Positions 1 to 64,000 of a stretch of 64,000 nt of DNA are shown here, in pieces (position 1 is the first letter of the stretch; the number at the start of each line of letters is the position of its first letter). Made by a program: the position numbers and the translations under genes. The notes beneath the pieces were generated by a model that did not search any database, was not told the DNA's origin, and was given only the letters and a program-made list of their open reading frames with translations. Source of the DNA: Hyphomicrobium sp. (GTDB lineage: Bacteria > Pseudomonadota > Alphaproteobacteria > Rhizobiales > Hyphomicrobiaceae); NCBI RefSeq assembly GCF_019753045.1, contig NZ_JAIELN010000008.1, positions 62,001-126,000 of the forward strand, read 5' to 3'.

Positions 1-1291
1 CCGCGCCGTCTTTTGCGTAGACGATGGCGTTCGACTTCACGTGTTTGGCAACCTTGAAGGCGAACCGCAGATCTTTGAGTTCGGCTTCGGTCGGAGCGCG
101 TTTGGTGACGACCTTCAATTCGAGATCATCGGCATTGCTCGCGTCCCGCGACTGAACGAGGAAGCCGCCGGCGACGGATTTGAAGTTGAGCCCGGCCGCA
201 CGTGAATCCGCGAGGCCGCTTGTCAGCAGCAGGCGGAGATTTTTCTTGGTCGCGAAAATGGCTTTCGCTTCGTCGGATGCGCCAGGGGCGATGACGACCT
301 CGGTAAAGATCTTCGTAATGTCGTCGGCGGCTTCGGCATCGATCGGCTGATTGAGCGCGATGATGCCGCCGAATGCACTTACGGGATCGCAGGCGAGCGC
401 TTTGCGGTAAGCCTCGGCAAGCGACGTTCCGGTCGCGACACCGCACGGATTAGCATGCTTGATAATGGCGACTGCCGGTACGTCCGACGAGAATTCGGAG
501 ACGAGTTCGAAAGCCGCGTCTGTGTCGTTGATGTTGTTGTACGAGAGTTCCTTGCCCTGAAGCTGTTCGGCCGTCGCGACACCAACGCGATTTTCTGCGG
601 AGAGGTAAAGAGCGGCCGATTGGTGGGCGTTTTCACCATAACGGAGCGCTTGCGAGAGCTTGCCGCCGAACGCGCGATAATCGGGTGCCGGCGTGCCGAT
701 CTCGCGTGCAAACCAATTGCTGATCGCAGCATCATAGGCCGCGGTGCGGGCGAATGCCTTGGCGGCGAGGGCCTTGCGCAAGGGAAGTGTCGTTGCGCCG
801 TCGTTGGCTGCGATTTCCGCGAGCACGCGATCGTAATCGGCCGGTTCGACGACGACGGTGACGCTCTCGTGATTCTTTGCAGCGCCGCGGATCATCGCCG
901 GGCCGCCGACGTCTATGTTCTCGACGCAGTCATCGTAGGAGGCTTGTCTCGCGACGGTCGCCTCGAACGGATAGAGGTTCACGACAAGGAGATCGATCGG
1001 CGAAATTCCATGTTCGCGGGCGGCCGCGTCGTGAACGACGTTGCCGCGAATGGAGAGGAGGCCGCCGTGCACTTTCGGATGCAAAGTCTTGACGCGGCCG
1101 TCCATCATTTCGGGAAAGCCGGTCAGCTCCGAGACGTCCTTTACGGCCAGGCCAGCGGCCTTTAGCGCGGCGGCAGTGCCACCCGTCGAGACAAGCTCAA
1201 TGCCCCGGTTCACCAGGGTCGTTGCGAAAGAAATGAGCCCAGTCTTGTCGGAGACTGAAAGGAGGGCTCGGCGTATTCGTTGATCGGCCAT
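1..1291 (-). CDS. purH: Bifunctional AICAR formyltransferase / IMP cyclohydrolase, C-terminus cut by window edge
   Basis: PurH catalyses the last two steps of de novo IMP synthesis in the cytoplasm: formylation of AICAR from 10-formyl-THF, then ring closure. The minus-strand reading starts with ATG at 1291 ([18 protein letters not shown]) and stays open for 430 codons to the window edge, so about 100 C-terminal residues are missing. The N-terminal methylglyoxal-synthase-like cyclohydrolase domain ([25 protein letters not shown]) is followed by the formyltransferase domain with KHANPCG and [10 protein letters not shown] motifs. It is the last visible gene of the run htpX-rsmB-heparinase-purH, 139 nt after the heparinase-like gene. 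Family assignment is very secure. Confidence 0.97.
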
Positions 1292-1430
1292 GTGCATCCC
1301 AGTTGTTCGCTCGTGCGCGGTTAGCACGGTGCGTCGGGCAAGGCTATCCCGCGCGTGGATCTGACGCGCGATTGGCCTCGTTTTGCTCGCGTTTGTTCCG
1401 GGCGCGCGTTCTGGTCGTGCGTTTGGGCGC

Positions 1431-3149
1431 TCAGATTTGCCGGTCGTTCGGCCGTTCCGCGCGGACCGACCAGCGGACGTGCGTCTCGCCGAAGGTTGTA
1501 CCACGGAGGACGATCTGCAGGCTCGGCCGCGGGCCGGCGCTGTCGACAAAAAACAGGCTTTCTTCGATCGACATTTGAGCGGTGTCATCCGCGGCCGAGA
1601 AGAGCCAGCTTTCGCCGTCGCGGAGGGTAATGCGGCAAACGCCGTGTCCGGCGGAAAGGCAGGCGCAATCGGGATGAAGATGGAAATGAATGGCGTAAGG
1701 GAGATCCTGCTTCAGGCGCAGCGTTCCCTTCGGCGGCTCGAGGATGTCGATGCCCTCTAGCTTTTCGCCGGCACCGGAAAGCGCGAGGCGGCGCACATGG
1801 ATCAACCCGAAGCGTTTCAGATAGCCGTCATGGCTCGCGTTCAGCAGGGTTTGGTCCGGTCCATCCGTAAATTCGAAAACAACGGAATCGGGTTCCCTGA
1901 TCGGCAGGCCATCGACCATCGATTCCAGCTGCTCGTGCCGGATGAGGCGGGAGGACGACGTTTCTCCGAGGCAAAGCGTGTTGTGACTGGCGGTCGCGCG
2001 CGCAACGGAATCCCAGTTGCGATCGGCTGGGCCTGGAAATCCGCCGTTGGCGAAAATCAGATGTTGTCGCGAGGTCATTTCGAACGAGAGGGCACCAGCC
2101 TGTGCCAGTGTCGAAAGTTCGAGCGGGGGAGGGGAGCCGACATCTGCGAAGACGATTGTCCGGCCTCGTTCGAGCCGGGCATACCCCGATTGATGAGCGA
2201 CCGGCATGAAGTCGAGTTCGCCACCGGAATAACCAAGAGCGGTCGCGAGCGCCGCCGGTGAGCCGGTGCTGACGCCATTGAAGCGCGCGAGCATGCCGTC
2301 GCCAAGGCGCGTGAATCGCAAAAACCGCAATGACTTCTTGACCGCCGTGTTGATCTCCTCGGGGGAGACAAGCGCGCGCGAGGAGAAGCATTGTCCCAAT
2401 GGGAGCAGGTCGAGAACGAGATCGGACAGAACACTCGTGCTGCGGCTGACGTGGCCGCCATCGTCGAGAATCTGGCGCTTCAACTCAACGACCAGCGCGG
2501 CTTCAGCCTCTTTCAGTTGCCGGTCGTGGCCTGAGACGGCCAGTCCGGTCAGGACCAGTGCAATCAGGCAGACCATACGCGGCACGCCGTCCGGCGCGTT
2601 TCTCCACGTCGTCCGAAGCGCAACGATCTGCTGGCCAACGCTCGACATGATCTGCGTATAAGAGCGCGCGTCCAAGTCTTCGAGGAGCATGTTGGCTTGC
2701 GATATCCACGAGATCAGCCGCCGTGCGATGACCTCGGGCTCGTAGGCGATGCCGTGCGAGATCCGCTTCAGAGCGATCCATTCGAGCACAAGCTCTCGTG
2801 CGGCGGATGCCGCCTCTTCTTCTTCGGTCGCCGCCAAGTGGCGTAACCAGCCGAACCCATGGAGCTCGCGTTCCCAGGCTATGCTCGGAGGCGTCACTCG
2901 AAACGCGGACGCGCCCTTGAGGTCTGCGATCTCGGACGCCAGCCCAAAGTGGCCGTGCGCAATCTCTGTCCAAAAGCTCGGATCGGCGGCGCGCAGTTCT
3001 TGCGGTACGATGAGGATCTGATCGGCGCCGTTGCCAGCGTAGCGCCAGCGCATCAGCGGCGACGACAGCGTGAACGTCACGGCCCGGCGGCGGAGGCGCT
3101 CAACGGAAAGGGAGCGGATCTTCAGCCGTTCCGTGACATTGAGGCCCAA
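1431..3149 (-). CDS. Heparinase II/III family protein
   Basis: A 572-residue protein of the heparinase II/III-like family (alginate-lyase-like alpha/alpha toroid followed by a beta-sandwich). An alpha-helical N-terminal half (about residues 60-290) precedes a beta-rich C-terminal half with the typical SHNTLCLG stretch near residue 390 and a run of short beta segments to the C-terminus. In Hyphomicrobiales such genes commonly lie between rsmB and purH; the true substrate (cell-surface polysaccharide or peptidoglycan-linked sugar) is not known. The start is TTG at 3149, supported by an AGGAG nine bases upstream. No clear signal peptide is visible, which is odd for a polysaccharide lyase and argues against a simple secreted role. 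Confidence 0.85.
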
Positions 3150-3267
3150 GGGGAAACGCTCCTGCGACGTTGCGCGAAAAATCGGCTCGATCAGACGTTT
3201 GAATTATCCCTGGACCCGCGCCAAAACAAGGCGCGCGGATGCAACATACTGTTAGCTCGTTGTTAGC

Positions 3268-4695
3268 TCAGGGTGACTTCACCAGAGATGCCGCGAAAAA
3301 GCCGTCGAGACCTCTGAGGCCTTCCGGCATGTCCTCGAAGTGCGAGGGCAGCGTCCGAAGATCGCCCGCGCTCGTTCTCCATGACAGCGGGATCGTTGCC
3401 TCATCGAGCATGATTGGGCGGCGTGCGAAATCGGAATGACGGGCGAGAAATGCATCGATTTGCTTTTCGCCTTCCTCCGGCTCCAGCGAGCATGTGCAGT
3501 AGACGAGGACGCCGCCCGGCTTCAAGAGTCCCGCGGCACGGTCGATCAGATTGGCCTGCAGGGCGGCCAGGGCGGGAACGTCCTCCGGGCGCTTCAGATA
3601 CAGGATATCGGGATGGCGGCGGATCGTGCCCGTCGACGTGCAAGGGCTATCGACCAAGATCGCGTCGAATTTCGTCTCGGACGTGAATGTCAGCGCGTCT
3701 CCGACGACAGTGTTCGCAGAGAGCCCGAGGCGCGCGAGATTTTCTCCGAGGCGTGACAATCGTCCGGCGGATTTGTCGACAGCCGTGACGTTCGCGCCGA
3801 GTGCCGCGAGCTGAGCTGTTTTTCCTCCGGGCGCCGCGCACAGGTCGAGTACCGAGAGGCCAGCGACATCGCCGAACAGCTTGACGGGAAGAGCCGCGGC
3901 GGCGTCCTGCACCCACCACGCGCCCTCATCGTATCCGGGCAGCTCTTCGATGCGTCCGGCTTGTGCGCACCTTATCGAGCCGGTCGGCAGGACGACGGCG
4001 CCGATGCGCTCGGCCCACATTGCCGGATCGGATTTGACCGTTATGTCGAGGGCCGGCTCGACCAATGATGCGCGCGCGATCTGGCGAGCTTCGGCCGGGC
4101 CGTAGGCGGCGCTCCAGCGCGCGAGCAGCCAATCAGGAAATGTCAGCGCAACATTATCGAGCGACGCGAGGCGGCCAGGCCCGCTTTCGCTTACGCGGCG
4201 CAAGACGGCGTTGACGAGATTTGCAAAGCGCTTGCCGTTCGTGTCCGCGTGGCACTGATCGACTGCAAGCGAAATCGCTGCATGCGGCGGCGTTTGCAGC
4301 AGAAGAAGCTGGGCCGCGGCGGCGAGGAGAATTTCGTCCAGGCGGCCGATATGTTCGGGAAGGGGCTTGGCGATGTAGGTGCGGAGTACGGCCTGCAGCG
4401 CGCCGCGATTGCGTAGAGCGCTCGTCGCAATGAGACGCGCAAACGCACGATCGCGCGGAGCGAGGTCGCGTACGGCGCAAGCTCTCGCGAAGCTGTCGTC
4501 GAAGGGCCGGCGTTCGATCAGAACAGAAAAAAGCGCGGAGACAGCGGCGTCGCGCGTCTTCAGGCCATCGGCGGCGGGCGAGGGCGTGCGGGCCGCTGCC
4601 GTCTTCGGCTTGTGGTCGCGCTTGCCGTGTGGTCGCGCTGCGCCCGGGCGAACTCCAGCCGTGCGAGGGCCATTTCGATTTGTGTTGTTTGACAC
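3268..4695 (-). CDS. rsmB: 16S rRNA (cytosine967-C5)-methyltransferase RsmB
   Basis: RsmB methylates C967 of 16S rRNA using S-adenosylmethionine. The N-terminal NusB-like helical domain (RDAAVSALFSVL onward) is followed by the Rossmann methyltransferase domain with the SAM-binding CAAPGGKTAQ motif, DSPCTSTGTIRRHPD (catalytic motif IV Pro-Cys) and YCTCSLEPEEGE (motif VI Cys). Both catalytic cysteines are present. An in-frame ATG at 4752 would put 56 nt of the gene inside htpX; I prefer GTG at 4695, one base after the htpX stop, giving 475 residues with a basic, Pro-rich leader. Translation is probably coupled to htpX. Start position is uncertain, function is not. Confidence 0.93.
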   Translation of the reverse strand: MSNNTNRNGPRTAGVRPGAARPHGKRDHKPKTAAARTPSPAADGLKTRDAAVSALFSVLIERRPFDDSFARACAVRDLAPRDRAFARLIATSALRNRGALQAVLRTYIAKPLPEHIGRLDEILLAAAAQLLLLQTPPHAAISLAVDQCHADTNGKRFANLVNAVLRRVSESGPGRLASLDNVALTFPDWLLARWSAAYGPAEARQIARASLVEPALDITVKSDPAMWAERIGAVVLPTGSIRCAQAGRIEELPGYDEGAWWVQDAAAALPVKLFGDVAGLSVLDLCAAPGGKTAQLAALGANVTAVDKSAGRLSRLGENLARLGLSANTVVGDALTFTSETKFDAILVDSPCTSTGTIRRHPDILYLKRPEDVPALAALQANLIDRAAGLLKPGGVLVYCTCSLEPEEGEKQIDAFLARHSDFARRPIMLDEATIPLSWRTSAGDLRTLPSHFEDMPEGLRGLDGFFAASLVKSP

Positions 4696-4696
4696 T

Positions 4697-5650
4697 TCAG
4701 CCCCAGGGGTTCGGTGGCTTGGTATAATTCTGACCACCGATCCAGACTTCACCCGGACGGCTGCTGCGACCAGACGTTTCCATTCCGGTGGCGCCCATAT
4801 CGCGCGCCAGCGCCTCGAGCGCAGCGATGCGATTTACAACATTCGGGTGTGTCGAGAACAGATTATCGACGCCGTGGCCGTTCAGAGGATTGATGATGAA
4901 CATGTGCGCGGCCGCCGGAATTGCTTCAGCCTGATCGTTCGGGATGCGGCGGGCGGAGCTATCGATTTTCCGCAGCGCCGAGGCGAGCCAAAGCGGCCTG
5001 CCGCAAATCATCGCGCCAAGTCGATCAGCCTGATATTCGCGGGAACGACTTATCGCCATTTGCACGAGGCCGGCTGCCATGGGCGCCAGAATGATGGCGG
5101 CCAGCGTGCCGATCGCGCCAAGTGCGCCACGATCGTTACCGCGGTTGCCACCGAACAGCATGCCGAACTGCATGTATTGCGCGACCATCGAAACCGCGCC
5201 GCCGATGGTTGCGGCGACTGCCATGGTCAGCGTGTCTCGGTTCTTGATGTGCGCAAGCTCGTGCGCGAGCACTCCGGCAATCTCTTCCTTGTTGAGCGCC
5301 TCGAGAAGGCCGGTCGATGCGCAGACGGCTGCATGCGAAGGGCTGCGCCCCGTCGCGAAGGCGTTGGGCTGCGGATTGTTCATGATGTAGACGCGCGGCA
5401 TCGGCAGATCGGCGTTGCGCGCCAAATCGCGGACTATCGAATAAAGTTCGGGGGCTGAGGTTTCGCTGACTTCCTGGGCGTTGAACATGCGGAGCACGAT
5501 GGAGTCGGACTTCCACAGGCTAACGGCGTTCATTACGAGTGCGATGAAGAATGCAATGACAAGGCCGGCCTGGCCGCCGATGAGAGCGCCGAGCGCGACG
5601 AAGATTGCTGTCATCGCCGCCAGCAAAAGCGCGGTTTTAGCATAGTTCAT
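4697..5650 (-). CDS. htpX: Zinc metalloprotease HtpX homologue
   Basis: HtpX is an inner-membrane M48 zinc protease that works with FtsH in membrane-protein quality control. The active-site HELAHIKN motif (HExxH) lies in the middle of the protein and the third zinc ligand is in [10 protein letters not shown]. Two N-terminal membrane helices ([20 protein letters not shown], then [17 protein letters not shown]) and two more after the HExxH match the usual topology. I chose ATG 5650 (MNYAKT), the customary HtpX start; an upstream ATG at 5656 and a longer reading to 5737 are possible. It opens the minus-strand run htpX-rsmB-heparinase-purH and is divergent from the SDHAF4-like gene. Confidence 0.95.
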
Positions 5651-5793
5651 AGGCATTTGATCATACTCGCGACACGGGGTCCCAAAGCTAGTCTGCAACC
5701 TTACAGCCGCGTATATATGGTGTCCGAAGTATTCCATAAAGGCGAGCCGCGGAAAAAGCTCGCGGAACCGCCGGTTAAAGGACGTTTGTCATA

Positions 5794-6045
5794 ATGACGG
5801 TCGCAGATCGCACAGGCGAAGATCAGACGGGCGAAGGCCCGATGGGCGTGGACCGGCGAGACGACGCCCAGCCTGCTCCCCGCGTGTTGACGCCGGAAGC
5901 CAAGCGGGCGCTGGAAGAGGCTGAAGCGCGGCGTAAGGCGCAGGCGGCCGAGCCCAAGCCGCCTCGTGAGGTCGGCGGCAGAGACGGGCCTGATCCCACA
6001 CGTTTCGGCGACTGGGAGAAGGGCGGCATCACCTCAGACTTCTGA
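5794..6045 (+). CDS. DUF1674 / SDHAF4-like small protein
   Basis: An 83-residue protein ending in PDPTRFGDWEKGGITSDF, the diagnostic C-terminus of DUF1674, the family of mitochondrial succinate dehydrogenase assembly factor 4. In mitochondria SDHAF4 binds flavinylated SdhA and promotes its assembly with SdhB; a similar role in alphaproteobacteria is an inference from homology. The N-terminal two thirds are charged, Ala/Glu-rich and probably disordered, as is typical of the family. It sits alone, divergent from htpX and convergent with acs, far from any sdh gene in this window. Confidence 0.85.
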   Translation: MTVADRTGEDQTGEGPMGVDRRDDAQPAPRVLTPEAKRALEEAEARRKAQAAEPKPPREVGGRDGPDPTRFGDWEKGGITSDF

Positions 6046-6079
6046 TGCCGCCGCCTGTGGTCTTCGCGTGGTTCGAGCG

Positions 6080-8026
6080 CTAGATCACGCGCCTGTTCTG
6101 GCGATTGGTGATGAGATCGTCGACGACGGCCGGATCGGACAGCGTCGAGGTATCTCCCAGGCTGCCAAAATCGTCCTCCGCAATCTTTCTCAAGATGCGG
6201 CGCATGATTTTGCCCGAGCGCGTTTTCGGCAGTCCGGGTGAAAACTGGATGAGATCCGGCGAGGCGATCGGCCCGATTTCACGGCGGACGTGGGCAACGA
6301 GGTCCTTTTTCAGTGCCTCATCGCCGCTTTCGCCGATGTTGAGCGTTACATAGCAATAGATGCCCTGGCCCTTGAGATCGTGCGGATAACCGACGACCGC
6401 GGCCTCTGCAACTTTCGGGTGGGATACGAGCGCACTTTCGACTTCGGCCGTCCCCATACGGTGGCCCGAGACGTTGATGACGTCGTCGACGCGACCCGTA
6501 ATCCAATAATAGCCATCGCTATCGCGGCGGCAGCCGTCGCCGGTGAAGTACATTCCCGGATACGAAGAGAAGTAGGTTTGAACGAACCGTTCGTGGTCGC
6601 GGTAGATGGTTCGCGATTGTCCGGGCCAGCTATCGAGAATCACGAGGTTGCCTTGCGCTTCACCGCCAAGGAATTGACCTTTGTCGTCTACGAGCGCCGG
6701 GCGAACACCGAAGAAGGGCTTCGTCGCAGAACCGGGTTTTAATTCTGTAGCGCCGGGAAGCGGCGTGATGAGGATGCCGCCGGTTTCGGTTTGCCACCAG
6801 GTGTCGACGATGGGGCACCGGTCGTCGCCGACGACGTGGTGATACCATTCCCAGGCTTCCGGATTGATCGGTTCACCCACCGAGCCGAGGAGGCGCAGGG
6901 ACGACCGGCTGGAGCCTTTGACGAAGGAGTCGCCCGCACCCATCAAAGCGCGGATGGCAGTCGGCGCGGTATAGAAGATCGAGACCTTCCACTTGTCGAC
7001 GACGTCCCAGCACCGCGATGCCGAGGGATAAGTCGGCACGCCTTCGAACATCAGCGTCGTCGCGCCGTTCGCAAGCGGTCCGTATACGATGTAGCTGTGT
7101 CCTGTGACCCAGCCGATATCGGCCGTGCACCAATAGATGTCGTCTTCCTTGTAGTCGAAGACGTATTGGTGCGTCATCGACGCGTAGACGAGGTAGCCGC
7201 CCGTCGTGTGTACGACGCCTTTCGGCTTACCCGTCGAACCCGATGTGTAAAGAATGAAAAGCGGGTCTTCGGCACGCATTTCCACCGGCTCGCATTCGGC
7301 AGGAACGGTTTGCAATTCTTCATGCAGCCAGAAATCGCGGCCGTCCGTCCACGGCACGGGATTGCCGGTGCGGCGAACGACCAGCATCTTTTCGTCGCCC
7401 TTGCAGCGGGCGAGCGCGGCATCCGCGTTTTTCTTCAGCGGAACGGGCTTGCCGCCGCGAAGAGCTTCGTCGGCCGTTATGATGAGTTTTGAATCCGCGT
7501 CCTCTACCCGGTTCTGCAGGCTGTCCGGCGAGAAGCCGCCGAAGACGATCGAATGGACGGCGCCGATACGCGTGCACGCAAGCATCGCGTAGGCTGCCTC
7601 CGGAATCATTGGCAGGTAGATCGTTACGCGGTCGCCCTTCTTGACGCCGTGCTTCTTCAACACATTGGCGAAACGTTGCACGCGCTCGTGGAGCCGGCGA
7701 TATGTGATCTGCTCGCTCTCGTTGGGATTGTCGCCTTCCCAGATGATCGCGACCTTATCGCCCCGCTTTTCGAGGTGACGATCGACGCAGTTCGCCGAAA
7801 CGTTAAGGGTGCCGTCCTCGTACCACCGGATGTCTACGTTGACGGGTGCGAAGCTCGTGTTTTTGGCGCGCGTATAGGGCTTGATCCAATCGAGCCGCTT
7901 TCCGGCGTCCGACCAGAAGCCCTCGGGGTCGGCAACCGACCGTTCGTACATCGCCTCATAGGAATCAGCGTTAACATAAGCCCGCTCTGCCCATTGAGGG
8001 GGCACCGCGTAAACTTTTTCCGACAT
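6080..8026 (-). CDS. acs: Acetyl-CoA synthetase (AMP-forming)
   Basis: Acs activates acetate to acetyl-CoA through an acetyl-adenylate. The 648-residue length matches the family. Visible motifs are [11 protein letters not shown] (P-loop-like ATP-binding), [14 protein letters not shown] and [14 protein letters not shown] (hinge), and the C-terminal [11 protein letters not shown], whose lysine is the conserved site that protein acetyltransferases modify to switch the enzyme off. The start ATG 8026 has GGAGGAG just upstream. It stands apart from its minus-strand neighbours with a 147-nt upstream gap that should hold its promoter. A sodium:solute symporter gene lies at the other end of the window but is not linked to it. 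Confidence 0.97.
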
Positions 8027-8173
8027 TAGAAGCGCTCCTCCGGTTGACCGTCTGCGTAGCGGCCATTTCCCGTATTATGCTGTGACCAGCGCCGCTTCAC
8101 AACATGCTCGATGGTGCCCGGACGAGCGACATCAGAAAAAATTCCGCGATTTGATACCGCACCGCCGCAAGAC

Positions 8174-8842
8174 CTATCCGCCCCACACGGTCGTGCGCTT
8201 AATGTCGTAGTCCTCTAGCTCCCGGGTTACCGGGACTTGATATTCTGCGAGCGGTGTAAACCGTCCGTCCGGAAAATAGCTTCGACGTGGATCGCCGATG
8301 TACACCGAGCATCCGAGGGCCTTTGCCCGGTCGATGTATTCGACGACGCGGCCGGCCAGTTGGCGCTCATAAAAGAGGTCGCCGACGATGACAACGCTGT
8401 CGGCTGGCGGTTCTCCCTCAAGCAGATCGGCATCGGTGGTCTCGATTGAGGTAGCGTTGGCCTCGGCGTTTATGGCGCAGGCGGCGATGGCCAAGCCGTC
8501 GATATCGGCGGCGAGGACCCGGGCGGCGCCCGTCTTGGCGGCCGCAATTGCAGAAATTCCGGAGCCCGCGCCGATGTCGAGAACGGTCCGGCCGCGGCAA
8601 ATCTCAGGATGATCGAGCAGGTATCGGCTGACCGCTTGGCCTCCAGCCCAGGCAAATGCCCAAAAAGGCGGGGGAACGTTAAGCTCGCCGAGTTCGTCCT
8701 CGGTCTTTTGCCAAATCGGCAACGACTCTTCCGCAAGCCGCAACGTGATCTCGGGGACCAGGGGTGGTGCGATTGGCTTCGTATTTTCGACGATGAACCG
8801 TTTGGCGCTTCGAGGATCAGCGGGATCGAGCCGGTCCGTCAT
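8174..8842 (-). CDS. Class I SAM-dependent methyltransferase (ETFB-lysine / PrmA-like)
   Basis: A 222-residue methyltransferase with the SAM-binding motif LDIGAGSGISAIAAAK, motif II (RVLAADID) and GDLFYE in the post-II position. The N-terminal PPFWAFAWAGGQAVSRYLLDHP segment is typical of the group containing the mitochondrial electron-transfer-flavoprotein beta-subunit lysine methyltransferase and bacterial PrmA-like enzymes, so a protein-lysine target is the best guess. I choose ATG 8842, whose ATGA overlaps the stop of the upstream EVE-domain gene; a longer reading to 8896 would lie inside that gene. The overlap implies translational coupling. The substrate cannot be read from sequence. Confidence 0.85.
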   Translation of the reverse strand: MTDRLDPADPRSAKRFIVENTKPIAPPLVPEITLRLAEESLPIWQKTEDELGELNVPPPFWAFAWAGGQAVSRYLLDHPEICRGRTVLDIGAGSGISAIAAAKTGAARVLAADIDGLAIAACAINAEANATSIETTDADLLEGEPPADSVVIVGDLFYERQLAGRVVEYIDRAKALGCSVYIGDPRRSYFPDGRFTPLAEYQVPVTRELEDYDIKRTTVWGG

Positions 8843-9279
8843 GAGCCCTTGAGCGTCTTTAGATCGACACCGCCCATTTTGCAGATTTCCTTCCATTCCT
8901 CGGCGGACACAGGTTGTACCGAGAGCCGTGAATTGTTGACGAGCACCATGGCGGAAAGCTTGGGATTTGCTTTGACGGCGTCAAGGCCGACAGGCTTCGG
9001 CACCGGCTTGACCGCTGCAACGTCGACGCATTCCCACTTGCCGGTATCGTCTTTCGCTTCGGGATGCGCGGGCGATATGACGCGCAAGATGCCGACGATC
9101 TCCTTGCCCTCGTTCGAGTGATAGAAAAATCCGAGATCGCCAACTTTCATTGCCCGCATGTTGTTGCGAGCCTGATAGTTGCGAACGCCGTCCCACGCTT
9201 CGCCTTTCGGTCCGCGGGAAACGAGATCGTTCCACGAGAAGACATCGGGTTCGGATTTCAAGAGCCAGAAGGCGGTCAT
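8839..9279 (-). CDS. EVE domain-containing protein
   Basis: A 146-residue single-domain EVE protein (PUA-like fold). The opening MTAFWLLKSEPDVFSWNDL, WDGVRNYQARNNMR and GDLGFFYHSNEG segments are the recognisable family core. EVE domains bind modified bases in DNA or RNA; the chromosomal single-domain form is widespread in proteobacteria and its cellular target is not settled. It is the first gene of a two-gene unit, coupled through ATGA to the methyltransferase downstream. A strong hairpin with a T tract lies 75 bases upstream of its start, so it is probably transcribed separately from gpsA. Confidence 0.92.
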   Translation of the reverse strand: MTAFWLLKSEPDVFSWNDLVSRGPKGEAWDGVRNYQARNNMRAMKVGDLGFFYHSNEGKEIVGILRVISPAHPEAKDDTGKWECVDVAAVKPVPKPVGLDAVKANPKLSAMVLVNNSRLSVQPVSAEEWKEICKMGGVDLKTLKGS

Positions 9280-9354
9280 GGGCTTGGCCTTTGCGTAGGG
9301 GGCATCGTGCTAGCCCGAAATGACGGGCTGCTCAAGCGAATGCCTACAAAAGCA

Positions 9355-9385
9355 AAAACCCCATGCTCGGAAAGCATGGGGTTTT
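9355..9385 (-). terminator. Rho-independent terminator between gpsA region and EVE gene
   Basis: A perfect 12-bp stem (AAAACCCCATGC with GCATGGGGTTTT) around a 7-base loop. On the minus strand it is followed by TTTTTGCTTTTG, a good terminator tail; on the plus strand the T tract is weaker. It lies 270 nt past the gpsA stop codon. Confidence 0.85.
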
Positions 9386-9654
9386 AGACGCGACACGAAA
9401 CTTTGGCGGCTCTGTCGAGCGGCGGGCTTGCGACCTCTCTGGATCGCGTTGCCAATCTGTTTGATCGTTATGTCAGCAATGCCTTGATATTCGGTAAAGG
9501 CAGTCTGCGGGTGAGCACTCGCGTTCGAAATAGTCGAAATACTCATCGGCCCCGCAAGAGCGGCCAATGGCGGATCATCGGGCCCTTGCGCGGACGTATA
9601 TCGTGCGCTCGTTGCAAAACGTCGCAGACGATTTGGAAGCCGGCGCGGGTCTGA
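9386..9654. other. Intergenic stretch without a convincing gene
   Basis: Between the gpsA stop and the terminator there is about 270 nt with no convincing coding sequence. A minus-strand reading of 85 codons exists (9310-9567) but it runs through the terminator hairpin and has no recognisable family. In several relatives a YciI-like gene sits between gpsA and the EVE gene; no YciI-like sequence can be read here. It may be a long 3' untranslated region or an sRNA gene. Confidence 0.5.
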
Positions 9655-10668
9655 TCAGTCTTCCGCCTTCAACGGCCGCTGCATCAATGCCGTGATCGCT
9701 TCATCAACGAGAAGCCGGCCTTCGATGATCCCGTGCACGGCTTCGGCGATCGGCATCTCGACACCTTTCTCGTGCGCGAGGCGGACAAGTGCCGCGCAGG
9801 TGTAGACGCCTTCCGCCACGGATACCCTCGCACCGAGGAACTCGCCGAGGCTGCGGCCTTCGCCAAGAGCGCGTCCGAGAGACATGTTGCGCGACTGGGC
9901 GCTGCCGCAGGTCAGGATGAGATCACCGAGCCCGGAAAGACCGAGAAGCGTTTCCGGTCGCGCGCCCATCGCTTCGCCGAAGCGGCGAAGTTCGGCGAAG
10001 CCGCGAGTGACGATCGCTGCGTGAGCGCTCGCTCCGAGGCCGCGGCCCTCGACGATGCCCGCCGCGATCGCGAGGACGTTTTTCACCGCGCCGCCGAGTT
10101 CCGCGCCGAGCACGTCGCTCGACCAATAGAGACGCATTTGCCGCGAGGAGAGCGCGGCCGTCAGCGCGCGCCCGGTCGTTTCGTTACGGCATGCGAGTGT
10201 CAGCGCAGAGGGCAAGCCACGTGCGACGTCGGCAGCGAAGCTCGGTCCCGACAGTACCGCGCGGAGTACTTGTGGTGCGGCTTCTTCAAGGACGTCTCCC
10301 ATAAAGCGGCCGGTCGTCTGTTCGATACCCTTCGCGCAAATGATGACCGGCGTGTTTTGAGCCAGTTGCTTGGCGAGCTTACCCATCACGCCACGCAGAT
10401 GCTGGGCGGGGACGACGGCGAGAAGAGCGTCGGCCCTGGCTACCGCTGAAAGGTCAGTCGTCGCGCGGATCGCGGGATTGAGGCTCACGCCGGAGAGGAA
10501 GGTTCGATTGACGTGCCTCTCGTTGATGTCATCGACGACTTCGGGCTCGCGCGCCCAAAGCGTAACTTTGATGCCGCCATGCGCCAACGTCTGTGCCAGC
10601 GCCGTGCCCCACGCGCCGCCGCCGACAATGCTCACCGAATTTATTTGCAAGCGTGCCCCCGAGATCAA
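9655..10668 (-). CDS. gpsA: Glycerol-3-phosphate dehydrogenase [NAD(P)+]
   Basis: GpsA reduces dihydroxyacetone phosphate to sn-glycerol 3-phosphate for phospholipid synthesis. The Rossmann motif VGGGAWGTALA is near the N-terminus, the SGPSFAADVARGLPSA segment in the middle, and GGAVKNVLAIAAG carries the catalytic lysine region; LSGLGDLILTC follows in the C-terminal helical domain. The length is usual for the family. The first start is TTG at 10668; TTG at 10650 (preceded by GGGGG) or GTG at 10635 are also possible and would remove 6-11 residues. It follows tsaD on the same strand after a 41-nt gap, so the two are probably cotranscribed. Confidence 0.96.
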   Translation of the reverse strand: MISGARLQINSVSIVGGGAWGTALAQTLAHGGIKVTLWAREPEVVDDINERHVNRTFLSGVSLNPAIRATTDLSAVARADALLAVVPAQHLRGVMGKLAKQLAQNTPVIICAKGIEQTTGRFMGDVLEEAAPQVLRAVLSGPSFAADVARGLPSALTLACRNETTGRALTAALSSRQMRLYWSSDVLGAELGGAVKNVLAIAAGIVEGRGLGASAHAAIVTRGFAELRRFGEAMGARPETLLGLSGLGDLILTCGSAQSRNMSLGRALGEGRSLGEFLGARVSVAEGVYTCAALVRLAHEKGVEMPIAEAVHGIIEGRLLVDEAITALMQRPLKAED

Positions 10669-10709
10669 ATCCGCTTCAGCTTAGCACGCAATTCTGACGA
10701 CCGCTGCCG

Positions 10710-11813
10710 CTAGGCTTTTACGCCGGCTCCCGCTGCTTTCGCCGCATCGGGATCAAGCGGCCAGCGCGGCTTTACGGGCGAGTCTAGCCCGTCGACGAGC
10801 CCAAGCGCCAGGCGTTCCGCTCCGGCCCACGCAATCATCGCGCCGTTGTCGGTGCAGAGTTCGAGAGGCGGCGCGCGGAAGGCGAAGCCGAATTCGTCCG
10901 AAATCTCGACGAGCGTCGATCTCAACGCCTTGTTGGCTGCGACGCCGCCTGCGGCAACGAAGTTTCGCGGCGTTCCCTCGGGCAACAGCAGAAGGACGGA
11001 ACGTATCGCCGATCTCACCCGGTCGGCGACGCTGTCACAAACGGCTGCCTGGAACGATGCGCAGAGGTCGGCAATATCCTGTTCGGACAGGGGTGAGATT
11101 TTTGCGGCGGCATGGCGGACCGCCGTCTTGAGCCCGGCGAACGAGAAATGCGGGTCTTCGCGTCCGATCATCGGGCGGGGCAGATTGAAGCGTCGCGGAT
11201 CGCCGTTCAGAGCTGCTTTTTCGACGGACGGACCTCCGGGCATGGGGAGGCCCAGCAACTTAGCCGTTTTGTCGAAAGCCTCGCCGAGCGCATCGTCGAT
11301 CGTCGTCGCGAGCCGACGGTAACGGCCGACGCCCTCGACCCATAGGACCTGCGTATGTCCGCCCGACACCAAAAGCATCAAGTACGGAGGGCGGATGGCG
11401 TCGGTCAGGCCGGCCGTCAGTGCATGGGCCTCGAGATGGTTGATGGCGAGAAAGGGTATACCGGTGGCGAGCGCCAGGGCTTTGCCGCTGGTCGCGCCGA
11501 CGATCAGGCCGCCGATGAGGCCCGGCCCAGCCGACGCCGCGACGGCGGAAAGATCTCCGAGGGAAACGCCCGCTTCGTCCAGGGCTTTCTGAACGAGGAG
11601 ATCAAGGCATTCGGTGTGCGCGCGGGCCGCTATTTCCGGTACGACGCCGCCATAGATGGCGTGGCTGTCGAATTGGGAAAGAACTACATTAGATAGGATG
11701 CGGCCAGTGCCTTCCGCATCGCGCGCGACGACCGCGGCGGCGGTCTCGTCGCAGCTCGTCTCTATGCCCAGCACGAGCAGGGCAGAGGGAGCAAATTCGG
11801 TAAGCTGGACCAT
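10710..11813 (-). CDS. tsaD: tRNA N6-adenosine threonylcarbamoyltransferase TsaD
   Basis: TsaD transfers the threonylcarbamoyl group onto A37 of ANN-decoding tRNAs, with TsaB and TsaE. The N-terminal [15 protein letters not shown] motif, the metal-ligand motif [11 protein letters not shown] (HxxxH) and [10 protein letters not shown] nucleotide loop are intact, as is [10 protein letters not shown] in the C-terminal half. At 367 residues it is of normal length. It is divergent from hemC, a pairing that is common in alphaproteobacteria, and is followed by gpsA. Confidence 0.97.
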
Positions 11814-11910
11814 ATGATCTGGAACTTGCCGCCGCGAGGTTGGAATTCGCGCGCCTTTGGAGCATTAGTATCGCCCGAATACCGGCACTCATCCCAGCAC
11901 CCGGGTACGA

Positions 11911-12873
11911 GTGCCCCGCCTAGCATCCGGAGAAACCTTTTTGCAAGCGACCCGCATACGCATCGGGACTAGAGGCTCGCCTCTAGCCCTGGCCCAGGCA
12001 CACGAAGTGCAGGCGCGCCTTACCGCCGCGCATGGCCTGCCGGAAGGCGCCGTCACGATCCACGTCATCAAGACGACGGGCGACCGTGTGCTCGACCGGC
12101 CGTTGGCCGAAATCGGCGGCAAGGGGCTCTTTACCAAAGAAATCGAAGAGGCGCTTTTCTCGAACGACGTGGATGTCGGCGTCCATTCGATGAAAGACAT
12201 GCAGACGGTGCTTCCCGATGGGCTGGTCATCGGCGGTGTGCTGCCGCGCGAAGATCCGCGCGACGCTTTCATTTCGTTGAGGCATGCCGATCTCAGCGCA
12301 CTTCCTCTCAATGCGGTCGTCGGAACGTCGTCGTTGCGGCGGAAGGCGCAAGTTCTTAATGCCCGGCCCGACCTTCGCGTCGTCGAATTTCGCGGCAATG
12401 TGCAGACGCGGCTTCGCAAGCTCGAGGAGGGCCAAGCCGAGGCGACGTTTCTCGCGGTGGCCGGCTTGAAGAGACTTGGCATGGAGGACCGGATCACGGC
12501 GCCGGTTTCAACGGATGTGATGTTGCCTGCGGTGGCGCAGGCGGCAATCGGGCTTGAAGTTCGCGAAGGTGACGAAGCTACCGCCGCGCTCATTGCGGCG
12601 TTGAACGATCCAATGACCGCCTCGGCGGTTACCGCCGAGCGGACATTTCTTGCTCGCCTCGAAGGTTCTTGCAGGACGCCCATCGCCGGTCACGCGACGA
12701 TCGCCGATGGCATCATGCTCTTCCGCGGGCAGATTCTTACGCCCGATGGCCGGCAGGTCTACGACGTTTCTAGAACCGGCGCGCCGGAAGAGGCTTCCGA
12801 TCTTGGCCTTGCAGCGGCCGATGAAATCCTGTCTGAGGCGGACCCCGCGCTTCTTATCCGGTCGAAAGTCTGA
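11911..12873 (+). CDS. hemC: Porphobilinogen deaminase (hydroxymethylbilane synthase)
   Basis: HemC polymerises four porphobilinogen units into hydroxymethylbilane on a dipyrromethane cofactor. RIGTRGSPLALAQ opens the fold, GGKGLFTKEIEEAL and VHSMKDMQT carry the substrate-binding residues including the catalytic Asp loop, and LEGSCRTPI holds the cysteine that anchors the cofactor. The longest start is GTG at 11911; a TTG at 11941 preceded by GGAGAAA at the right spacing fits better and would remove ten residues. It is the first of four plus-strand genes (hemC-hemD-Mic60-like-hemY) and overlaps hemD by one base. Confidence 0.96.
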   Translation: MPRLASGETFLQATRIRIGTRGSPLALAQAHEVQARLTAAHGLPEGAVTIHVIKTTGDRVLDRPLAEIGGKGLFTKEIEEALFSNDVDVGVHSMKDMQTVLPDGLVIGGVLPREDPRDAFISLRHADLSALPLNAVVGTSSLRRKAQVLNARPDLRVVEFRGNVQTRLRKLEEGQAEATFLAVAGLKRLGMEDRITAPVSTDVMLPAVAQAAIGLEVREGDEATAALIAALNDPMTASAVTAERTFLARLEGSCRTPIAGHATIADGIMLFRGQILTPDGRQVYDVSRTGAPEEASDLGLAAADEILSEADPALLIRSKV

Positions 12874-13598
12874 TGCACGTCATAGTTACGCGACCAGCGG
12901 GCGATGCCGAGCCTCTCAAATCAAGCATCGAAGCGCTGGGCTGGCGGGTCACGCTCGCGCCGCTCATCGACATCGTGCCGAACGACATACCGGCTGACGC
13001 GCTCCGCGATGCGACTTCGCTGATCGCGACGAGCCGCAGTGCGTTGACGCCCGCGTTGGGAGCGCTGATCGACTTGCCGCTCTTTGCGGTCGGGCCCGGT
13101 ACGGGCGCAGTCGCGCGGAGCATAGGTTTCACGAAGGTCGTCGAAGGTCCGGGAACCGGGTCGGAGCTCGTGCCCATACTCACTTCGCGGCGGGCGGGGC
13201 TGGGTGAACGCCCAGTGTATCTTCGCGGTGACGTTGTTGCATTCGATGTCGAGGGCGCGCTGGGGGAAGCCGGCATCAAGGTCAAGGCCGTGAACGCCTA
13301 TCGATCAGTTGCGGCTGAAGCGTTGGATAAGCCGGTGATCGATGCGCTCCAAAACGGCGATATCAATGCGGTAACACTGATGTCGCCGCGCACTGCCAAG
13401 ACCTGGGCGAGGCTCGTCGGGGCGTTATCGCCGCCGGTACAACTTTCCGGCGTAACCCATCTCTGTCTTTCGGATCGCGTCGTCGAGGCCTTGGGTCGAT
13501 CGGAAAAAGACTTTAAGGTTCGGGTGGCTTTACATCCTAATCTCGAAGAAATGATTGCGCTCGTAAAACGTCTCGCGGCAAATTCGAAAGCGGAGTAA
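12873..13598 (+). CDS. hemD: Uroporphyrinogen-III synthase
   Basis: HemD cyclises and inverts ring D of hydroxymethylbilane to give uroporphyrinogen III. Sequence conservation in this family is low, but the VTRPAGDAEPL opening, the TSRSAL segment, FAVGPGTG and TLMSPRTAKTW are the usual landmarks of the two-domain fold, and the position directly after hemC (TGATG, one-base overlap) makes the assignment secure. Translation is likely coupled to hemC. Length (241 residues) is normal. Confidence 0.92.
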   Translation: MHVIVTRPAGDAEPLKSSIEALGWRVTLAPLIDIVPNDIPADALRDATSLIATSRSALTPALGALIDLPLFAVGPGTGAVARSIGFTKVVEGPGTGSELVPILTSRRAGLGERPVYLRGDVVAFDVEGALGEAGIKVKAVNAYRSVAAEALDKPVIDALQNGDINAVTLMSPRTAKTWARLVGALSPPVQLSGVTHLCLSDRVVEALGRSEKDFKVRVALHPNLEEMIALVKRLAANSKAE

Positions 13599-13730
13599 TA
13601 AGCGCGTATCGCCGGTTAGATGTCCCGGCAACTGAGCCATCTCAACCTGACAAAATTTTGGCTTGAATGCCCGACTACGAAGCGGGATCAGGTGGCGTTA
13701 CGCGAGTTCCGTGTGGAGGCTAAAGCTTCA

Positions 13731-15449
13731 ATGGCAGACGACAAATCGAGTGCAGGATCAGGTAGCAAGCGGCCTTACGCGACGCTCGACCTCAAGGCGA
13801 CCGAGGTTGAGATTACCCCGGTGAAGGTTGGGGCTTCGTCGGCCGGGGCAAAGGCTTCGGCGACCGGTGTGCCCCTTCCGGCGGCGGCACGATCGTATGC
13901 AGAAAAGCCATCTGATGCTCAGAAGGCGAGTGCCGCTCAATCGCAGGCCGATGCCAAGGCCGACGCGATGCCGGAGTTCCTGAAGAAGGACAACGCGAAA
14001 GCGGAAGCCACGTCGTCGGCTTCTTCGGCTTCCAGCCGTGCTCGGGACAGCGATGACGAGATCGCCGTCCGGAAGGGTGGCGGGTTTTTCAGCCACCTTG
14101 CGGCCGGCGTTGCGGGCGGCGTTCTCGCGCTCTCAGCTTATCAATGGGCGCTTCCTCAGCTGGGGCTGCGCGGTTCCAACGATGAAACTGCCGCGCTTTC
14201 GGAGCGCTTGGCGGCCGTCGAGAAAAAACAAAGCATCGCTGCGCCCGCGCCGGATTTGAGCAGCATCGAATTCCGTCTCTCAGATCTCGAGACGGCGACG
14301 AAGAAAATCCCGGCTATCACGGAAAGCCAGAATCGCCTCGTTGCGGAAACGAAGGCGGCGCTCGCGTCGGCGGCGTCGGATGCGGGCTCGCCACAGCTCA
14401 TCGAGCGTATTGGCAAAGTCGAAGATAAGTTCAAGGCGCTGGCGGATGCGGGCGTCAACGATCCCAATGCCAACCGCATCGAACAACTCGCGGGGCTGAC
14501 CGGTAAAGTCTCCGATCTCGAAACCAGCCTTGCGACGCAGCTTACGGCGTTGCGCGTCAGCGTCGCCAAAGACGTCGAGGGACGCGTGCAAGCGGCAACG
14601 GAAGCCAGCGAAGCCGCGCGGGCTGGAACGCAGCGGATAGATAAGGATGTCGCCGGTTTGAAGACCGACGGCGTGCGTATCGAAGCTGAAATCGCGGCGG
14701 TGAAAACCGCGAACGATCACATCGCAGCCGATCTCAAGATTGCTCAAGACGAGACGCAGAGCCTCAAAACTGCGCTCGATGGATTGAAAACGGCTGCCGC
14801 CAAGCCGGCAGATATCACGGCTGCTGTTCAGCCTCTCACCGATCGTACGGCCGCTCTGGAGAAGAGCGTGCAGGATGTCGTGCAGGGAGATGCCGTTCGG
14901 AAGGAAAGTGCTGAGCGCGTGGTGCTCGCACTCGAGCTGCAGAATTTGCGGCGTGCGCTCGATAGCGGGCAGAACTTTGCGAGCCAGCTCGCGGACGTCA
15001 AGAAAGTCGCGGGCAATACCATCGATCTATCGGCTCTCGAGGCTTTGAAGGAAACCGGTGTTCCATCTCTCGCGGAACTCAACAAGGATTTCAGGTCTGC
15101 CGCCGATCGCGCCATCGATGCCGACGCCGAGCCTGATAATGCGGGTGTCGTCGATCGCCTCTGGGCCGGCGCAAAATCAATCGTCCGCGTCCGTCGCGTC
15201 GATCTCAAACCTGAAGACAAGAGCACAGAAGCGACTGTCGGGCGTATGCAGGTCGCGTTGAACGACGGGCGTCTGCCGGATGTGCTCGAGGCTGCCAAGG
15301 ATCTTTCGCCAAAAGCGCAGGATGCGGCGCGACCCTTCCTCGATAAGGTTTCCGCGCGCGTCAGCGTGGATACCGCGCTTGCCAACCTCGAAGCTCAACT
15401 GAAGTCATCTATTGCGACCGGCTCTCAGCCGACGTCGAAGTCGCCTTAA
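13731..15449 (+). CDS. Mitofilin/Mic60-like inner-membrane protein (COG4223 type)
   Basis: A 572-residue protein with an Ala/Ser/Lys-rich cytoplasmic leader, one membrane helix near residues 115-140 (GGFFSHLAAGVAGGVLALSA), a long Ala/Glu/Lys-rich coiled coil and a compact C-terminal helical domain. This is the architecture of alphaproteobacterial Mic60 homologues, which lie between hemD and hemY and have been linked to intracytoplasmic membrane shaping and envelope contacts. I chose ATG 13731 (MADDKSS), with GGAGG eleven bases upstream, over a longer reading from 13620. The C-terminal segment (VDRLWAGAKSIVRVRRVD and following) is the mitofilin signature region. Function here is by homology. 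Confidence 0.85.
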   Translation: MADDKSSAGSGSKRPYATLDLKATEVEITPVKVGASSAGAKASATGVPLPAAARSYAEKPSDAQKASAAQSQADAKADAMPEFLKKDNAKAEATSSASSASSRARDSDDEIAVRKGGGFFSHLAAGVAGGVLALSAYQWALPQLGLRGSNDETAALSERLAAVEKKQSIAAPAPDLSSIEFRLSDLETATKKIPAITESQNRLVAETKAALASAASDAGSPQLIERIGKVEDKFKALADAGVNDPNANRIEQLAGLTGKVSDLETSLATQLTALRVSVAKDVEGRVQAATEASEAARAGTQRIDKDVAGLKTDGVRIEAEIAAVKTANDHIAADLKIAQDETQSLKTALDGLKTAAAKPADITAAVQPLTDRTAALEKSVQDVVQGDAVRKESAERVVLALELQNLRRALDSGQNFASQLADVKKVAGNTIDLSALEALKETGVPSLAELNKDFRSAADRAIDADAEPDNAGVVDRLWAGAKSIVRVRRVDLKPEDKSTEATVGRMQVALNDGRLPDVLEAAKDLSPKAQDAARPFLDKVSARVSVDTALANLEAQLKSSIATGSQPTSKSP

Positions 15450-15469
15450 TCATTCAAGGGGTTTGCGTC

Positions 15470-17191
15470 ATGGTGCGCCTCGTCGTCTATTTGGTCACGA
15501 TCGCTCTCATCGCGTCCGGCCTTGCCTGGCTTGCCGACCGGCCCGGAACGCTGCAGATCGCCTGGCAGGGCTATGATATCGAGACGTCGGTTTTCCGCGC
15601 GGTCGTTATCCTGGCGGCGACCGTGGCGACGCTCGTGTTCTTGTGGTCCATCTTTCGCGCGCTTTGGAATAGTCCGGCTGCCATCGGCCATCGTTTGCTG
15701 CGGCAACGACAGAAGAAGGGGCTCGATGCTCTTTCCGGCGGTTTGATTGCGATCGGAGCGGGCGACAGTGCGCTGGCTTCGCGCTATGCGCTGCAGGCGC
15801 GCAAGACATTGCCGCACGAGCCGTTGACGCACCTTTTGCGTGCGCAGTCCGCCGAACTTGCTGGCGATCGCGCCGCGGCACGTCGCATCTACGAAGCAAT
15901 GCTCGCATCGCCCGAAACGGAGCAGCTCGGCCTTCGTGGGCTTTTCCTCGAAGCACAGCGCGAGGGCGCAGGCGAAGCGGCCCGGCAATTTGCCGATCGG
16001 GCGCTCAAGGCCAATCCAAAGCTCGGATGGTCGTCGACGGCGCTCTTCGAACAGCAGTGCAAGCAGAAGGATTGGTCGGGCGCACTGTCAACGCTCGATC
16101 ACGCCAAGAAGAGTGGCCACATCACGAAGGCCGTCGCCGATCGCAAGCGCGCCGTTCTCTTGACGGCGAAGGCTGTCGCCATCGAAGACGATGCGCCGGA
16201 CAAGGCGCTCGCTTGGTCGCTCGAAGCGCACGGGCTCGCACCGGATCTCGTACCTGCGGCGGTCATTGCCGGGCGTATCCTTGCGTCGCGTGGCAATACC
16301 GCCAAGGCTGCGAAGGTGCTTCAGAAGACGTGGACCAAATCTCCGCATCCGGATCTGGCAGCGACTTACGCCTACGCCCGTATCGGCGACAGCACGCGCG
16401 ATCGTCTCGACCGTGTGCGCCAGCTTGCGGCCCTCAATCCGCATTCGATCGAAAGCCCAATTGCCGTTGCCACCACGGCGACGGAAGCGCGGCTGTACGA
16501 CGAAGCCCGCCGGGCTCTCGAGCCGCTTCTTGCCGATCGCCTCACGCAGCGCGTCGCTATGCTGATGGCGCGCATCGAAGCTGGCGAGAACGGCGAGAAG
16601 GGCCGCGTTCGCGAATGGCTGGCGCGGGCGATGAACGCGGCTCGCGATCCGGCCTGGATGGCAGACGGCGTCATTTCCAATCACTGGGAGCCGACATCGC
16701 CGGTCGATGGCCGTCTCGATGCCTTCCAGTGGCGCGTGCCGGTTGAGACGACCGATGGCAAGGGAAGCGAAATTCTCGCGAGCAAGATCGACGAGCTTAT
16801 CGCGATCGCGCCGGTTGCGACGAAGGACGATGCCGAGCGTTCCGATACCGGACGCTCCGACAATCCGGATGATGTGGAAAGCAAACTTTCTCAGGATGAT
16901 ATCGTCGAGGCTGAACCCGTCACCGTTACGGTCAAGCCAAACGGAGCCGGAGGCGAGCCGAAAGCTCAGTTTCCAGAAGCGTCAGTCAATGGTGTCGCTC
17001 GGCCTCTGCCCGCTGCCGACGACACGATCAATGCAGCCCGGCGGGTGACAGCTCCGGATCGGGCTCCGGTCGCGAAGCCCGAACCGCAGGTCTATGTCGC
17101 GCCTCGAGCGCCGGACGATCCGGGAACGGATCCCATCGAGCCAGAACTCGAACAGCCCGTGGCGCGTCGAAACTTTCGTACGGTCAACTAA
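15470..17191 (+). CDS. hemY: HemY-like TPR membrane protein
   Basis: A 573-residue protein that begins with two membrane helices (LVVYLVTIALIASGLAWLA and AVVILAATVATLVFLWSIF) with a short periplasmic loop, followed by tetratricopeptide-like helical repeats from about residue 85 to 400 and a long, acidic Pro/Ala-rich tail. This is the HemY_N/TPR protein found in proteobacterial hem clusters; despite its name it is not protoporphyrinogen oxidase and its biochemical role is unresolved, perhaps a scaffold for heme enzymes. It follows the Mic60-like gene by 20 nt and is the last gene before a hairpin, so it closes the hemC operon. Confidence 0.9.
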   Translation: MVRLVVYLVTIALIASGLAWLADRPGTLQIAWQGYDIETSVFRAVVILAATVATLVFLWSIFRALWNSPAAIGHRLLRQRQKKGLDALSGGLIAIGAGDSALASRYALQARKTLPHEPLTHLLRAQSAELAGDRAAARRIYEAMLASPETEQLGLRGLFLEAQREGAGEAARQFADRALKANPKLGWSSTALFEQQCKQKDWSGALSTLDHAKKSGHITKAVADRKRAVLLTAKAVAIEDDAPDKALAWSLEAHGLAPDLVPAAVIAGRILASRGNTAKAAKVLQKTWTKSPHPDLAATYAYARIGDSTRDRLDRVRQLAALNPHSIESPIAVATTATEARLYDEARRALEPLLADRLTQRVAMLMARIEAGENGEKGRVREWLARAMNAARDPAWMADGVISNHWEPTSPVDGRLDAFQWRVPVETTDGKGSEILASKIDELIAIAPVATKDDAERSDTGRSDNPDDVESKLSQDDIVEAEPVTVTVKPNGAGGEPKAQFPEASVNGVARPLPAADDTINAARRVTAPDRAPVAKPEPQVYVAPRAPDDPGTDPIEPELEQPVARRNFRTVN

Positions 17192-17201
17192 CGACGAGGC
17201 T

Positions 17202-17221
17202 AGGCGGCCTATCGGCCGCCT
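17202..17221 (+). terminator. Hairpin after hemY
   Basis: AGGCGGCC and GGCCGCCT form an 8-bp stem around a TATC loop, 11 bases after the hemY stop. The tail (GGTTTGG) is only weakly T-rich, so this is a probable rather than certain intrinsic terminator. Confidence 0.6.
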
Positions 17222-17292
17222 GGTTTGGCCGAGCTCGCAGATCATTGCGAGCTACGGCCGGTATCTGCTTGCCGCGCTTTGGGCGGCGCAAG

Positions 17293-18027
17293 TTACTTGA
17301 GTGGGTAGGGTTCGGGTTCCCACTCGTTGCTGTACCCGCCAAACTTGTAACTGATTGCGATGCGCAGCGTGTCGATCGGGCCGAGGCTCGTCGCGATGTC
17401 CGATCCGCCGTTGAGTGCGGGAACATCGACGATGAACCTGTCCTTGTTGAAATCGAAATGCAGATACTCGGCGGTCAGGACGATGTTGTAGGCGAAGAGC
17501 AATTCGAAGCCGCCGCCGTAGACCGCTCCCATATCGTTAGAGTGGAATTTGATGCTTCCCGCGATCTCGTCGGCATCTCGAAAGGAGTAGTCGGCATTGC
17601 CCCAGCCGATGCCCGCGGTGCCGAAAACCATCATGTTGTCGAAGATTGCGTAGCCTAAGCGTCCGCGAACGGTGCCGAGACTGTCAAGCCGGGCGCTGGC
17701 GCTATCGATGCCCGGGCCGCCATCGTCCAGAATGGAGGTTTCGTTTTTGCCCGATCCCCACTGCCAATCGCCCTCGACACCAACGACGTATCGGTCGAAC
17801 TGGAAATTGTACCCACCCTTCACGCCGTACGTCGGATGGTCTCTGCTGCCGGAATGAAGCGGCGGATCTCCGCCAACGTGGTCGTCAAAGAGGGTGGCAC
17901 TTGGACTGTCGAAAACTGCGCTTGCAATGCCGCCGATGTAGAAACCTTCGAATTGGCCGGGTTGGGCGACTGCCGTTCCCCCGGTAAAAATCACTGCGAT
18001 TGCTGCAATACCAAAGACTTTCACCAT
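17293..18027 (-). CDS. Outer-membrane beta-barrel protein (Omp25/31-like)
   Basis: A 244-residue exported protein: signal peptide MVKVFGIAAIAVIFTGGTAVAQ, then FEGFYIGGIASAVF, a usual opening of Omp25/Omp31 small porins of Hyphomicrobiales. Alternating hydrophobic beta strands follow (YGVKGGYNFQFDRYVVGVEGDW, RGRLGYAIFDNMMVFGTAGIGW, LTAEYLHFDF) and the barrel ends with DTLRIAISYKFGG before a short hydrophilic tail. Such proteins are abundant outer-membrane structural proteins. I chose ATG 18027, preceded by GAGGG, over a longer reading from 18066. It is a single gene convergent with hemY. The C-terminal extension after the last strand (EWEPEPYPLK) is unusual for the family. Confidence 0.85.
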   Translation of the reverse strand: MVKVFGIAAIAVIFTGGTAVAQPGQFEGFYIGGIASAVFDSPSATLFDDHVGGDPPLHSGSRDHPTYGVKGGYNFQFDRYVVGVEGDWQWGSGKNETSILDDGGPGIDSASARLDSLGTVRGRLGYAIFDNMMVFGTAGIGWGNADYSFRDADEIAGSIKFHSNDMGAVYGGGFELLFAYNIVLTAEYLHFDFNKDRFIVDVPALNGGSDIATSLGPIDTLRIAISYKFGGYSNEWEPEPYPLK

Positions 18028-18652
18028 GACTAGAAATCCCTCACGCCGATAAATACCACTAAACACTGGGGCTAAGGGGTGCCTCGGGATTGATCCGTCT
18101 ACAACTCAAACTGCGGTCCACGCGCAACATTTCTGTGCATTGGTTGTGGAGCCAACGTCGAGAGCGTTCAAAACGCCTGTCTGGCGGATGGACGAGTGGA
18201 CGAAAGGCAACAACCGCCGACAGCGATTCGCGCGACGTCCGACGGGGGCTCAGCCCCGCGCGAAGTTCGATACGGTTGCCATGTGGTCCGGTTCGCGATC
18301 GAGGCGCTATCTTGGGACACACTCAAGCCGGATGACCAGTCGGCCAGAACCGGTCCGTTCCCGTGCCCTCCGTGCGGCGTTTTTGCCGGCATTGCCGCAA
18401 TAAGCCGCTTTCAGAACAGCAGATTAGGGCTCCGCGGGCCTGTCTTTCCCGGCGACATCGTTTGCATCTTGCGATGTTGGAGTTGGTGCGCTAGGACGCT
18501 CGAACTCGATGCGCGATGCGCCGACTTCCGAGGTTCACCCGGCCTAATTTGCCGGGCACCAAGGATCACGGCGCATTCTGTGCTTAGAGCGTGCCGAAGC
18601 AATTTCGTGCACAGGATATCGACAAGCATCAAACCGGCTTTGTCGATTGTAT
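18028..18652. other. Non-coding stretch between porin gene and tRNA-Thr
   Basis: About 620 nt with no convincing gene. It should contain the porin promoter (minus) and the tRNA promoter (plus). A plus-strand open reading (18196-18690) runs into the tRNA and has no recognisable protein character. Confidence 0.5.
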
Positions 18653-18728
18653 GCCGCTTTAGCTCAGCCGGTAGAGCACGTCATTCGTAATGACGGGGTC
18701 GCGTGTTCGAGTCACGCAAGCGGCACCA
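18653..18728 (+). tRNA. tRNA-Thr (anticodon CGT), with encoded CCA
   Basis: A complete cloverleaf: acceptor stem GCCGCTT/AAGCGGC, D-arm AGCTCAGCCGGTAGAGC, anticodon stem CGTCA/TGACG around loop TTCGTAA (anticodon CGT, reading ACG), T-arm GCGTG TTCGAGT CACGC, discriminator A and CCA. Its 3' part, from the anticodon arm on, is repeated at 29000-29054, which marks it as the integration site of the island to its right. Confidence 0.97.
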
Positions 18729-18737
18729 TTGTTTTCA
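18683..18737 (+). repeat. attL: direct repeat in the 3' half of tRNA-Thr
   Basis: Left copy of the 55-bp direct repeat. It starts in the anticodon arm of the tRNA and extends nine bases past the CCA. The first 36 bases are identical to the right copy, then one mismatch (A here, G at 29036), then 18 identical bases. Weaker similarity continues for roughly 25 more bases. Confidence 0.9.
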
Positions 18738-19014
18738 ATCACTTATCCCTCAAATCGATGGATTGGCGTCTCCTCTATTGGGCTTTAGGGCGCGATTAGG
18801 TCACGGTCGCCACGGTCTTGTTTTGCGCTCATACCATCTCAGCGCGCCACAGAAAAACGTTCAGAGGCAAGTGAGCCGTTATGCGGGATCGCAGTATCGA
18901 ACCTCAGGCTCACTTTCGTGCCGCGCGGACGGCCCCGGAGTAATGCCGCCGGTTCTTCCCCCTACTCTGACCTTTGTTCATGGTTTGATAACGGCACGAA
19001 CCGACGAGGCCGTC
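18738..19014. other. Left end of island, no gene recognised
   Basis: About 280 nt between attL and the DUF3800 remnant. Nothing recognisable was read here on either strand; an in-frame upstream extension of the DUF3800 reading exists to 18703 but would start inside the tRNA. Confidence 0.4.
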
Positions 19015-19681
19015 ATGACCGCTGCCGACAATAGGGAATTTCACATCTACATCGACGAGACGAGCAAAAGCTCGACGTTCATGGGTGCAGGAGCGCTGTT
19101 CTCGCGTAAGGACTCCGCCCGCGAAATAAGCGACATGATGAGCGCCGCTGTCGTCTCACACGGTCAAAGAGCCGACAAAGAGATTCATTGGACGGAGCTT
19201 AAGAACCATCTCCTGCCACTCTATCAGGAGGTTGGCGTAAAGCTCATACGTTACACCCAGGTCAAGCCGTACAAGATGCGTTATCACGCTCATGCTCGAA
19301 AGCGCGAAGGTCAGCCGCGACATCAATCCCGGCATAGATAAGGACGAGCAGCTCGCGCGGTTCATCTTCCCGCTGATTTTTCAGTTCGCGGCCAACTTCG
19401 GGATGACCTCCGTTTTCCACGTTTTCATCGACTCGCCCGACGGCCGGGAAGGCCCCGATCCCGCATTGAGGTCCATGCTCAACAACAAGAGCTACTCCCA
19501 CTTCAAGCAGCGCTCGGACCCTTTCCATACGGTGAAGTACGTCCGGTCGGAGAATAGCAGGCTCATCCAGGCCGTCGATTTGCTATCCGGTGCTGTTGCC
19601 TACGAGTCAAACTCGCTTCACTTGGCGAACAAAACCTCTGCCCATAACCGCGGGGCAGCTGACTTGGATCAAAATCCATAA
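19015..19681 (+). pseudogene. DUF3800-family protein, frameshifted and probably truncated
   Basis: The first frame (from ATG 19015) reads EFHIYIDETSKSSTFMGAGAL and KEIHWTELKN, the N-terminal IDE motif and HWTELK segment of DUF3800, an RNase-H-like family often found on mobile elements and in defence neighbourhoods. The frame is lost near 19280 and the second half continues in another plus frame (LARFIFPLIFQFA, FHVFIDSPDGREG, LIQAVDLLSGAVAYESNS), giving the conserved C-terminal QAVDLLSGAVAY. One extra base (or two missing) near 19280 would explain it. The end also looks shortened compared with the family and overlaps a minus-strand reading. Assembly error is an alternative to true decay. Confidence 0.75.
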
Positions 19682-19895
19682 GCCAGTTGCATGCCCCAAT
19701 CGAACAAAGCTTCTTGAACTTGTGAAGCTCCGTCTGCGATTTTTCCGCCAACGCAACAAGACTTTCCTCGCCGGCATGCTCTGCAACGCTCGCTGCAACG
19801 ACTTTGGCTAGCTGAAGGTTTGACTTGATTGCGACGGTTGACGCTGCTCTGATTTCCAACGTCCACTCATCGACGGTTTTCTTCAGTTTTTTCAT
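19563..19895 (-). CDS. Hypothetical protein downstream of AlpA-like regulator
   Basis: A 110-residue reading that begins MKKLKKTVDEWTLEIRAAS and has an amphipathic, Ala/Glu/Lys-rich helical first half (about residues 1-65) and a different, Arg/Ser-rich tail. Its ATG at 19895 overlaps the stop of the AlpA-like gene (ATGA), so the two are probably cotranscribed and coupled. The last ~120 nt lie antisense to the end of the DUF3800 remnant, suggesting that a deletion joined two shortened genes here and that the tail is not native. I do not recognise the family. Confidence 0.5.
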   Translation of the reverse strand: MKKLKKTVDEWTLEIRAASTVAIKSNLQLAKVVAASVAEHAGEESLVALAEKSQTELHKFKKLCSIGACNWLMDFDPSQLPRGYGQRFCSPSEASLTRRQQHRIANRRPG

Positions 19896-20143
19896 GACCG
19901 TCCTCCGTTCACCGGTGAACGATCAATTGAGTTTATCCGGCCCTTGCTGCTTTTGGTTGGACGACTCGGAACTCGCGGTAGACTATCGATATCTGCTTCA
20001 ACTTCTTGAAGCAGATAGCCGACGCGGCCATTTCCAATTTGCACCTTGCGTGGAAATTTATCGGCCAGTTCGAGCCGATAAATTTGACTTCGGGAGAGAG
20101 ACGTTAAAAGCGCCGCTTCCGACATTGAAATAAGACGAGTCAA
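19892..20143 (-). CDS. AlpA-family helix-turn-helix regulator / excisionase-like
   Basis: An 83-residue protein with the AlpA/MerR-like winged helix: LISMSEAALLTSLSRSQIYR (recognition helix SRSQIYRLE) followed by FPRKVQIGNGRVGYLLQEVEAD, the beta-wing and last helix of the family. AlpA proteins control integrase expression or act as excisionases on tRNA-borne islands. The first start is TTG 20143; ATG 20125 (MSEAALL) is an alternative. It is 7 kb from the integrase, at the opposite end of the island, and leads a two-gene minus-strand unit. Confidence 0.85.
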   Translation of the reverse strand: MTRLISMSEAALLTSLSRSQIYRLELADKFPRKVQIGNGRVGYLLQEVEADIDSLPRVPSRPTKSSKGRINSIDRSPVNGGRS

Positions 20144-20385
20144 TTGAGTTATACTCTTTCTCCATGGTGCACGGATAGATCAGCAGGTGTAGCGACCAGA
20201 GTCCATGACCTGGGTCACCTTTGTTTCAATGCAATTCATAGGGAGGTGAGCCATCGCGCGAAGCTATCTCTGATCCTTGTGCATCTGCATCGCGCCGATC
20301 GGCCACGCGCCTCGCGGATGCGCCTCGACGCTCCTAGCGGGGCTGATCGTCATGGCGTCGGTTCCCGTGAGCCGGGAGCCCCGCG

Positions 20386-20910
20386 CTATTGCATGTGGTC
20401 ATGCATCATTTTGGAATCGTCCATCTTCATATCGCCCTTGCCGGTGTCGGCATCGGAGCTGTCCATGGCACCGATATTCTCGACCTTGTAATCGATGTCG
20501 ACGCTGCCAGCCTTTTCGAAGGTCAAAGACCCTTTGATATTGGGTCCCTTGGCAATCGGCTTTTTTAGGCCCATCAACATCATGTGGTACGAGCCCGGAT
20601 TGAACTTCACCGTGGCGCCCGGCTGGATTTCGACACCATCCTTGAATTGACGCATCGTCATCTTATCGCCGTCCATTTTCATCTCGTGAATCTCAACGTG
20701 GTCGGCGCCCTCGAATGCGCCGCCGGTCAGCCTGTCGGTTTCCTTGCCGTTGTTGGTGATGGTTAGATAGCCGGCGCCGACGGTCGCGCCCTCGGGCGTT
20801 GCTCGTGTCCATGGATGGACAATAAGCAAGCCGCTCTTCTCGAACTGGTGAGCAGCGACGAACACCGTGGTTGCGATGAGCGCCGTAAAAGCCACGAGCA
20901 GCTGTTTCAT
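20386..20910 (-). CDS. PCu(A)C-type periplasmic copper chaperone
   Basis: A 174-residue exported copper(I) chaperone. After the signal peptide (MKQLLVAFTALIATTVFVAA) comes the PCuAC cupredoxin-like domain with TRATPEGATVGAGYLTITN, the first ligand group HVEIHEMKMDGDKM and the second, SYHMMLM, which together supply the His/Met ligands. The C-terminus is an added Met/His/Asp-rich tail (MKMDDSKMMHDHMQ), probably a further copper site. PCu(A)C proteins deliver copper to cytochrome oxidase and other cuproenzymes. ATG 20910 is preceded by GGAGGAAAG. It is the last gene of the copper cluster, 21 nt after copD. Confidence 0.93.
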   Translation of the reverse strand: MKQLLVAFTALIATTVFVAAHQFEKSGLLIVHPWTRATPEGATVGAGYLTITNNGKETDRLTGGAFEGADHVEIHEMKMDGDKMTMRQFKDGVEIQPGATVKFNPGSYHMMLMGLKKPIAKGPNIKGSLTFEKAGSVDIDYKVENIGAMDSSDADTGKGDMKMDDSKMMHDHMQ

Positions 20911-20931
20911 TCTTTCCTCCAAAATCTAAAC

Positions 20932-21855
20932 TTATGAGTGATGCATCGCCGAGTGATCCATTAGTGCCGGCGGCATCGTCCCCAATGCCGCGACAATTGA
21001 TAAAATAATCAACCCGAACGCTGTTTCGATGAGCGCGTTGCGGCGAATGGCCTGGATCGTTTGCGGCTCGGTGAGGTTCGGCGCAAGAGCGAACCGGTTG
21101 ATAGCAGCCACGATCACCATCGAAAGAAAAACCGCGATCTTGATCAAGAGCAGCCTGCCGTATTCGGTAGTTTTGAGAAGTTCGACGCTTCCGACGAGGT
21201 TCCAGGTATTGACGAGCCCCGTCGCTGCGATGACCAGAACAGCAGCAACTCCGAGATTGGAAAATCGACGAGTTATTTCTCGGATGACGTCGACTGAATG
21301 TGGGGAGGCTTCTTTGGGAGGCGCTTGTAGGCAAAGCGCGAAAGGCAGCAGACCTCCAACCCAGGCGCCGACCGCAATGAGATGCAGGAGGTCGGAGGCA
21401 AGATGCACCTCTCCCTTCGGGCGTGGCGTGCTTCCGGCATGACCCGCGAATGCCAAGCCGCCGATGAATAGGATTGACTGCAAATTCCGCGCTATAAGTG
21501 CTTCGCGGCTTTCAGCTTTCCAAAGAAGCGTCACAGCCGTAAGCAATACGCCAGCCGCAAATCGAAAAAGCCATACCCGGCCGAATTGGGTATCTGCTAG
21601 CAGCGTCCCAGCCGTTCCGTCGGCGATTGCCGTCGTCCAAGGGGCGTCAGCAATCGCGCTGGTGACAGCGCAGAACCACGCTGCTCCCGAAGCCAACGCG
21701 ACCGCCATGCTGATCCAGAATAACGAGCTTAGTTGTCGTAACGGGTATTGCCGTTCTAACCCTCGAAGAACGAGGGAAGCAAAAAAGACAACGCCCACGG
21801 CCTGGGCGGTCGCCGCGAAATGCAGCACGCGCCAAAAGATGAGCGTTGCGTCCAC
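20932..21855 (-). CDS. copD: CopD-family inner-membrane copper transport protein
   Basis: A 307-residue multi-pass membrane protein of the CopD/PcoD family: about eight hydrophobic helices, including LIFWRVLHFAATAQAVGVVFFAS at the N-terminus and the conserved GHAGSTPRPKGEVHLASDLLHLIAVGAWVGGLLP region in the middle with His residues. CopD is thought to pass copper across the inner membrane with CopC. The C-terminus ends MDHSAMHHS, a likely copper-binding tail. The start is GTG 21855 with GAGG five bases upstream, and the gene follows copC by only 12 nt. (No more than family-level function is implied.). Confidence 0.92.
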   Translation of the reverse strand: MDATLIFWRVLHFAATAQAVGVVFFASLVLRGLERQYPLRQLSSLFWISMAVALASGAAWFCAVTSAIADAPWTTAIADGTAGTLLADTQFGRVWLFRFAAGVLLTAVTLLWKAESREALIARNLQSILFIGGLAFAGHAGSTPRPKGEVHLASDLLHLIAVGAWVGGLLPFALCLQAPPKEASPHSVDVIREITRRFSNLGVAAVLVIAATGLVNTWNLVGSVELLKTTEYGRLLLIKIAVFLSMVIVAAINRFALAPNLTEPQTIQAIRRNALIETAFGLIILSIVAALGTMPPALMDHSAMHHS

Positions 21856-21867
21856 CTGGGCCTCAGA

Positions 21868-22227
21868 TCATCTACCGACGTGGAAAGAAAAGCTACCTTG
21901 GGTTTTGTGCGTATCGACCGACAATGCATGCCAATTCACAGTGTACGATCCCGGTCCGAGACTTTTGACGCCGACATGAATAGTTGATCCCGATGCGCTG
22001 CTGCCGGTGTCTACACGGGCTCCCGAGGCGGCATGCACTGTTGCTCCGCTGAACTTCGGTTCAAGCGCCTCGGTAAAATGGAGATCGACTTGGCTCGGAG
22101 AGGAACCGACCGTGCTACCCACAGCGGGGCTCGCACTATCAAGGCGTGCGTGAGCTTCCGCTCCTGAGGAAAAGATCGCGGCCGACAAAGTGAGCACGGC
22201 GAGGACGGCGTGATTGGAGATTTTCAT
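21868..22227 (-). CDS. copC: CopC-family periplasmic copper-binding protein
   Basis: A 119-residue exported CopC protein. The signal peptide (MKISNHAVLAVLTLSAAIFS) ends before EAHARLDSASPAVGS, where the N-terminal mature His is the Cu(II) ligand of the family (AHA). The beta-sandwich continues with DLHFTEALEPKFSG and YTVNWHALSVDTHKTQGSFSF, which contains the conserved D-x-H pair of the second half of the Cu(II) site. The Met-rich Cu(I) loop of some CopC proteins is absent, so this is a Cu(II)-only type. ATG 22227 was chosen over an upstream reading to 22293 because the signal peptide starts there. It precedes copD. Confidence 0.93.
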   Translation of the reverse strand: MKISNHAVLAVLTLSAAIFSSGAEAHARLDSASPAVGSTVGSSPSQVDLHFTEALEPKFSGATVHAASGARVDTGSSASGSTIHVGVKSLGPGSYTVNWHALSVDTHKTQGSFSFHVGR

Positions 22228-22237
22228 CGGTGACTCC

Positions 22238-23176
22238 TTATTGGTTCGAGGCAGCAAAGAGCGGCTGCCCGTAAGTCTTCGGGAAAATATCATCGAGATA
22301 GAAGTGGAGCTGGCCTATTCCGCCGGCGGCATCTCCGCTTGCGCGATTGACCGGAATGATTGCTTCGCCGCTGATCTGAAACTTATCACCCACGTAAATG
22401 ATCCCAGGATTTAAGGTGCCCGTCGTCCGTTCTCCTTCCGCGAAACGGCCGGTTTCCGTTGACAAGTTCCACTCCACGAGGGGGATCAGACGGTTGATGA
22501 AATCCGGTAAGCCGGCGTCTTCGACGGCCGATTTCAAATAGGGCATGCTGTATTGAAGCGATCCGCCCCAGGCGATGGAGCGTGGGTTGAACGTCGTCTC
22601 GCCGTCATCGATCGTCGTTGATTCAGTCGGAATCGCGTAGCCAACTTGGCCAGTGATCGCGAGCGGCTTCAGGTATTTCAACTCCTCAGGAAGGAATCCG
22701 AAGCCTTTGCCGACAAAGAGCGCTGGCGCGAAAGTTGTGAAGGGTTCGGCGCCGATTGCGCTGCTGCCGGTGCCTCCCCAATCAACGTCGAGAGCGGCCG
22801 ACATGACGAACTCATCGGTAGGATCGGTCACAAACTGAAATTTGAAGCTCGTTTCAAGATTGTCGAATCCGCTCGCCGTGGCGCCGCCGCGCTCTTTGAG
22901 ATGTATCCATGTGTCACCCACGGAGATGCCGAAGTTTTCGGTTATTCTTTTCGAGATTTCAGCCGAAATGTCGACTTCGCGTGCGGACGGATCATCTCCA
23001 TTGCGGAATGCGGCGACCGTCGGTAGGGACAGTTCATCGGCAACACACGGGTCGTCAACATTGAGTGTTGCTGGGAAAAATCGGTTGCCCACGAAGCAAT
23101 GCGCTGATGCGTGGGATATGGGTAGACAGGCGATGACAGTCGCAACCGCGACCGCCCGCATGGATATGCGAGCCAT
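22238..23176 (-). CDS. Exported outer-membrane-like protein of copper cluster
   Basis: A 312-residue protein with a signal peptide (cleavage probably after ISHASA) followed by HCFVGNRFFPATLNVDDPCVADELSLP-like mature start containing two cysteines, and then alternating beta strands that read like an outer-membrane barrel of the phenol-degradation meta-pathway transporter type (ETSFKFQFVTD, EFVMSAALDVDWGG, SIAWGGSLQYSMPYL, KFQISGEAIIPVNR). It lies ten bases upstream of copC in the same direction, so a role in copper passage or binding at the outer membrane is inferred. I do not recognise a characterised homologue. Confidence 0.7.
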   Translation of the reverse strand: MARISMRAVAVATVIACLPISHASAHCFVGNRFFPATLNVDDPCVADELSLPTVAAFRNGDDPSAREVDISAEISKRITENFGISVGDTWIHLKERGGATASGFDNLETSFKFQFVTDPTDEFVMSAALDVDWGGTGSSAIGAEPFTTFAPALFVGKGFGFLPEELKYLKPLAITGQVGYAIPTESTTIDDGETTFNPRSIAWGGSLQYSMPYLKSAVEDAGLPDFINRLIPLVEWNLSTETGRFAEGERTTGTLNPGIIYVGDKFQISGEAIIPVNRASGDAAGGIGQLHFYLDDIFPKTYGQPLFAASNQ

Positions 23177-23223
23177 GGAACCACTCTCCTGTTTAAACGA
23201 CTGATCTAAAGCGCGGGCTACAA

Positions 23224-23616
23224 TCAGACGAGGAGAGGGGGACCTCGGTTTAAGATTTGCTCCGGACGATGATCCGCCACGAGTTCGGTACTCGTGCTGC
23301 CGATTTGAATGTGGCCGAGCGCCACCGGCGCTACATGCAGCGACGGCTCGCTTGCAATACCGATGTCGAGGCTGGCCAAACCGGAGCAGATTGGGCAGCT
23401 TTTCTGGGGTTCCGGTTTCTCGCCCGGCGTGCCCTCGTCCGCGAGGTATTTGAGGCTGCCTTTATGGCAGATGACGATGTTGCCGCCGCTCGGTTCAAGC
23501 TGTGTCACGGCGACAGATGTAATGTGAACAGTCAGAACCCAGGCATTGAGAATCGCGCCCAAAATCGCAAGGGCGCTCACAACCTGCCTAATCCGACGGG
23601 CTCTGGCTCGCTTCAT
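23224..23616 (-). CDS. DUF2946-like small protein with CPIC motif
   Basis: About 130 residues with one N-terminal membrane or signal helix (IRQVVSALAILGAILNAWVLTV), a cysteine in VICHKG, and SCPICSGLASLD, the paired-cysteine motif seen in DUF2946-type proteins of copper regions. The C-terminal part is hydrophilic with a few His residues. The start is uncertain: ATG 23616 (MKRARAR) or a reading beginning at 23652. It resembles the small protein at 27021-27404 in layout (helix, Cys, CPxC, GLA), so the cluster carries two of these. A copper-binding or reductant role is inferred from location and cysteines only. Confidence 0.65.
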   Translation of the reverse strand: MKRARARRIRQVVSALAILGAILNAWVLTVHITSVAVTQLEPSGGNIVICHKGSLKYLADEGTPGEKPEPQKSCPICSGLASLDIGIASEPSLHVAPVALGHIQIGSTSTELVADHRPEQILNRGPPLLV

Positions 23617-23733
23617 GACTGTCACTAGCGCATTTCCGCGAGGGCGGAGCAATACCCGGGAGGATACAGGATCGCAAAATTCGAAGAATAGGCAGTAGGC
23701 GTCAACAAGGTGGGTGCCCGCAAGGCCAATCGA

Positions 23734-24403
23734 TCAGACTGCTTTCTTGGGTTTTCGGGGCCAAAATTCAACGGCGAACAGGGCCGCCACCGCCGCTAGG
23801 CAAATGGCGTAAACTAGTAGAACGAAGGGATTGAACACGACCCCGGCCCACTCAGGCATGATGATTTCGGCGGTGTTGAACGGTTCTACGCTGTGCATGC
23901 AGATTTCGAGCGCGGATTGAGCACGAAGCATGTCCGTATCAATTCGCATTGCCAATTCGCGAGCGGCCGCCGGATTATCGGATTTGCGCTGCAGCCGATC
24001 GAGTAGGGCTTTGGTCGCCGCGAGATACGCATGTGAGCAATCGTTGAAGGGGTTGCTTTCGTTCGTGAGACTTCCGGGCACTAATCCCCATAGGCAATAA
24101 GTGAACTGCAGGTTGACGAAATTCTGCAATGTTCGAGATCTTGAGATCTGGACTGATCTGCCGGCTGCCTAATTGGAGGATCGCACTCCGGTACTCTGCC
24201 ATCACTCGCAACTGCCCATGCGTCAGATTGGGAATTGAAAGGCCCGAGTTGTTTTGGCTTTTCCGCTGATGATGGGCGTCCGCCGGTGCACTCAAGGCGA
24301 GCAAGCACGCGCAAAACGCCATAGCGATCCACAACAACGATGTGAGTCGCGTTGCCCCAATCTGTTCCTTCAATCGGTACAAGGGGGCTCCCCGCTCACA
24401 CAT
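23734..24403 (-). pseudogene. Exported protein of unknown function in copper cluster, frameshifted
   Basis: Two overlapping minus-strand readings appear to be one gene. The first (from 24403) has a signal peptide (LLWIAMAFCACLLALSAPADAH) and HHQRKSQNNSGLSIPNLTHGQ; its sense is lost near 24132, where the other frame takes over with LQNFVNLQFTYCLWGLVPGS and runs to 23734, ending in a membrane helix (VVFNPFVLLVYAICLAAVAALF) and a basic tail. Joined, they give roughly 210 residues: signal peptide, Cys-containing periplasmic domain, C-terminal anchor. One extra base near 24132 would account for the shift. Homologues elsewhere would tell whether the gene is broken or misassembled. Confidence 0.6.
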
Positions 24404-24559
24404 TGGCCGTAGCGTCTACCGACGTCAGTTATTCCTAAATGTACACCCCCCCAACTCGCTTGCGTTTTCAACGCAGCGATTCCCTGTAGAGCTCAAGTCG
24501 CGATAGGATTGGTGCGTGGCCGACAAGAATTTCCCCTTCGGCCACGCTTCGACCGTGTT

Positions 24560-26902
24560 TTAAAACGTAACGGTCACGCCCGCGTTGAACGAACGTCCCT
24601 GGCCGGGAACAGGCGATATCAGTCCATCTGCTCCGGCAGCCGCATAGTCTGCCCAGTCGACACCGCCGAGCGGCGGGTAATAGAGCTTGTCGAATAGGTT
24701 CGTGATGCCGAAGTCAAAGCGCACGTTCTGCAATTGATAGCTGGATCGCAAATCGACAAGCGCGTAGCCGGGCGTGGTCGGTTCATGGCGCAATCCGTTG
24801 ACGTCGTCCTTGGTACTAACCATCGTCAGCTGCACCACATTCGACCAGTTGCCAAGCCGATGATTGAGCGTCAGCTGCGCGTTGAGCGGCATCATGTGAT
24901 ACAGCGTGTCGCCCGTATCAAGGTTCTCGCCGTTGACATAGCCGATGATGCCGGAGAGGCCGAACTGGCCGTATACAGGGCTTTCCCAAAGATTGAGACT
25001 TCCCGAAACGTTGACACCGTAGAGCCGCGCGGCATGATTGGCAAACTGAAGGGTCACGAACTCGGATGACGGCATATCCATCGTGCCCATCCCGCCCATG
25101 TCCATGCCGCCACCCATGCTGGACTGCGACTTCAGGAAGTTCGCATCGATATAGTCCCGCACGTAGGTGTAATACGGCGTGACCTTGATCTCCCACGTAC
25201 GGCGGGTACTATCATGCCAGCCAGCCGTAAAGCTCACTGTATTTCCAATCTCCGGTTTGAGATCGAGATTGCCGACGTAGCCGTTGGCATCGCCATACCA
25301 GCCGATCATATCTGCGGCCATGGCTCCCGTGCTCCAGGCATACCGTTCGTAGAGGTTTGGCGAGCGGGTTTTTCGCGCGTAGCCGATTTCGTATGTCTCG
25401 TTGGCCGATGGCTCATAGCGGGTGAGCGCCGTAACATCAAAGTTGGCGTCGGTGCGCGCATGGTTCCGTGCGTTGAATGCCGCCGCGTCATCCGCATACA
25501 TCGAGCTGTATCCGGTCACGTCGCCGGTATTCATCCAGACCATGTCGTTGCGAACGCCAATTAGCGTGCTCCACGCGCGGTCCCATCGATGTTCCCACTC
25601 TGCAAAGGTTCCGAGGCGCTGGCGGGTGCCGTGATTGATGTCGACGAACGTGTCGGGCCCCATCATCGGCTCCATGCCTGCGACCGGCGGCCACCAGTCA
25701 TTCAGCGTTTGGCGATGGAATTCGTTGCCGATGCGCAGAACATCCACAGTCGTCAAAGGTATTTCGGCTTTTACCGAATAACCCGCGTCCGTTCCGTCGA
25801 CGCTCATCGGCATCGCGCCGGACTTATCCGCCAGCATATCCATCCGATGCTTTGTCTGATGGTAGTAGGCGCGAAAGTCGAGCGTGCCCCAATCGAAGTG
25901 CGTGAGATAGCGCGCATTAAAAAGCCACGCGTCATTGTCGACCATATCCATGCGCTGGTTGACGAACCCCTGGTAGGGAACCGAGGCATAGACGCCTTGG
26001 AACGTGAAGAGGTCGGCACCGTTCTTAATTCCCAACGACAGGGCATGATTATAGGCCTGATAGAGAGTCGATCGGACGATGGGGCCGTCGTCCCCTCGCG
26101 CATAATCGTCGGCCTTCGCCCACGCGCCCGTATAACCAAGACTGATATTTTGCGTAGCAGCTTCGGCATGCGCTGACGTCGCTATGCCGTCGCCGTTGCT
26201 GCGGTAGAAGGCAGAAATACTGCCCGACGTCCGGACGCCTTCACCAAGATCGGCAAACTGCGGGGGGCGCGACTCGACGTTGATCGTCCCGCCAAGGCTG
26301 TCGCCGCCTTTGCTTACCGGTGTAACGCCCGCAATTACATCGGCAGAGGCGACCTGAGACGGATCGATATATGACAGCGGCGGATTCATTTGATTGGTGC
26401 AGGCTGGCGAGATGACCATACCGTTGACCAACACCTTGACCCTGTCGCCGTTGAGGCCGTTGATCGCCGGCAGGCTCGAAATCCCTCCCGAGGAGTAGAC
26501 GCTGACACCCGGCACTTGTGTAAGAAGTTGTGCCGTGTCGCTCGTGTTGGGCCGCTGCGATTGGATTGCCTGTCCGGAAAGACGGGTGGTCGTGAGAGGC
26601 ACAGCGAGCCCCTTCGCTCCAACGCCAGCGGTCTCGGATGCCGGTGGTCCATCAAGCGGCGTGGATGAGGGAGCTACCGGCGCGGCATTTTCGAAATCCG
26701 CCTGCGAAGGTGCGGAAGACTGGATCTTTTTCTTATCTGTTTTTTTGGATGCTTGGCTTTTACGGTCCTGCTGAACGACGACCGGTGGCATCGTGGTCGT
26801 GTTTGGAACCTCCTGCGCAGCAGCTATTTTTCCGTGGCTGCTCAAGACAACAACTGTCGTCGCAGCTGCGCCAAGCAGCTGATTTCGCCGAGTACGATAC
26901 AT
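24560..26902 (-). CDS. TonB-dependent outer-membrane receptor, Met-rich, probably for copper
   Basis: A 780-residue TonB-dependent receptor. After the signal peptide and a charged, Lys/Ser-rich spacer comes the plug domain (TAQLLTQVPGVSVYSSGGIS, LPAINGLNGDRVKVLVNGM, GGDSLGGTINVESR), then the 22-strand barrel ending in GQGRSFNAGVTVTF with the C-terminal aromatic. Methionines are strikingly concentrated in extracellular-loop positions: CTNQMNPPLS, QRMDMVDND, HRMDMLADKSGAMPM, GMEPMMGPD and SMGGGMDMGGMGTMDMP. This resembles OprC/NosA copper receptors. It is the second gene of the minus-strand copper cluster. ATG 26902 is preceded by GGGGAAA; a GTG at 26917 is also open. Copper as ligand is inferred from Met content and neighbours. 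Confidence 0.9.
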   Translation of the reverse strand: MYRTRRNQLLGAAATTVVVLSSHGKIAAAQEVPNTTTMPPVVVQQDRKSQASKKTDKKKIQSSAPSQADFENAAPVAPSSTPLDGPPASETAGVGAKGLAVPLTTTRLSGQAIQSQRPNTSDTAQLLTQVPGVSVYSSGGISSLPAINGLNGDRVKVLVNGMVISPACTNQMNPPLSYIDPSQVASADVIAGVTPVSKGGDSLGGTINVESRPPQFADLGEGVRTSGSISAFYRSNGDGIATSAHAEAATQNISLGYTGAWAKADDYARGDDGPIVRSTLYQAYNHALSLGIKNGADLFTFQGVYASVPYQGFVNQRMDMVDNDAWLFNARYLTHFDWGTLDFRAYYHQTKHRMDMLADKSGAMPMSVDGTDAGYSVKAEIPLTTVDVLRIGNEFHRQTLNDWWPPVAGMEPMMGPDTFVDINHGTRQRLGTFAEWEHRWDRAWSTLIGVRNDMVWMNTGDVTGYSSMYADDAAAFNARNHARTDANFDVTALTRYEPSANETYEIGYARKTRSPNLYERYAWSTGAMAADMIGWYGDANGYVGNLDLKPEIGNTVSFTAGWHDSTRRTWEIKVTPYYTYVRDYIDANFLKSQSSMGGGMDMGGMGTMDMPSSEFVTLQFANHAARLYGVNVSGSLNLWESPVYGQFGLSGIIGYVNGENLDTGDTLYHMMPLNAQLTLNHRLGNWSNVVQLTMVSTKDDVNGLRHEPTTPGYALVDLRSSYQLQNVRFDFGITNLFDKLYYPPLGGVDWADYAAAGADGLISPVPGQGRSFNAGVTVTF

Positions 26903-27020
26903 AATGCATTTCCCCACATGACCGCGATCGGCGCGCGCGAATGGGACGCCGTCTGATCAGCTCTTGGATGATTTGATTGAGGTGTGGCGGATCACTCGCA
27001 AAAGCGGACAATCCAAATCG

Positions 27021-27404
27021 TCATAGAGCGTGGGCGGGCGGACCGCGACTGCGCGCTTTTACGAGAAAGACGAGCGCAAGGATTGCCGCTTCGCTCTCTT
27101 CAATTTTCTGCCCGAGCGAGGCTAGCGGATTGACCGTCACCGAGGCCGCGGTAATCGCTAGTTGAAACGCGGCGAGGCCTTTGCAGAAAGGACAATTCGA
27201 TGTTTTTCCACCCGGCTGTTCAGACCGGGATTTGCCGCTCTCGCAAATGACATCGGCGAAGCTGCCGAAGTCTGCGACAAAGAGAAAGTGCCTGAGTTCG
27301 GAAATAAGATGGTTCGGAAAAAGCGCAGCAAAGTTCACGACGCCCAGCAGCGCTAATGCCGCACAGGCGACACGAATGTCGCTCTTTCTCCAGGTCCCCA
27401 CCAT
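27021..27404 (-). CDS. DUF2946-like small protein with CPFC motif
   Basis: A 127-residue protein with a hydrophobic N-terminal helix (IRVACAALALLGVVNFAALF), a Cys in DVICESG, the NCPFCKGLAAFQLAI motif and a second hydrophobic stretch near the C-terminus (AAILALVFLVKA). It shares the layout of the protein at 23224-23616. It is the first gene of the copper cluster, just upstream of the TonB receptor. The start may be ATG 27404 or the adjoining GTG; neither has a clear ribosome-binding site. Function unknown; metal binding through the cysteines is an inference. Confidence 0.65.
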   Translation of the reverse strand: MVGTWRKSDIRVACAALALLGVVNFAALFPNHLISELRHFLFVADFGSFADVICESGKSRSEQPGGKTSNCPFCKGLAAFQLAITAASVTVNPLASLGQKIEESEAAILALVFLVKARSRGPPAHAL

Positions 27405-27646
27405 GAAAAAACGGTAAGGCGAGAGACGAGGGGCGTCAACCGGTTAGTTTGAAACGGGGTTCGCGTTTGGCGGTGTTGCAGCGGGACGGAGCAGACGCGG
27501 GTTATTCCTTGCGTCATGGGATAGAGCCAACGACTTCCGTTCAGTGGACGCGAGCCCTCGATTTCCTATTTGGATAATGCCGCCTTAAATTTCGGCGGAG
27601 ACTCAGGAGGTGTTTTATCCAAGACTTTCCCGACCGCTTTTGTCTC

Positions 27647-28839
27647 TTATGCGGCGTTGCGCTGTGATTCGTACTTCTCGACGCAAATCCAAGCTAGCTC
27701 CTGCTCCCATTTGAACAGGGCCTCGCGGGCTTCATCCAAATAATCGTGCTGGTTATAGACCTTTCCTACTCCCGGGATCGCATCGGCGTGATTCTGGATT
27801 TTGCGAATGACATGGAGCGGTGTGCCAAGTCTCGCCAAACCAGTGGCAACAGTCCTGCGAATGTCGTGCAGTACCCAATCGCTAACACCGCTGGCTTCGT
27901 CTAGTTGGCTTTTCCATTTGGAAAAGCCAGAAACGCTTCGCCCTTCAGCACCGCGAGCTGGAAAGACCAATTCTCCGGTGTCTGGAATGGCTCGCAGCAG
28001 GTCTAGGGTGCGCGGTGTTAAGGGAACTAATTGCTCACGGGCTGATTTCGTACGCCAAGCCGGAATAGTCCATGTCGCATCCTCGAAGTCGATTTCATTC
28101 CTTCGCATGCCAGCGACCTCGTTACGACGCTGCCCAGTAAGTAAGAGCAACCTCACGATCGTCCCGAAGGGCTCTAAGAACCTTTCTGAAGCAATCCACA
28201 CGGCGCGAATTTCATGGTTTTTCAGGAAACGCGAACGGCTTTGTTCTTTGGCGGGCATTTTCAACGTTAAACAGGGAGAGGCCGAGCAACGATCGTGCTC
28301 AACCGCCCACGAGAAGAATGCCCGGAGGCAGGCGAACGCTTGATTTGCAGCGCTCGGCCTTCCCTTTTGTAGGATCTCATCCAAGGCATCGCGAACGAGT
28401 TGCTTGTCTATGCTCTTTATCGAAAACTTCCGCCACTGCGGAAGAAAACAGCGCTCGAATGTCCTCTCGGTCTCTTTCCAAGACTTCTTGTGTCGCTTCG
28501 CATGTTTCTCAATGTAATCCTGCACAACAATTTCAAAGATTTGAGATCGCGGCGAACGCCGCTGCTTCATTGCCTCCGCGGCGGGGTCTATTCCCTTATC
28601 GACGTCCGCGAGGATGGCGCGACACTGGCGCCGCGCCTCGTCCAAGGTGTACTCGGGTCATGGCCAATCGTAGCTCGCCGTTGCCTACCCTCGATGCGAT
28701 AGCGCGCATAATAGGTCTTGCGGCCTCCGTACGAAACTCGGATGCCAAATCCGCGCTCTGTCGCATGATGAAAATCGAGCTGTTTTCCTGCCTCGCCGGT
28801 TAGGCGATCGACGTCTCTCTGATTCCGAAATTTTCGCAT
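27647..28839 (-). pseudogene. P4-type tyrosine recombinase (island integrase), frameshifted
   Basis: The N-terminal arm-binding domain reads from ATG 28839 (RKTYYARYRIEGRQRRATIG) and breaks at 28655-28657, where a CCC run on the minus strand is one base too short; the next frame continues at once with LDEARRQCRAILADVDKGIDP and is open to 27647. The catalytic domain is otherwise complete: LTGQRRNEVAGM (first Arg), WVLHDIRRTVATGLA (HxxR), IQNHA, and VYNQHDYLDEAREAL (Tyr nucleophile). With one base restored the protein would be about 396 residues, normal for the family. It adjoins the right att copy. Either the integrase is dead or the read has a homopolymer error. Confidence 0.88.
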
Positions 28840-29275
28840 GGCGTCTCACCTTTGTTCTTTAGGGTGCACTTAGGGATCAAGTGGAACCGTGACCTAAAGT
28901 AAGGTCGGGCAAGCCAAAATCCAATATTGTCTTGAAAAAACAAATAGTTGGCGTGTTGCATGATGATGCATGGAACATCATGAAACAGAAGACCCGCTTA
29001 TTCGTAATGACGGGGTCGCGTGTTCGAGTCACGCAGGCGGCACCATTGTTTTCAAACACTTGCCCCCAAATCGACGGACCGTAGCTCGCGGTGCGTGACC
29101 TCTTTATATTCGACGCCGGAAGCGCCGACTGCGCCGGTCAGCAGTCTCGTCGGACAATCGATAAGGTCGATGTCACATCGAGAGGCGGGATCTTGAAGGC
29201 ATGCGACTGCAGACACTCCGCAATGTTGAATTGGATTTGTTTTCAGATCGGCGCCGTGAGGCTATGCAGTAGTCC
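28840..29275. other. Right end of island and flank, non-coding
   Basis: This 436-nt stretch holds the integrase upstream region (28840-28999), the right att copy (29000-29054) and 220 nt of old chromosome before the SDR-DoxX gene. A minus-strand reading across the att copy is an artefact of antisense tRNA sequence. Confidence 0.6.
29000..29054 (+). repeat. attR: partial tRNA-Thr copy
   Basis: Right copy of the 55-bp direct repeat. It holds the tRNA from the anticodon loop to CCA but lacks the 5' half, so it cannot be a functional tRNA. The base at 29036 is G instead of A, which would make a G.U pair in the acceptor stem if joined to the tRNA 5' half. Confidence 0.9.
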
Positions 29276-30565
29276 ATGCGCATCTTGGTGATTGGGGCCT
29301 ACGGACTGGTGGGCGGCTATGTGACTGCTCGCCTCCTCGGTGAAGGCCATGAGGTCGTCGGCCTTGGCCGTGAGACCAGAGTCGCGAGGCGTCGGTTTCC
29401 AAAGGTTCGCTGGGTGGACGCCGACCTACGTGACATGACCGCCGACCGATGGGCGGCGGCGCTCCTCGGCAGCATCGACGCGGTGGTCAACTGCGCGGGC
29501 GCACTTCAGGACAGCCCGCGCGACGACCTTCGAGCAGTTCACGTCCGGGCCGTGACCGAGTTAGCTCGCGCTTGCGAGCGGCATGGTGTGCGCCGGTTCG
29601 TACACATCTCGGCGGTTGGCGTCGAACGCGGCGAGGGACGTTTCCAGCACACGAAGCACGAGGCCGAAGCAGCGCTCCGGGCCACGAATCTCGACTGGAT
29701 CATTCTCAGGCCCGGCATGGTGCTCGCGCCGGCAGCCTATGGCGGAAGCGCCCTGCTGCGGGGCCTTGCGGCGTTTCCTTTCGCCATCCCGGCCATAAGG
29801 CCCGACGCCATCGTCCAAGTCGTTTCGGTTGACGACGTCGCCCTGGCCGTGGTTCGCGCGCTCACGGTCCCAACGGCCGGATTCACGTGCGATCTGGTTT
29901 CTGCGGAAAGGACGAGCCTCGGCGACATCCTGCGCGCATTCCGATCATGGCTCGGCTTGCCGGATGCGCGAGTGATCGCGGCACCCCCATGGGTCGCCGC
30001 GCTGGCGGCGGTGCTTGCCGATGCGCTTGCGTGGCTAGGATGGCGAAGTCCGATGCGCTCGGCCGCAATGCGCCAACTCGCAGGTGGCGTGACGGGAGAC
30101 AGCGACGAGGCGAACTCGCGCCTGGGCTTCTCGCCGCGCGGTCTGGTCGAAACGCTTTCGGGTTGGCCTAGCGGTGTGCAAGAGCGGTGGTTCGCGCACC
30201 TGTATTTCCTCAAGCCCACGATGCTGGCCACACTGGTGGCGTTCTGGGCGGTCTCGGGCGTCGTGGGTTTCGCGAGCCATGCCCGCGCAGTCGAGTTGCT
30301 GACCGACGCTGGAATCCCCGCAGGTATGGCCGACGCATTCGTGGTCGGCGGAAGTATCCTCGACATTAGTCTGGCCATTCTCGTCGCCTTCCGCGCCACC
30401 GCGCCCCTGGCGTTGCGCGCCATGATCCTTGTGACGGCCGGATATCTTTCGGCTGCAAGCGTGTGGGTTCCACAACTGTGGGCCGATCCCATGGGGCCCC
30501 TTGTGAAAAGCCTGCCGGCGGCAGTGCTCGCGCTGGTTGCTCTGGCGGTGATGGACGAGAGATGA
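29276..30565 (+). CDS. SDR-family NAD(P)-binding protein fused to DoxX-like membrane domain
   Basis: A 429-residue fusion. Residues 1 to about 290 are an atypical/extended SDR of the NmrA/epimerase type (ILVIGAYGLVGGYVTARLL nucleotide-binding motif, VVNCAGALQDSP, ILRPGMVLAPAAYGGS); the canonical Tyr-x-x-x-Lys is replaced by FQHTKHEAE. From about residue 305 four membrane helices form a DoxX-like domain (LATLVAFWAVSGVVGFA, VVGGSILDISLAILVAF, and two more). It overlaps the DUF2269 gene by ATGA, a pairing that recurs in other proteobacteria. The segment appears more GC-rich than its surroundings and may have been acquired separately. Substrate unknown. Confidence 0.85.
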   Translation: MRILVIGAYGLVGGYVTARLLGEGHEVVGLGRETRVARRRFPKVRWVDADLRDMTADRWAAALLGSIDAVVNCAGALQDSPRDDLRAVHVRAVTELARACERHGVRRFVHISAVGVERGEGRFQHTKHEAEAALRATNLDWIILRPGMVLAPAAYGGSALLRGLAAFPFAIPAIRPDAIVQVVSVDDVALAVVRALTVPTAGFTCDLVSAERTSLGDILRAFRSWLGLPDARVIAAPPWVAALAAVLADALAWLGWRSPMRSAAMRQLAGGVTGDSDEANSRLGFSPRGLVETLSGWPSGVQERWFAHLYFLKPTMLATLVAFWAVSGVVGFASHARAVELLTDAGIPAGMADAFVVGGSILDISLAILVAFRATAPLALRAMILVTAGYLSAASVWVPQLWADPMGPLVKSLPAAVLALVALAVMDER

Positions 30566-31032
30566 CGCTTTATCTGCTCCTCAAGACGCTGCACATCATC
30601 GGTGCGACCGTTCTCCTCGGCACAGGCGCGGGTATCGCCTTCTTCATGCTGATGGCCCACCGCACGGGAGATTCACGCCTGATCGCCCACACGGCGGGGG
30701 TGGTTGTCATCGCCGACGCACTGTTCACCGCGACGGCCGTCGTGCTGCAACCGATCACCGGCGGCGGGCTGGCGCTGCTCGCCGGCTATCCGCTGTTCGG
30801 CGGCTGGGTCGCCCTGAGCTTAGCGCTCTACGTCGTCGTCGGCCTGTTCTGGCTGCCGGTCGTATGGATGCAGGTGCGAATGCGCGACATCGCCCGTGAC
30901 GCGGCCCAAAGAGCCGTGAGCCTGCCGCCCAGCTACTTCCGTCTGTGGCGTCTCTGGTTTGCGTTCGGATTTCCAGCCTTCGCGTCCGTGCTGGTCATCG
31001 TCTGGCTGATGATCAGCAAGCCCAGCCTGTAG
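30562..31032 (+). CDS. DUF2269-family integral membrane protein
   Basis: A 156-residue protein with four membrane helices: LYLLLKTLHIIGATVLLGTG with a conserved His, a second near residues 45-65, LFGGWVALSLALYVVVGLFW, and a last one ending in VLVIVWLMISKPSL. This is the DUF2269 pattern. ATG 30562 overlaps the stop of the SDR-DoxX gene (ATGA), so the two are made together. Its role is unknown; a membrane partner of the SDR-DoxX protein is a reasonable inference. Confidence 0.85.
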   Translation: MTLYLLLKTLHIIGATVLLGTGAGIAFFMLMAHRTGDSRLIAHTAGVVVIADALFTATAVVLQPITGGGLALLAGYPLFGGWVALSLALYVVVGLFWLPVVWMQVRMRDIARDAAQRAVSLPPSYFRLWRLWFAFGFPAFASVLVIVWLMISKPSL

Positions 31033-31203
31033 GCGCCGGTTCCGCGCAGGACGATCGGCAAGCCGGATTCGAAACTTGCCCGTGGCCTCATTTCAGGGGA
31101 GCTGATCAACTGCTGTCCGAACATTCGGACTGGTGGCATACCCCCTTATTGTCACGTCCTGAACTATCAGTTTAAATTGCGCTGAGAATATCGGTGGGGG
31201 GAA

Positions 31204-32061
31204 ATGATGACGACTGTTGTTCTTTCGATTCTAGCTGTTTGCCTTTTCGTCATCTTTCTTAGTTTGAAGATCGTTCCCCAAACGGAAAATTGGCTTGTCG
31301 AGCGCATGGGGCGGTATAGCCGAACCCTAAGCGCCGGCGTTCACATCGTTACGCCGTTTATTGATCGCATCGCGCACAAGGAAAATATTCTCGAACGCCA
31401 GTTGCCGGTTAAATCGGTGCCGAGCATCACGAAAGATAACGTCCAAATCGAAATCAAACTCGCCATTCTCTATCGCGTGACGGACGCCTCCAGAGCTTGG
31501 TACCGAATCAAAAATATCGACCAGGCAATCGAGACAATCATCACCGGCATCGTTCGAAGCACGATCGGCAATTCAGACCTCGACGATGTTCAGTCTAACC
31601 GTCGCGTTCTTTCAGATACGATCGAGGCTGAGATCCAGCACGTCACTGAGGAATGGGGTATCGTTCTTACGCGGGTCGAGATTCTAGACGTTGAAGTTGA
31701 TGCCGAAACAAGAACGGCAATGCAGCTGCAGTTGAATGCTGAACGCACGCGCCGGGCTCTCGTTCGTGAAGCCGAGGGCAAGAAGCAAGCCGCCAATCTC
31801 GCTGCCGATGCGGAGCTCTATACGGCACAACAACAGGCGCAAGCCCAACGCGTTCTGGCCGATGCGCAAGCCTATACGGTCAAGACCATTGCAGAAGCCA
31901 TTAACAATGGCGGGGAAGCTGCGATAAACTTCGACATCAAGAAAATCCAAGCTGAGGCTGTCAAAACGTTAGGGACACAGCCTTCGACGAAGTTGATCCT
32001 CCTTCCGTCGGACTTGCTCGAGACGCTGTCTTCAGTCGCCGGCAAATTGGTTCTGAAATAA
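31204..32061 (+). CDS. SPFH/band-7 protein (paraslipin type)
   Basis: A 285-residue SPFH-domain protein: one N-terminal membrane helix (TTVVLSILAVCLFVIFLSL), the band-7 domain (IVPQTENWLVERMGRYSRTL onward, PFIDRIAHKENILERQL, RSTIGNSDLDDV), then an Ala/Glu/Gln-rich coiled coil and a final LILLPSDLLETLSSV, the usual C-terminus of paraslipins. Such proteins form membrane cages that gather proteases or organise lipid domains. It is followed with a one-base overlap by an NfeD-like gene, the standard partner. A very G-rich ribosome-binding site (GGTGGGGGGAA) precedes ATG 31204; the next ATG, 31207, may be the real start. Confidence 0.93.
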   Translation: MMTTVVLSILAVCLFVIFLSLKIVPQTENWLVERMGRYSRTLSAGVHIVTPFIDRIAHKENILERQLPVKSVPSITKDNVQIEIKLAILYRVTDASRAWYRIKNIDQAIETIITGIVRSTIGNSDLDDVQSNRRVLSDTIEAEIQHVTEEWGIVLTRVEILDVEVDAETRTAMQLQLNAERTRRALVREAEGKKQAANLAADAELYTAQQQAQAQRVLADAQAYTVKTIAEAINNGGEAAINFDIKKIQAEAVKTLGTQPSTKLILLPSDLLETLSSVAGKLVLK

Positions 32062-32330
32062 TGATGGATCTCCAACCTTACGAAGTGGCCCTAATCCTCG
32101 GCGTCGTGATCTTGGCGCTGGAGATGCTGACCGGCGTGTTTATCTGTCTCAGTCTCGCGATTGGCTTATTCAGCGTCGCGCTGACGGAATTTCTAACTCA
32201 GAATTTCCATTTGGAGCGAGACGTCCTAATTTTTGCAGTCGTCGCGATGGGAGCCTTCATCGGATTGCGTTTAACTTTTCGATCGAAGGGCGATGTGAAA
32301 ACCACCCGCGAAGACGTGAACGATTATTGA
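32061..32330 (+). CDS. Short NfeD-like membrane protein
   Basis: An 89-residue protein with two or three hydrophobic helices (VALILGVVILALEMLTGVFICLSLAIGLFSVAL and VLIFAVVAMGAFIGLRLTF) and a short hydrophilic tail. It lacks the soluble OB-fold C-terminal domain of full NfeD (usually about 145 residues), so it is either a shortened form or a type with membrane part only. The one-base overlap with the SPFH gene (TAATG) implies coupled translation and a joint function as membrane partner of the paraslipin. Confidence 0.8.
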   Translation: MMDLQPYEVALILGVVILALEMLTGVFICLSLAIGLFSVALTEFLTQNFHLERDVLIFAVVAMGAFIGLRLTFRSKGDVKTTREDVNDY

Positions 32331-32446
32331 GGCCGAAAAGGCAATTGGCTGTCTCGCATTTCCCTTCGAGAGGGCGGGCGGCTTCGCCCAACCGCCTCGC
32401 AGGAATGTTTAAGCCCGACGCAATTTCTTAGGATCCGGCAAGCTCC

Positions 32447-32692
32447 TCAGGCGGCGCGCCAGTGGTGCAATTGCACGCTCTCCATTAGCGCTTCGGGCGC
32501 AACCCAACCTCTCAGTACGGCCTGGCGTAGACGTTCTGGTTCCCTAATGCCTGTGTCGGCGGCTTCGAACAGCCGATGGATCATGTCGTAGACGGTGATC
32601 TGTAATTCGCGGTCGGCAACCTCCGTCACAAGCCGATCGAGAACGCCATAAAACGAGTGAAGCTCTTCCGTTGTATAGCCGTACATGCGCAT
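32447..32692 (-). CDS. Small conserved-looking hypothetical protein
   Basis: An 81-residue, mainly helical, soluble protein (MRMYGYTTEELHSFYGVLDR, ELQITVYDMIHRLFEAADTG, then a C-terminal LMESVQLHHWRAA). Codon use is natural and the start is good, so I take it as a real gene, but I do not recognise the family. It stands alone between the NfeD-like gene and an orphan terminator. The final HHW is reminiscent of metal or nucleotide sites but nothing more can be said. Confidence 0.55.
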   Translation of the reverse strand: MRMYGYTTEELHSFYGVLDRLVTEVADRELQITVYDMIHRLFEAADTGIREPERLRQAVLRGWVAPEALMESVQLHHWRAA

Positions 32693-33124
32693 TGAATTCC
32701 CTCACCGCGATGACCCGGCAACCCCCCGTTCCGAATCACGCCAACGAATGTGACGGAATCAGAATCGGATTCTAAGCGCTGTACTCTTTCGGACTCTCCC
32801 ACAGGGAACGCACGGTTTCTTAACAGCTTTTCCTCGGCACGCGATTTAAGGGGCGCTCACGATTTAGAAAGGATTTCAGACCATTAGTTCCATCATTGTT
32901 TTGCGTACCCAAACAAGAGGCGGCCATCTTCGGGTGGCCGCCTTTTTGTTTCGGATCAGGTGGTCGTTGGCTGCGCGGAATCTGACGCTGTTGGCGAGAC
33001 CAGCTCAGCGCAGTGGCTTGGCGTACCTCTCGCAAGCGTTATGCAGGGACGAGTGTGCGGCTTCGCCGGTGGACCGAGTCACGAGGCGGCGTCATCGCGG
33101 CATCGGCTCTAACCTGCGCTTCGG
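32693..33124. other. Non-coding stretch with an orphan terminator
   Basis: About 430 nt with no credible gene on either strand. It contains a strong plus-strand terminator at 32914-32952 that no nearby coding sequence needs, so it may hold a small RNA gene upstream of the hairpin. Confidence 0.5.
32914..32952 (+). terminator. Strong orphan rho-independent terminator
   Basis: AGGCGGCCA and TGGCCGCCT form a perfect 9-bp stem around TCTTCGGG, followed by TTTTTGTTT on the plus strand. The nearest plus-strand gene ends 584 bases upstream, with a minus-strand gene in between. Confidence 0.85.
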
Positions 33125-33310
33125 CTAGTACTCGTCGTCTTCTTCGACGCGGTAATTGTAGGGCATGTTCCCGCAGTATTCGGTAGCTGCCCTTTGCGCG
33201 TCGTCCCAAGTCTCAAACGCGCTGCCTATCGTCTCCGAGCCACCGCCGAAGCATCCTTCGACGTCATTCTGGCAATTCTCGCACCACACGATGACTTTGA
33301 ATTTCTGCAT
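33125..33310 (-). CDS. Small cysteine-containing protein
   Basis: A 61-residue protein starting MQKFKVIVWCENCQNDVEGC, with four Cys in total (CxxC near residue 10-13, then two more) and an acidic C-terminus (RVEEDDEY). The ribosome-binding site GGGGAGAAG is strong and correctly placed. The cysteine spacing suggests a small metal-binding or thiol protein, but I do not recognise a family. It stands alone. Confidence 0.6.
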   Translation of the reverse strand: MQKFKVIVWCENCQNDVEGCFGGGSETIGSAFETWDDAQRAATEYCGNMPYNYRVEEDDEY

Positions 33311-33668
33311 GTTGGCTTCTCCCCGTTAGAAAAGCCCCACGGCGCTGCTCCCATTTTGCGCGCAAGTTCTGCAGTCTGAAACGCGAGTATTCTTTGTCGC
33401 CCGACGGCAACTTATAATACTGGTTTGCGCGCATTTTCCTCGCGTTACGGTCCGATGACAGACTCGGATTGAGGCTACCATTTGGCGAGGAGACTAAACG
33501 TGACCGGGCCGTAACACTTCGCGGCAAAAGCGAGGCGGTTCTTCGACAGCGTCCGCAGAGATGCGCATAAAGTCACATCAGCCGGCAGCGAACTCCGCAC
33601 GCCACAATCTGTCTGCTACGATCTGTTGCTGCGCTGGCGGCAACATCTGCTTCGGGGAGCCAAACGCC
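33311..33668. other. Divergent intergenic region
   Basis: About 360 nt between the small Cys protein (minus) and the secreted protein (plus). It should hold both promoters. No other structure was recognised. Confidence 0.4.
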
Positions 33669-34169
33669 GTGAATTCCAGATCGATTGCTGTTCTTCTTGC
33701 CTTGGGTGTTGTCTCCGTCCATGGCGGCGCTGAGGCTTGCACGCTCAACGAGATACAGAAGGCGGATATGCGGCTCGGCCTTTGCAGGCAGCAGGTTGGA
33801 ATAGCGACCGGCTATGCGTGCACGACACTCGTCATGCGATCGCAAGTTGCCGACCAATTCCAGCAGATCGATTTGGCGCGGCGCTGCGGATTCAACGCAG
33901 AAGCCGAGAAGCTCCAAAAGTTCTACAACGAGACGACTCCGCTGGTCGCTAAATTGTATGAGTGCATCGATACTGCGATCGATCGCCCGACGGTCGAGAA
34001 GCAGGCGAAGGAAGAGGTCGACAAAGCGTTATCGAAGCTCGAGCCCGGTTGCTCGAGCGAGTTGAAAGAGAAGATGGCGAAGCGGCTGCCAACGCTCATC
34101 CAGATCGATCAGAAATCGCTTCGCGAGATGCAAACGATCGCTTCGCAAATAGGGTTGACGCCCAATTAA
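33669..34169 (+). CDS. Secreted helical protein with cysteines, unknown family
   Basis: A 166-residue exported protein. GTG 33669 follows GGGGAG and starts a signal peptide (SRSIAVLLALGVVSVHGGAEA); an upstream in-frame start at 33561 would spoil it. The mature part begins CTLNEIQKADMRLGLCRQQ and is helical and charged with five cysteines (C at the mature start, LCRQQ, YACTT, RRCGF, YECID, PGCSS), so disulfides are likely. No known domain is recognised. It is transcribed alone from a divergent region. Confidence 0.65.
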   Translation: MNSRSIAVLLALGVVSVHGGAEACTLNEIQKADMRLGLCRQQVGIATGYACTTLVMRSQVADQFQQIDLARRCGFNAEAEKLQKFYNETTPLVAKLYECIDTAIDRPTVEKQAKEEVDKALSKLEPGCSSELKEKMAKRLPTLIQIDQKSLREMQTIASQIGLTPN

Positions 34170-34317
34170 CGGATACTGATCAGAGGATTCCGCGCTCGCT
34201 CAGACGCGGGCGCTCAAGGGTTTGTTGACCTTACTTTTGCTCGGATCGCCGCAAATTAACGGCGTCTTCTAAGCTCCTCCCTTAATGCAGGTCGTGAGTG
34301 CATCTGGGAGAGCCCCT

Positions 34318-34647
34318 TTGTCCTACAGAACATGTGCCGCCGCGCTGCTCGCGGCTTTGAGTTTTGCTGTCGCTACGTCGGCTGAAGCCCGCCATCGCCG
34401 ATGCGATTTCGATCCTTACGGGTATCGCGCGCCGAGCCGCTGGTGCGGTCGTGAGGGCTGGGGCTTCTATCCGGCTTACGGGTTCTATCCTGCCGGTAGC
34501 TATTACGCGCTGCCGCGTTATCCCGTTTATGCCGTTCCGGTTCCGGTGCCTGTTCCGGTTCGGGTTCGCGCGTATCCGACCACCTACTGCTACTTCGACA
34601 ACGGATACGATTTCCGTCCACGCCGGGTCTGCGTGCCGGCCTGGTGA
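34318..34647 (+). CDS. Small secreted Tyr/Pro/Arg-rich protein
   Basis: About 109 residues: signal peptide (SYRTCAAALLAALSFAVATSAEA) then a mature region rich in Tyr, Pro, Gly and Arg (YGYRAPSRWCGREGWGFYPA), including a VPVPVPVPV run. Four cysteines remain. Composition resembles small cell-surface or cuticle-like proteins, not an enzyme. The start may be TTG 34318, after GGGAGAG, or ATG 34285. It is convergent with another small secreted Tyr/Arg-rich protein at 34699-34977 and is followed by a T-rich stretch. Confidence 0.55.
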   Translation: MSYRTCAAALLAALSFAVATSAEARHRRCDFDPYGYRAPSRWCGREGWGFYPAYGFYPAGSYYALPRYPVYAVPVPVPVPVRVRAYPTTYCYFDNGYDFRPRRVCVPAW

Positions 34648-34698
34648 GCTAGGCCGGGCACGTTTTTTTTTGATCGCTTGGCTTAATCGGCCTGGGGC

Positions 34699-34977
34699 TT
34701 AGCGGAAGCGCAGCCAGTCGAGAGGACGTGGCCCGCGGCAGAAGCTGCGATGGTGCAGATAGTAGCAGCGGCGGCCATCGTAATAATCGTCACGAGCGAA
34801 TGGGTCGCCGGCGTAGGTATAGAATCCGAAGTGCGGGCCGTAGGGCGGTCCGTACCTGTGGTAACCGAGGCGGAAGGGCTGACATCCGTCGCACCGATGC
34901 CGGAAATGCGCATCGGCGGACGGCACAAGCGTCGCCAGACCCAATACAAAGCTTGCGACGCCTAGAAATTTCAACAT
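34699..34977 (-). CDS. Small secreted Tyr/Arg/His-rich protein
   Basis: A 92-residue exported protein with signal peptide LKFLGVASFVLGLATLVPSADA and a mature region rich in His, Arg, Tyr and Phe (HFRHRCDGCQPFRLGYHRYG), with four cysteines. It is similar in style to its convergent neighbour at 34318-34647 but not clearly homologous. Function unknown; surface-exposed or envelope-associated by composition. Confidence 0.6.
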   Translation of the reverse strand: MLKFLGVASFVLGLATLVPSADAHFRHRCDGCQPFRLGYHRYGPPYGPHFGFYTYAGDPFARDDYYDGRRCYYLHHRSFCRGPRPLDWLRFR

Positions 34978-35124
34978 GCGTTGCCTCTCATTCGTCTGCC
35001 TACCCCCTTTTTAGTCGCCGGTTTCCGATGGGGATGCAACGGCGACCGCGGGAATTGGCAAACGGCGCGACGCAAAGGTTGTCTTCATTTGATTAAACCG
35101 TGAACCTCGCGGTCATTTATAGGC

Positions 35125-35448
35125 TCACTGCAACCCCGGCGCCGAAGGGTCATGAGGCGGCGCCGTTCCTTCGGGGCCGCTGCCTTGTTCGCCGGAACTC
35201 GCTCCGCCGCCTGAGTCCGCAGGCAAGCTTATTTCCGGGGGCGGCTGCTTCTCGATGGGCACGTCCGGCGAAGTCGGCGAGATCTCGGCATTCTTTTCGC
35301 TACCCGGTCCAACCTTGCCGGGCTCGATGCTTTGAGCGCCGCCTGGCGCATTTGCAGGGACATTATTCGCCGACGGTTCCGCACGCAGCGGCGAATTCAG
35401 GACGATCGCGGCCACCAGCGCGGTGCCGGTAAGAAATCTGACCCTCAT
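35125..35448 (-). CDS. Small exported Pro/Gly/Ser-rich protein
   Basis: A 107-residue protein with a signal peptide (MRVRFLTGTALVAAIVLNSPLRA) and a low-complexity mature region rich in Pro, Gly, Ser and Glu. ATG 35448 after AAGGA is the best start; a reading to 35538 would overlap the RND adaptor gene. It follows the efflux operon in the same direction after 86 nt, so it may be cotranscribed, but no functional link is evident. Confidence 0.55.
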   Translation of the reverse strand: MRVRFLTGTALVAAIVLNSPLRAEPSANNVPANAPGGAQSIEPGKVGPGSEKNAEISPTSPDVPIEKQPPPEISLPADSGGGASSGEQGSGPEGTAPPHDPSAPGLQ

Positions 35449-35534
35449 GAGGACATGATCCTTCCATTGCTCCATGCGCTGGAAACGCATGGCCCAACTC
35501 GCGTGTTCCCCACTATTCGAGGTCTCGTGGACCG

Positions 35535-36797
35535 TCACCCCTTATTCGGTGGAGTCGGCCCGTTCGACGATGACGGTGCCGTCGAGGAATTCGGCCGTTC
35601 CTTGACGTTGACGCGGTCGCCATCGACGATGCCATCGGGAATGCTTTCGATCACCCGATCTTCCGGGGCGAGGCCGGACGCGACCTCGATCGTCGCGCCC
35701 AAGTCACGGCCAATCGTGATCGGCTTGAGGAGCACCTTATTGTCGGTGCCAACCGTCGCGACACGTAAACCTTCCTTGTCGAACAGGATAGCGCTCGCCG
35801 GGATGACCAAAACGTCGTGTTTGTTGCCGACCGTCAAATGGACGCTGGCATAGGCGCCCGGCATCAGCTCGCCGGCGGTGTTGTCGACGACGAGCTGCAT
35901 GCGCGTCGTGCCGGACGCGGCATCGACGGCGCCCGAGGAGGCTTCGACCTTCGCCTCATACTTCTTGCCGGGCCGCTCGGGGACAGTCAGCACGCCGATC
36001 GTGCCGTTCGGAATCATCGGCACGTAGACCTGGGGCACGTTCACATAAAGCCGCAGTTTGTGGACGTCGGCGACCACGAACATTTCCGAGCCGGTGGAGC
36101 TGCCGACGTTGATCAAATTTCCAACGTCGGTATTGCGCACGGTCACGATGCCGTCGAACGGCGCGATGATGCTTTTATATTGAGTGAGGGCCTTCAGCCG
36201 GTCGACGTTGGCCTGCGCCGACTTCACCAGCGCATTCTTCGATTCAAGGTCGGACAGCTTTTCATCGGCCTGCTGATGTGTGACGTAGCTGTTCGGCAGA
36301 AGCGCCTGGAAGCGTTGGTTGGTAACAGCGGCAAGGGCTGCGTTGGCCTTGGCGTTATTCAGGTCGTACTCTGCCTGAGACAGCTGCTGATCGAGATCGG
36401 GCGCATCGATTGTCGCGAGAACATCTCCCGTTTTTACGCGCGTGCCGATGTCGGCGTTGCGGCTCGCCACATAGCCGCTAACGCGCGCGAAAAGCGCAGC
36501 CTGATAGTAGGCATCCAAGCGGCCCGGCAGGTCGAGCAAGCCTATGCTCTGCTGAACGGCGGGCGTCGCAACGGCGACCGTCGGAATGGCGCGCGTGGCG
36601 GACTTATTCTTCAGTTGGGCGATGCTCTCTTCGCGGCTCGTGATGCCGGTAAAGGCAAGGAAGGCCGCGCCACCGATGAAAAGGAGGGCGAGCAGGGGCA
36701 TCTTCCAGCGGGATCGCCGCCGAGGCTTCTCAGCCGGATTTTCGGCCGAATTTGCCGGCCGGGTCTCTGGTGGCTTCACCAAGGGCTCATGCTGCAT
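35535..36797 (-). CDS. RND efflux periplasmic adaptor (membrane fusion protein)
   Basis: A 420-residue HlyD/AcrA-type adaptor: cytoplasmic leader, one membrane helix (MPLLALLFIGGAAFLAFTGI), lipoyl-like half-motif (LFARVSGYVASRNADIGTRVKTGDVLATIDAPDL), an alpha-helical hairpin with LPNSYVTHQQADEKLSDLE, the second half-motif (IIAPFDGIVTVRNTDVGNLI) and beta-barrel/membrane-proximal domains. It links the inner-membrane pump to an outer-membrane factor. ATG 36797 has AGGAG upstream and lies within the last codons of the permease gene (11-nt overlap). The C-terminus is a Ser/Pro-rich tail. Confidence 0.93.
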   Translation of the reverse strand: MQHEPLVKPPETRPANSAENPAEKPRRRSRWKMPLLALLFIGGAAFLAFTGITSREESIAQLKNKSATRAIPTVAVATPAVQQSIGLLDLPGRLDAYYQAALFARVSGYVASRNADIGTRVKTGDVLATIDAPDLDQQLSQAEYDLNNAKANAALAAVTNQRFQALLPNSYVTHQQADEKLSDLESKNALVKSAQANVDRLKALTQYKSIIAPFDGIVTVRNTDVGNLINVGSSTGSEMFVVADVHKLRLYVNVPQVYVPMIPNGTIGVLTVPERPGKKYEAKVEASSGAVDAASGTTRMQLVVDNTAGELMPGAYASVHLTVGNKHDVLVIPASAILFDKEGLRVATVGTDNKVLLKPITIGRDLGATIEVASGLAPEDRVIESIPDGIVDGDRVNVKERPNSSTAPSSSNGPTPPNKG

Positions 36798-39700
36798 GAA
36801 ATTCTCCTGGGATTGCACCTTGCGGCGACGATGAGCTTGCGGACTTCCGCCGGTGCATCAGGCTGAAAATGATCGGTACAATGAATAACGTGGCAGCCGT
36901 CGCGAACAAGAGGCCGCCGATCACCGCGCGGCCAAGCGGGGCATTCTGTTCGCCGCCCTCTCCGAGGCCCAAAGCCATCGGCGCCATGCCGATAACCATG
37001 GCAAGAGCAGTCATCAGGACGGGACGGATGCGGACGAAGCCGGATTCAAGCGCGGCCTGGATGGGATCGCCATGCTCTGCCAGCCGTTCCCGTGCAAAGG
37101 TCACGACCAAAACGGCGTTTGCGGTCGCGACGCCCATGCACATGATAGCTCCGGTCAGTGCGGGCACCGACAGCGTGGTTCCCGTGACGAACAGCATCCA
37201 GACGATGCCGACGAGAGCCGCGGGGAGCGCCATGATGATCACGAGCGGATCGCCCCAGGATTGAAAATTCACGACAATGAGCAGGTATATGAGCACAATG
37301 GCGCCGAGGAGCCCAAACAACATTCCGGCATAGGCATTGTTCATCGTGCGCACCTGGCCCAGGAGTACCGCGGTCGCGCCTTTCGGAAGATCGGCTTTGG
37401 TGGCATCGACGATTTTCTGGATGTCGGCTGCAACGGCACCGAGATCCCGGCCTTCGGTCGTCGTGAGGATCTGCACCATGGACTGGATGTCGTATTGCGA
37501 GACGACGGCGTTGCTCGTCATGCGATCGACACTTGCGACGGCTCCGAGAATTTGAGGCGCGCGTGCGTCGCTGGCGGTGATCGGCAAGTTCTCCAGAGAC
37601 GTCAGCGTGTCGAGCTTATACTGCGGTGTCTGGATGACGATCGGATAGGTTACGCCGTTCGCCTTGTTCAGCCAGTAAACGGGATTGACCTGACTCGTGC
37701 CGGCGAGGCTCGTGCTCAAGCTCGTAGTGACGTCCCGCTCGGTCACGCCGACATACTGGGCGCGCGAACGGTCTACGTTCACCTTGAAGCCCGGGTTCTC
37801 TCGCGATTGCTGAATGCGCGCGTCGGCGACCCCCGGGATCAGTTTGATTTGCCGCAAAATCTTTTCAGCATAGTCGAAATTCGGGCCAAGCTTCGGCCCT
37901 CTAATTTGGAGATCGATGGGTGTTGGCGCGCCGAAGTTCAAAATCTGACTGACGATATCGGCCGGCAGGAACGAGAAGGTCGCGCCAGGGAAACGCTTCG
38001 GCAGTTCGTCGCGCAGTTCCTTGACATATTCGGCCGTCGGCCGATGGTCCGGATTGAGCGCCACTTGGATATCGCCATCCTGCGGCCCGATCACGCCGGT
38101 GTTGTTATATGACATGTTGATGCCGCTGACCGGAATGCCGATGTTGTCGACCATGGCGCCGAGGTCTTTCGGCGAGATGATTTCACGAATGGCATCTTGG
38201 ATTTGCGCAAACGTTCGCGCGCTCTCCTCGACACGCGTGCCGATATCGAGCCTTACGTGCATTAGAATCTGACCAGAATCGACCCGAGGAAAGAAGTTGC
38301 GGCCGAGATAGGGTACCAGCAAGAACGACGCGCCGATAAATCCGAACGAGAAGATCAAAACAATCGTTCGATGTGCGAGCGCGCTTTCGAGAAGGCTGTG
38401 ATAGCCGCTACGCATTGCTTCGAAGTGATGTTCGAATGCGCGCTGAAAGAGAAGGAACGGATTGCGCGTGGGCCTTCCGTGTCCGTCGGGATCGTGCGTC
38501 TTCAGCAGGTACTTGGCCATCGTCGGCACGAGGGTGCGCGACAGTATGAAGGATGCGACCATGGCGAACACGACGGCTTCCGCCATCGGGACGAACAGAA
38601 ACCGCGCAACGCCTTCCAGGAAGAACATGGGGACGAAAACGATACATATGCAGAGCATCGAAACAAATGCGGGCGTCGCGATCTGATCGGCGCCGTCGAG
38701 GATGGCGGTCTCGACGTCCTTTCCTTGCTCCAGATGGTAGTTGATGTTTTCGATCGTCACCGTCGCTTCGTCGACGAGAATACCGACGGCCAGCGCCAAG
38801 CCGCCGAGCGTCATGACGTTCAGAGTTTCGCCGAGCGCCGACAGCATCGCTACCGATGCCAGCACGGCTAGCGGAATCGAGGTTGCGATGATGACCGTCG
38901 AACGGACGCTACCCAAGAAAAGAAGGATCATGATGCTCGTCAACGCGGCAGCAAGAATGCCTTCGTGAATGACGTTCTGCACGGCCGCGCGGACGAAGAT
39001 CGATTGATCTCCGAGTAGAGATATCGTCAGCGCATCGGGAAGCCCCGGTTTGATCTCCTGGATCTTGTCTTTGATGCCTTGGATGATGGCGAGCGTGGAA
39101 ACTGCGCCGTTTTTCAAGACCGACAGCAGAACGGAGCGGTTGCCGTTGACATGGACGATATTCTGTTGCGGAGGATTTCCGTCGCGGACGTGGGCGACAT
39201 CGCGGATGTAGACCATCGCGCCGTTGACGGCCTTGATCGGCAAGTCGCCCAAGGCACTGATGTCGGACGGCGCATTGTTCAGCTGCATCGTATATTCGGT
39301 GCCGCCGATTTTCTGGGTGCCGACCGGATTGATGAGGTTCTGGGCGCCGAAGGCGTTCGAGACATCCTGCGCGGAGAGGCCCTTCGCATGGAGGGCAGTG
39401 TCGTCAAGATCAATCTGGATCTGGCGCGTCTTGCCGCCGAATGGATAGGGGACGGCGGCTCCTGGCACCGTCACGAGCCGCGTGCGGATGTTGTTCAGGG
39501 CCAGGTCGGACAGGTTCTGTTCGGTCAAGCCGTCGCCGCCGAGTGCGAGCTGCACTATCGGCACGGTCGAAGCGCTATAGTTGAGAATGAGCGGCGGTGT
39601 CGCACCGGGCGGCAACTGCTTCAGGATGGTCTGCGAAACCGCGGTCACCTGTGCGTTGGCGGTGCGGATATCGGCGCCGGGCTGGAAGAAGATCTTGACG

Positions 39701-39975
39701 ATACCGATGCCATTGTACGAGTTCGCCTCGATATGTTCGATATCGTTGACGGTCGTCGTCAGGACGCGCTCGAACGGCGAAACCACTCGGCCCGCCATCT
39801 CATCAGGAGGCAGCCCCGTATATTGCCAGACCGTCGCGATGACGGGGATCCGAATTTCGGGGAAGATGTCGATCGGCGTGCGAAAAGCCGCCAATGTGCC
39901 CGTGAGAAGAATGAGCAGCGCCAACACGACGAATGTGTAAGGCGACCGCAGCGCTATACGCACCAATGCAGCCAT
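36787..39975 (-). CDS. RND-family efflux permease
   Basis: A 1062-residue AcrB/MexB-like inner-membrane pump. N-terminal TM1 (PYTFVVLALLILLTGTLAAF) is followed by the porter domain (PIDIFPEIRIPVIATVWQYTG, PGADIRTANAQV) and the transmembrane block with the proton-relay motif AVGILVDEATVTIENI, which has Asp-Glu where AcrB has two Asp. The second half repeats the pattern (PYLGRNFFPRVDSGQILMHV). It is transcribed with the adaptor gene; no outer-membrane TolC-like partner lies in the window. Substrate cannot be read. A LysR-type regulator is divergently encoded next to it. Confidence 0.95.
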   Translation of the reverse strand: MAALVRIALRSPYTFVVLALLILLTGTLAAFRTPIDIFPEIRIPVIATVWQYTGLPPDEMAGRVVSPFERVLTTTVNDIEHIEANSYNGIGIVKIFFQPGADIRTANAQVTAVSQTILKQLPPGATPPLILNYSASTVPIVQLALGGDGLTEQNLSDLALNNIRTRLVTVPGAAVPYPFGGKTRQIQIDLDDTALHAKGLSAQDVSNAFGAQNLINPVGTQKIGGTEYTMQLNNAPSDISALGDLPIKAVNGAMVYIRDVAHVRDGNPPQQNIVHVNGNRSVLLSVLKNGAVSTLAIIQGIKDKIQEIKPGLPDALTISLLGDQSIFVRAAVQNVIHEGILAAALTSIMILLFLGSVRSTVIIATSIPLAVLASVAMLSALGETLNVMTLGGLALAVGILVDEATVTIENINYHLEQGKDVETAILDGADQIATPAFVSMLCICIVFVPMFFLEGVARFLFVPMAEAVVFAMVASFILSRTLVPTMAKYLLKTHDPDGHGRPTRNPFLLFQRAFEHHFEAMRSGYHSLLESALAHRTIVLIFSFGFIGASFLLVPYLGRNFFPRVDSGQILMHVRLDIGTRVEESARTFAQIQDAIREIISPKDLGAMVDNIGIPVSGINMSYNNTGVIGPQDGDIQVALNPDHRPTAEYVKELRDELPKRFPGATFSFLPADIVSQILNFGAPTPIDLQIRGPKLGPNFDYAEKILRQIKLIPGVADARIQQSRENPGFKVNVDRSRAQYVGVTERDVTTSLSTSLAGTSQVNPVYWLNKANGVTYPIVIQTPQYKLDTLTSLENLPITASDARAPQILGAVASVDRMTSNAVVSQYDIQSMVQILTTTEGRDLGAVAADIQKIVDATKADLPKGATAVLLGQVRTMNNAYAGMLFGLLGAIVLIYLLIVVNFQSWGDPLVIIMALPAALVGIVWMLFVTGTTLSVPALTGAIMCMGVATANAVLVVTFARERLAEHGDPIQAALESGFVRIRPVLMTALAMVIGMAPMALGLGEGGEQNAPLGRAVIGGLLFATAATLFIVPIIFSLMHRRKSASSSSPQGAIPGEFHAA

Positions 39976-40249
39976 GCTTCAGAAAACTCCACATCGCCGG
40001 CTAGAATTCAAAACCATCTGACGCGTCAGATACAAAAACAGGATAGGGCTTCGGTTCCGTCTGTTGACACGCATTACTTATCGGCGACGAAGGTCGCGGT
40101 TCAATTACAGTCCGCTACCTTCATCTACGCTCGTTAACGGAGACACAAATCAATCGCCCGACCGGCAGAAATGGGGGTCTACAGCTCATCTGTCCAATAG
40201 TATGTTGGGATGTTATTATTCTGGTTTATAGATTAATCGGACGCGTTGG
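39976..40249. promoter_or_regulatory. Divergent promoter region between RND pump and LysR regulator
   Basis: A 274-nt region between divergent starts, the usual place for LysR-type operator sites and both promoters. It is locally AT-rich close to the LysR start (TTATTATTCTGGTTTATAGATTAATCG). No exact T-N11-A palindrome was pinned down by eye. Confidence 0.55.
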
Positions 40250-41173
40250 ATGGATCTCAAGCAACTTGAACATTTCGTCGCTGCCGCAGAAGAGCAGCAT
40301 TTCACTCGGGCTGCGCGCAAGATGAATATCGTTCAGTCCGGGCTTTCGGCCTCTATTCGGGCGCTCGAGCAGGAAATGGGCGCACCGTTGTTCGTCCGCA
40401 CTACGCGGCGGGTGGAGCTGACGGTTGCGGGCCAAGTGCTCTACGAGAGGGCTCTGCAGATCATTGCCGGCGTAAGAGACGCGCGTCGCGCGGTCGCGGC
40501 TATCAGCGGCTTGGAGCGGGGCTCACTGAGCATCGGGACGTGCGCCAGCCTTAATGCCTTTTTCGATCTTCCGCTCTTGCTCGGAGAGTTCCACAAGCTG
40601 CATCCGGATGTCGAAATTCGTCTCTGCCACAGCACCGCAGCGAAGCTGATGGACAAGGTAAAGGATGGCAGCATCGATTTGGCGTTCTTGCCGCTCTACG
40701 AAAAGAGCCGGGAAATCGTGTCGATGCCGATAGCATCCGATCGTCTGGTCGTTGCCCACCCTTTGGGGCATCCCCTCGAGGGACGCGAAAGCGTTTCGCT
40801 TCACAGCCTCGCCGGCGAGACGTTTGTCGACTTTCAGCTCGATCAGGGAACGCGGCGCATCGTCGACCGGGCATTCGCCGCCATCAACGTCTCGCGCAAG
40901 ACGGCGCTGGAGGTTGGCGATGTGCAGGTCCTGCTCGATCTCGTCGCGCGGGGCTTCGGCATCGCCCTCGTCCCGTACACATTCGTCATGGCGCGGGCCG
41001 CGCTATCGACGACACCCAAGATCGGAATTACGGCGCTCAGAAAGCCCGCGATCAAGTGGGAACTCGTCGCTGCATTCAGCGGCCGCGCGGGAGCGGCGCA
41101 ATCGCGCAATCCGGCCGTCGCTGCCTTCACCGGGGTCTTGGACAGGGTTCGCTCGGAGAAGATACTTTTCTGA
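40250..41173 (+). CDS. LysR-type transcriptional regulator
   Basis: A 307-residue LysR regulator. The N-terminal winged helix-turn-helix (MDLKQLEHFVAAAEEQHFTR, MNIVQSGLSASIRALEQEMG, LFVRTTRRVELT) is followed by the two-lobed effector domain (GSLSIGTCASLN, DVQVLLDLVARGFGIALVP). It is divergent from the RND pump, so control of that pump in response to a small molecule is the likely role; LysR proteins often autoregulate through the shared intergenic region. Confidence 0.93.
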   Translation: MDLKQLEHFVAAAEEQHFTRAARKMNIVQSGLSASIRALEQEMGAPLFVRTTRRVELTVAGQVLYERALQIIAGVRDARRAVAAISGLERGSLSIGTCASLNAFFDLPLLLGEFHKLHPDVEIRLCHSTAAKLMDKVKDGSIDLAFLPLYEKSREIVSMPIASDRLVVAHPLGHPLEGRESVSLHSLAGETFVDFQLDQGTRRIVDRAFAAINVSRKTALEVGDVQVLLDLVARGFGIALVPYTFVMARAALSTTPKIGITALRKPAIKWELVAAFSGRAGAAQSRNPAVAAFTGVLDRVRSEKILF

Positions 41174-41194
41174 GCGTGCCCGGCGCCGGCAACT

Positions 41195-43495
41195 CTACGC
41201 AGAGCTCGCGAGATAGACGTAGTAGGCCATCGCCGCGACCATTACGGGAACCGCTACGATGTGAAGGAATATCAGGCCCGTTTTCAGCCAGCGGATCGGT
41301 TCGACCCTCTTGTTCTCGCGCGCAATCGTGATGGCGATGATCACGCTCAACATGAAGTAGGTGAACAGGAACATTCGATCGGAGAGCGTTTCGATGTTGG
41401 CATCGATCTTCGGCAGCGCGAGATACAACGCGACAGCCGACAGCAACGCTGTGACCTGTATCGTCACGATCGCTTCGAAGTGATGCGTCGAGATGAAGAT
41501 CGACAGATAGGCGATGATCAGGATGAAGGCCAACGGCACGACGACCCTGAGAAAATAGTCCGTCGTTTCGCGTTTCATCAGCCATGCGAAGCTGGCTTTA
41601 TAAAATGGAAATACGCTCGGCTCGAGTGTTTGTGCGTCGACGGTGCGAACGAAGTCCACGTCGTATCCAACATACTGGTCCCTCGCATCCCAGCCATCCA
41701 CCTTCACCACATGGTCTCGCACCTGCTGCGGTGGAGGCTGAACGATGAACGGCGTGTTGCCGGGCTTCGGCCGGAGGTCGATCGAAAAGCGCTGCGTATC
41801 GAACGGATAATTTCTGAGGTCGGGCGCGTAAACGAATTTGCCCGTCACCTGATAGATTTTCATATGGTCGGGATAGGCGGCGCTTTGGCCGCCGTCGTGA
41901 ATGGCGCGGACGGTGATCTGGCGTTCGTTGGAGCCGGGCTCGAGATAGGCGTTGGCGAATTCGATCTGCTCGATCGAGGCGCCGCTCCGGTCATTCATCG
42001 ACAAATAGAAGTCTGCGAAGAAGGTCTTTTCGGAGTCGTCGATGCGTTCGGCATGGATGAGATCTATGTCGGCGTAAAGCGTGTCGATCCTTTGCAGGCT
42101 CTGATCGCGGAGGTGAAGGAACTGGATCGGTGCAAGCTGCGGGCGGCTGCGGCCGCGCGGCAGCATGACGATCAGCGGTGTCCGGGCTGCGGCGCGAGAT
42201 CCCGGCTGGAACGACCAATTGTCGAAGCGTCCCTTGAAGATCCCGCGGCCAGATGCGTATCCGGTCTTAAGCCGGTTGACGATCAGATTGCGAACGTCGG
42301 GTATCTCCGCGGTGATTTCCGCGGAGCGCGCCGCTTCCGCGATCAGACTGACGACATCGGCATATTGTGAGCCGACCGACAACGCACGTATGTTGGGAGT
42401 ATCGAGGACGTTGAGGGGAATATCCTCGTCTCTCGGCTTGCACGTTCCGTCCTTCCAGCCGGGCGCACTTGAATTTTTCGCGCCCTCGAAAATCCATTGG
42501 CTCGGATATGGCGTGCTCGAAATGAGTTCGCGCAGCCTCTCGCTATAGCCGTCGGGAAGCTCGTTCCAGGCAAGCTGATAGACATCGTTCGCGTAGGCGT
42601 CCGCGCCTTGGTTCGTGACTGAATCGACGCGGCCGGTGACGAACAGCGGCGGCGTGAAGCCTGCGTCCTGAAACTGCTTTACGACGTCCTTCATGCGGTC
42701 GCCGCCGACTGCGAGGAAGACGATCCCGACATTTTTCGACTTGAGGTCCGCGACGGCGGCGGCGAGTTCAGCCGGATCGAGCTTGTCGGCCGTGAGTTGC
42801 AGCCGATGGTCGGCGACAAGGCCTCCGGTCAGAAACTCTTTAAGGCTGTCACTGAAATTGGTGCTTCCAAGCAAGGATTGGATGCCGATGAAGGCGGGCC
42901 GTTCGAAATGCGCTAGCTTCACAAACTCGGCGATGACCGGCATGCGCTCCTCGTCCTCGGAGGCGCGAGTCGTGAAGACGTTGGGGTAATCCTTGATGAG
43001 GTCGGTTATCGATATGTCGGAGATGAACGGAATGCCGGTCGCCTTCAACTCCTTGCCGTTCGCATCGAGTGCCGCCTTGGCGCGGGTCGAGTTCGATAGG
43101 CCGATCATTGCAATTGTCTGGGGATCGGAGATGGCGGCCGCCATATTGTCAATCGTGGTCTGCGGCAGACGCTGATCGTCGAGAATGTTTAAAACGACCT
43201 TGCGGCCGGCAATTCCGCCATCCTGATTGATGCGGTGCTGGGCCATCGCAGTGAGACGTTTGATAGCCTTCATTTGTCCATTGTCGTAGCAGTCATCGTT
43301 TCGCGATGTGACGAAGATCGGCATGACGAGGGGAGGGCGCGCTGCGGCTTCCGCTTTATCCATGGCTTCCGCAATTGATGGCGCGTAGGCGCCAGTAATC
43401 AACAAGGTTCCGAAAGCGGCAACGGCCTGCACGGCCGATGCACGGCGAAGAACGTTCGCGCACAATTCAGACAAAACTGATCCCACGTTTCCCAC
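41195..43495 (-). CDS. Fusion of type-1 periplasmic binding domain and pentameric ligand-gated ion channel
   Basis: A 766-residue protein with two recognisable parts. After a signal segment, residues about 55-420 are a type-1 periplasmic binding fold of the Leu/Ile/Val-binding kind (VMPIFVTSRNDDCYDNG, HRINQDGGIAGRKVVLNI, DPQTIAMIGLSNSTRA, FTTRASEDEER). Residues about 445-640 form a Cys-loop-receptor-like extracellular domain with NYPFDTQRFSIDL (the YPFD motif of pLGICs, without flanking cysteines). Four helices follow: M1 with the conserved Pro (FLRVVVPLAFILIIAYLSIF), M2 (IVTIQVTALLSAVALYLALP), M3 and M4. The M1-Pro, the LPK after M2 and the spacing match GLIC-like channels. Start: GTG 43495, or GTG 43486 behind GGGAA. 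Ligand and ion selectivity unknown. Confidence 0.85.
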   Translation of the reverse strand: MGNVGSVLSELCANVLRRASAVQAVAAFGTLLITGAYAPSIAEAMDKAEAAARPPLVMPIFVTSRNDDCYDNGQMKAIKRLTAMAQHRINQDGGIAGRKVVLNILDDQRLPQTTIDNMAAAISDPQTIAMIGLSNSTRAKAALDANGKELKATGIPFISDISITDLIKDYPNVFTTRASEDEERMPVIAEFVKLAHFERPAFIGIQSLLGSTNFSDSLKEFLTGGLVADHRLQLTADKLDPAELAAAVADLKSKNVGIVFLAVGGDRMKDVVKQFQDAGFTPPLFVTGRVDSVTNQGADAYANDVYQLAWNELPDGYSERLRELISSTPYPSQWIFEGAKNSSAPGWKDGTCKPRDEDIPLNVLDTPNIRALSVGSQYADVVSLIAEAARSAEITAEIPDVRNLIVNRLKTGYASGRGIFKGRFDNWSFQPGSRAAARTPLIVMLPRGRSRPQLAPIQFLHLRDQSLQRIDTLYADIDLIHAERIDDSEKTFFADFYLSMNDRSGASIEQIEFANAYLEPGSNERQITVRAIHDGGQSAAYPDHMKIYQVTGKFVYAPDLRNYPFDTQRFSIDLRPKPGNTPFIVQPPPQQVRDHVVKVDGWDARDQYVGYDVDFVRTVDAQTLEPSVFPFYKASFAWLMKRETTDYFLRVVVPLAFILIIAYLSIFISTHHFEAIVTIQVTALLSAVALYLALPKIDANIETLSDRMFLFTYFMLSVIIAITIARENKRVEPIRWLKTGLIFLHIVAVPVMVAAMAYYVYLASSA

Positions 43496-43811
43496 CCGCT
43501 ACTGATTTGGGCATCTGGCACTCCGGACCGTCCCAGTTCCCCGTCTGCTGCGCTTCGGTGCGTTCCCCGCGCCAAGGCGCTTATAAAGCGCTTATAATCG
43601 TTCGAGCCAGAGAGGGTAAGAATTTGGTTTGTATGGGGCGTATTCGGGGTCGGCTGCCGCAATTGCGGAAATTGTCATCGGCATGTCTTGAGGAAAAACG
43701 TCGGGGACCACCCCCGGGGGAAGCTAGGGGTTATTCGCCTTGCGGGTAGGCAGGGGTTTCCCTACGCTCGGTTCCGTACAAATTGGAAGCACTACGGGTT
43801 CGACTTAACAG
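43487..43811. other. Divergent intergenic region with repeated motif
   Basis: About 325 nt between the channel-fusion gene (minus) and the SDR gene (plus). Besides the direct repeat at 43577-43597 nothing recognisable was read. Confidence 0.45.
43577..43597. promoter_or_regulatory. Two GCGCTTATAA repeats at 11-bp spacing, also palindromic
   Basis: GCGCTTATAA occurs at 43577-43586 and again at 43588-43597, one helical turn apart; the first copy with the start of the second also forms the inverted repeat GCGCTT-ATA-AAGCGC. It lies 82 bases upstream of the channel-fusion start and 215 bases upstream of the SDR start. It looks like an operator, but no regulator can be named. Confidence 0.45.
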
Positions 43812-44696
43812 ATGCAGAACAATTCGGCGTCATGGCGTTCGCTGCTTTGGCCATGGCGCTCGCCCGCTGATCCAGACGACGTCAGGGAGGCGCGCAAAGC
43901 AGTCGCGCACTTAAAGCCGGGAGTCGTGATTACGGGCGGGGCGAGCGGCATCGGACTGGCTCTTGCGCAGCGTTTCATCGAGGCCGGACATGAAACAGCC
44001 ATCGCCGGGCGGACCCAATCCAAGCTCGAAGCAGCTGCCGAGCAACTCAAGTCGCGCACAGGTTCATCGGTCACGACGATTGTCTGTGATGTCAGTCAGC
44101 CGGATGCGCTGGACAAGATAACCGCAGGCCTCGGAGGGGCCGGGCTTTATCTCGACGTGCTCGTCAATAACGCCGGGATGGGTCTCGCCGGACCATTTCT
44201 CAGCCATTCGCAGGCTGATCTTTCGCGCCTCATTGCGATCAATATCGAGACCGTGACGCGTCTATCACGGGCAGTGCTGCCCGATATGCTGGCCCGTCAA
44301 CGTGGCGGTGTTTTGAACGTCGCGTCGCTCGGGGCAGATGTCCCCGGGCCGAACCAGGCGGCTTACTATGCAAGCAAATCATATGTCGTTTCGCTGACGG
44401 AGGCGATTGCCAGCGAATACTCCGGGCAGGGGGTCAGGATTTCCGCTCTGCTGCCGGGGCCGGTCAATACGGCCTTTCATCAAGAAATGGGGGCTGAGCA
44501 GTCGCTCTATCGTTGGGTGTTACCTTCGATGTCGGCCGATAGCGTGGCGCGGAGCGCTTATCGCGGCTTCATGTTCGGCAATCGCGTGATTGTGCCGGGC
44601 ATATCCAATATTTTCTTCTACGTCGCGCTCAAGGTGCTGCCGCACACAGTCACTGTACCCTTTGTCTACTGGCTTTTGCGACGGCCGAATATTTAA
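43812..44696 (+). CDS. Short-chain dehydrogenase/reductase
   Basis: A 294-residue classical SDR: nucleotide-binding VITGGASGIGLALAQRF (TGxxxGxG), LVNNAGMGLAGPF, and catalytic YYASKSYV (Tyr-x-x-x-Lys) with the upstream Ser in NVASLGAD. An unusual feature is the C-terminal extension with hydrophobic stretches (NIFFYVALKVLPHTVTVPFVYWLL), typical of membrane-associated SDRs acting on lipids or ketone intermediates. The 30-residue N-terminal extension before the Rossmann fold is rare. Its substrate is unknown; the next genes (esterase, KAS III) point towards lipid metabolism. Confidence 0.9.
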   Translation: MQNNSASWRSLLWPWRSPADPDDVREARKAVAHLKPGVVITGGASGIGLALAQRFIEAGHETAIAGRTQSKLEAAAEQLKSRTGSSVTTIVCDVSQPDALDKITAGLGGAGLYLDVLVNNAGMGLAGPFLSHSQADLSRLIAINIETVTRLSRAVLPDMLARQRGGVLNVASLGADVPGPNQAAYYASKSYVVSLTEAIASEYSGQGVRISALLPGPVNTAFHQEMGAEQSLYRWVLPSMSADSVARSAYRGFMFGNRVIVPGISNIFFYVALKVLPHTVTVPFVYWLLRRPNI

Positions 44697-44945
44697 GACC
44701 GCATTAAGATGAAGGCAGGGCGTCGCAATAATTGCGAACGTTTGTATTATAGCAACTAATTTCGGGCTAAGTGTATATGGGCTCTGGAATGAGGTTTCGC
44801 GTATCTGGAGTTCCCGACGCGGCTGCGCTCAGCGGGTTGAACGGGCTCCTTTGAGCTCGAGAGGACCGGCGCGTGGCCGCGCTGCATTTCGACGTGACGA
44901 CGGCGCAGCGTGCAACCGCTTTTTGCTACCGTCACGCTGCCTCGA

Positions 44946-45845
44946 TCATGCCGCCGCCATCGCTCCTGCATTTGCGGCGACTGCTCCGCCGATGCTCTCA
45001 GCAATGCGCGCGACGAAAGAGCGGGTCTTTTCGACGACCACGTGGCGCTCCTTGTCGAGCGTGACCATGTGATAGCTGTCTTCCAGTACGACGAGATCGA
45101 CCGGTGCCGTTAGATTGGCCTGCACATAAGTGGCATTGTTCAGGTCGGCGTAGTCGTCCTGGCGCGAATGGACGATGAGCGTGGGCTGATCAATTCGGCC
45201 AAGAAGCTTTTTTGCGGCCGATACGAGACGGCGATGCTCGAGCAGCATAGCGCCGGGCGTGCCGACCGTTCCGAGGTCTGAGCCGTCGGACGCCGCGAGT
45301 GCGGCACGAACGAACTCACGTACGCGCGGGCATTTGATGCCGAGCGAGGCCGCGTCGGGAAACTCCATCATGTTTGCCATCCAGCGGGTGCGGACGAGCG
45401 AGAAGAACTTCGTGTACCAGGGCATTGCCCAGCCGTTGATCCAGAGCGTCGGCGAGAAGAGCGCGACGCCCTGTACCTTGTCGCGGTTGTTGGCTGCGAG
45501 ATGGAGCCCGATGATGCTGCCGAGGCAAAGGCCGCCGACGATCACCGTGTCGCATTCTTTACTGATTTCATTGAGCGCCGCTTCGGCGCTCTGATACCAG
45601 TCCTGCCAAGTGGTGTTGACGATGTCCTGACGGGTGCCGCCGTGGCCCGCAAGCGTTGGGCAATGCACCGTGTATCCCGCGCGGGCGAGGCCCATTGCGA
45701 CGAAGCGCATTTCAGCGGGTGTGCCGCAGAGACCGTGGATCAGCAATACGCCGACTTTGCCGCCCGCGATGCGATGGGTCGTATCCCTGGCAACCGTGGG
45801 GGTTAGCGAGGCGGCGGGCGTCAACTTGGTGATTTCAGCGGACAT
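44946..45845 (-). CDS. Alpha/beta hydrolase (carboxylesterase / lipase-like)
   Basis: A 299-residue alpha/beta hydrolase of the EstA/monoglyceride-lipase kind. VGVLLIHGLCGTPAEMR is the oxyanion-hole strand, VIVGGLCLGSIIGLHLA the nucleophile elbow (GLCLGS, Ser nucleophile), HSRQDDYADLN the Asp region and EDSYHMVTLDKER the catalytic His. No signal peptide is visible. It is convergent with the SDR gene and divergent from the KAS III-like gene; those three suggest a fatty-acyl or polyketide-like side pathway, which is an inference. Confidence 0.85.
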   Translation of the reverse strand: MSAEITKLTPAASLTPTVARDTTHRIAGGKVGVLLIHGLCGTPAEMRFVAMGLARAGYTVHCPTLAGHGGTRQDIVNTTWQDWYQSAEAALNEISKECDTVIVGGLCLGSIIGLHLAANNRDKVQGVALFSPTLWINGWAMPWYTKFFSLVRTRWMANMMEFPDAASLGIKCPRVREFVRAALAASDGSDLGTVGTPGAMLLEHRRLVSAAKKLLGRIDQPTLIVHSRQDDYADLNNATYVQANLTAPVDLVVLEDSYHMVTLDKERHVVVEKTRSFVARIAESIGGAVAANAGAMAAA

Positions 45846-46201
45846 GGACTCGTCTCCCTGTGGTCTTCGGGACGAGCTTTAGGTTCGGGGTGGAGGGCGG
45901 TCTGTTCCGCGGGCGACAAGCCGATGGGGCCGAAAGGAAAATCCTGCGCGATGAGTTCCCGGGGGAACAAGCGCAAAGCTCGTGACTTGCCCGCGGCATC
46001 GACAAGCGGCAAATCTGATGGCAGAGGGAGCATGCGCGGGGGCGGGCGCGGCTCTTCGGGGGAAGCCGTTAACAGCCGTTTTTAAAGTTAAAGCGCTGTC
46101 ATTGCGTGCGCCGGCGGAAAGCGCGGCATGCTAGTGACATCCAAACGACAAGAAAAAAGTGGGCTCTGCAACAGGCCCACCAAGGGAAACTGGAAACGTA
46201 C
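45846..46201. other. Divergent intergenic region
   Basis: About 355 nt between the hydrolase (minus) and the KAS III-like gene (plus). A 70-codon minus-strand reading (45821-46033) overlaps the hydrolase start and lacks a ribosome-binding site. An upstream extension of the KAS reading reaches 46106. Confidence 0.4.
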
Positions 46202-47317
46202 GTGCAGCAACCTGTCATCGCCGCGACCGGGATCTACATCCCGCCACAAAGCATTTCGAACGACGAACTCGTTACGGCCTTCAACGCCTATGTCAGCGAG
46301 TTCAACTCTGTTCACGCGGCTGCCATTGCTGCCGGAGACGTCGCGCAGCTGTTACCGTCCTCGTCGGAGTTCATCGAGAAAGCATCAGGCATCAAGTCCC
46401 GGCACGTCGTGGATAGGGATGGAATTCTCGATCCTGCGATCATGCGCCCACGTATACCCGAGAGGCCGAACGAACAGCTTTCGGTTCTTGCGGAGATGGC
46501 GGTTCATGCCGCGCGCGACGCAATCGCAAATTGGGGCGGCGATATTCGCGACATCGGCGCCGTCATTTGTGCGGCGTCGAACATGCAGCGGCCGTATCCG
46601 GCGATGGCGGTCGAAGTTCAGAACGCGCTCGGGATCGGCGGCTTCGCGTTCGACATGAATGTCGCTTGCTCGTCTGCAACGTTCGGCATCAAGACCGCGA
46701 CCGACTTCATTCGCGGCGGCTCTCCGAAAGCTGTCCTCGTCGTCAATCCCGAGATCTGCTCGGGCCACCTCAATTTCAGGGATCGCGATAGCCACTTCAT
46801 CTTCGGTGATGTCGCGACGGCTGTGATCGTGACTGACGCCGCTTTAGCCGAAGGCGGATGGACTATCCTCGGCACGCGTCTCAAGACGCAGTTTTCAAAC
46901 AACATCCGCAACAATTTCGGATTTCTGAATCGCTGTGCTCCGGAAGGAATTGGCGCGGCGGACAAACTTTTCGTGCAGGAAGGACGGAAGGTTTATCGCG
47001 AGGTCGTGCCGATGGTCATCGAGATGATCATCGAACACGCGCGCGATATTGGCATCGACCACAAAGCTCTGAAGCGGCTCTGGCTACATCAGGCGAACAT
47101 CAACATGAACGAGATGATTGGCCGAAAGGTTCTGGAGCGCGAGCCGATGCCCGGAGAAAACGTCATCATTCTCGATACCTTTGCCAATACGAGCTCGGCT
47201 GGGTCGATCATCGCCTTTCACACCGCCAGCGGCGATCTCGTTCGCGGCGACACCGGGCTCATCTGCTCTTTCGGGGCGGGTTATTCCGCAGGCACGGTTT
47301 TCGTCGAGAAGCGCTAG
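46202..47317 (+). CDS. Beta-ketoacyl-ACP synthase III-like enzyme
   Basis: A 371-residue thiolase-fold synthase of the FabH type. Catalytic triad: Cys in DMNVACSSATFGI, His in LHQANINMNEM and Asn in TFANTSSAGS. The first 60 residues (ATGIYIPPQSISNDELV) hold the FabH opening, and GFGxG-like SFGAGYSAGTVF closes the fold. It is longer than housekeeping FabH (about 320) and resembles FabH-like enzymes that start with unusual primers or make alkylresorcinol/dialkyl products, so it is probably not the main FabH. The start is inferred as GTG 46202; a longer reading begins at 46106. It is flanked by esterase, SDR and DUF1345 genes. Confidence 0.88.
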   Translation: MQQPVIAATGIYIPPQSISNDELVTAFNAYVSEFNSVHAAAIAAGDVAQLLPSSSEFIEKASGIKSRHVVDRDGILDPAIMRPRIPERPNEQLSVLAEMAVHAARDAIANWGGDIRDIGAVICAASNMQRPYPAMAVEVQNALGIGGFAFDMNVACSSATFGIKTATDFIRGGSPKAVLVVNPEICSGHLNFRDRDSHFIFGDVATAVIVTDAALAEGGWTILGTRLKTQFSNNIRNNFGFLNRCAPEGIGAADKLFVQEGRKVYREVVPMVIEMIIEHARDIGIDHKALKRLWLHQANINMNEMIGRKVLEREPMPGENVIILDTFANTSSAGSIIAFHTASGDLVRGDTGLICSFGAGYSAGTVFVEKR

Positions 47318-47349
47318 CCGAAGCAGCGCCCGAAGCGAAGATCAGAGCA

Positions 47350-48066
47350 TCAAGCCAAGCTCGCCGCGAGATTGATCGTGAGGGCGAGAATCATGGTGTT
47401 GAAGAAGAAAGAGACGATGGCGTGCAGGATCGTCAAACGACGGATCTCTTTGCTGTTGATGATGACATCCGATGTCTGGGACGCTGCTCCAAACGACGTG
47501 GCGAAATAGAAGAAATCCCAATAATCCGGTGTCGTATCGGCCGGAAACGTCAAGGGGTTGATGCCTTTTGCGCTTTGTTCAGAGAAATGGTTGGGGGCGT
47601 AGTACTCGTGCGCGTAGTGAAGAGTGAAACTCACCTGAGTAACTAGCCATGAAATGACGATCGTTGCGGCGGCGAGGCCAACAAGGAGTGCCTTGCCTTC
47701 GTTCGACGCCGCCTTGGCTGCGGAGATCAAACCGAAAATCGCAGCGAAACTCGAAAATATTGCGAGAAGAACAAGCACCAAAATGACGACGCCGCTATCA
47801 TCCTGGCGTGCTGCTCGGGTGCGTATTTTGTCGGAATGGCATTGCAGCATGACCGTGAATGTCATCACGAGATACATCGCGCCGCTCAGACACCAGGCCA
47901 TGGCCTCGCGAACGGAAGCGTGAAGCGAAGACGGTAGTAGGAAGAGCGCGAGCACGCCGACGGCTGCGGCGAGCAAAACCCTCGGCCTCAGGACCAGGGA
48001 GCGGCCGATCGATCGGGGGCTGTACCAATTCGCTCTCTTGCGAGCCGTCCTGATGGGGTCGTTCAT
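47350..48066 (-). CDS. DUF1345-family integral membrane protein
   Basis: A 238-residue protein of the DUF1345 family: about six membrane helices (VLLAAAVGVLALFLLPSS, AMYLVMTFTVMLQCHSD, VVILVLVLLAIFSSFAAIFG, LLVGLAAATIVISWLVTQV) and the family's conserved DYWDFFYFATSFGAASQTSDV stretch between helices. Its role is not known. ATG 48066 (MNDPIRTA) was chosen over a longer reading from 48120. It is convergent with the KAS III-like gene and divergent from the receiver gene at 48314. Confidence 0.9.
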   Translation of the reverse strand: MNDPIRTARKRANWYSPRSIGRSLVLRPRVLLAAAVGVLALFLLPSSLHASVREAMAWCLSGAMYLVMTFTVMLQCHSDKIRTRAARQDDSGVVILVLVLLAIFSSFAAIFGLISAAKAASNEGKALLVGLAAATIVISWLVTQVSFTLHYAHEYYAPNHFSEQSAKGINPLTFPADTTPDYWDFFYFATSFGAASQTSDVIINSKEIRRLTILHAIVSFFFNTMILALTINLAASLA

Positions 48067-48313
48067 ACGGGGATCGCAAACATCTCTGGAAAGGACGCCT
48101 AGGCCGCAAGCATACGGCACGCCCCGGATATGATAGGGATTGATCCGGTTCGTTCAACGTACATTACGCTTAATTGGAGCCGATTCTGTGGGCTCCGGCT
48201 ACCGCTCTCAATGCCTAGACCGACAAGCCTAGAGCCTCCCGCTGACTATGCCTTAATTCAAAAAGCGCCTCTGATTGCTTGGTGAAACCGGCGAAACGGA
48301 AGGAGGCCGCGTG

Positions 48314-48745
48314 ATGTCCACCACTAGGCCAGCGACGGCCATTGGTTGTGCTCCGCTGGCATCGGCTGGGCTGTCCACGCGCCCGCTGATCGCAGTAATC
48401 GAAGATGACTATCGCTCGTCCATGGCGTTGAGCATGCTGATCGATGACTGGGGGTATTCCTGCATAGCCGCGCGCTCCTGCCTCGAAGCAGTCCAGACTT
48501 TGGGGCATCGGCTGAGCAATGTTTCCGCAATCATTACGGACATCGAGATTGAGGGCGAGATGCGGGGCGTCAACGATGCGCTCGCGCTTGCCGCGATGAT
48601 CGGACATCCAGTGCCGACGATCATCACGACCGGTCATTCCGACATCGTTTGGGTCACATCGCCATTCCCGGTTGTCGGGAAGCCGTTCGATCCCGACATT
48701 CTGCATCGATGGCTGCTGCACAACCTCGGGCCCACACTGCAGTAA
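48314..48745 (+). CDS. Single-domain response regulator (receiver only)
   Basis: A 143-residue receiver domain without an output domain. The acidic pocket (IAVIEDDYRSSMAL), phospho-acceptor Asp in AIITDIEIEGE, Thr in IITTGHSD and Lys in VVGKPFDPD are all present. ATG 48314 follows AAGGAGG. Stand-alone receivers usually act as phosphate sinks or relays; the hybrid kinase at 49458-51821 is the obvious partner. It is convergent with the LuxR-type regulator. Confidence 0.9.
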   Translation: MSTTRPATAIGCAPLASAGLSTRPLIAVIEDDYRSSMALSMLIDDWGYSCIAARSCLEAVQTLGHRLSNVSAIITDIEIEGEMRGVNDALALAAMIGHPVPTIITTGHSDIVWVTSPFPVVGKPFDPDILHRWLLHNLGPTLQ

Positions 48746-48763
48746 AAAGTGGGTCCGGTGAGC

Positions 48764-49474
48764 TTAGCTCCGCGTAGCGAGTTCGGTGCGGTTGCGGGCT
48801 CCGAAATGCGAAAAGAGAGCCGCAAGGTGGATCTTGACCGTGCCTTCGGCGATGTCGAGTTCGCGCGCGATCTCTTTATTCGAAAGGCCCCGGCGGACAC
48901 AATCCAGGACGTCGCGTTGTCGCGGTGAAATGGCTTTGTTGGTGGCTCCACCGCCGGGGTCCCGCTTTGCGGAAGGCGCATCGGAGCTCGCGTGCTTTGC
49001 CGTATGTTCGGCATTGCCCGACGTCATAAATCGCGGCACGAAAACGCGGCCATCCAGAATGTCTTTCAATGCGCCGACGATCTCGTCATCCGCCAGTGAT
49101 TTCGGCACGTATCCGTTGAGTCCCATCGCCACAGCTTTGACGACGTCGTTGCGTTCTTCCGATCCCGACACGATCGCAACGCGAATGCTGGGATAGGCCT
49201 CTTTCACCACGCGTAGGCCCTCGGGTCCCGAGATTCCCGGCATTGCCAGATCGAACAGAGCGAGCTCGACGTTTGGTGTTTCTGCAAGGCGATCGAGCGC
49301 AGCGTCAAAGGACGACGCTTCGATGACTGAACGAAACCCCATTCGATCGCGCAGCAAAAAGCCAAAGCCGGACCTGTAAAGTCCGTGGTCGTCGGCAACT
49401 AGAACCGTATCGCGTTGGGGCACCGGCATCGCCTTTTCTACATTGGTTTTTTCCAGATTAGCTGGCACTTGCAT
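48764..49474 (-). CDS. LuxR/NarL-type two-component response regulator
   Basis: A 236-residue response regulator: receiver (TVLVADDHGLYRSGFGFLL, phospho-Asp in ALFDLAMPGISG, Lys in YVPKSLADDE) and a C-terminal LuxR helix-turn-helix (ISPRQRDVLDCVRRGLSNKE, IARELDIAEGTVKIHLAALF). ATG 49474 follows GGAG and lies 17 bases inside the end of the hybrid kinase gene, so the two are cotranscribed with the kinase first. It is probably the DNA-binding output of that kinase. Confidence 0.93.
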   Translation of the reverse strand: MQVPANLEKTNVEKAMPVPQRDTVLVADDHGLYRSGFGFLLRDRMGFRSVIEASSFDAALDRLAETPNVELALFDLAMPGISGPEGLRVVKEAYPSIRVAIVSGSEERNDVVKAVAMGLNGYVPKSLADDEIVGALKDILDGRVFVPRFMTSGNAEHTAKHASSDAPSAKRDPGGGATNKAISPRQRDVLDCVRRGLSNKEIARELDIAEGTVKIHLAALFSHFGARNRTELATRS

Positions 49475-51821
49475 TTGCTCCGTACTCGGCATTGAAGCCA
49501 TTCAGCGAAACTTTATGAGCGTTGAGAATTGCACTCAGCGTGGCAGCGATAAGCTCGGGATCCGCCGGCTTTGTGAGCCATGGTCTGCCTGATTTTGCCA
49601 GGACCGCCAGGGTAGCAGAATCAGTGCCGCCGGAAAGGATCACAGTGGGAATATCCGTGTTCGTTCTAGCTGCCATGCGTTTGATGAATTCCAGTCCGGT
49701 CTCCGATCCTCTCAGATCGAAATCGAGCACGGCTGCATCGATCGCGAGCCCCTTGCTGAGGCCCTTCTCGGCTTCTGCCGCCGTTTGGTAGCCGAATGCG
49801 AGATTGCCGCGATCTTCAAGGTCGCGCATCAGGGCTGCGACGATGAGGGGATCGTCGTCGAGAACGAGTATTCTCATTCCGTGGATGGCCGTCTCGGACT
49901 TGGGGGACGGTTCGGGCCGGTGCGCGACTTCGCGGATGCTGCTCTTGGGCAGTACGATCGTAAATCGGGAGCCGCGCCCGCGCCGGGAGGCTACGAGGAT
50001 CTTCATGCCAAGCAGCTCAGCGTAGCGGCGCGCGATCGAGAGCCCGAGACCAAGTCCATCGTTGACGCCATAGGCGCGCTGATCGGCGCGTGAAAATTCT
50101 TCGAATATTTTCTCGCGCCGTTCGATGGGAAACCCGGGGCCGGTGTCGAAAACGTCAATCACGCGTTCTCCGTCCCGTTCGCGCGCAGCGAGTATGACGC
50201 CGCCGTACTTCGTGAATTTCAAGGCATTTGAGACGAGGTTACGGATAATGGTTTCGAGCAAAGCAGCATCCGTTTCGATGATCCAGTCGCGGGAGCGGCT
50301 GAGAAACTTCAATCCGTTCTGCTCGGCTTCGACTTTCGAGCCGACCGATATCCGCTCGATGATCTCGCTGACCGACACAGAGGTTTTAGCCGGATCGATC
50401 AGCTTGGCGTCGAGGCGTGAGATGTTGAGAAGCGCATCGAACATGCCCTTCAATCCGCGCAGACCTTCCTCCATCTGAGCAACCAGCGTCGTCGCTTCGT
50501 TGCCGCTGACACGGCGCGCAAGCGCACGCGCGAATAGTGTCAACGCGTGCAGAGGCTGACGGAGATCATGGCTGGCCGCCGCGAGAAAGCGGGACTTGGC
50601 TTCGGTCGCGAGTTCCGCTTCGGCTTTGGCGCGCTCAAGGCCGATGTTCTGTTCAGCGAGGCGCTGCGTTCGTTCCTGCACCTGAGTTTCAAGGGATTGG
50701 TTCGCGGCCGCAAGGGAAGCTCGTTGGGCGTCGAGCTCCTTGACGAGGGATCTGAGGGATTGCGACAGGACACGTGCTTCTTGGTATCCGCCAACCTGCG
50801 GAAACTCGAGCTTCTGCCCGCGCCGCAGGCCTTCCGCCGTATCAGCAAGCTGGAGCAGCGGTTGCGAGAGCTTGCCGGCGAGTATCCAAGCCAGAAGAGC
50901 GGCAAGCGCCGCGACGATGCCGCCGCAGATCAGAATCGTTGTCTGCAAACTTCGCACAGGTGCGAACGCGAGTTTCTGATCCTCCCGCACGAGGACGATC
51001 CAGTGCAAGCCGGGATAAGACCGATAGCCATCGCTTTTTGAAAATCCCGTCACGTATGATGTGTTGTCCGGCCATTGTTCGACGGCAAAGCCGGCATCGC
51101 CCGGCCGGGCGGCCCTGATGCTCGGAAGATCCAATGTTTTGCCGGTTATGTCGTCCGGACCAAAAAGGACGCGCCTTGCTTCATCGAGCACAATGACGTC
51201 GGCAGGAATTGCATCTTTCATGCTGCCGAGAAGGGTGTCGCGAACTTCTTCCGCCCAATCGGAGCTCAAGGTTGCGCCAAGGACACCGAACGTTGACTCC
51301 GTGTCCGAGATCGGGACTGCGAGATCGATAAAATCCGATGTCGTGTGCCCGTCTGTTGGGGACGGACCGCGGTCGGACCGGGCCGGGAGTTTGACGTCAC
51401 CAACATATGGTTCGTGTAGTCCCTTTTTGAACCAGATCTGATTGCTGACGTTTTGTCCTTCGTATTCTCCGCGAGTCGAGCTCAGGATTTTGCCGCTTTG
51501 ATCGGCAAAGCCGATCCAGGAATAATCGGAGTATGCGGTTTGAAACCTTTCAAGTGAGGCGCGCAAAGCCTCCGGCGTGTCGGTCTTTTGCAAGATCTTG
51601 CCGATGGCTGCCATGTTGTCGAGGGATTGGAGGCGCTCGAACATGGCGCGATCGAGCTTGTCTTGCATTTCGTCCGCCAGCAACGCCAGCGATTGACCGA
51701 TCTGGTGCTCAAGGCGGCTCACGGCATCGCGCCCGATCACGTAGGACACGGCAATCGTCAACAAAAGTGAGACTAGGGAGATCGCCGCCGCAATCAGGAC
51801 TTTCAACGAAACGCGCCGCAT
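49458..51821 (-). CDS. Hybrid sensor histidine kinase with extracytoplasmic Cache-type domain
   Basis: A 787-residue hybrid kinase. TM1 (VLIAAAISLVSLLLTIAVSYVIG), a large periplasmic region of Cache type (about residues 35-285, with SWIGFADQSGKILSSTRGEYEG), TM2 (TTILICGGIVAALAALLAWIL), a HAMP-like linker and coiled coil, then HisKA (KSRFLAAASHDLRQPLHAL, phospho-His), an ATPase with NLVSNALKFTKYGG, FDTGPGFPI and GLGLSIARRYAEL, and a C-terminal receiver (RILVLDDDPLIVAALM, DFDLRGSETG, LTKPADPEL). It probably senses a small ligand and passes phosphate through its own receiver to the LuxR-type regulator that follows. Ligand unknown. Confidence 0.92.
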   Translation of the reverse strand: MRRVSLKVLIAAAISLVSLLLTIAVSYVIGRDAVSRLEHQIGQSLALLADEMQDKLDRAMFERLQSLDNMAAIGKILQKTDTPEALRASLERFQTAYSDYSWIGFADQSGKILSSTRGEYEGQNVSNQIWFKKGLHEPYVGDVKLPARSDRGPSPTDGHTTSDFIDLAVPISDTESTFGVLGATLSSDWAEEVRDTLLGSMKDAIPADVIVLDEARRVLFGPDDITGKTLDLPSIRAARPGDAGFAVEQWPDNTSYVTGFSKSDGYRSYPGLHWIVLVREDQKLAFAPVRSLQTTILICGGIVAALAALLAWILAGKLSQPLLQLADTAEGLRRGQKLEFPQVGGYQEARVLSQSLRSLVKELDAQRASLAAANQSLETQVQERTQRLAEQNIGLERAKAEAELATEAKSRFLAAASHDLRQPLHALTLFARALARRVSGNEATTLVAQMEEGLRGLKGMFDALLNISRLDAKLIDPAKTSVSVSEIIERISVGSKVEAEQNGLKFLSRSRDWIIETDAALLETIIRNLVSNALKFTKYGGVILAARERDGERVIDVFDTGPGFPIERREKIFEEFSRADQRAYGVNDGLGLGLSIARRYAELLGMKILVASRRGRGSRFTIVLPKSSIREVAHRPEPSPKSETAIHGMRILVLDDDPLIVAALMRDLEDRGNLAFGYQTAAEAEKGLSKGLAIDAAVLDFDLRGSETGLEFIKRMAARTNTDIPTVILSGGTDSATLAVLAKSGRPWLTKPADPELIAATLSAILNAHKVSLNGFNAEYGANASAS

Positions 51822-52333
51822 CGGATCTCTATCTTCTTTCCGCTAGCTGCACTTAGCCTCGAACCTAATCAAGGCGAATATCAAGCGGGATTTGCGACGC
51901 GCCCCCGGCGGGTGCGAAACACCGCAGCCCTCGCCGCAAAGCCGGTTGCTTGGCAATAGACCATCCGGCCTAGCAAATGTTCATTGACCTAGACCGCCGG
52001 GCTGAATGGTGCCGGCAATTCATCCGGAGCAAACATAATTTGCCAAGCGGATCCATAGCCCTATCGGTATTGGTCTCTCACGTTAGGCGGATCCGCTTTT
52101 TCGCAAGCGAGCGCCGTCCCTCACCCCCCACCCAAAGCGCCGCTTTCGATAGCAGGGGCCCGGCTTACCCCCCAAGCCGGGCCCCGTTGTTTGCGCCCCT
52201 TCGCCGTTTCTTAATTCGTCGTAAGCTGGCGCTGCCAGCACGAAACCGGCTTTCTGCCGAAAGCCTCGATCCGATTAATGCAAAATAAGTCTAAAAGCGG
52301 TTAGGGCCGTCATCGACAACGTGGGGAAAATAA
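51822..52333. other. Long intergenic region with a strong hairpin
   Basis: About 510 nt without a credible gene. It ends in a 12-bp hairpin at 52155-52185. A transcript ending at that hairpin would have no coding sequence, so an sRNA gene is possible. The hybrid-kinase promoter must lie at the left end. Confidence 0.45.
52155..52185 (+). terminator. Strong hairpin upstream of the deaminase gene
   Basis: GGGGCCCGGCTT and AAGCCGGGCCCC form a perfect 12-bp stem with loop ACCCCCC, followed by GTTGTTTG. No plus-strand gene precedes it within 3 kb. It may end an unrecognised small RNA or act as a 5' structure. Confidence 0.7.
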
Positions 52334-52858
52334 ATGCATCGGCGAACCGTGCTTCAAGGTGGAATGACGCTCATTGCGGCGGCGATGGCAGGCTCGGGCA
52401 AAGCAGACGCGCGCCAGACGGCCGTCCTGCCCGAAGATGATGTTTTCATGAAGCTCGCCATCGAGGAGGCGGCGAAAGCGGAGTTTCCTTTCGGCGCGGT
52501 CATCGTCAAAAACGGGGAAGTGATGGCGCGTGGGCACAACCGGACGCGCGCCGATAGAGATCCGACCGCACACGGCGAAATGGTGGCGATCCGGGCTTTT
52601 CTCTCGGCTCACGGCCCCGATGTGCTCCAGGGGAATACGACACTCTACACCTCGGGCGAGCCCTGCTGCATGTGCATGGGCGCGATCCTGTGGTGCGGCA
52701 TCGGACGGCTCGTTTATGCCGCGTCGGTCGAACAACTTTCGACGAAGATAGGTCAGATCATGCTGTCGGCAGAGGATGTCGCGTCGAAAGCGCCCTTCGT
52801 TTCAATCGACATCGCCGGACCCGTGCTCGGCGAGGATGCGATGAAGTTATTCAAGTAG
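52334..52858 (+). CDS. Nucleoside/base deaminase with an N-terminal export signal
   Basis: A 174-residue cytidine/deoxycytidylate-deaminase-fold protein of the guanine/tRNA-adenosine deaminase type. The zinc site is complete: His-Glu in PTAHGEMVAI and PCxxC in GEPCCMCMGAI. The first 26 residues (HRRTVLQGGMTLIAAAMAGS) look like a twin-arginine signal peptide (RRTVLQG, hydrophobic core, Ala-x-Ala near GKADA). Cytoplasmic deaminases lack such a leader, so this one may work in the periplasm, perhaps on salvaged purines. If the true start were later (near residue 39) it would be an ordinary cytoplasmic enzyme; no good internal start with a ribosome site was seen. Confidence 0.82.
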   Translation: MHRRTVLQGGMTLIAAAMAGSGKADARQTAVLPEDDVFMKLAIEEAAKAEFPFGAVIVKNGEVMARGHNRTRADRDPTAHGEMVAIRAFLSAHGPDVLQGNTTLYTSGEPCCMCMGAILWCGIGRLVYAASVEQLSTKIGQIMLSAEDVASKAPFVSIDIAGPVLGEDAMKLFK

Positions 52859-52867
52859 AGCCGGTTG

Positions 52868-53548
52868 CTAAGACAGACGCTTGCCAAACTTGCGATCGGC
52901 GACTGTCGCACCGAACAGCGCCATTGTTACGAACTCGCGGGCTGCCCGCAGAAGCTGCCTTCGAACATTCTTGGCTTTCGCTTTAGCCCGGGCGCTGTCG
53001 TGGACGATCGCGGAATTTCCCGGGGCCTTCGACCATTCCAGACCGCGATGCGTGTCGGGAAGCGCCTGAAGGGATGTGCCGACCGTTCTGGCGATCGCTA
53101 CCATCAGCAGAATTTCATCGTTGTTCACTTCAGCTCGCCGGCAAAGCTCCGACCAATTGTCCAGCAGCTTGGTCGCCCCGGCTGTCGGGCTCCATACCGT
53201 CACTCTTGACGTGGGGTAGAGCCTGGCCATGCGCTCTCGTATTTCATTGAAGGCCAAGCCGACGTCGGCGCTAATTGCGAGCCCTGATGCTATGGGTTCT
53301 TTGATGCTGCAGTCGACGTCCATGCTGACGATCGTCTTGCCGGGGTATTCCACCCTCGCGCGCTTTATGTAGACGGGCTTGAGCAAGGTCGCTGCGTGCC
53401 ACTCAGCAGGCGTTGTCGCGTAGAGGTGGTGCGGAATATCGAACTTCGACAAATCCTCGGCCAGGCGCGCAGCCAGCGGTCGATAGTCCGGCGTGAAAAA
53501 TCCAATCACAACGTAACTGTCATTCGTCCCGCCGATGATGTCGGTCAT
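52868..53548 (-). CDS. Glycosyltransferase-like protein (nucleotide-diphospho-sugar fold)
   Basis: A 226-residue soluble protein that reads like a family-8/GT-A-type sugar transferase domain: YVVIGFFTPDYRPLAARL opening, LLKPVYIKRARVEYPGKTIV, and VSMDVDCSIKEP with a D-x-D that would bind the metal-nucleotide. The C-terminal 40 residues are basic. No membrane helix. Its acceptor and sugar are unknown. It is convergent with the deaminase gene. Confidence 0.55.
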   Translation of the reverse strand: MTDIIGGTNDSYVVIGFFTPDYRPLAARLAEDLSKFDIPHHLYATTPAEWHAATLLKPVYIKRARVEYPGKTIVSMDVDCSIKEPIASGLAISADVGLAFNEIRERMARLYPTSRVTVWSPTAGATKLLDNWSELCRRAEVNNDEILLMVAIARTVGTSLQALPDTHRGLEWSKAPGNSAIVHDSARAKAKAKNVRRQLLRAAREFVTMALFGATVADRKFGKRLS

Positions 53549-53966
53549 GACCTGCCCCCGGCTACGTTCATTGCCGATTTCTCAGATTTTGTGGTCGAAG
53601 AGTCCCCAGAAGACGCGGGCCAGCCGAAGCAACGCGACGCATCCCCGACCGGCATATCGGCCGCGGCAGCGCACCGCAATTCGCCTTATGGCCTAGCTCT
53701 TTCGCTGGTTGCCGATCCTCGAACATCAGGTCTCGGCGCCGATCGGCACGATTGTTCTACCCGGGGGTGCCAATGGCCGCGGCGCTGGAGGCGCGTTTCT
53801 CGCGGCAGCGATCTTCGGCGTCGAGTCAAATTTGCCAAAGCATTTTTACAATTTGTTTTGCGCGTTCCGCGCCTCCGCTCCTCCGCTCCGATCACCGGCG
53901 TACGCGTCGCGGGACGATGCTACAGTCGGAGCGGTGCGACGGCTCTCATCGCTGAAGAGGTGTGCT
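53549..53966. other. Intergenic stretch, no gene recognised
   Basis: About 420 nt between divergent genes. In-frame upstream extension of the membrane-protein reading goes back to 53709, but it has no family character, and the GTG at 53967 has a better ribosome-binding site. Confidence 0.4.
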
Positions 53967-54356
53967 GTGGGCGATATAACGAATGTGGGCTTGATGGTCG
54001 TCATCGGCGTCGGGACGGCCGTCGGAGCTTTCGCCGGGATGGTGTTCGGTAATGCGATGGACCCCAACGCGCTCCTCGCAGTCCTTTCCGGCCTGACAGG
54101 TACGGTGGCTGCAGCGGTGTCGCGCAATGCGCTGGTCGAACTGGGCTTCGGCGTCGGCGAGTTCGAGCAGGCGTTACCAATGCCCGTCTTCATATTTGCT
54201 ATTATTGCCTCGATCTTCGGAAGTCTGGCAGGCCTCGAAGTTGCCGCGCTTTCGAACGTCCTTTTGCCGGTTTACATTGGCGCACTCGCGGGTTTGTTTT
54301 CGTCGATCCTGACGGCACTGCTCGTTATTTCCTATCATATGCCGACACAAAAATAG
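53967..54356 (+). CDS. Small four-helix membrane protein, unknown family
   Basis: A 129-residue membrane protein beginning at GTG 53967 after AAGAGG. Four hydrophobic helices are visible: NVGLMVVIGVGTAVGAFAGM, LLAVLSGLTGTVAAAVS, MPVFIFAIIASIFGSLAGLE and LLPVYIGALAGLFSSILTALL. I do not recognise the family. It stands alone and ends in the same bases as a bidirectional terminator. Confidence 0.55.
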   Translation: MGDITNVGLMVVIGVGTAVGAFAGMVFGNAMDPNALLAVLSGLTGTVAAAVSRNALVELGFGVGEFEQALPMPVFIFAIIASIFGSLAGLEVAALSNVLLPVYIGALAGLFSSILTALLVISYHMPTQK

Positions 54357-54377
54357 GGCCGCGTTGAAGCGGCCCTA
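54354..54377 (-). terminator. Terminator between convergent genes
   Basis: TAGGGCCGC and GCGGCCCTA form a 9-bp stem around GTTGAA. On the minus strand it is followed by TATTTTTG, so it ends the esterase transcript; the plus-strand side lacks a T tract. The stem includes the last codon of the small membrane protein. Confidence 0.85.
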
Positions 54378-54396
54378 AGTTGCTCGAGACCTCAAA

Positions 54397-56142
54397 TTAC
54401 TGCAGCGGATACAGCAAAACCGTATCCCAGAAATCGCAATTGTACGTAGCGCGGTAGCTCGAGCGTCCGTTCGTCGAGAGAGGAATGTCCTGAACGAGGT
54501 AGCTCGCGTTGCTGCCTGCGTATTTCGGCCAGGGCGAGTTCCCCGAACCGTTCGGATTGCCCGTTGCGGCGAAGTTGGTCCACGCGGCAACCAGCTGATC
54601 GGAGAGATTGCTTTCCGTCTGATTGAGATCGCGAGGCATCCCGGTCGCTTGGTCCAGGTTCACGCCGAGCTGGCCGCCATGCCAGTTGTTGAAGAGGAAC
54701 TGGATGTCGATCGTGTGCGCGGCGTTCGGTTTGAAGCCTGGCATTTTCGGGAAGTAGTAGGGCGCGTCGGAGTAGGTGAAGTCATAGGCGTAGGTAGGAA
54801 TCTGTGGCGCCCAAAGATTCAGGACGTGATCTGCCTGACATTTCTGCGCATCCGTCGTCACCCTATTGTAGGCTTTCATCGGATCGTTGCCGTAGGCCGA
54901 CAACGGATACTGATTGAGAACCGCAGTCGCCGTTCCTGCCGGATAGGCCGGCGGTGCGCCACCGGGACCAGCGTTGCCTGAGTAAGTTTTCGTAACCGCG
55001 GCCGTGTATTGATCCGCTGTCATTGGTACCTGAGGCGGTCCGGAGAAGTACTCGGTAATGCTGATACCGAAATTGCCTTCGTCGCGAACGCGGCCGCCCA
55101 TGGTCGGCATCTTGTTATACTGTCCGGTGGTCCACGCCTTTTGGGGAGCAATCGGAATAACTGTGCCGTCAACGAAAGGACCCGTGATGTAAGGCCCGTT
55201 GGCGTTCGGCGTGCCCTGGAGCTGCAGAATTCTTGCGGCCGTCAGATCTCTGAGACACGCAGCTGCCGGCTTGCCCGAGGTCGTGGGACATCCCGCTGCG
55301 GCAGCAAAGTTCTGCCCGTTTGTTTGGGCCGTAGACGCTGCCGGGAGATTGGGCAGAGGTCCGCTCTCATAAATTGCCCGGCTGAAGAGATTGGCCGAGA
55401 ACGGCGAGAGGACGTTCGCGCCAGTGTCAGTTGCGCCCGCCGATTGTCCGCCAACAGCCACTTTATTCGGATCGCCTCCGAACGCCGCGATATTGCGCTG
55501 AACCCAGCGAAGTACGGCTTGAATATCCATGATGCCGTAGTTGCCCCACAGATGTCCTTCGCTGTTCAGAGCCGGATGCGAGAGATATCCGAATAGTCCC
55601 ATGCGGTAATTCAGAGTGACGACAACGGTCTCTTTTCCATCCGGGCCGCCTTGGGCAAGTTTCGTACCGTCGTAGTCATTCGATTCACCGTCGACGTTGC
55701 CGCCGCCGTGAATCCAAACGATGACGCCCTTCTTCTTATTGCTGTTGCCGGTCGTGAAAACGTTCAGATAGAGGCAGTCTTCGGTGGTGCTCGTCGGGCC
55801 CGCGAACGCACCGAGTTCAGTGACTTGCGGGCAGGTGTTGGCGAACTGCGTCGCGTCGAGCGTTCCTTTCCATCTGCTTACAGGCTGCGGCGGCTGCCAA
55901 CGAAGCTTTCCGACAGGTGGCGCGGCGTAGGGGATGCCCAAGAAAACGTTGACGCCATTCTTCGTGTATCCTTGCACCTTCCCGTCGGTGACGGAGACTG
56001 TGGGGCCGCCCTTTTTGTTGCCGTCGGAATTGTCGTCGTGCGCGAATGCCGGCGTGCATGCGATACCTGCAGCGGCTAGCGAAAGCGCAAATGCGCGTCT
56101 GCTCCATGCGCTGTGGTATCGCGGACTATAAGATCTACTCAT
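54397..56142 (-). CDS. Exported type-B carboxylesterase
   Basis: A 581-residue secreted carboxylesterase/lipase. The signal peptide includes WSRRAFALSLAAAGIACTPAFAHDD with a twin-arginine-like RR. The fold opens with the NGVNVFLGIPYAAPPVGKLRW segment and EDCLYLNV typical of type-B esterases; the oxyanion hole is WIHGGGN. The nucleophile elbow is GGQSAGATDTG, with Gln in place of the usual Glu of GESAG. Later, AHTIDIQFLFNNWHGG carries the catalytic His. ATG 56142 follows AAGGAGC; a longer reading to 56364 lacks sense. It is divergent from a close paralogue. Confidence 0.92.
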   Translation of the reverse strand: MSRSYSPRYHSAWSRRAFALSLAAAGIACTPAFAHDDNSDGNKKGGPTVSVTDGKVQGYTKNGVNVFLGIPYAAPPVGKLRWQPPQPVSRWKGTLDATQFANTCPQVTELGAFAGPTSTTEDCLYLNVFTTGNSNKKKGVIVWIHGGGNVDGESNDYDGTKLAQGGPDGKETVVVTLNYRMGLFGYLSHPALNSEGHLWGNYGIMDIQAVLRWVQRNIAAFGGDPNKVAVGGQSAGATDTGANVLSPFSANLFSRAIYESGPLPNLPAASTAQTNGQNFAAAAGCPTTSGKPAAACLRDLTAARILQLQGTPNANGPYITGPFVDGTVIPIAPQKAWTTGQYNKMPTMGGRVRDEGNFGISITEYFSGPPQVPMTADQYTAAVTKTYSGNAGPGGAPPAYPAGTATAVLNQYPLSAYGNDPMKAYNRVTTDAQKCQADHVLNLWAPQIPTYAYDFTYSDAPYYFPKMPGFKPNAAHTIDIQFLFNNWHGGQLGVNLDQATGMPRDLNQTESNLSDQLVAAWTNFAATGNPNGSGNSPWPKYAGSNASYLVQDIPLSTNGRSSYRATYNCDFWDTVLLYPLQ

Positions 56143-56514
56143 GTTTCTGCTCCTTGGCGTTTTTTTGATTCTCCGAATGCGATCGTTCGCGCTCGCCGAC
56201 AGAATTTTTCGGCGAGCAGGAGCAGCGAAGCGCGGTTTCAGAAACATTGCTCGGTGTGAGGTGTACTGAATCTCTCCGAGAGCGCACAGCCGTCCAAAAA
56301 ATTGCGCTGCGCTGCGCGCTCTTCTTTGAGAGCGACTCGATTGGTGAAGCGCGAGTGCGTGCACTCATTGACGAGATCGGTACGCTCTGAACGTAGCCGC
56401 CATTTTCATTTCATCGGAAAACTGATCGTCCCGCTTGCGGGCACATGATCCCGCGCCGACGCCCAAGTGCCGGCGCCGCGCTATTGGCTGCGATCAACCA
56501 AAGAAAATTTTGAT

Positions 56515-58206
56515 ATGGGAGTAATTGCCTTGATCAAGTCTTCCGATTATCGGGGGCGCCGGCCCCTTTCGTCGCCTCTCTCCATGTTTGCGCGAGGCAT
56601 TTGCGTGGCGTCCTTCGCGGCATTGACGTTTGCCGGAGCCGCCCTGGCGGACAATGATGGACCAACGGTCAGCACCGGCGATGGAAACGTTCGCGGGTTC
56701 AGCAAGAACGGCGTCAATATTTTCTTGGGCATCCCCTACGCCGCGCCGCCGGTCGGAAAACTTCGGTGGCAGCCGCCGCAAGCTATCAACAAATGGAAGG
56801 GCATGCTCGACGCGACGCAGTTCGCCAATACATGCCCGCAGGTGACGGAGCTCGGCGCCTTCGCCGGTCCGTCCAGCACGACCGAGGATTGCCTCTATTT
56901 AAATGTCTTCACGACGGGGAGCAGTCACAACGGGAAGAAGAAGCCGGTCATCGTGTGGATCCACGGCGGCGGCAATATCGACGGAGAGACTGTCGATTAT
57001 GATGCAAGCAAACTTGCGCAGGGTGGGCCGGACGGTGTCGCGTCGGTCGTCGTGACGATCAATTATCGCTTAGGCGTGTTTGGCTTCTTCTCGCATCCTG
57101 CAATCAATGGCGAAGGCCATCTCTGGGGCAATTACGGCGCTCTCGATCAGCAAGCCGCGCTTCGTTGGGTTCAGCGCAACATCGCGTCGTTTGGCGGAGA
57201 TCCGAACCGGGTCGCGCTCGGTGGCCAGTCCGCCGGCGCTGTCGACACGGGAGTAAACCAAGTGTCGCCCTTGGCGCACGGGCTCTTCAACAGAGCTATT
57301 TATCAGAGCTCGCCGGGCTTCTTCTCGACACTTCCGTCGGCGAGCGACGCGCTGACGAAGGGCAAGAATTTCGGCACCGCGGCAGGATGCTCAGGATCGA
57401 ACGCGGCGGCTGCAAATTGTCTGCGCGGATTGACAGCCGCTCGCATTCTTCAGCTCCAGGGCACGCCGAATGCCGACGGACAATATACGTCGGGTCCTTT
57501 TGTCGACGGAACGATCATCCCTTTGACGCCGCAGCAGGCATTCTCGAGCGGCAGGTTCAACAAGATGCCGATCATAGGTGGCGCGGTGAAGGACGAGTTC
57601 ACGTTCATAACCGGCATTACGGAATACTTCTCGGGGCCGCCGCAAGCTCCGATGACAACGGCGCAATATGCGGCGGCGGTCACCGGCCCTGCCGCGGCAC
57701 AGTATCCGCTCTCGGCATACGGCGGCGATCCGATGCTTGCTTACGAACGGTTCTTGACCGATCCGAACAAGTGCCGCGAACTTCACGTCGTGCAGCTGTG
57801 GGCGCCTCAGGTGCCGACTTATGCCTACGATTTCACCTATCAGAATGCGCCGTATTACTTTCCAAAAATGCCCGGGTTCAAACCGCTCGCCGCGCATACG
57901 ATCGATATTCAGTTCGTCTTCAATAACTGGCACGGCGGGAATTTGGGTGTGAACCTCGACCAGAACTCCGGTCAGCCGCGAGAACTCAATCAGCAAGAAA
58001 CCGGCCTGTCCGACCAGATCGTTGCGGCTTGGACGAACTTCGCGGATAGCGGCAATCCCAACGGCTCCGGAAATTCGCCTTGGCCGAAATTCGAAGGTGG
58101 AAGCGCCAAATATTTCGTCCAGGACATCCCGCTCTCGACAACGTCGATTGCGAACTTCAGAGCCGCCTACAAGTGCGATTTCTGGGATACGCAGTTGAGC
58201 TATTGA
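56515..58206 (+). CDS. Exported type-B carboxylesterase, paralogue of the divergent gene
   Basis: A 563-residue esterase closely similar to its divergent neighbour: NGVNIFLGIPYAAPPVGKLR, TTEDCLYLNVFTTG, WIHGGGN, nucleophile elbow GGQSAGAVDTG, and AHTIDIQFVFNNWHGG with the His. Both share the Gln variant of the elbow. The signal peptide lies at MFARGICVASFAALTFAGAALA, about 23 residues after ATG 56515, so the leader is longer than usual; ATG 56584 is an alternative start. Substrate unknown. The pair probably arose by local duplication. Confidence 0.92.
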   Translation: MGVIALIKSSDYRGRRPLSSPLSMFARGICVASFAALTFAGAALADNDGPTVSTGDGNVRGFSKNGVNIFLGIPYAAPPVGKLRWQPPQAINKWKGMLDATQFANTCPQVTELGAFAGPSSTTEDCLYLNVFTTGSSHNGKKKPVIVWIHGGGNIDGETVDYDASKLAQGGPDGVASVVVTINYRLGVFGFFSHPAINGEGHLWGNYGALDQQAALRWVQRNIASFGGDPNRVALGGQSAGAVDTGVNQVSPLAHGLFNRAIYQSSPGFFSTLPSASDALTKGKNFGTAAGCSGSNAAAANCLRGLTAARILQLQGTPNADGQYTSGPFVDGTIIPLTPQQAFSSGRFNKMPIIGGAVKDEFTFITGITEYFSGPPQAPMTTAQYAAAVTGPAAAQYPLSAYGGDPMLAYERFLTDPNKCRELHVVQLWAPQVPTYAYDFTYQNAPYYFPKMPGFKPLAAHTIDIQFVFNNWHGGNLGVNLDQNSGQPRELNQQETGLSDQIVAAWTNFADSGNPNGSGNSPWPKFEGGSAKYFVQDIPLSTTSIANFRAAYKCDFWDTQLSY

Positions 58207-58279
58207 TGATGCGTGCCGATGCAATGGTTGGTGGGGCCACTGCCATTGCATCGGTTTCTGCTCGTGAGGCAAAGGCAAT

Positions 58280-58948
58280 CTACGACGGCTGAACTTCAAA
58301 TCTCGCGTCTTCGATGGTGACGAGACCAGCGCTCACGGCAAGCCAGACGAGATGCGCATCGTTTTGCGCGCCGATCTTGCCTTTGATCGCGTAGTGATGA
58401 TTGCGCACTGTCTTCGTGCTGAGATTGAGCATCTCGGCGATAGCCTCGCTCGTCAGCCCTGAGGCCAGAAGGCGAAGTATTTCGGTTTCGCGAGGGCCAA
58501 GCTGGTCGATAACGCGCTCGGGTCCCGCAAGGCGATCGCTTGCGATGGCTCGCGAAATATCTTCGCTCAAGAAGCGGCCGCCGGCCGCGACGGCCTTCAC
58601 AGCCTTCACCAATTCTCCCGGAGCACTGCTCTTCGTTACGTAGCCGGATGCGCCGGCTTCGAAAGCCTTGAGCGCGAATGCGACTCCCAAGTGCATCGTG
58701 AAGATCAGGATCTTGGCGTCTTTGTCCCACTGACGAATGTGGCGCACGCCTTCGAGACCGCTCGCGCCCGGCAGCGTCAGGTCCATGACAACGACGTCCG
58801 GCCGGTGTTCCTTGTAGGCGCGATAAGCCTGCTCGGCGTCATCGGCCTCAGCGCAAACGTGAAGTCCATCCTGGCGTTCGAGCAACCGATGGTAGCCTTC
58901 ACGGACGATCGGGTGATCGTCCACGAGAAGGATCGTGACCGCACTCAT
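58280..58948 (-). CDS. NarL/FixJ-type response regulator
   Basis: A 222-residue response regulator: receiver (VTILLVDDHPIVREGYHRLL, phospho-Asp in DVVVMDLTLPGASG, Lys in YVTKSSAPGELV) and LuxR-type helix-turn-helix (LGPRETEILRLLASGLTSEA, MLNLSTKTVRNHHYAIKGKI). ATG 58948 overlaps the stop of the sensor kinase gene by ATGA, so the pair is coupled. It is convergent with the second esterase gene. Its targets are unknown. Confidence 0.95.
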   Translation of the reverse strand: MSAVTILLVDDHPIVREGYHRLLERQDGLHVCAEADDAEQAYRAYKEHRPDVVVMDLTLPGASGLEGVRHIRQWDKDAKILIFTMHLGVAFALKAFEAGASGYVTKSSAPGELVKAVKAVAAGGRFLSEDISRAIASDRLAGPERVIDQLGPRETEILRLLASGLTSEAIAEMLNLSTKTVRNHHYAIKGKIGAQNDAHLVWLAVSAGLVTIEDARFEVQPS

Positions 58949-60345
58949 GCGGTTGCCTGACAGAAGGCCATGCCATTGGGAGCGCCGAACACCGGGATGA
59001 TGGCTGCTACGCGCACACCCTTCGCGGCTTTGACGATGGACAGGCTGCCGCCAAGTGCTGCTATGCGTTCGCGCATTCCGAGAATTCCGTGGCCGTTACC
59101 GCGGCTGATATTGCTGGCGTCGCCGCCACCGTCGTCTTCCACGGTCAGGCTGATCGTGTTGCGCGCAAGGCCGACATGCTCGACCCTCAGGCGTACCTCC
59201 GTCGGCGACCCATGCTTCATCGCATTGGTCAGGCACTCCTGAGCGACGCGGTAAATGTCGATCGCTACCTGCTTCGGCAGCGCAGTCATTTTGCCGATGA
59301 CGTTCAGGCGGACGACAGCGCGGGACGCAGACTGCGTGTTGTGGTCCGATACAAGCTGGCGAAGGCTGGCTTCGAGCCCGATCTCATCGATATTCTGCGA
59401 ACGCAGACGAACGAGCGCTTCGCGAAGATTTTCCATCATGCGTTGTTGGGCGCGGGTGATCGCGCGCGCATCTTCGATGAGATCCTGACGGTCGGACGGG
59501 GATCCCGCTTCGATGCTGGCCGCGAGGGCCGCCGTTGCTGTCAAGCACTGGCCGAATTCGTCGTGGAGATCGCGTGCGAGCGCGCGGCGCTCCTCCTCCT
59601 GGACTTGAAACAGCCGGGTCGTCAGTGCCGTGCGTGCCGAGTTCGTGCGCTCCAGTTCTTCGGACAGGTCGTTGACCGCACGGGCGATCAGATTGAATTC
59701 GGCGGTACGGAACCGCGGCAGCCGCCACGCAAGGTCGCCTTGCTGCAATTTTCGCAATCCCTCGATGATGGTCCGCGCCGGGATCAGTGCATGCCCGATC
59801 ATAAGCGTAGTGAGGACAGCTATTGCTGCCGCCATCGCCATAGCGACGCCAACGACGATCGAGACTTGATGCCAAGAGAGACGGAGCGCGGCTTCCGGCT
59901 GAGCGGCGGACAGGACGTATCCTGCATCCTTGTCGCGGATGGAAAGATAGCGCTTTTGCTCGACCTGCGGACCAAAGAGGAAACCATACGTTGCCGCGAA
60001 CCAGGCAGGAGCGGGCTCGCCGAGCGCTTCGATTTGACTGCAGAGTTGACGAGGATCGACGCCGGGCGGTTTTACCATTACACAAATTCCGGGCGAAACG
60101 ATGCTTGCGGTCGCTAACGTTTCCCACTCGGGCATCGGCAGCAGCGTCTCCCTGCTTACGCCGTTTCGCCATACGAGTTTTTGCCAGTAAAGCGCTGCGA
60201 GATGCTGACTGACGCGATCCGCGGTTGCCCCTGTTTGAGCGTCGATCGAGCGATGGGCATCAACCATGACCCAGCCGATTGCGCCAGCCAGACACAACAG
60301 CACAACGGCCAAAAGGCGTCCTACGAGGCGGACCATCAAGTTCAC
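58945..60345 (-). CDS. Sensor histidine kinase of the NarX/HisKA_3 type
   Basis: A 466-residue sensor kinase: TM1 (LVGRLLAVVLLCLAGAIGWVM), a periplasmic sensor of about 130 residues with two Cys, TM2 (VSIVVGVAMAMAAAIAVLTTL), HAMP (ALIPARTIIEGLRKLQQGDL), then HisKA_3 with the phospho-His in RALARDLHDEFGQCLTATAA and an ATPase domain (QECLTNAMKHGSP, LTVEDDGGGDASN, GHGILGMRERIAAL). It transfers phosphate to the NarL-type regulator encoded next. The divergent neighbour is the proton-channel operon. Signal unknown. Confidence 0.94.
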   Translation of the reverse strand: MNLMVRLVGRLLAVVLLCLAGAIGWVMVDAHRSIDAQTGATADRVSQHLAALYWQKLVWRNGVSRETLLPMPEWETLATASIVSPGICVMVKPPGVDPRQLCSQIEALGEPAPAWFAATYGFLFGPQVEQKRYLSIRDKDAGYVLSAAQPEAALRLSWHQVSIVVGVAMAMAAAIAVLTTLMIGHALIPARTIIEGLRKLQQGDLAWRLPRFRTAEFNLIARAVNDLSEELERTNSARTALTTRLFQVQEEERRALARDLHDEFGQCLTATAALAASIEAGSPSDRQDLIEDARAITRAQQRMMENLREALVRLRSQNIDEIGLEASLRQLVSDHNTQSASRAVVRLNVIGKMTALPKQVAIDIYRVAQECLTNAMKHGSPTEVRLRVEHVGLARNTISLTVEDDGGGDASNISRGNGHGILGMRERIAALGGSLSIVKAAKGVRVAAIIPVFGAPNGMAFCQATA

Positions 60346-60524
60346 GGCTTAGCTCCCCATGTTCTGCGCCGGCTGATTTGGCACCGACAACAGCGTTATT
60401 GGCAATAGCCTAACCCATTGTCGGGCATTTTGCCCAACGTCTCGCGTGGCCTGTGCCCTTTTCGAAAACGTCGTGTTGCCTTCAGTTCTCGACCCCGGAT
60501 GGGGCTTTAACCGGCGTGGGAAGT

Positions 60525-61328
60525 GTGAACTTGGAATATCGTGGGGAATTTCGAAAGCTTCTTGGGGGCGACCCTCAGGACGAGACGCCGGCATTGTTGC
60601 GACGCACGCCGCTGCTGTACTGGATGATCTTCACCGGCGTGACCCTTTTCGCAGCGGTTCTGCTTTGGCATTTCGGGCTGATCCAGCAGATGGTCGTCAG
60701 CGACCGCACACATATCTCTTCGTTGATCGGGGTGCTCTATATCGGGGCGTCCCTGCATTGCCTCTGGCGGACCATCATCATCTCCCGCGAAGACGATGCA
60801 GCTCGGCGGGCAGGCCAACTGGTGGCCGCAGACAGCCGTCTTCTCGCTTTTCATGAGAACGCTGCGGGCGTCGCCAACGAACTCCCGAAGGGCCTCGTCA
60901 CGTCGCATATTCGCAATCTGGCGACGAAGGCCGGTCTGCAAGGAGGCGGTCGCCTCGATCAAACGCTCCTTCTGCGGGGACTGGCGGGACAGTTGCGGGG
61001 ATCCAATCACTTCGGGTCATTCGCCAGCGATACGTTGATGAAGCTCGGACTGCTCGGAACGATCGTCGGCTTCATCATGATGTTGGCTCCCATCGCCGGC
61101 CTCGATGCCGAAAATCGCGTGGCGCTCAAATCATCCATGACGCTCATGGGCGACGGCATGGCGGTCGCCATGTACACGACGCTTGCGGGTCTCGTCGGGT
61201 CGATCCTGATCAAAATACAGTACTACATGCTCGACGACGCCACGAACCGCGTCTTCAACCGCGCGGTCGGCATGACCGAGGTTCATGTCGTCTCGGCCCT
61301 CGAACGGCAATCGGCGGGAAGCAAATGA
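60525..61328 (+). CDS. MotA/TolQ/ExbB-family proton channel-like protein
   Basis: About 267 residues with three or four membrane helices: YWMIFTGVTLFAAVLLWHFG, SLIGVLYIGASLHCLWRTII, a long cytoplasmic segment, then SDTLMKLGLLGTIVGFIMML and MAVAMYTTLAGLVGSILIKI. The last two match the TolQ/ExbB/MotA channel signature (LGLLGTIVGFIM... GDGMAVAMYTTLAGL). Such proteins form the pentameric stator that turns proton flow into work on a partner. The start is uncertain: GTG 60525, GTG 60516 or TTG 60531 after GGGAAG. It overlaps the next gene by ATGA and leads a three-gene operon. Confidence 0.88.
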   Translation: MNLEYRGEFRKLLGGDPQDETPALLRRTPLLYWMIFTGVTLFAAVLLWHFGLIQQMVVSDRTHISSLIGVLYIGASLHCLWRTIIISREDDAARRAGQLVAADSRLLAFHENAAGVANELPKGLVTSHIRNLATKAGLQGGGRLDQTLLLRGLAGQLRGSNHFGSFASDTLMKLGLLGTIVGFIMMLAPIAGLDAENRVALKSSMTLMGDGMAVAMYTTLAGLVGSILIKIQYYMLDDATNRVFNRAVGMTEVHVVSALERQSAGSK

Positions 61329-61990
61329 TCGACGAGTTTGATCTCGCTTCGCGCGACGAGCCGTTCGATCCGTTTGGCGTGATGCTGTTCAAGGCGCTTC
61401 AGGTCATCGCCTTTCTGTTCTTCATCACGCTGCTGATGGTGGCGCCGGACGCGAAGAGCGGCAAGGTCGACACCAAAGCGGAATTTCTCATCACCATTTC
61501 GTGGCCGGACAACCATCCCGACGACGTCGATCTCTTCGTGCAAGATCCGCTCGGACATATCGCCTTCTATCGCCGGCGTGAGGCGGGATTCCTGGTTCTC
61601 GATCGCGACGATCGCGGTGGCGCGAATGACTTCATCCTTGTCGGGGACACGAAGGTGAATTCGCCGATCCGGCAGGAAATCGTCAGCATCCGCGGCATCG
61701 TTCCGGGCGAATATACAGTGAATGTCTACCACTTCACGGCGTCAACCGGAAAACCGGTGCCGGTATCGGTGAAGGTGGAGAGGCTCAATCCCACCGTGCA
61801 GGTCGTGCACTACGATACGATTGAACTCAACGGCAGCGGCGAAGAGAAAACGGCCGTTCGCTTCACGATGGATAAAGAGGGCCAAGTTACCGGCGTCAAC
61901 CGCGAGCAGAAGTCATTGTTACGCGAACTCGCCTCGTTCAACGGCTCGGTTTGGACCGGCATGGGCATGGACAAAGGCGACGGCAAATGA
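61325..61990 (+). CDS. Single-helix envelope protein partnering a TolQ-like channel
   Basis: A 221-residue protein with a short cytoplasmic leader, one membrane helix (VMLFKALQVIAFLFFITLLMVAP) and a periplasmic beta-rich domain (AEFLITISWPDNHPDDVDLF, VQDPLGHIAFYRRREAGFLV, VPGEYTVNVYHF). The topology is that of ExbD/TolR, but the usual membrane Asp is absent and the periplasmic part looks like a YfaP/DUF2135-type beta-sandwich (DVDLFVQDPLG). ATGA overlaps on both sides couple it to the genes before and after. Not a known ExbD. Confidence 0.7.
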   Translation: MIDEFDLASRDEPFDPFGVMLFKALQVIAFLFFITLLMVAPDAKSGKVDTKAEFLITISWPDNHPDDVDLFVQDPLGHIAFYRRREAGFLVLDRDDRGGANDFILVGDTKVNSPIRQEIVSIRGIVPGEYTVNVYHFTASTGKPVPVSVKVERLNPTVQVVHYDTIELNGSGEEKTAVRFTMDKEGQVTGVNREQKSLLRELASFNGSVWTGMGMDKGDGK

Positions 61991-62586
61991 GCCTGCAAAG
62001 CGAAATTCTCGGATTGGCGCTCGCATATGCAGCGCTCGGCGTTCTGCTGCTGATCCTGCTCACGCGTACCAATCTGTCGTTGCGTGCCAAGGCTGGTGCG
62101 GTTGTTGCGATGAGCGCTCTGTACGTCGTCGTCTTCTTCAAGCTTCAGGGTCTGCTCGGATGGTCTGCGTACGAAGGCTTGCCACCGCGATTTGAATTGT
62201 TGTGGGCGCGGGTCGTCGAAAGCAATGTCGTCAACAACGAACCCGGCGCCATCCATCTATGGGTCGAGGAACTGGACGAGAAAAATCGGCCGAGCCTCGT
62301 GCCGCGCGCGTTCGTTCTGCCCTATTCGGCGGCGCTCGCGCAGAAGGTTGAAGCGGCCAAAAACGAGCTCAAGCTCGATCACCATCTGTGGGGGAAGCCT
62401 AAAGACTTCGGTTCGGGCGGTGGTCAAGACAATCCCGGAGGCGCAGCTGTTCGCACGGGCGGCGGTATCGGAGGAGATCCATCCGGCGGGGGACTTCTCG
62501 ATTCCAAGTTTCTTGGCGGCGGTGCGCCTGCCATCGAATTCGCGCCTTTGCCCCCGCCGACGTTGCCGCCCAAAGACGCTCCGTGA
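61987..62586 (+). CDS. Membrane protein with Pro/Gly-rich periplasmic tail, third gene of channel operon
   Basis: A 199-residue protein with two membrane helices (EILGLALAYAALGVLLLILL and AKAGAVVAMSALYVVVFFKL) and a mainly periplasmic remainder: a compact domain (FELLWARVVESNVVNNEPGA, IHLWVEELDEKNRPSLVPRA) then a Gly/Pro-rich tail ending PLPPPTLPPKDAP. ATG 61987 overlaps the stop of the previous gene (ATGA). I do not recognise the family. The Pro-rich end could reach across the periplasm, as TonB does. Confidence 0.65.
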   Translation: MSLQSEILGLALAYAALGVLLLILLTRTNLSLRAKAGAVVAMSALYVVVFFKLQGLLGWSAYEGLPPRFELLWARVVESNVVNNEPGAIHLWVEELDEKNRPSLVPRAFVLPYSAALAQKVEAAKNELKLDHHLWGKPKDFGSGGGQDNPGGAAVRTGGGIGGDPSGGGLLDSKFLGGGAPAIEFAPLPPPTLPPKDAP

Positions 62587-62660
62587 TGTTCGAGGTGCGG
62601 TAGCTTCGGCTTTCACAATTAGGAAGTGCCCATAAAAATAAAAATGAGGGAGTGCTCGCG

Positions 62661-62897
62661 GTGTCCGACGACGGCAAGACCAATCCCAACAATCACGCAG
62701 CTTGGATCATAGGATGGTTCATTCTCGATGCAGTCGTCGCGCTCGCTCCACCGATTTACTGGGCCTTTGACCGCAACAGAACCGCGATCCTTGGACTGCC
62801 GGCCGTCGTGACCTACTTCGTTGCCGTAGCGGTTTTCATAACGGCGAGCATCGTAGCGGCTTATCTGGCTGAAGCCCGTTCAGGGAAGGCCGGCTGA
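62661..62897 (+). CDS. Small membrane partner of a sodium:solute symporter
   Basis: A 78-residue protein with two membrane helices (AAWIIGWFILDAVVALAPPI and VVTYFVAVAVFITASIVAAY). Layout and position resemble the small DUF485/DUF3311/DUF4212-type proteins that go before SSS transporters. GTG 62661 has GAGGGAG at good spacing; GTG 62652 is too close to it. Its stop overlaps the symporter start by one base (TGATG). Its exact family is not certain. Confidence 0.7.
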   Translation: MSDDGKTNPNNHAAWIIGWFILDAVVALAPPIYWAFDRNRTAILGLPAVVTYFVAVAVFITASIVAAYLAEARSGKAG

Positions 62898-64000
62898 TGC
62901 TCATCACATTCGGCGCAATCGCAATATTCTTTGCTGTCATCATCGTCGTTCTGCAGCTCAGCGGCATCAAAGACCGCGATTTTACCGACTATGCGGTCGG
63001 CGGGCGCTCTTTCGGCGCGCGCTATCAGGCGATGTCGTTCCTCAACACGTGGTATCCTGGTGCGATGTTCACGGCGTTCGGCGGCATGGCCGCGAGCGCG
63101 GGCGTGATCTCGTTCTACGTGCTTTCCTACAGTCTGCTCACCGTCGTCCTCATGTACTTGATGGCGAAGCCTGTGTGGATTTGGGGGAAGACGTTCAATC
63201 TTCGCACGCAACCCGATCTTCTGGCGTTGCGTTTCGGCTCGCGTCATATCCGGACGATTGCCGCCGTGGTTGGCATCATTTCCGGCGTGCCTTGGCTCGT
63301 GCTCGGCATGCAGGCGCTCGGTACGCTTTTCCAGCATATGTCACTCGGCACGCTGTCGTTTGCTGAAGCCGTCATGCTTGGCGTGGCCGTCATCGCGCTC
63401 CGGCAGGTTTGGACCGTGCGCATGGGAATGCGCGGCGTCGTCATCTCCGACATGGCGCAGGGCATCGTCGCCTACATCATAGGCAGCGCCGTGCTGATCG
63501 GCCTTATCGTGTGGATGGTGCTCGCACGCGGCATCTCGTTCGACGCGCTCGATCAGAAGATGTTCGCCATACCCTCCGTCGGTTCGGCAGAGGGCCCGCT
63601 ATACCTTTTCAGCCTGATCCTGACGGGCGCGATCGGCGGTTGGTGCTGGCCGTATATCTTCGTTCGCCTCTTCACCGCCGATGGTGTGGAAAGCCTGAAG
63701 AAATCTGCGGCGCTCGCTGTTCCGCTGTCGCTCATCTTTGGCGTCGCGCTGCTGATATTTGGAATGCTGGGGTCGCAAGTTCCAGGCGTTTCGGCGCATC
63801 CCAATGACGTCTGGTTCATTGTCAGCAAGGAAGCCGGAGGGCTTTGGCTTCTCGGATTGGCGGGCGTGATCGTGCTCGCGGCCTCGATGGGGCACACGGA
63901 TGGTAACATTCAAGCGACGGGCGCGCAGATCGCCAACGATCTCGTCGGCAACTATTGGCAGCTCGGCGAGCGTCAGCTGATCGTCATCGCCAAACTCGGA
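62897..64000 (+). CDS. Sodium:solute symporter (SSS family), C-terminus cut by window edge
   Basis: The first 368 residues of an SSS-family transporter: helices from ITFGAIAIFFAVIIVVLQL on, with DFTDYAVGGRSFGARYQAMS (the conserved cytoplasmic GGR loop of the family), SFLNTWYPGAMFTAFGG, WTVRMGMRGVVISDMAQGIV and AIGGWCWPYIFVRLF. About 130-150 more residues are expected beyond the edge. Organic acids or other small solutes are typical substrates of the family; here the substrate is unknown. It is coupled to the small membrane protein upstream. Confidence 0.93.
   Translation, partial: MLITFGAIAIFFAVIIVVLQLSGIKDRDFTDYAVGGRSFGARYQAMSFLNTWYPGAMFTAFGGMAASAGVISFYVLSYSLLTVVLMYLMAKPVWIWGKTFNLRTQPDLLALRFGSRHIRTIAAVVGIISGVPWLVLGMQALGTLFQHMSLGTLSFAEAVMLGVAVIALRQVWTVRMGMRGVVISDMAQGIVAYIIGSAVLIGLIVWMVLARGISFDALDQKMFAIPSVGSAEGPLYLFSLILTGAIGGWCWPYIFVRLFTADGVESLKKSAALAVPLSLIFGVALLIFGMLGSQVPGVSAHPNDVWFIVSKEAGGLWLLGLAGVIVLAASMGHTDGNIQATGAQIANDLVGNYWQLGERQLIVIAKLG

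Follow-up and report, generated by a model that had tools for sequence, protein, structure and literature searches.

Fusions of a type-I periplasmic-binding protein (PBP-I) domain to channels of the pentameric ligand-gated ion channel (pLGIC) family were described in Bradyrhizobium japonicum and Magnetospirillum magnetotacticum by Tasneem et al. (2004; PMC549065), who drew a parallel with glutamate receptors and proposed a role in chemotaxis. According to a review published in 2022 (PMC9221113), many N-terminal domains of pLGICs resemble periplasmic binding proteins, and Jaiteh et al. (2016; PMC4795631) presented such domain associations as known from genomes alone. DeCLIC was named in 2022 by Lycksell et al. 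(PMC9897478) as the sole family member for which the structure of an additional N-terminal domain was then known. Among the matches listed from open-licence PubMed Central, we found no characterised binding-protein-fused bacterial pLGIC, no function, ligand, current or structure for PBP-fused pLGICs, and no report on a pLGIC in Hyphomicrobium. The layout considered here is not new, since it has been in print since 2004 (PMC549065); the new detail is a subfamily in which none of 62 proteins has a Pfam channel match.

The window, a stretch of 64,000 nucleotides, contains an open reading frame (ORF) of 766 amino acids running from 43495 to 41195 on the minus strand, with a GTG start at 43495 and a stop at 41195. 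The plus-strand reading of the same interval contains stops. The coordinates in the first-pass annotation were exact, with the strand left unstated. Scanning of a species-genome collection with two short motifs yielded 74 related loci, and alignment A2 was composed of 61 full-length proteins and the window protein (62 in total); the remaining 13 of the 74 loci, whose frames were cut or split, were excluded. Among the named records found, the closest was the copy of H. facile DSM 1565 (L031), with 94% identity across the full protein. Because of this full-length copy and the 74 loci, the ORF is not a chance one; a wrong or accidental frame was ruled out, as the frame is intact and conserved among relatives. 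Hyphomicrobium facile belongs to the family Hyphomicrobiaceae, and the host of the gene is probably Hyphomicrobium. This genus is methylotrophic, in agreement with the methylotroph-like host proposed earlier. The features of the gene and its flanks are as follows.

41195..43495, minus strand: whole ORF of 766 aa, PBP-I domain plus pLGIC subunit (Pfam, phmmer, AlphaFold2 model; 94% identical relative)
43346..43495, minus strand: hydrophobic N-terminus, putative export signal or anchor, about residues 1-50 (sequence; low-confidence helix 5-52 in the model)
42206..43330, minus strand: PBP-I (Venus flytrap) domain, about residues 56-430 (Peripla_BP_6, 8e-18; Foldseek 4q6b, 1.3e-16)
43289..43291, minus strand: Cys69, candidate disulfide partner (paired occurrence with Cys352)
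42440..42442, minus strand: Cys352, candidate disulfide partner (paired occurrence with Cys69)
41570..42175, minus strand: pLGIC extracellular beta-sandwich domain (ECD), about residues 441-642 (model strands; Foldseek to GLIC, 5.1e-17 for the channel part)
41798..41809, minus strand: YPFD Pro-loop motif, residues 563-566 (P564 and D566 in 62/62)
41198..41569, minus strand: four-helix pore domain M1-M4, residues 643-766 (helices from the model and DSSP; M1 Pro654 in 62/62)
41408..41482, minus strand: M2, which lines the pore, with LPK, residues 672-696 (acid at -2', Thr at 6' and Leu at 9' by alignment to GLIC)
40250..41173, plus strand: LysR-family regulator converging on the channel gene, context (Pfam; its cluster is common to 9/75 loci)
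43812..44696, plus strand: short-chain dehydrogenase diverging from the channel gene, context (Pfam)

The first-pass annotation had read the protein as a periplasmic-binding fold at about residues 55-420 joined to a channel, and this two-domain architecture stood: Pfam, the structural model and Foldseek all place a PBP-I domain N-terminal to the ECD in one polypeptide and one intact frame. In the window protein, Peripla_BP_6 matched residues 84-310 (E 8e-18) and ANF_receptor gave 8e-6; the former model, which had been named as a check, was matched by all 62 members of A2. When the family profile of the binding domain was compared with the PDB, Leu/Ile/Val-type binding proteins were recovered down to 1.4e-13, and the calcium-sensing receptor weakly. 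The AlphaFold2 model of the whole protein (pLDDT 84.5, pTM 0.79) predicted the binding fold, the immunoglobulin-like ECD and the four-helix pore, which bore out the structure anticipated for it. In Foldseek, this model was matched at 1.3e-16 by 4q6b, a binding protein in complex with Leu, and the matches listed also included the extracellular domains of mGluR, CaSR, GABA-B and taste receptors. Since the best 50 rows of this search consisted solely of PBPs and receptors, a separate model and search were run for the channel part.

The C-terminal part of the window protein (about residues 441-766) is, as judged from the sequence and the predicted structure, a complete pLGIC subunit. The Cys-loop-like domain with YPFD, the four helices, the M1 proline and the LPK after M2 noted in the first reading were all found: the pore helices are predicted at 644-667, 673-693, 702-727, and 735-765, the M1 proline is P654, and LPK occupies 694-696. 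The Pro and Asp of the Pro-loop, the Arg before M1 and the M1 Pro, which are characteristic of pLGICs, are each present in 62/62 proteins. Modelled alone (pLDDT 86.5), this part showed the immunoglobulin-like ECD followed by the four-helix pore. It matched wild-type GLIC 3eam at 2.5e-16 and, at 5.1e-17, the GLIC mutant 5mzr (TMq 0.63, rmsd 5.4); TMq was 0.59-0.66 over the matches listed. At the sequence level, phmmer against the PDB detected a GLIC/ELIC chimera (1.5e-7 over 539-727), and a profile of residues 440-766 had 9ftg, the chimera 4yeu, and 6v4a as its top three matches at 3e-9, followed by GLIC entries from 3e-8 over almost the whole length and ELIC-type entries at 3e-7. We take 6v4a to be DeCLIC, and the positions -2', 6' and 9' were assigned by alignment to the GLIC chimera on what we take to be the GLIC residue numbering.

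The Pfam models Neur_chan_LBD and Neur_chan_memb, to which the first-pass annotation had pointed for a profile check, gave no match in the window protein at E <= 1 and none in the 62 aligned members at E <= 0.01, while the NCBIfam LIC model reached just 0.0027, far short of its cut-off. As the profile and fold searches reach prokaryotic pLGIC structures, we read the missing Pfam match as divergence from the models, and the proposition that the protein is not a pLGIC because Pfam fails was ruled out. When short pLGICs and those of the LivJ type were scanned, one reached the Neur_chan cut-off; thus, these models cover prokaryotic pLGICs poorly.

Comparison with the described systems placed the window protein closest in plan to the Bradyrhizobium and Magnetospirillum fusions, which are likened to it by their description (PMC549065) and likewise have an N-terminal PBP-I domain, an ECD and a four-transmembrane pore in alphaproteobacteria. 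GLIC and ELIC have the same ECD and pore fold (GLIC TMq about 0.6, rmsd about 5 Å), the Pro-loop and the acid before M2; however, a PBP domain at the N-terminus is absent from both. The prokaryotic pLGIC DeCLIC, which ranks in the top three of the profile search, resembles the window protein in having an additional N-terminal region, but the two lobes of that region were likened in its description to calcium-binding and other regulatory domains, not to PBP-I. An external Venus-flytrap domain is also found in mGluR, CaSR and GABA-B (Foldseek) and in NMDA-type receptors (PMC549065), whereas the membrane parts of all of them are unrelated to that of the window protein, so that the likeness concerns the layout only. 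In the ionotropic glutamate receptor, the pore is inserted in a PBP-II domain (PMC549065), unlike the four-transmembrane pLGIC pore seen here. The glutamate-receptor parallel of the first-pass annotation holds in layout and had already been drawn by Tasneem et al. (2004; PMC549065).

The combination of PBP and pLGIC was retained in 61/74 loci, i.e., in every one that yielded a full-length protein. Record titles assign 43 of the 74 loci to Hyphomicrobium (21), Filomicrobium (11) and Hyphomicrobiaceae (11); the remainder are titled mainly as Rhizobiales, Proteobacteria and Devosia MAGs, with four Pontibacter records (Bacteroidota) and one MAG titled Akkermansia. In the order sample, a family member was present in 16 of 297 genomes, and a broader channel profile at 1e-5 matched 38 of the 297, one of which (G288) was of the MscS type. 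In the class sample of 385 genomes, with two candidates scored per genome, a full-length match occurred solely in the own genome, and one further genome matched the binding part alone. The own genome (4.52 Mb, 35 contigs) gave a single pLGIC match, with 5/5 candidates scored in one search and 7/13 in a second. The four Pontibacter records (L085, L087, L091, and L098) carry a window-family channel in a common gene neighbourhood, with the channel gene split into pieces in L098, which suggests cross-phylum transfer. Carriage on plasmids was also considered and dropped, as tblastn against a plasmid collection at 1e-5 gave no match.

Within alignment A2, the residues P564, D566, Q568, W602, R642, P654, T682, L685, Y691, and D706 are invariant (62/62). 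Residue 674 (-2') is E or D in 56 of the 62, N in 5 and G in 1; the 0' position of M2 is I, T, V, L or A, and 9' is Leu throughout. In the set of Jaiteh et al. (PMC4795631), 0' was basic in 79% and 9' was Leu in 75%. Mean pairwise identity increased from 37% in the PBP domain, the most variable part, to 48% in the ECD, 52% in the transmembrane domain and 77% in M2. The joint between PBP domain and ECD is near-invariant (G416 61/62, G422 62/62, W427 60/62, F429 62/62). A fast-changing binding domain on a fixed joint fits a changing ligand acting on a constant gate. Cys69 and Cys352 are both present in 49 proteins, both missing in 13, and never found singly; their coevolution as strong evidence of a disulfide was downgraded, because the tree accounts for it by one single change.

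A second group of fusions, with LivJ-like and well-kept PBP domains, was found in L027 (identical to L105), L106, L107, L182, L170, and L206-L209; the ORF of L170 starts within the PBP domain. Their domain order is the same as in the window protein, and hhalign pairs the channel profiles of the two groups (A3 against A6) at 99.3, E 4e-20, with stronger Peripla_BP_6 matches of 1e-34 to 3e-49 in L027, L106, L107, L182, and L206-L209. Unlike the window family, L027, L106 and L107 keep the Thr of the pocket motif and have PPR before M2 where the window protein has EAI, a substitution which suggests that their ion selectivity may differ. A tree of 47 channel domains selected from the fetched loci, including 21 window-family rows, placed these 21 rows on one side of a 100/100 branch. 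The window family and five LivJ-type fusions lay on one side of a 90/83 branch, a support under the threshold that the program stars. The window family has a long stem (2.83), and a program warning pointed to long branches that meet within the LivJ-type group. A single origin of the fusion in both groups would be allowed by this topology at 90/83 with long stems, and independent origins of the two PBP fusions were not supported. Short pLGICs without a PBP domain were also encountered, namely a tandem pair in L018 (158-1222 and 1306-2361) and single copies (L174, L175, and L176) beside the fused one in genomes G177, G289, and G001.

The channel profile also matched, through the extracellular part alone, proteins of about 1,020-1,105 aa in which a PBP-I domain and a pLGIC-type extracellular domain are followed by an MscS-type pore. 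Peripla_BP_6 and the MscS beta domain were detected in 8/8 proteins scanned (L187, L189, L190, L193, L194, L195, L196, and L199), of which L189 also ends in a cNMP-binding domain; L189 and L193 extend beyond the fetched stretch. In L108/L171, an in-frame TAG interrupts the MscS-linked protein. When taken from L187, L189, L190, L193 and the second piece of L108, the middle domains aligned with the LivJ-type ECD over 199 columns (hhalign 99.6, E 6e-25) and with the window family over 105 columns (93.6, E 2e-7). These middle domains have no YPFD, and a PDB profile search with them detected no channel, the single match being a designed protein (E 0.039); hence, no solved structure supports them by sequence. 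In the phylum sample, 33/334 genomes matched L187 at 1e-30, a figure in which both pore kinds are counted and two candidates were scored per genome. Both kinds occur together in genome G716 by Pfam and profile (L195 and L209), and genome G752 has the four-helix L206 and a frame of 1,024 aa whose match to L187 extends to the MscS part. No paper on a PBP-MscS fusion was among the matches listed from open-licence PubMed Central. With a probability that we place a little short of even, the PBP domain and the pLGIC-type ECD may form a portable sensor cassette of proteobacteria, set on two unrelated pores (four-helix and MscS-type), through which capture of an external solute would gate ion flow irrespective of pore type and symmetry. 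The pore of pLGICs is five-fold symmetric and that of the MscS type seven-fold, so the MscS-linked cousins widen the question to one sensor kind serving two pore symmetries.

The identity of the ligand was approached through a pocket alignment in which 21 A2 rows (out of 62) were set beside other fetched binding proteins and fusions. The first Ser motif is kept, with S136 being Ser in 53/62, R138 Arg in 56/62, and S162 Ser in 55/62. Position 163, which aligns with the second-motif Thr of LivJ/mGluR-type domains in an alignment that may be one residue off, is V, L or I in 57/62; some stand-alone proteins in the pocket alignment likewise have no Thr there. In LivJ and mGluR, the Ser and the Thr at these positions hold the alpha-amino acid. 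Thus, of the alpha-amino-acid motif of the LivJ/HAAT type, the Ser is kept and the Thr replaced, which disfavours an alpha-amino acid and weakens the amino-acid ligand put forward in the first-pass annotation. In addition, the title of 4q6w, among the nearest PBP matches, names a complex with '3-Hydroxy Be...', so this class of binding proteins is not restricted to amino acids. An organic acid or another solute would be more likely than a plain alpha-amino acid.

The reading that we favour, at slightly better than even probability, is that the protein would be an inner-membrane pLGIC gated through a periplasmic Venus-flytrap domain, one per subunit. Five identical subunits would assemble, given that the searches of the own genome brought up only this one pLGIC gene. 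A small molecule would close the lobes of the binding domain, and the motion would pass from the conserved PBP-to-ECD joint to the Pro-loop and on to M2, altering the opening of the pore. The pore should favour cations because of the acid at -2', and the ligand might either open or close it. In favour of this mechanism are the two domains in one intact frame, their predicted folds, the kept layout and the gating motifs P564, D566, W602, R642, P654, and L685, all present in 62/62. A PBP and ECD pair of the same kind also occurs on an MscS-type pore in other bacteria, which suggests that the two domains work together as a sensor. Against it stands the Peripla_BP_6 value of 8e-18 in the window protein versus 3e-49 in the LivJ-type fusion L027; with this weaker score and the Thr lost in 57/62, the pocket could be degenerate.

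Such degeneration is the starting point of another explanation, in which the PBP domain no longer binds a ligand and instead contributes to assembly, to stability or to contact with another periplasmic partner, while pH, calcium or another ion gates the channel as in GLIC or DeCLIC. Apart from the pocket Thr and the Pfam score, it draws on GLIC being the nearest fold of the channel part and on the described action of calcium on the extra N-terminal domain of DeCLIC; however, the pocket-side residues S136, R138, and S162 are still conserved and the domain is retained in 61/61 full-length relatives, and we regard this explanation as unlikely. It is likewise unlikely, in our estimate, that the PBP domain just concentrates the ligand or hands it over to an ordinary inter-subunit site of the ECD that does the gating. 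This arrangement would be close to the proposal of Tasneem et al. (2004; PMC549065) and agrees with a complete ECD whose conservation exceeds that of the PBP domain, but the joint residues are near-invariant, and the pairing of PBP and ECD on an MscS-type pore suggests one working unit. Gating by a captured proteinogenic amino acid, the version of the first-pass annotation, is highly doubtful: the nearest solved PBPs among the matches listed are mostly titled as Leu/Ile/Val-type or amino-acid binding, with amino-acid receptors ranking behind them, whereas another residue stands in place of the Thr in the amino-acid motif and the class, as seen from the 4q6w complex, is not confined to amino acids. 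For the favoured gating by the flytrap domain, the family offers 61 full-length relatives, some of them from named strains, a binding domain suited to ligand screening and near-invariant joint residues to test. Work on it would show how a Venus-flytrap domain drives a pore of the nicotinic-receptor type.

The channel gene stands alone by orientation, since the LysR gene converges on it and the dehydrogenase gene diverges from it. Neighbours were surveyed in 75 loci (the 74 and the window), with genes taken roughly as the longest non-overlapping ORFs, a procedure that lost the channel gene in 1/75. No conserved operon partner was found among these 75 loci; the largest neighbour cluster covered 13/75, of which the window and its close relatives account for 8, and gene order was common to near relatives alone. 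The most widespread neighbour, in those 13/75 loci and on a side that varies, is an RND-pump-like gene pair (family read from the sequence), which in the window lies at 35535-39975 on the minus strand and adjoins the LysR gene. In one clade (L090, L092, L097, L099, and L100), a common gene lies directly upstream of the PBP-pLGIC gene on the same strand, and that of L090 is an MscK-like mechanosensitive channel. In L059 and L060, the PBP-pLGIC gene is directly followed downstream by a common gene, whose L060 copy is an ion channel of the voltage-gated type (Ion_trans, 1e-14).
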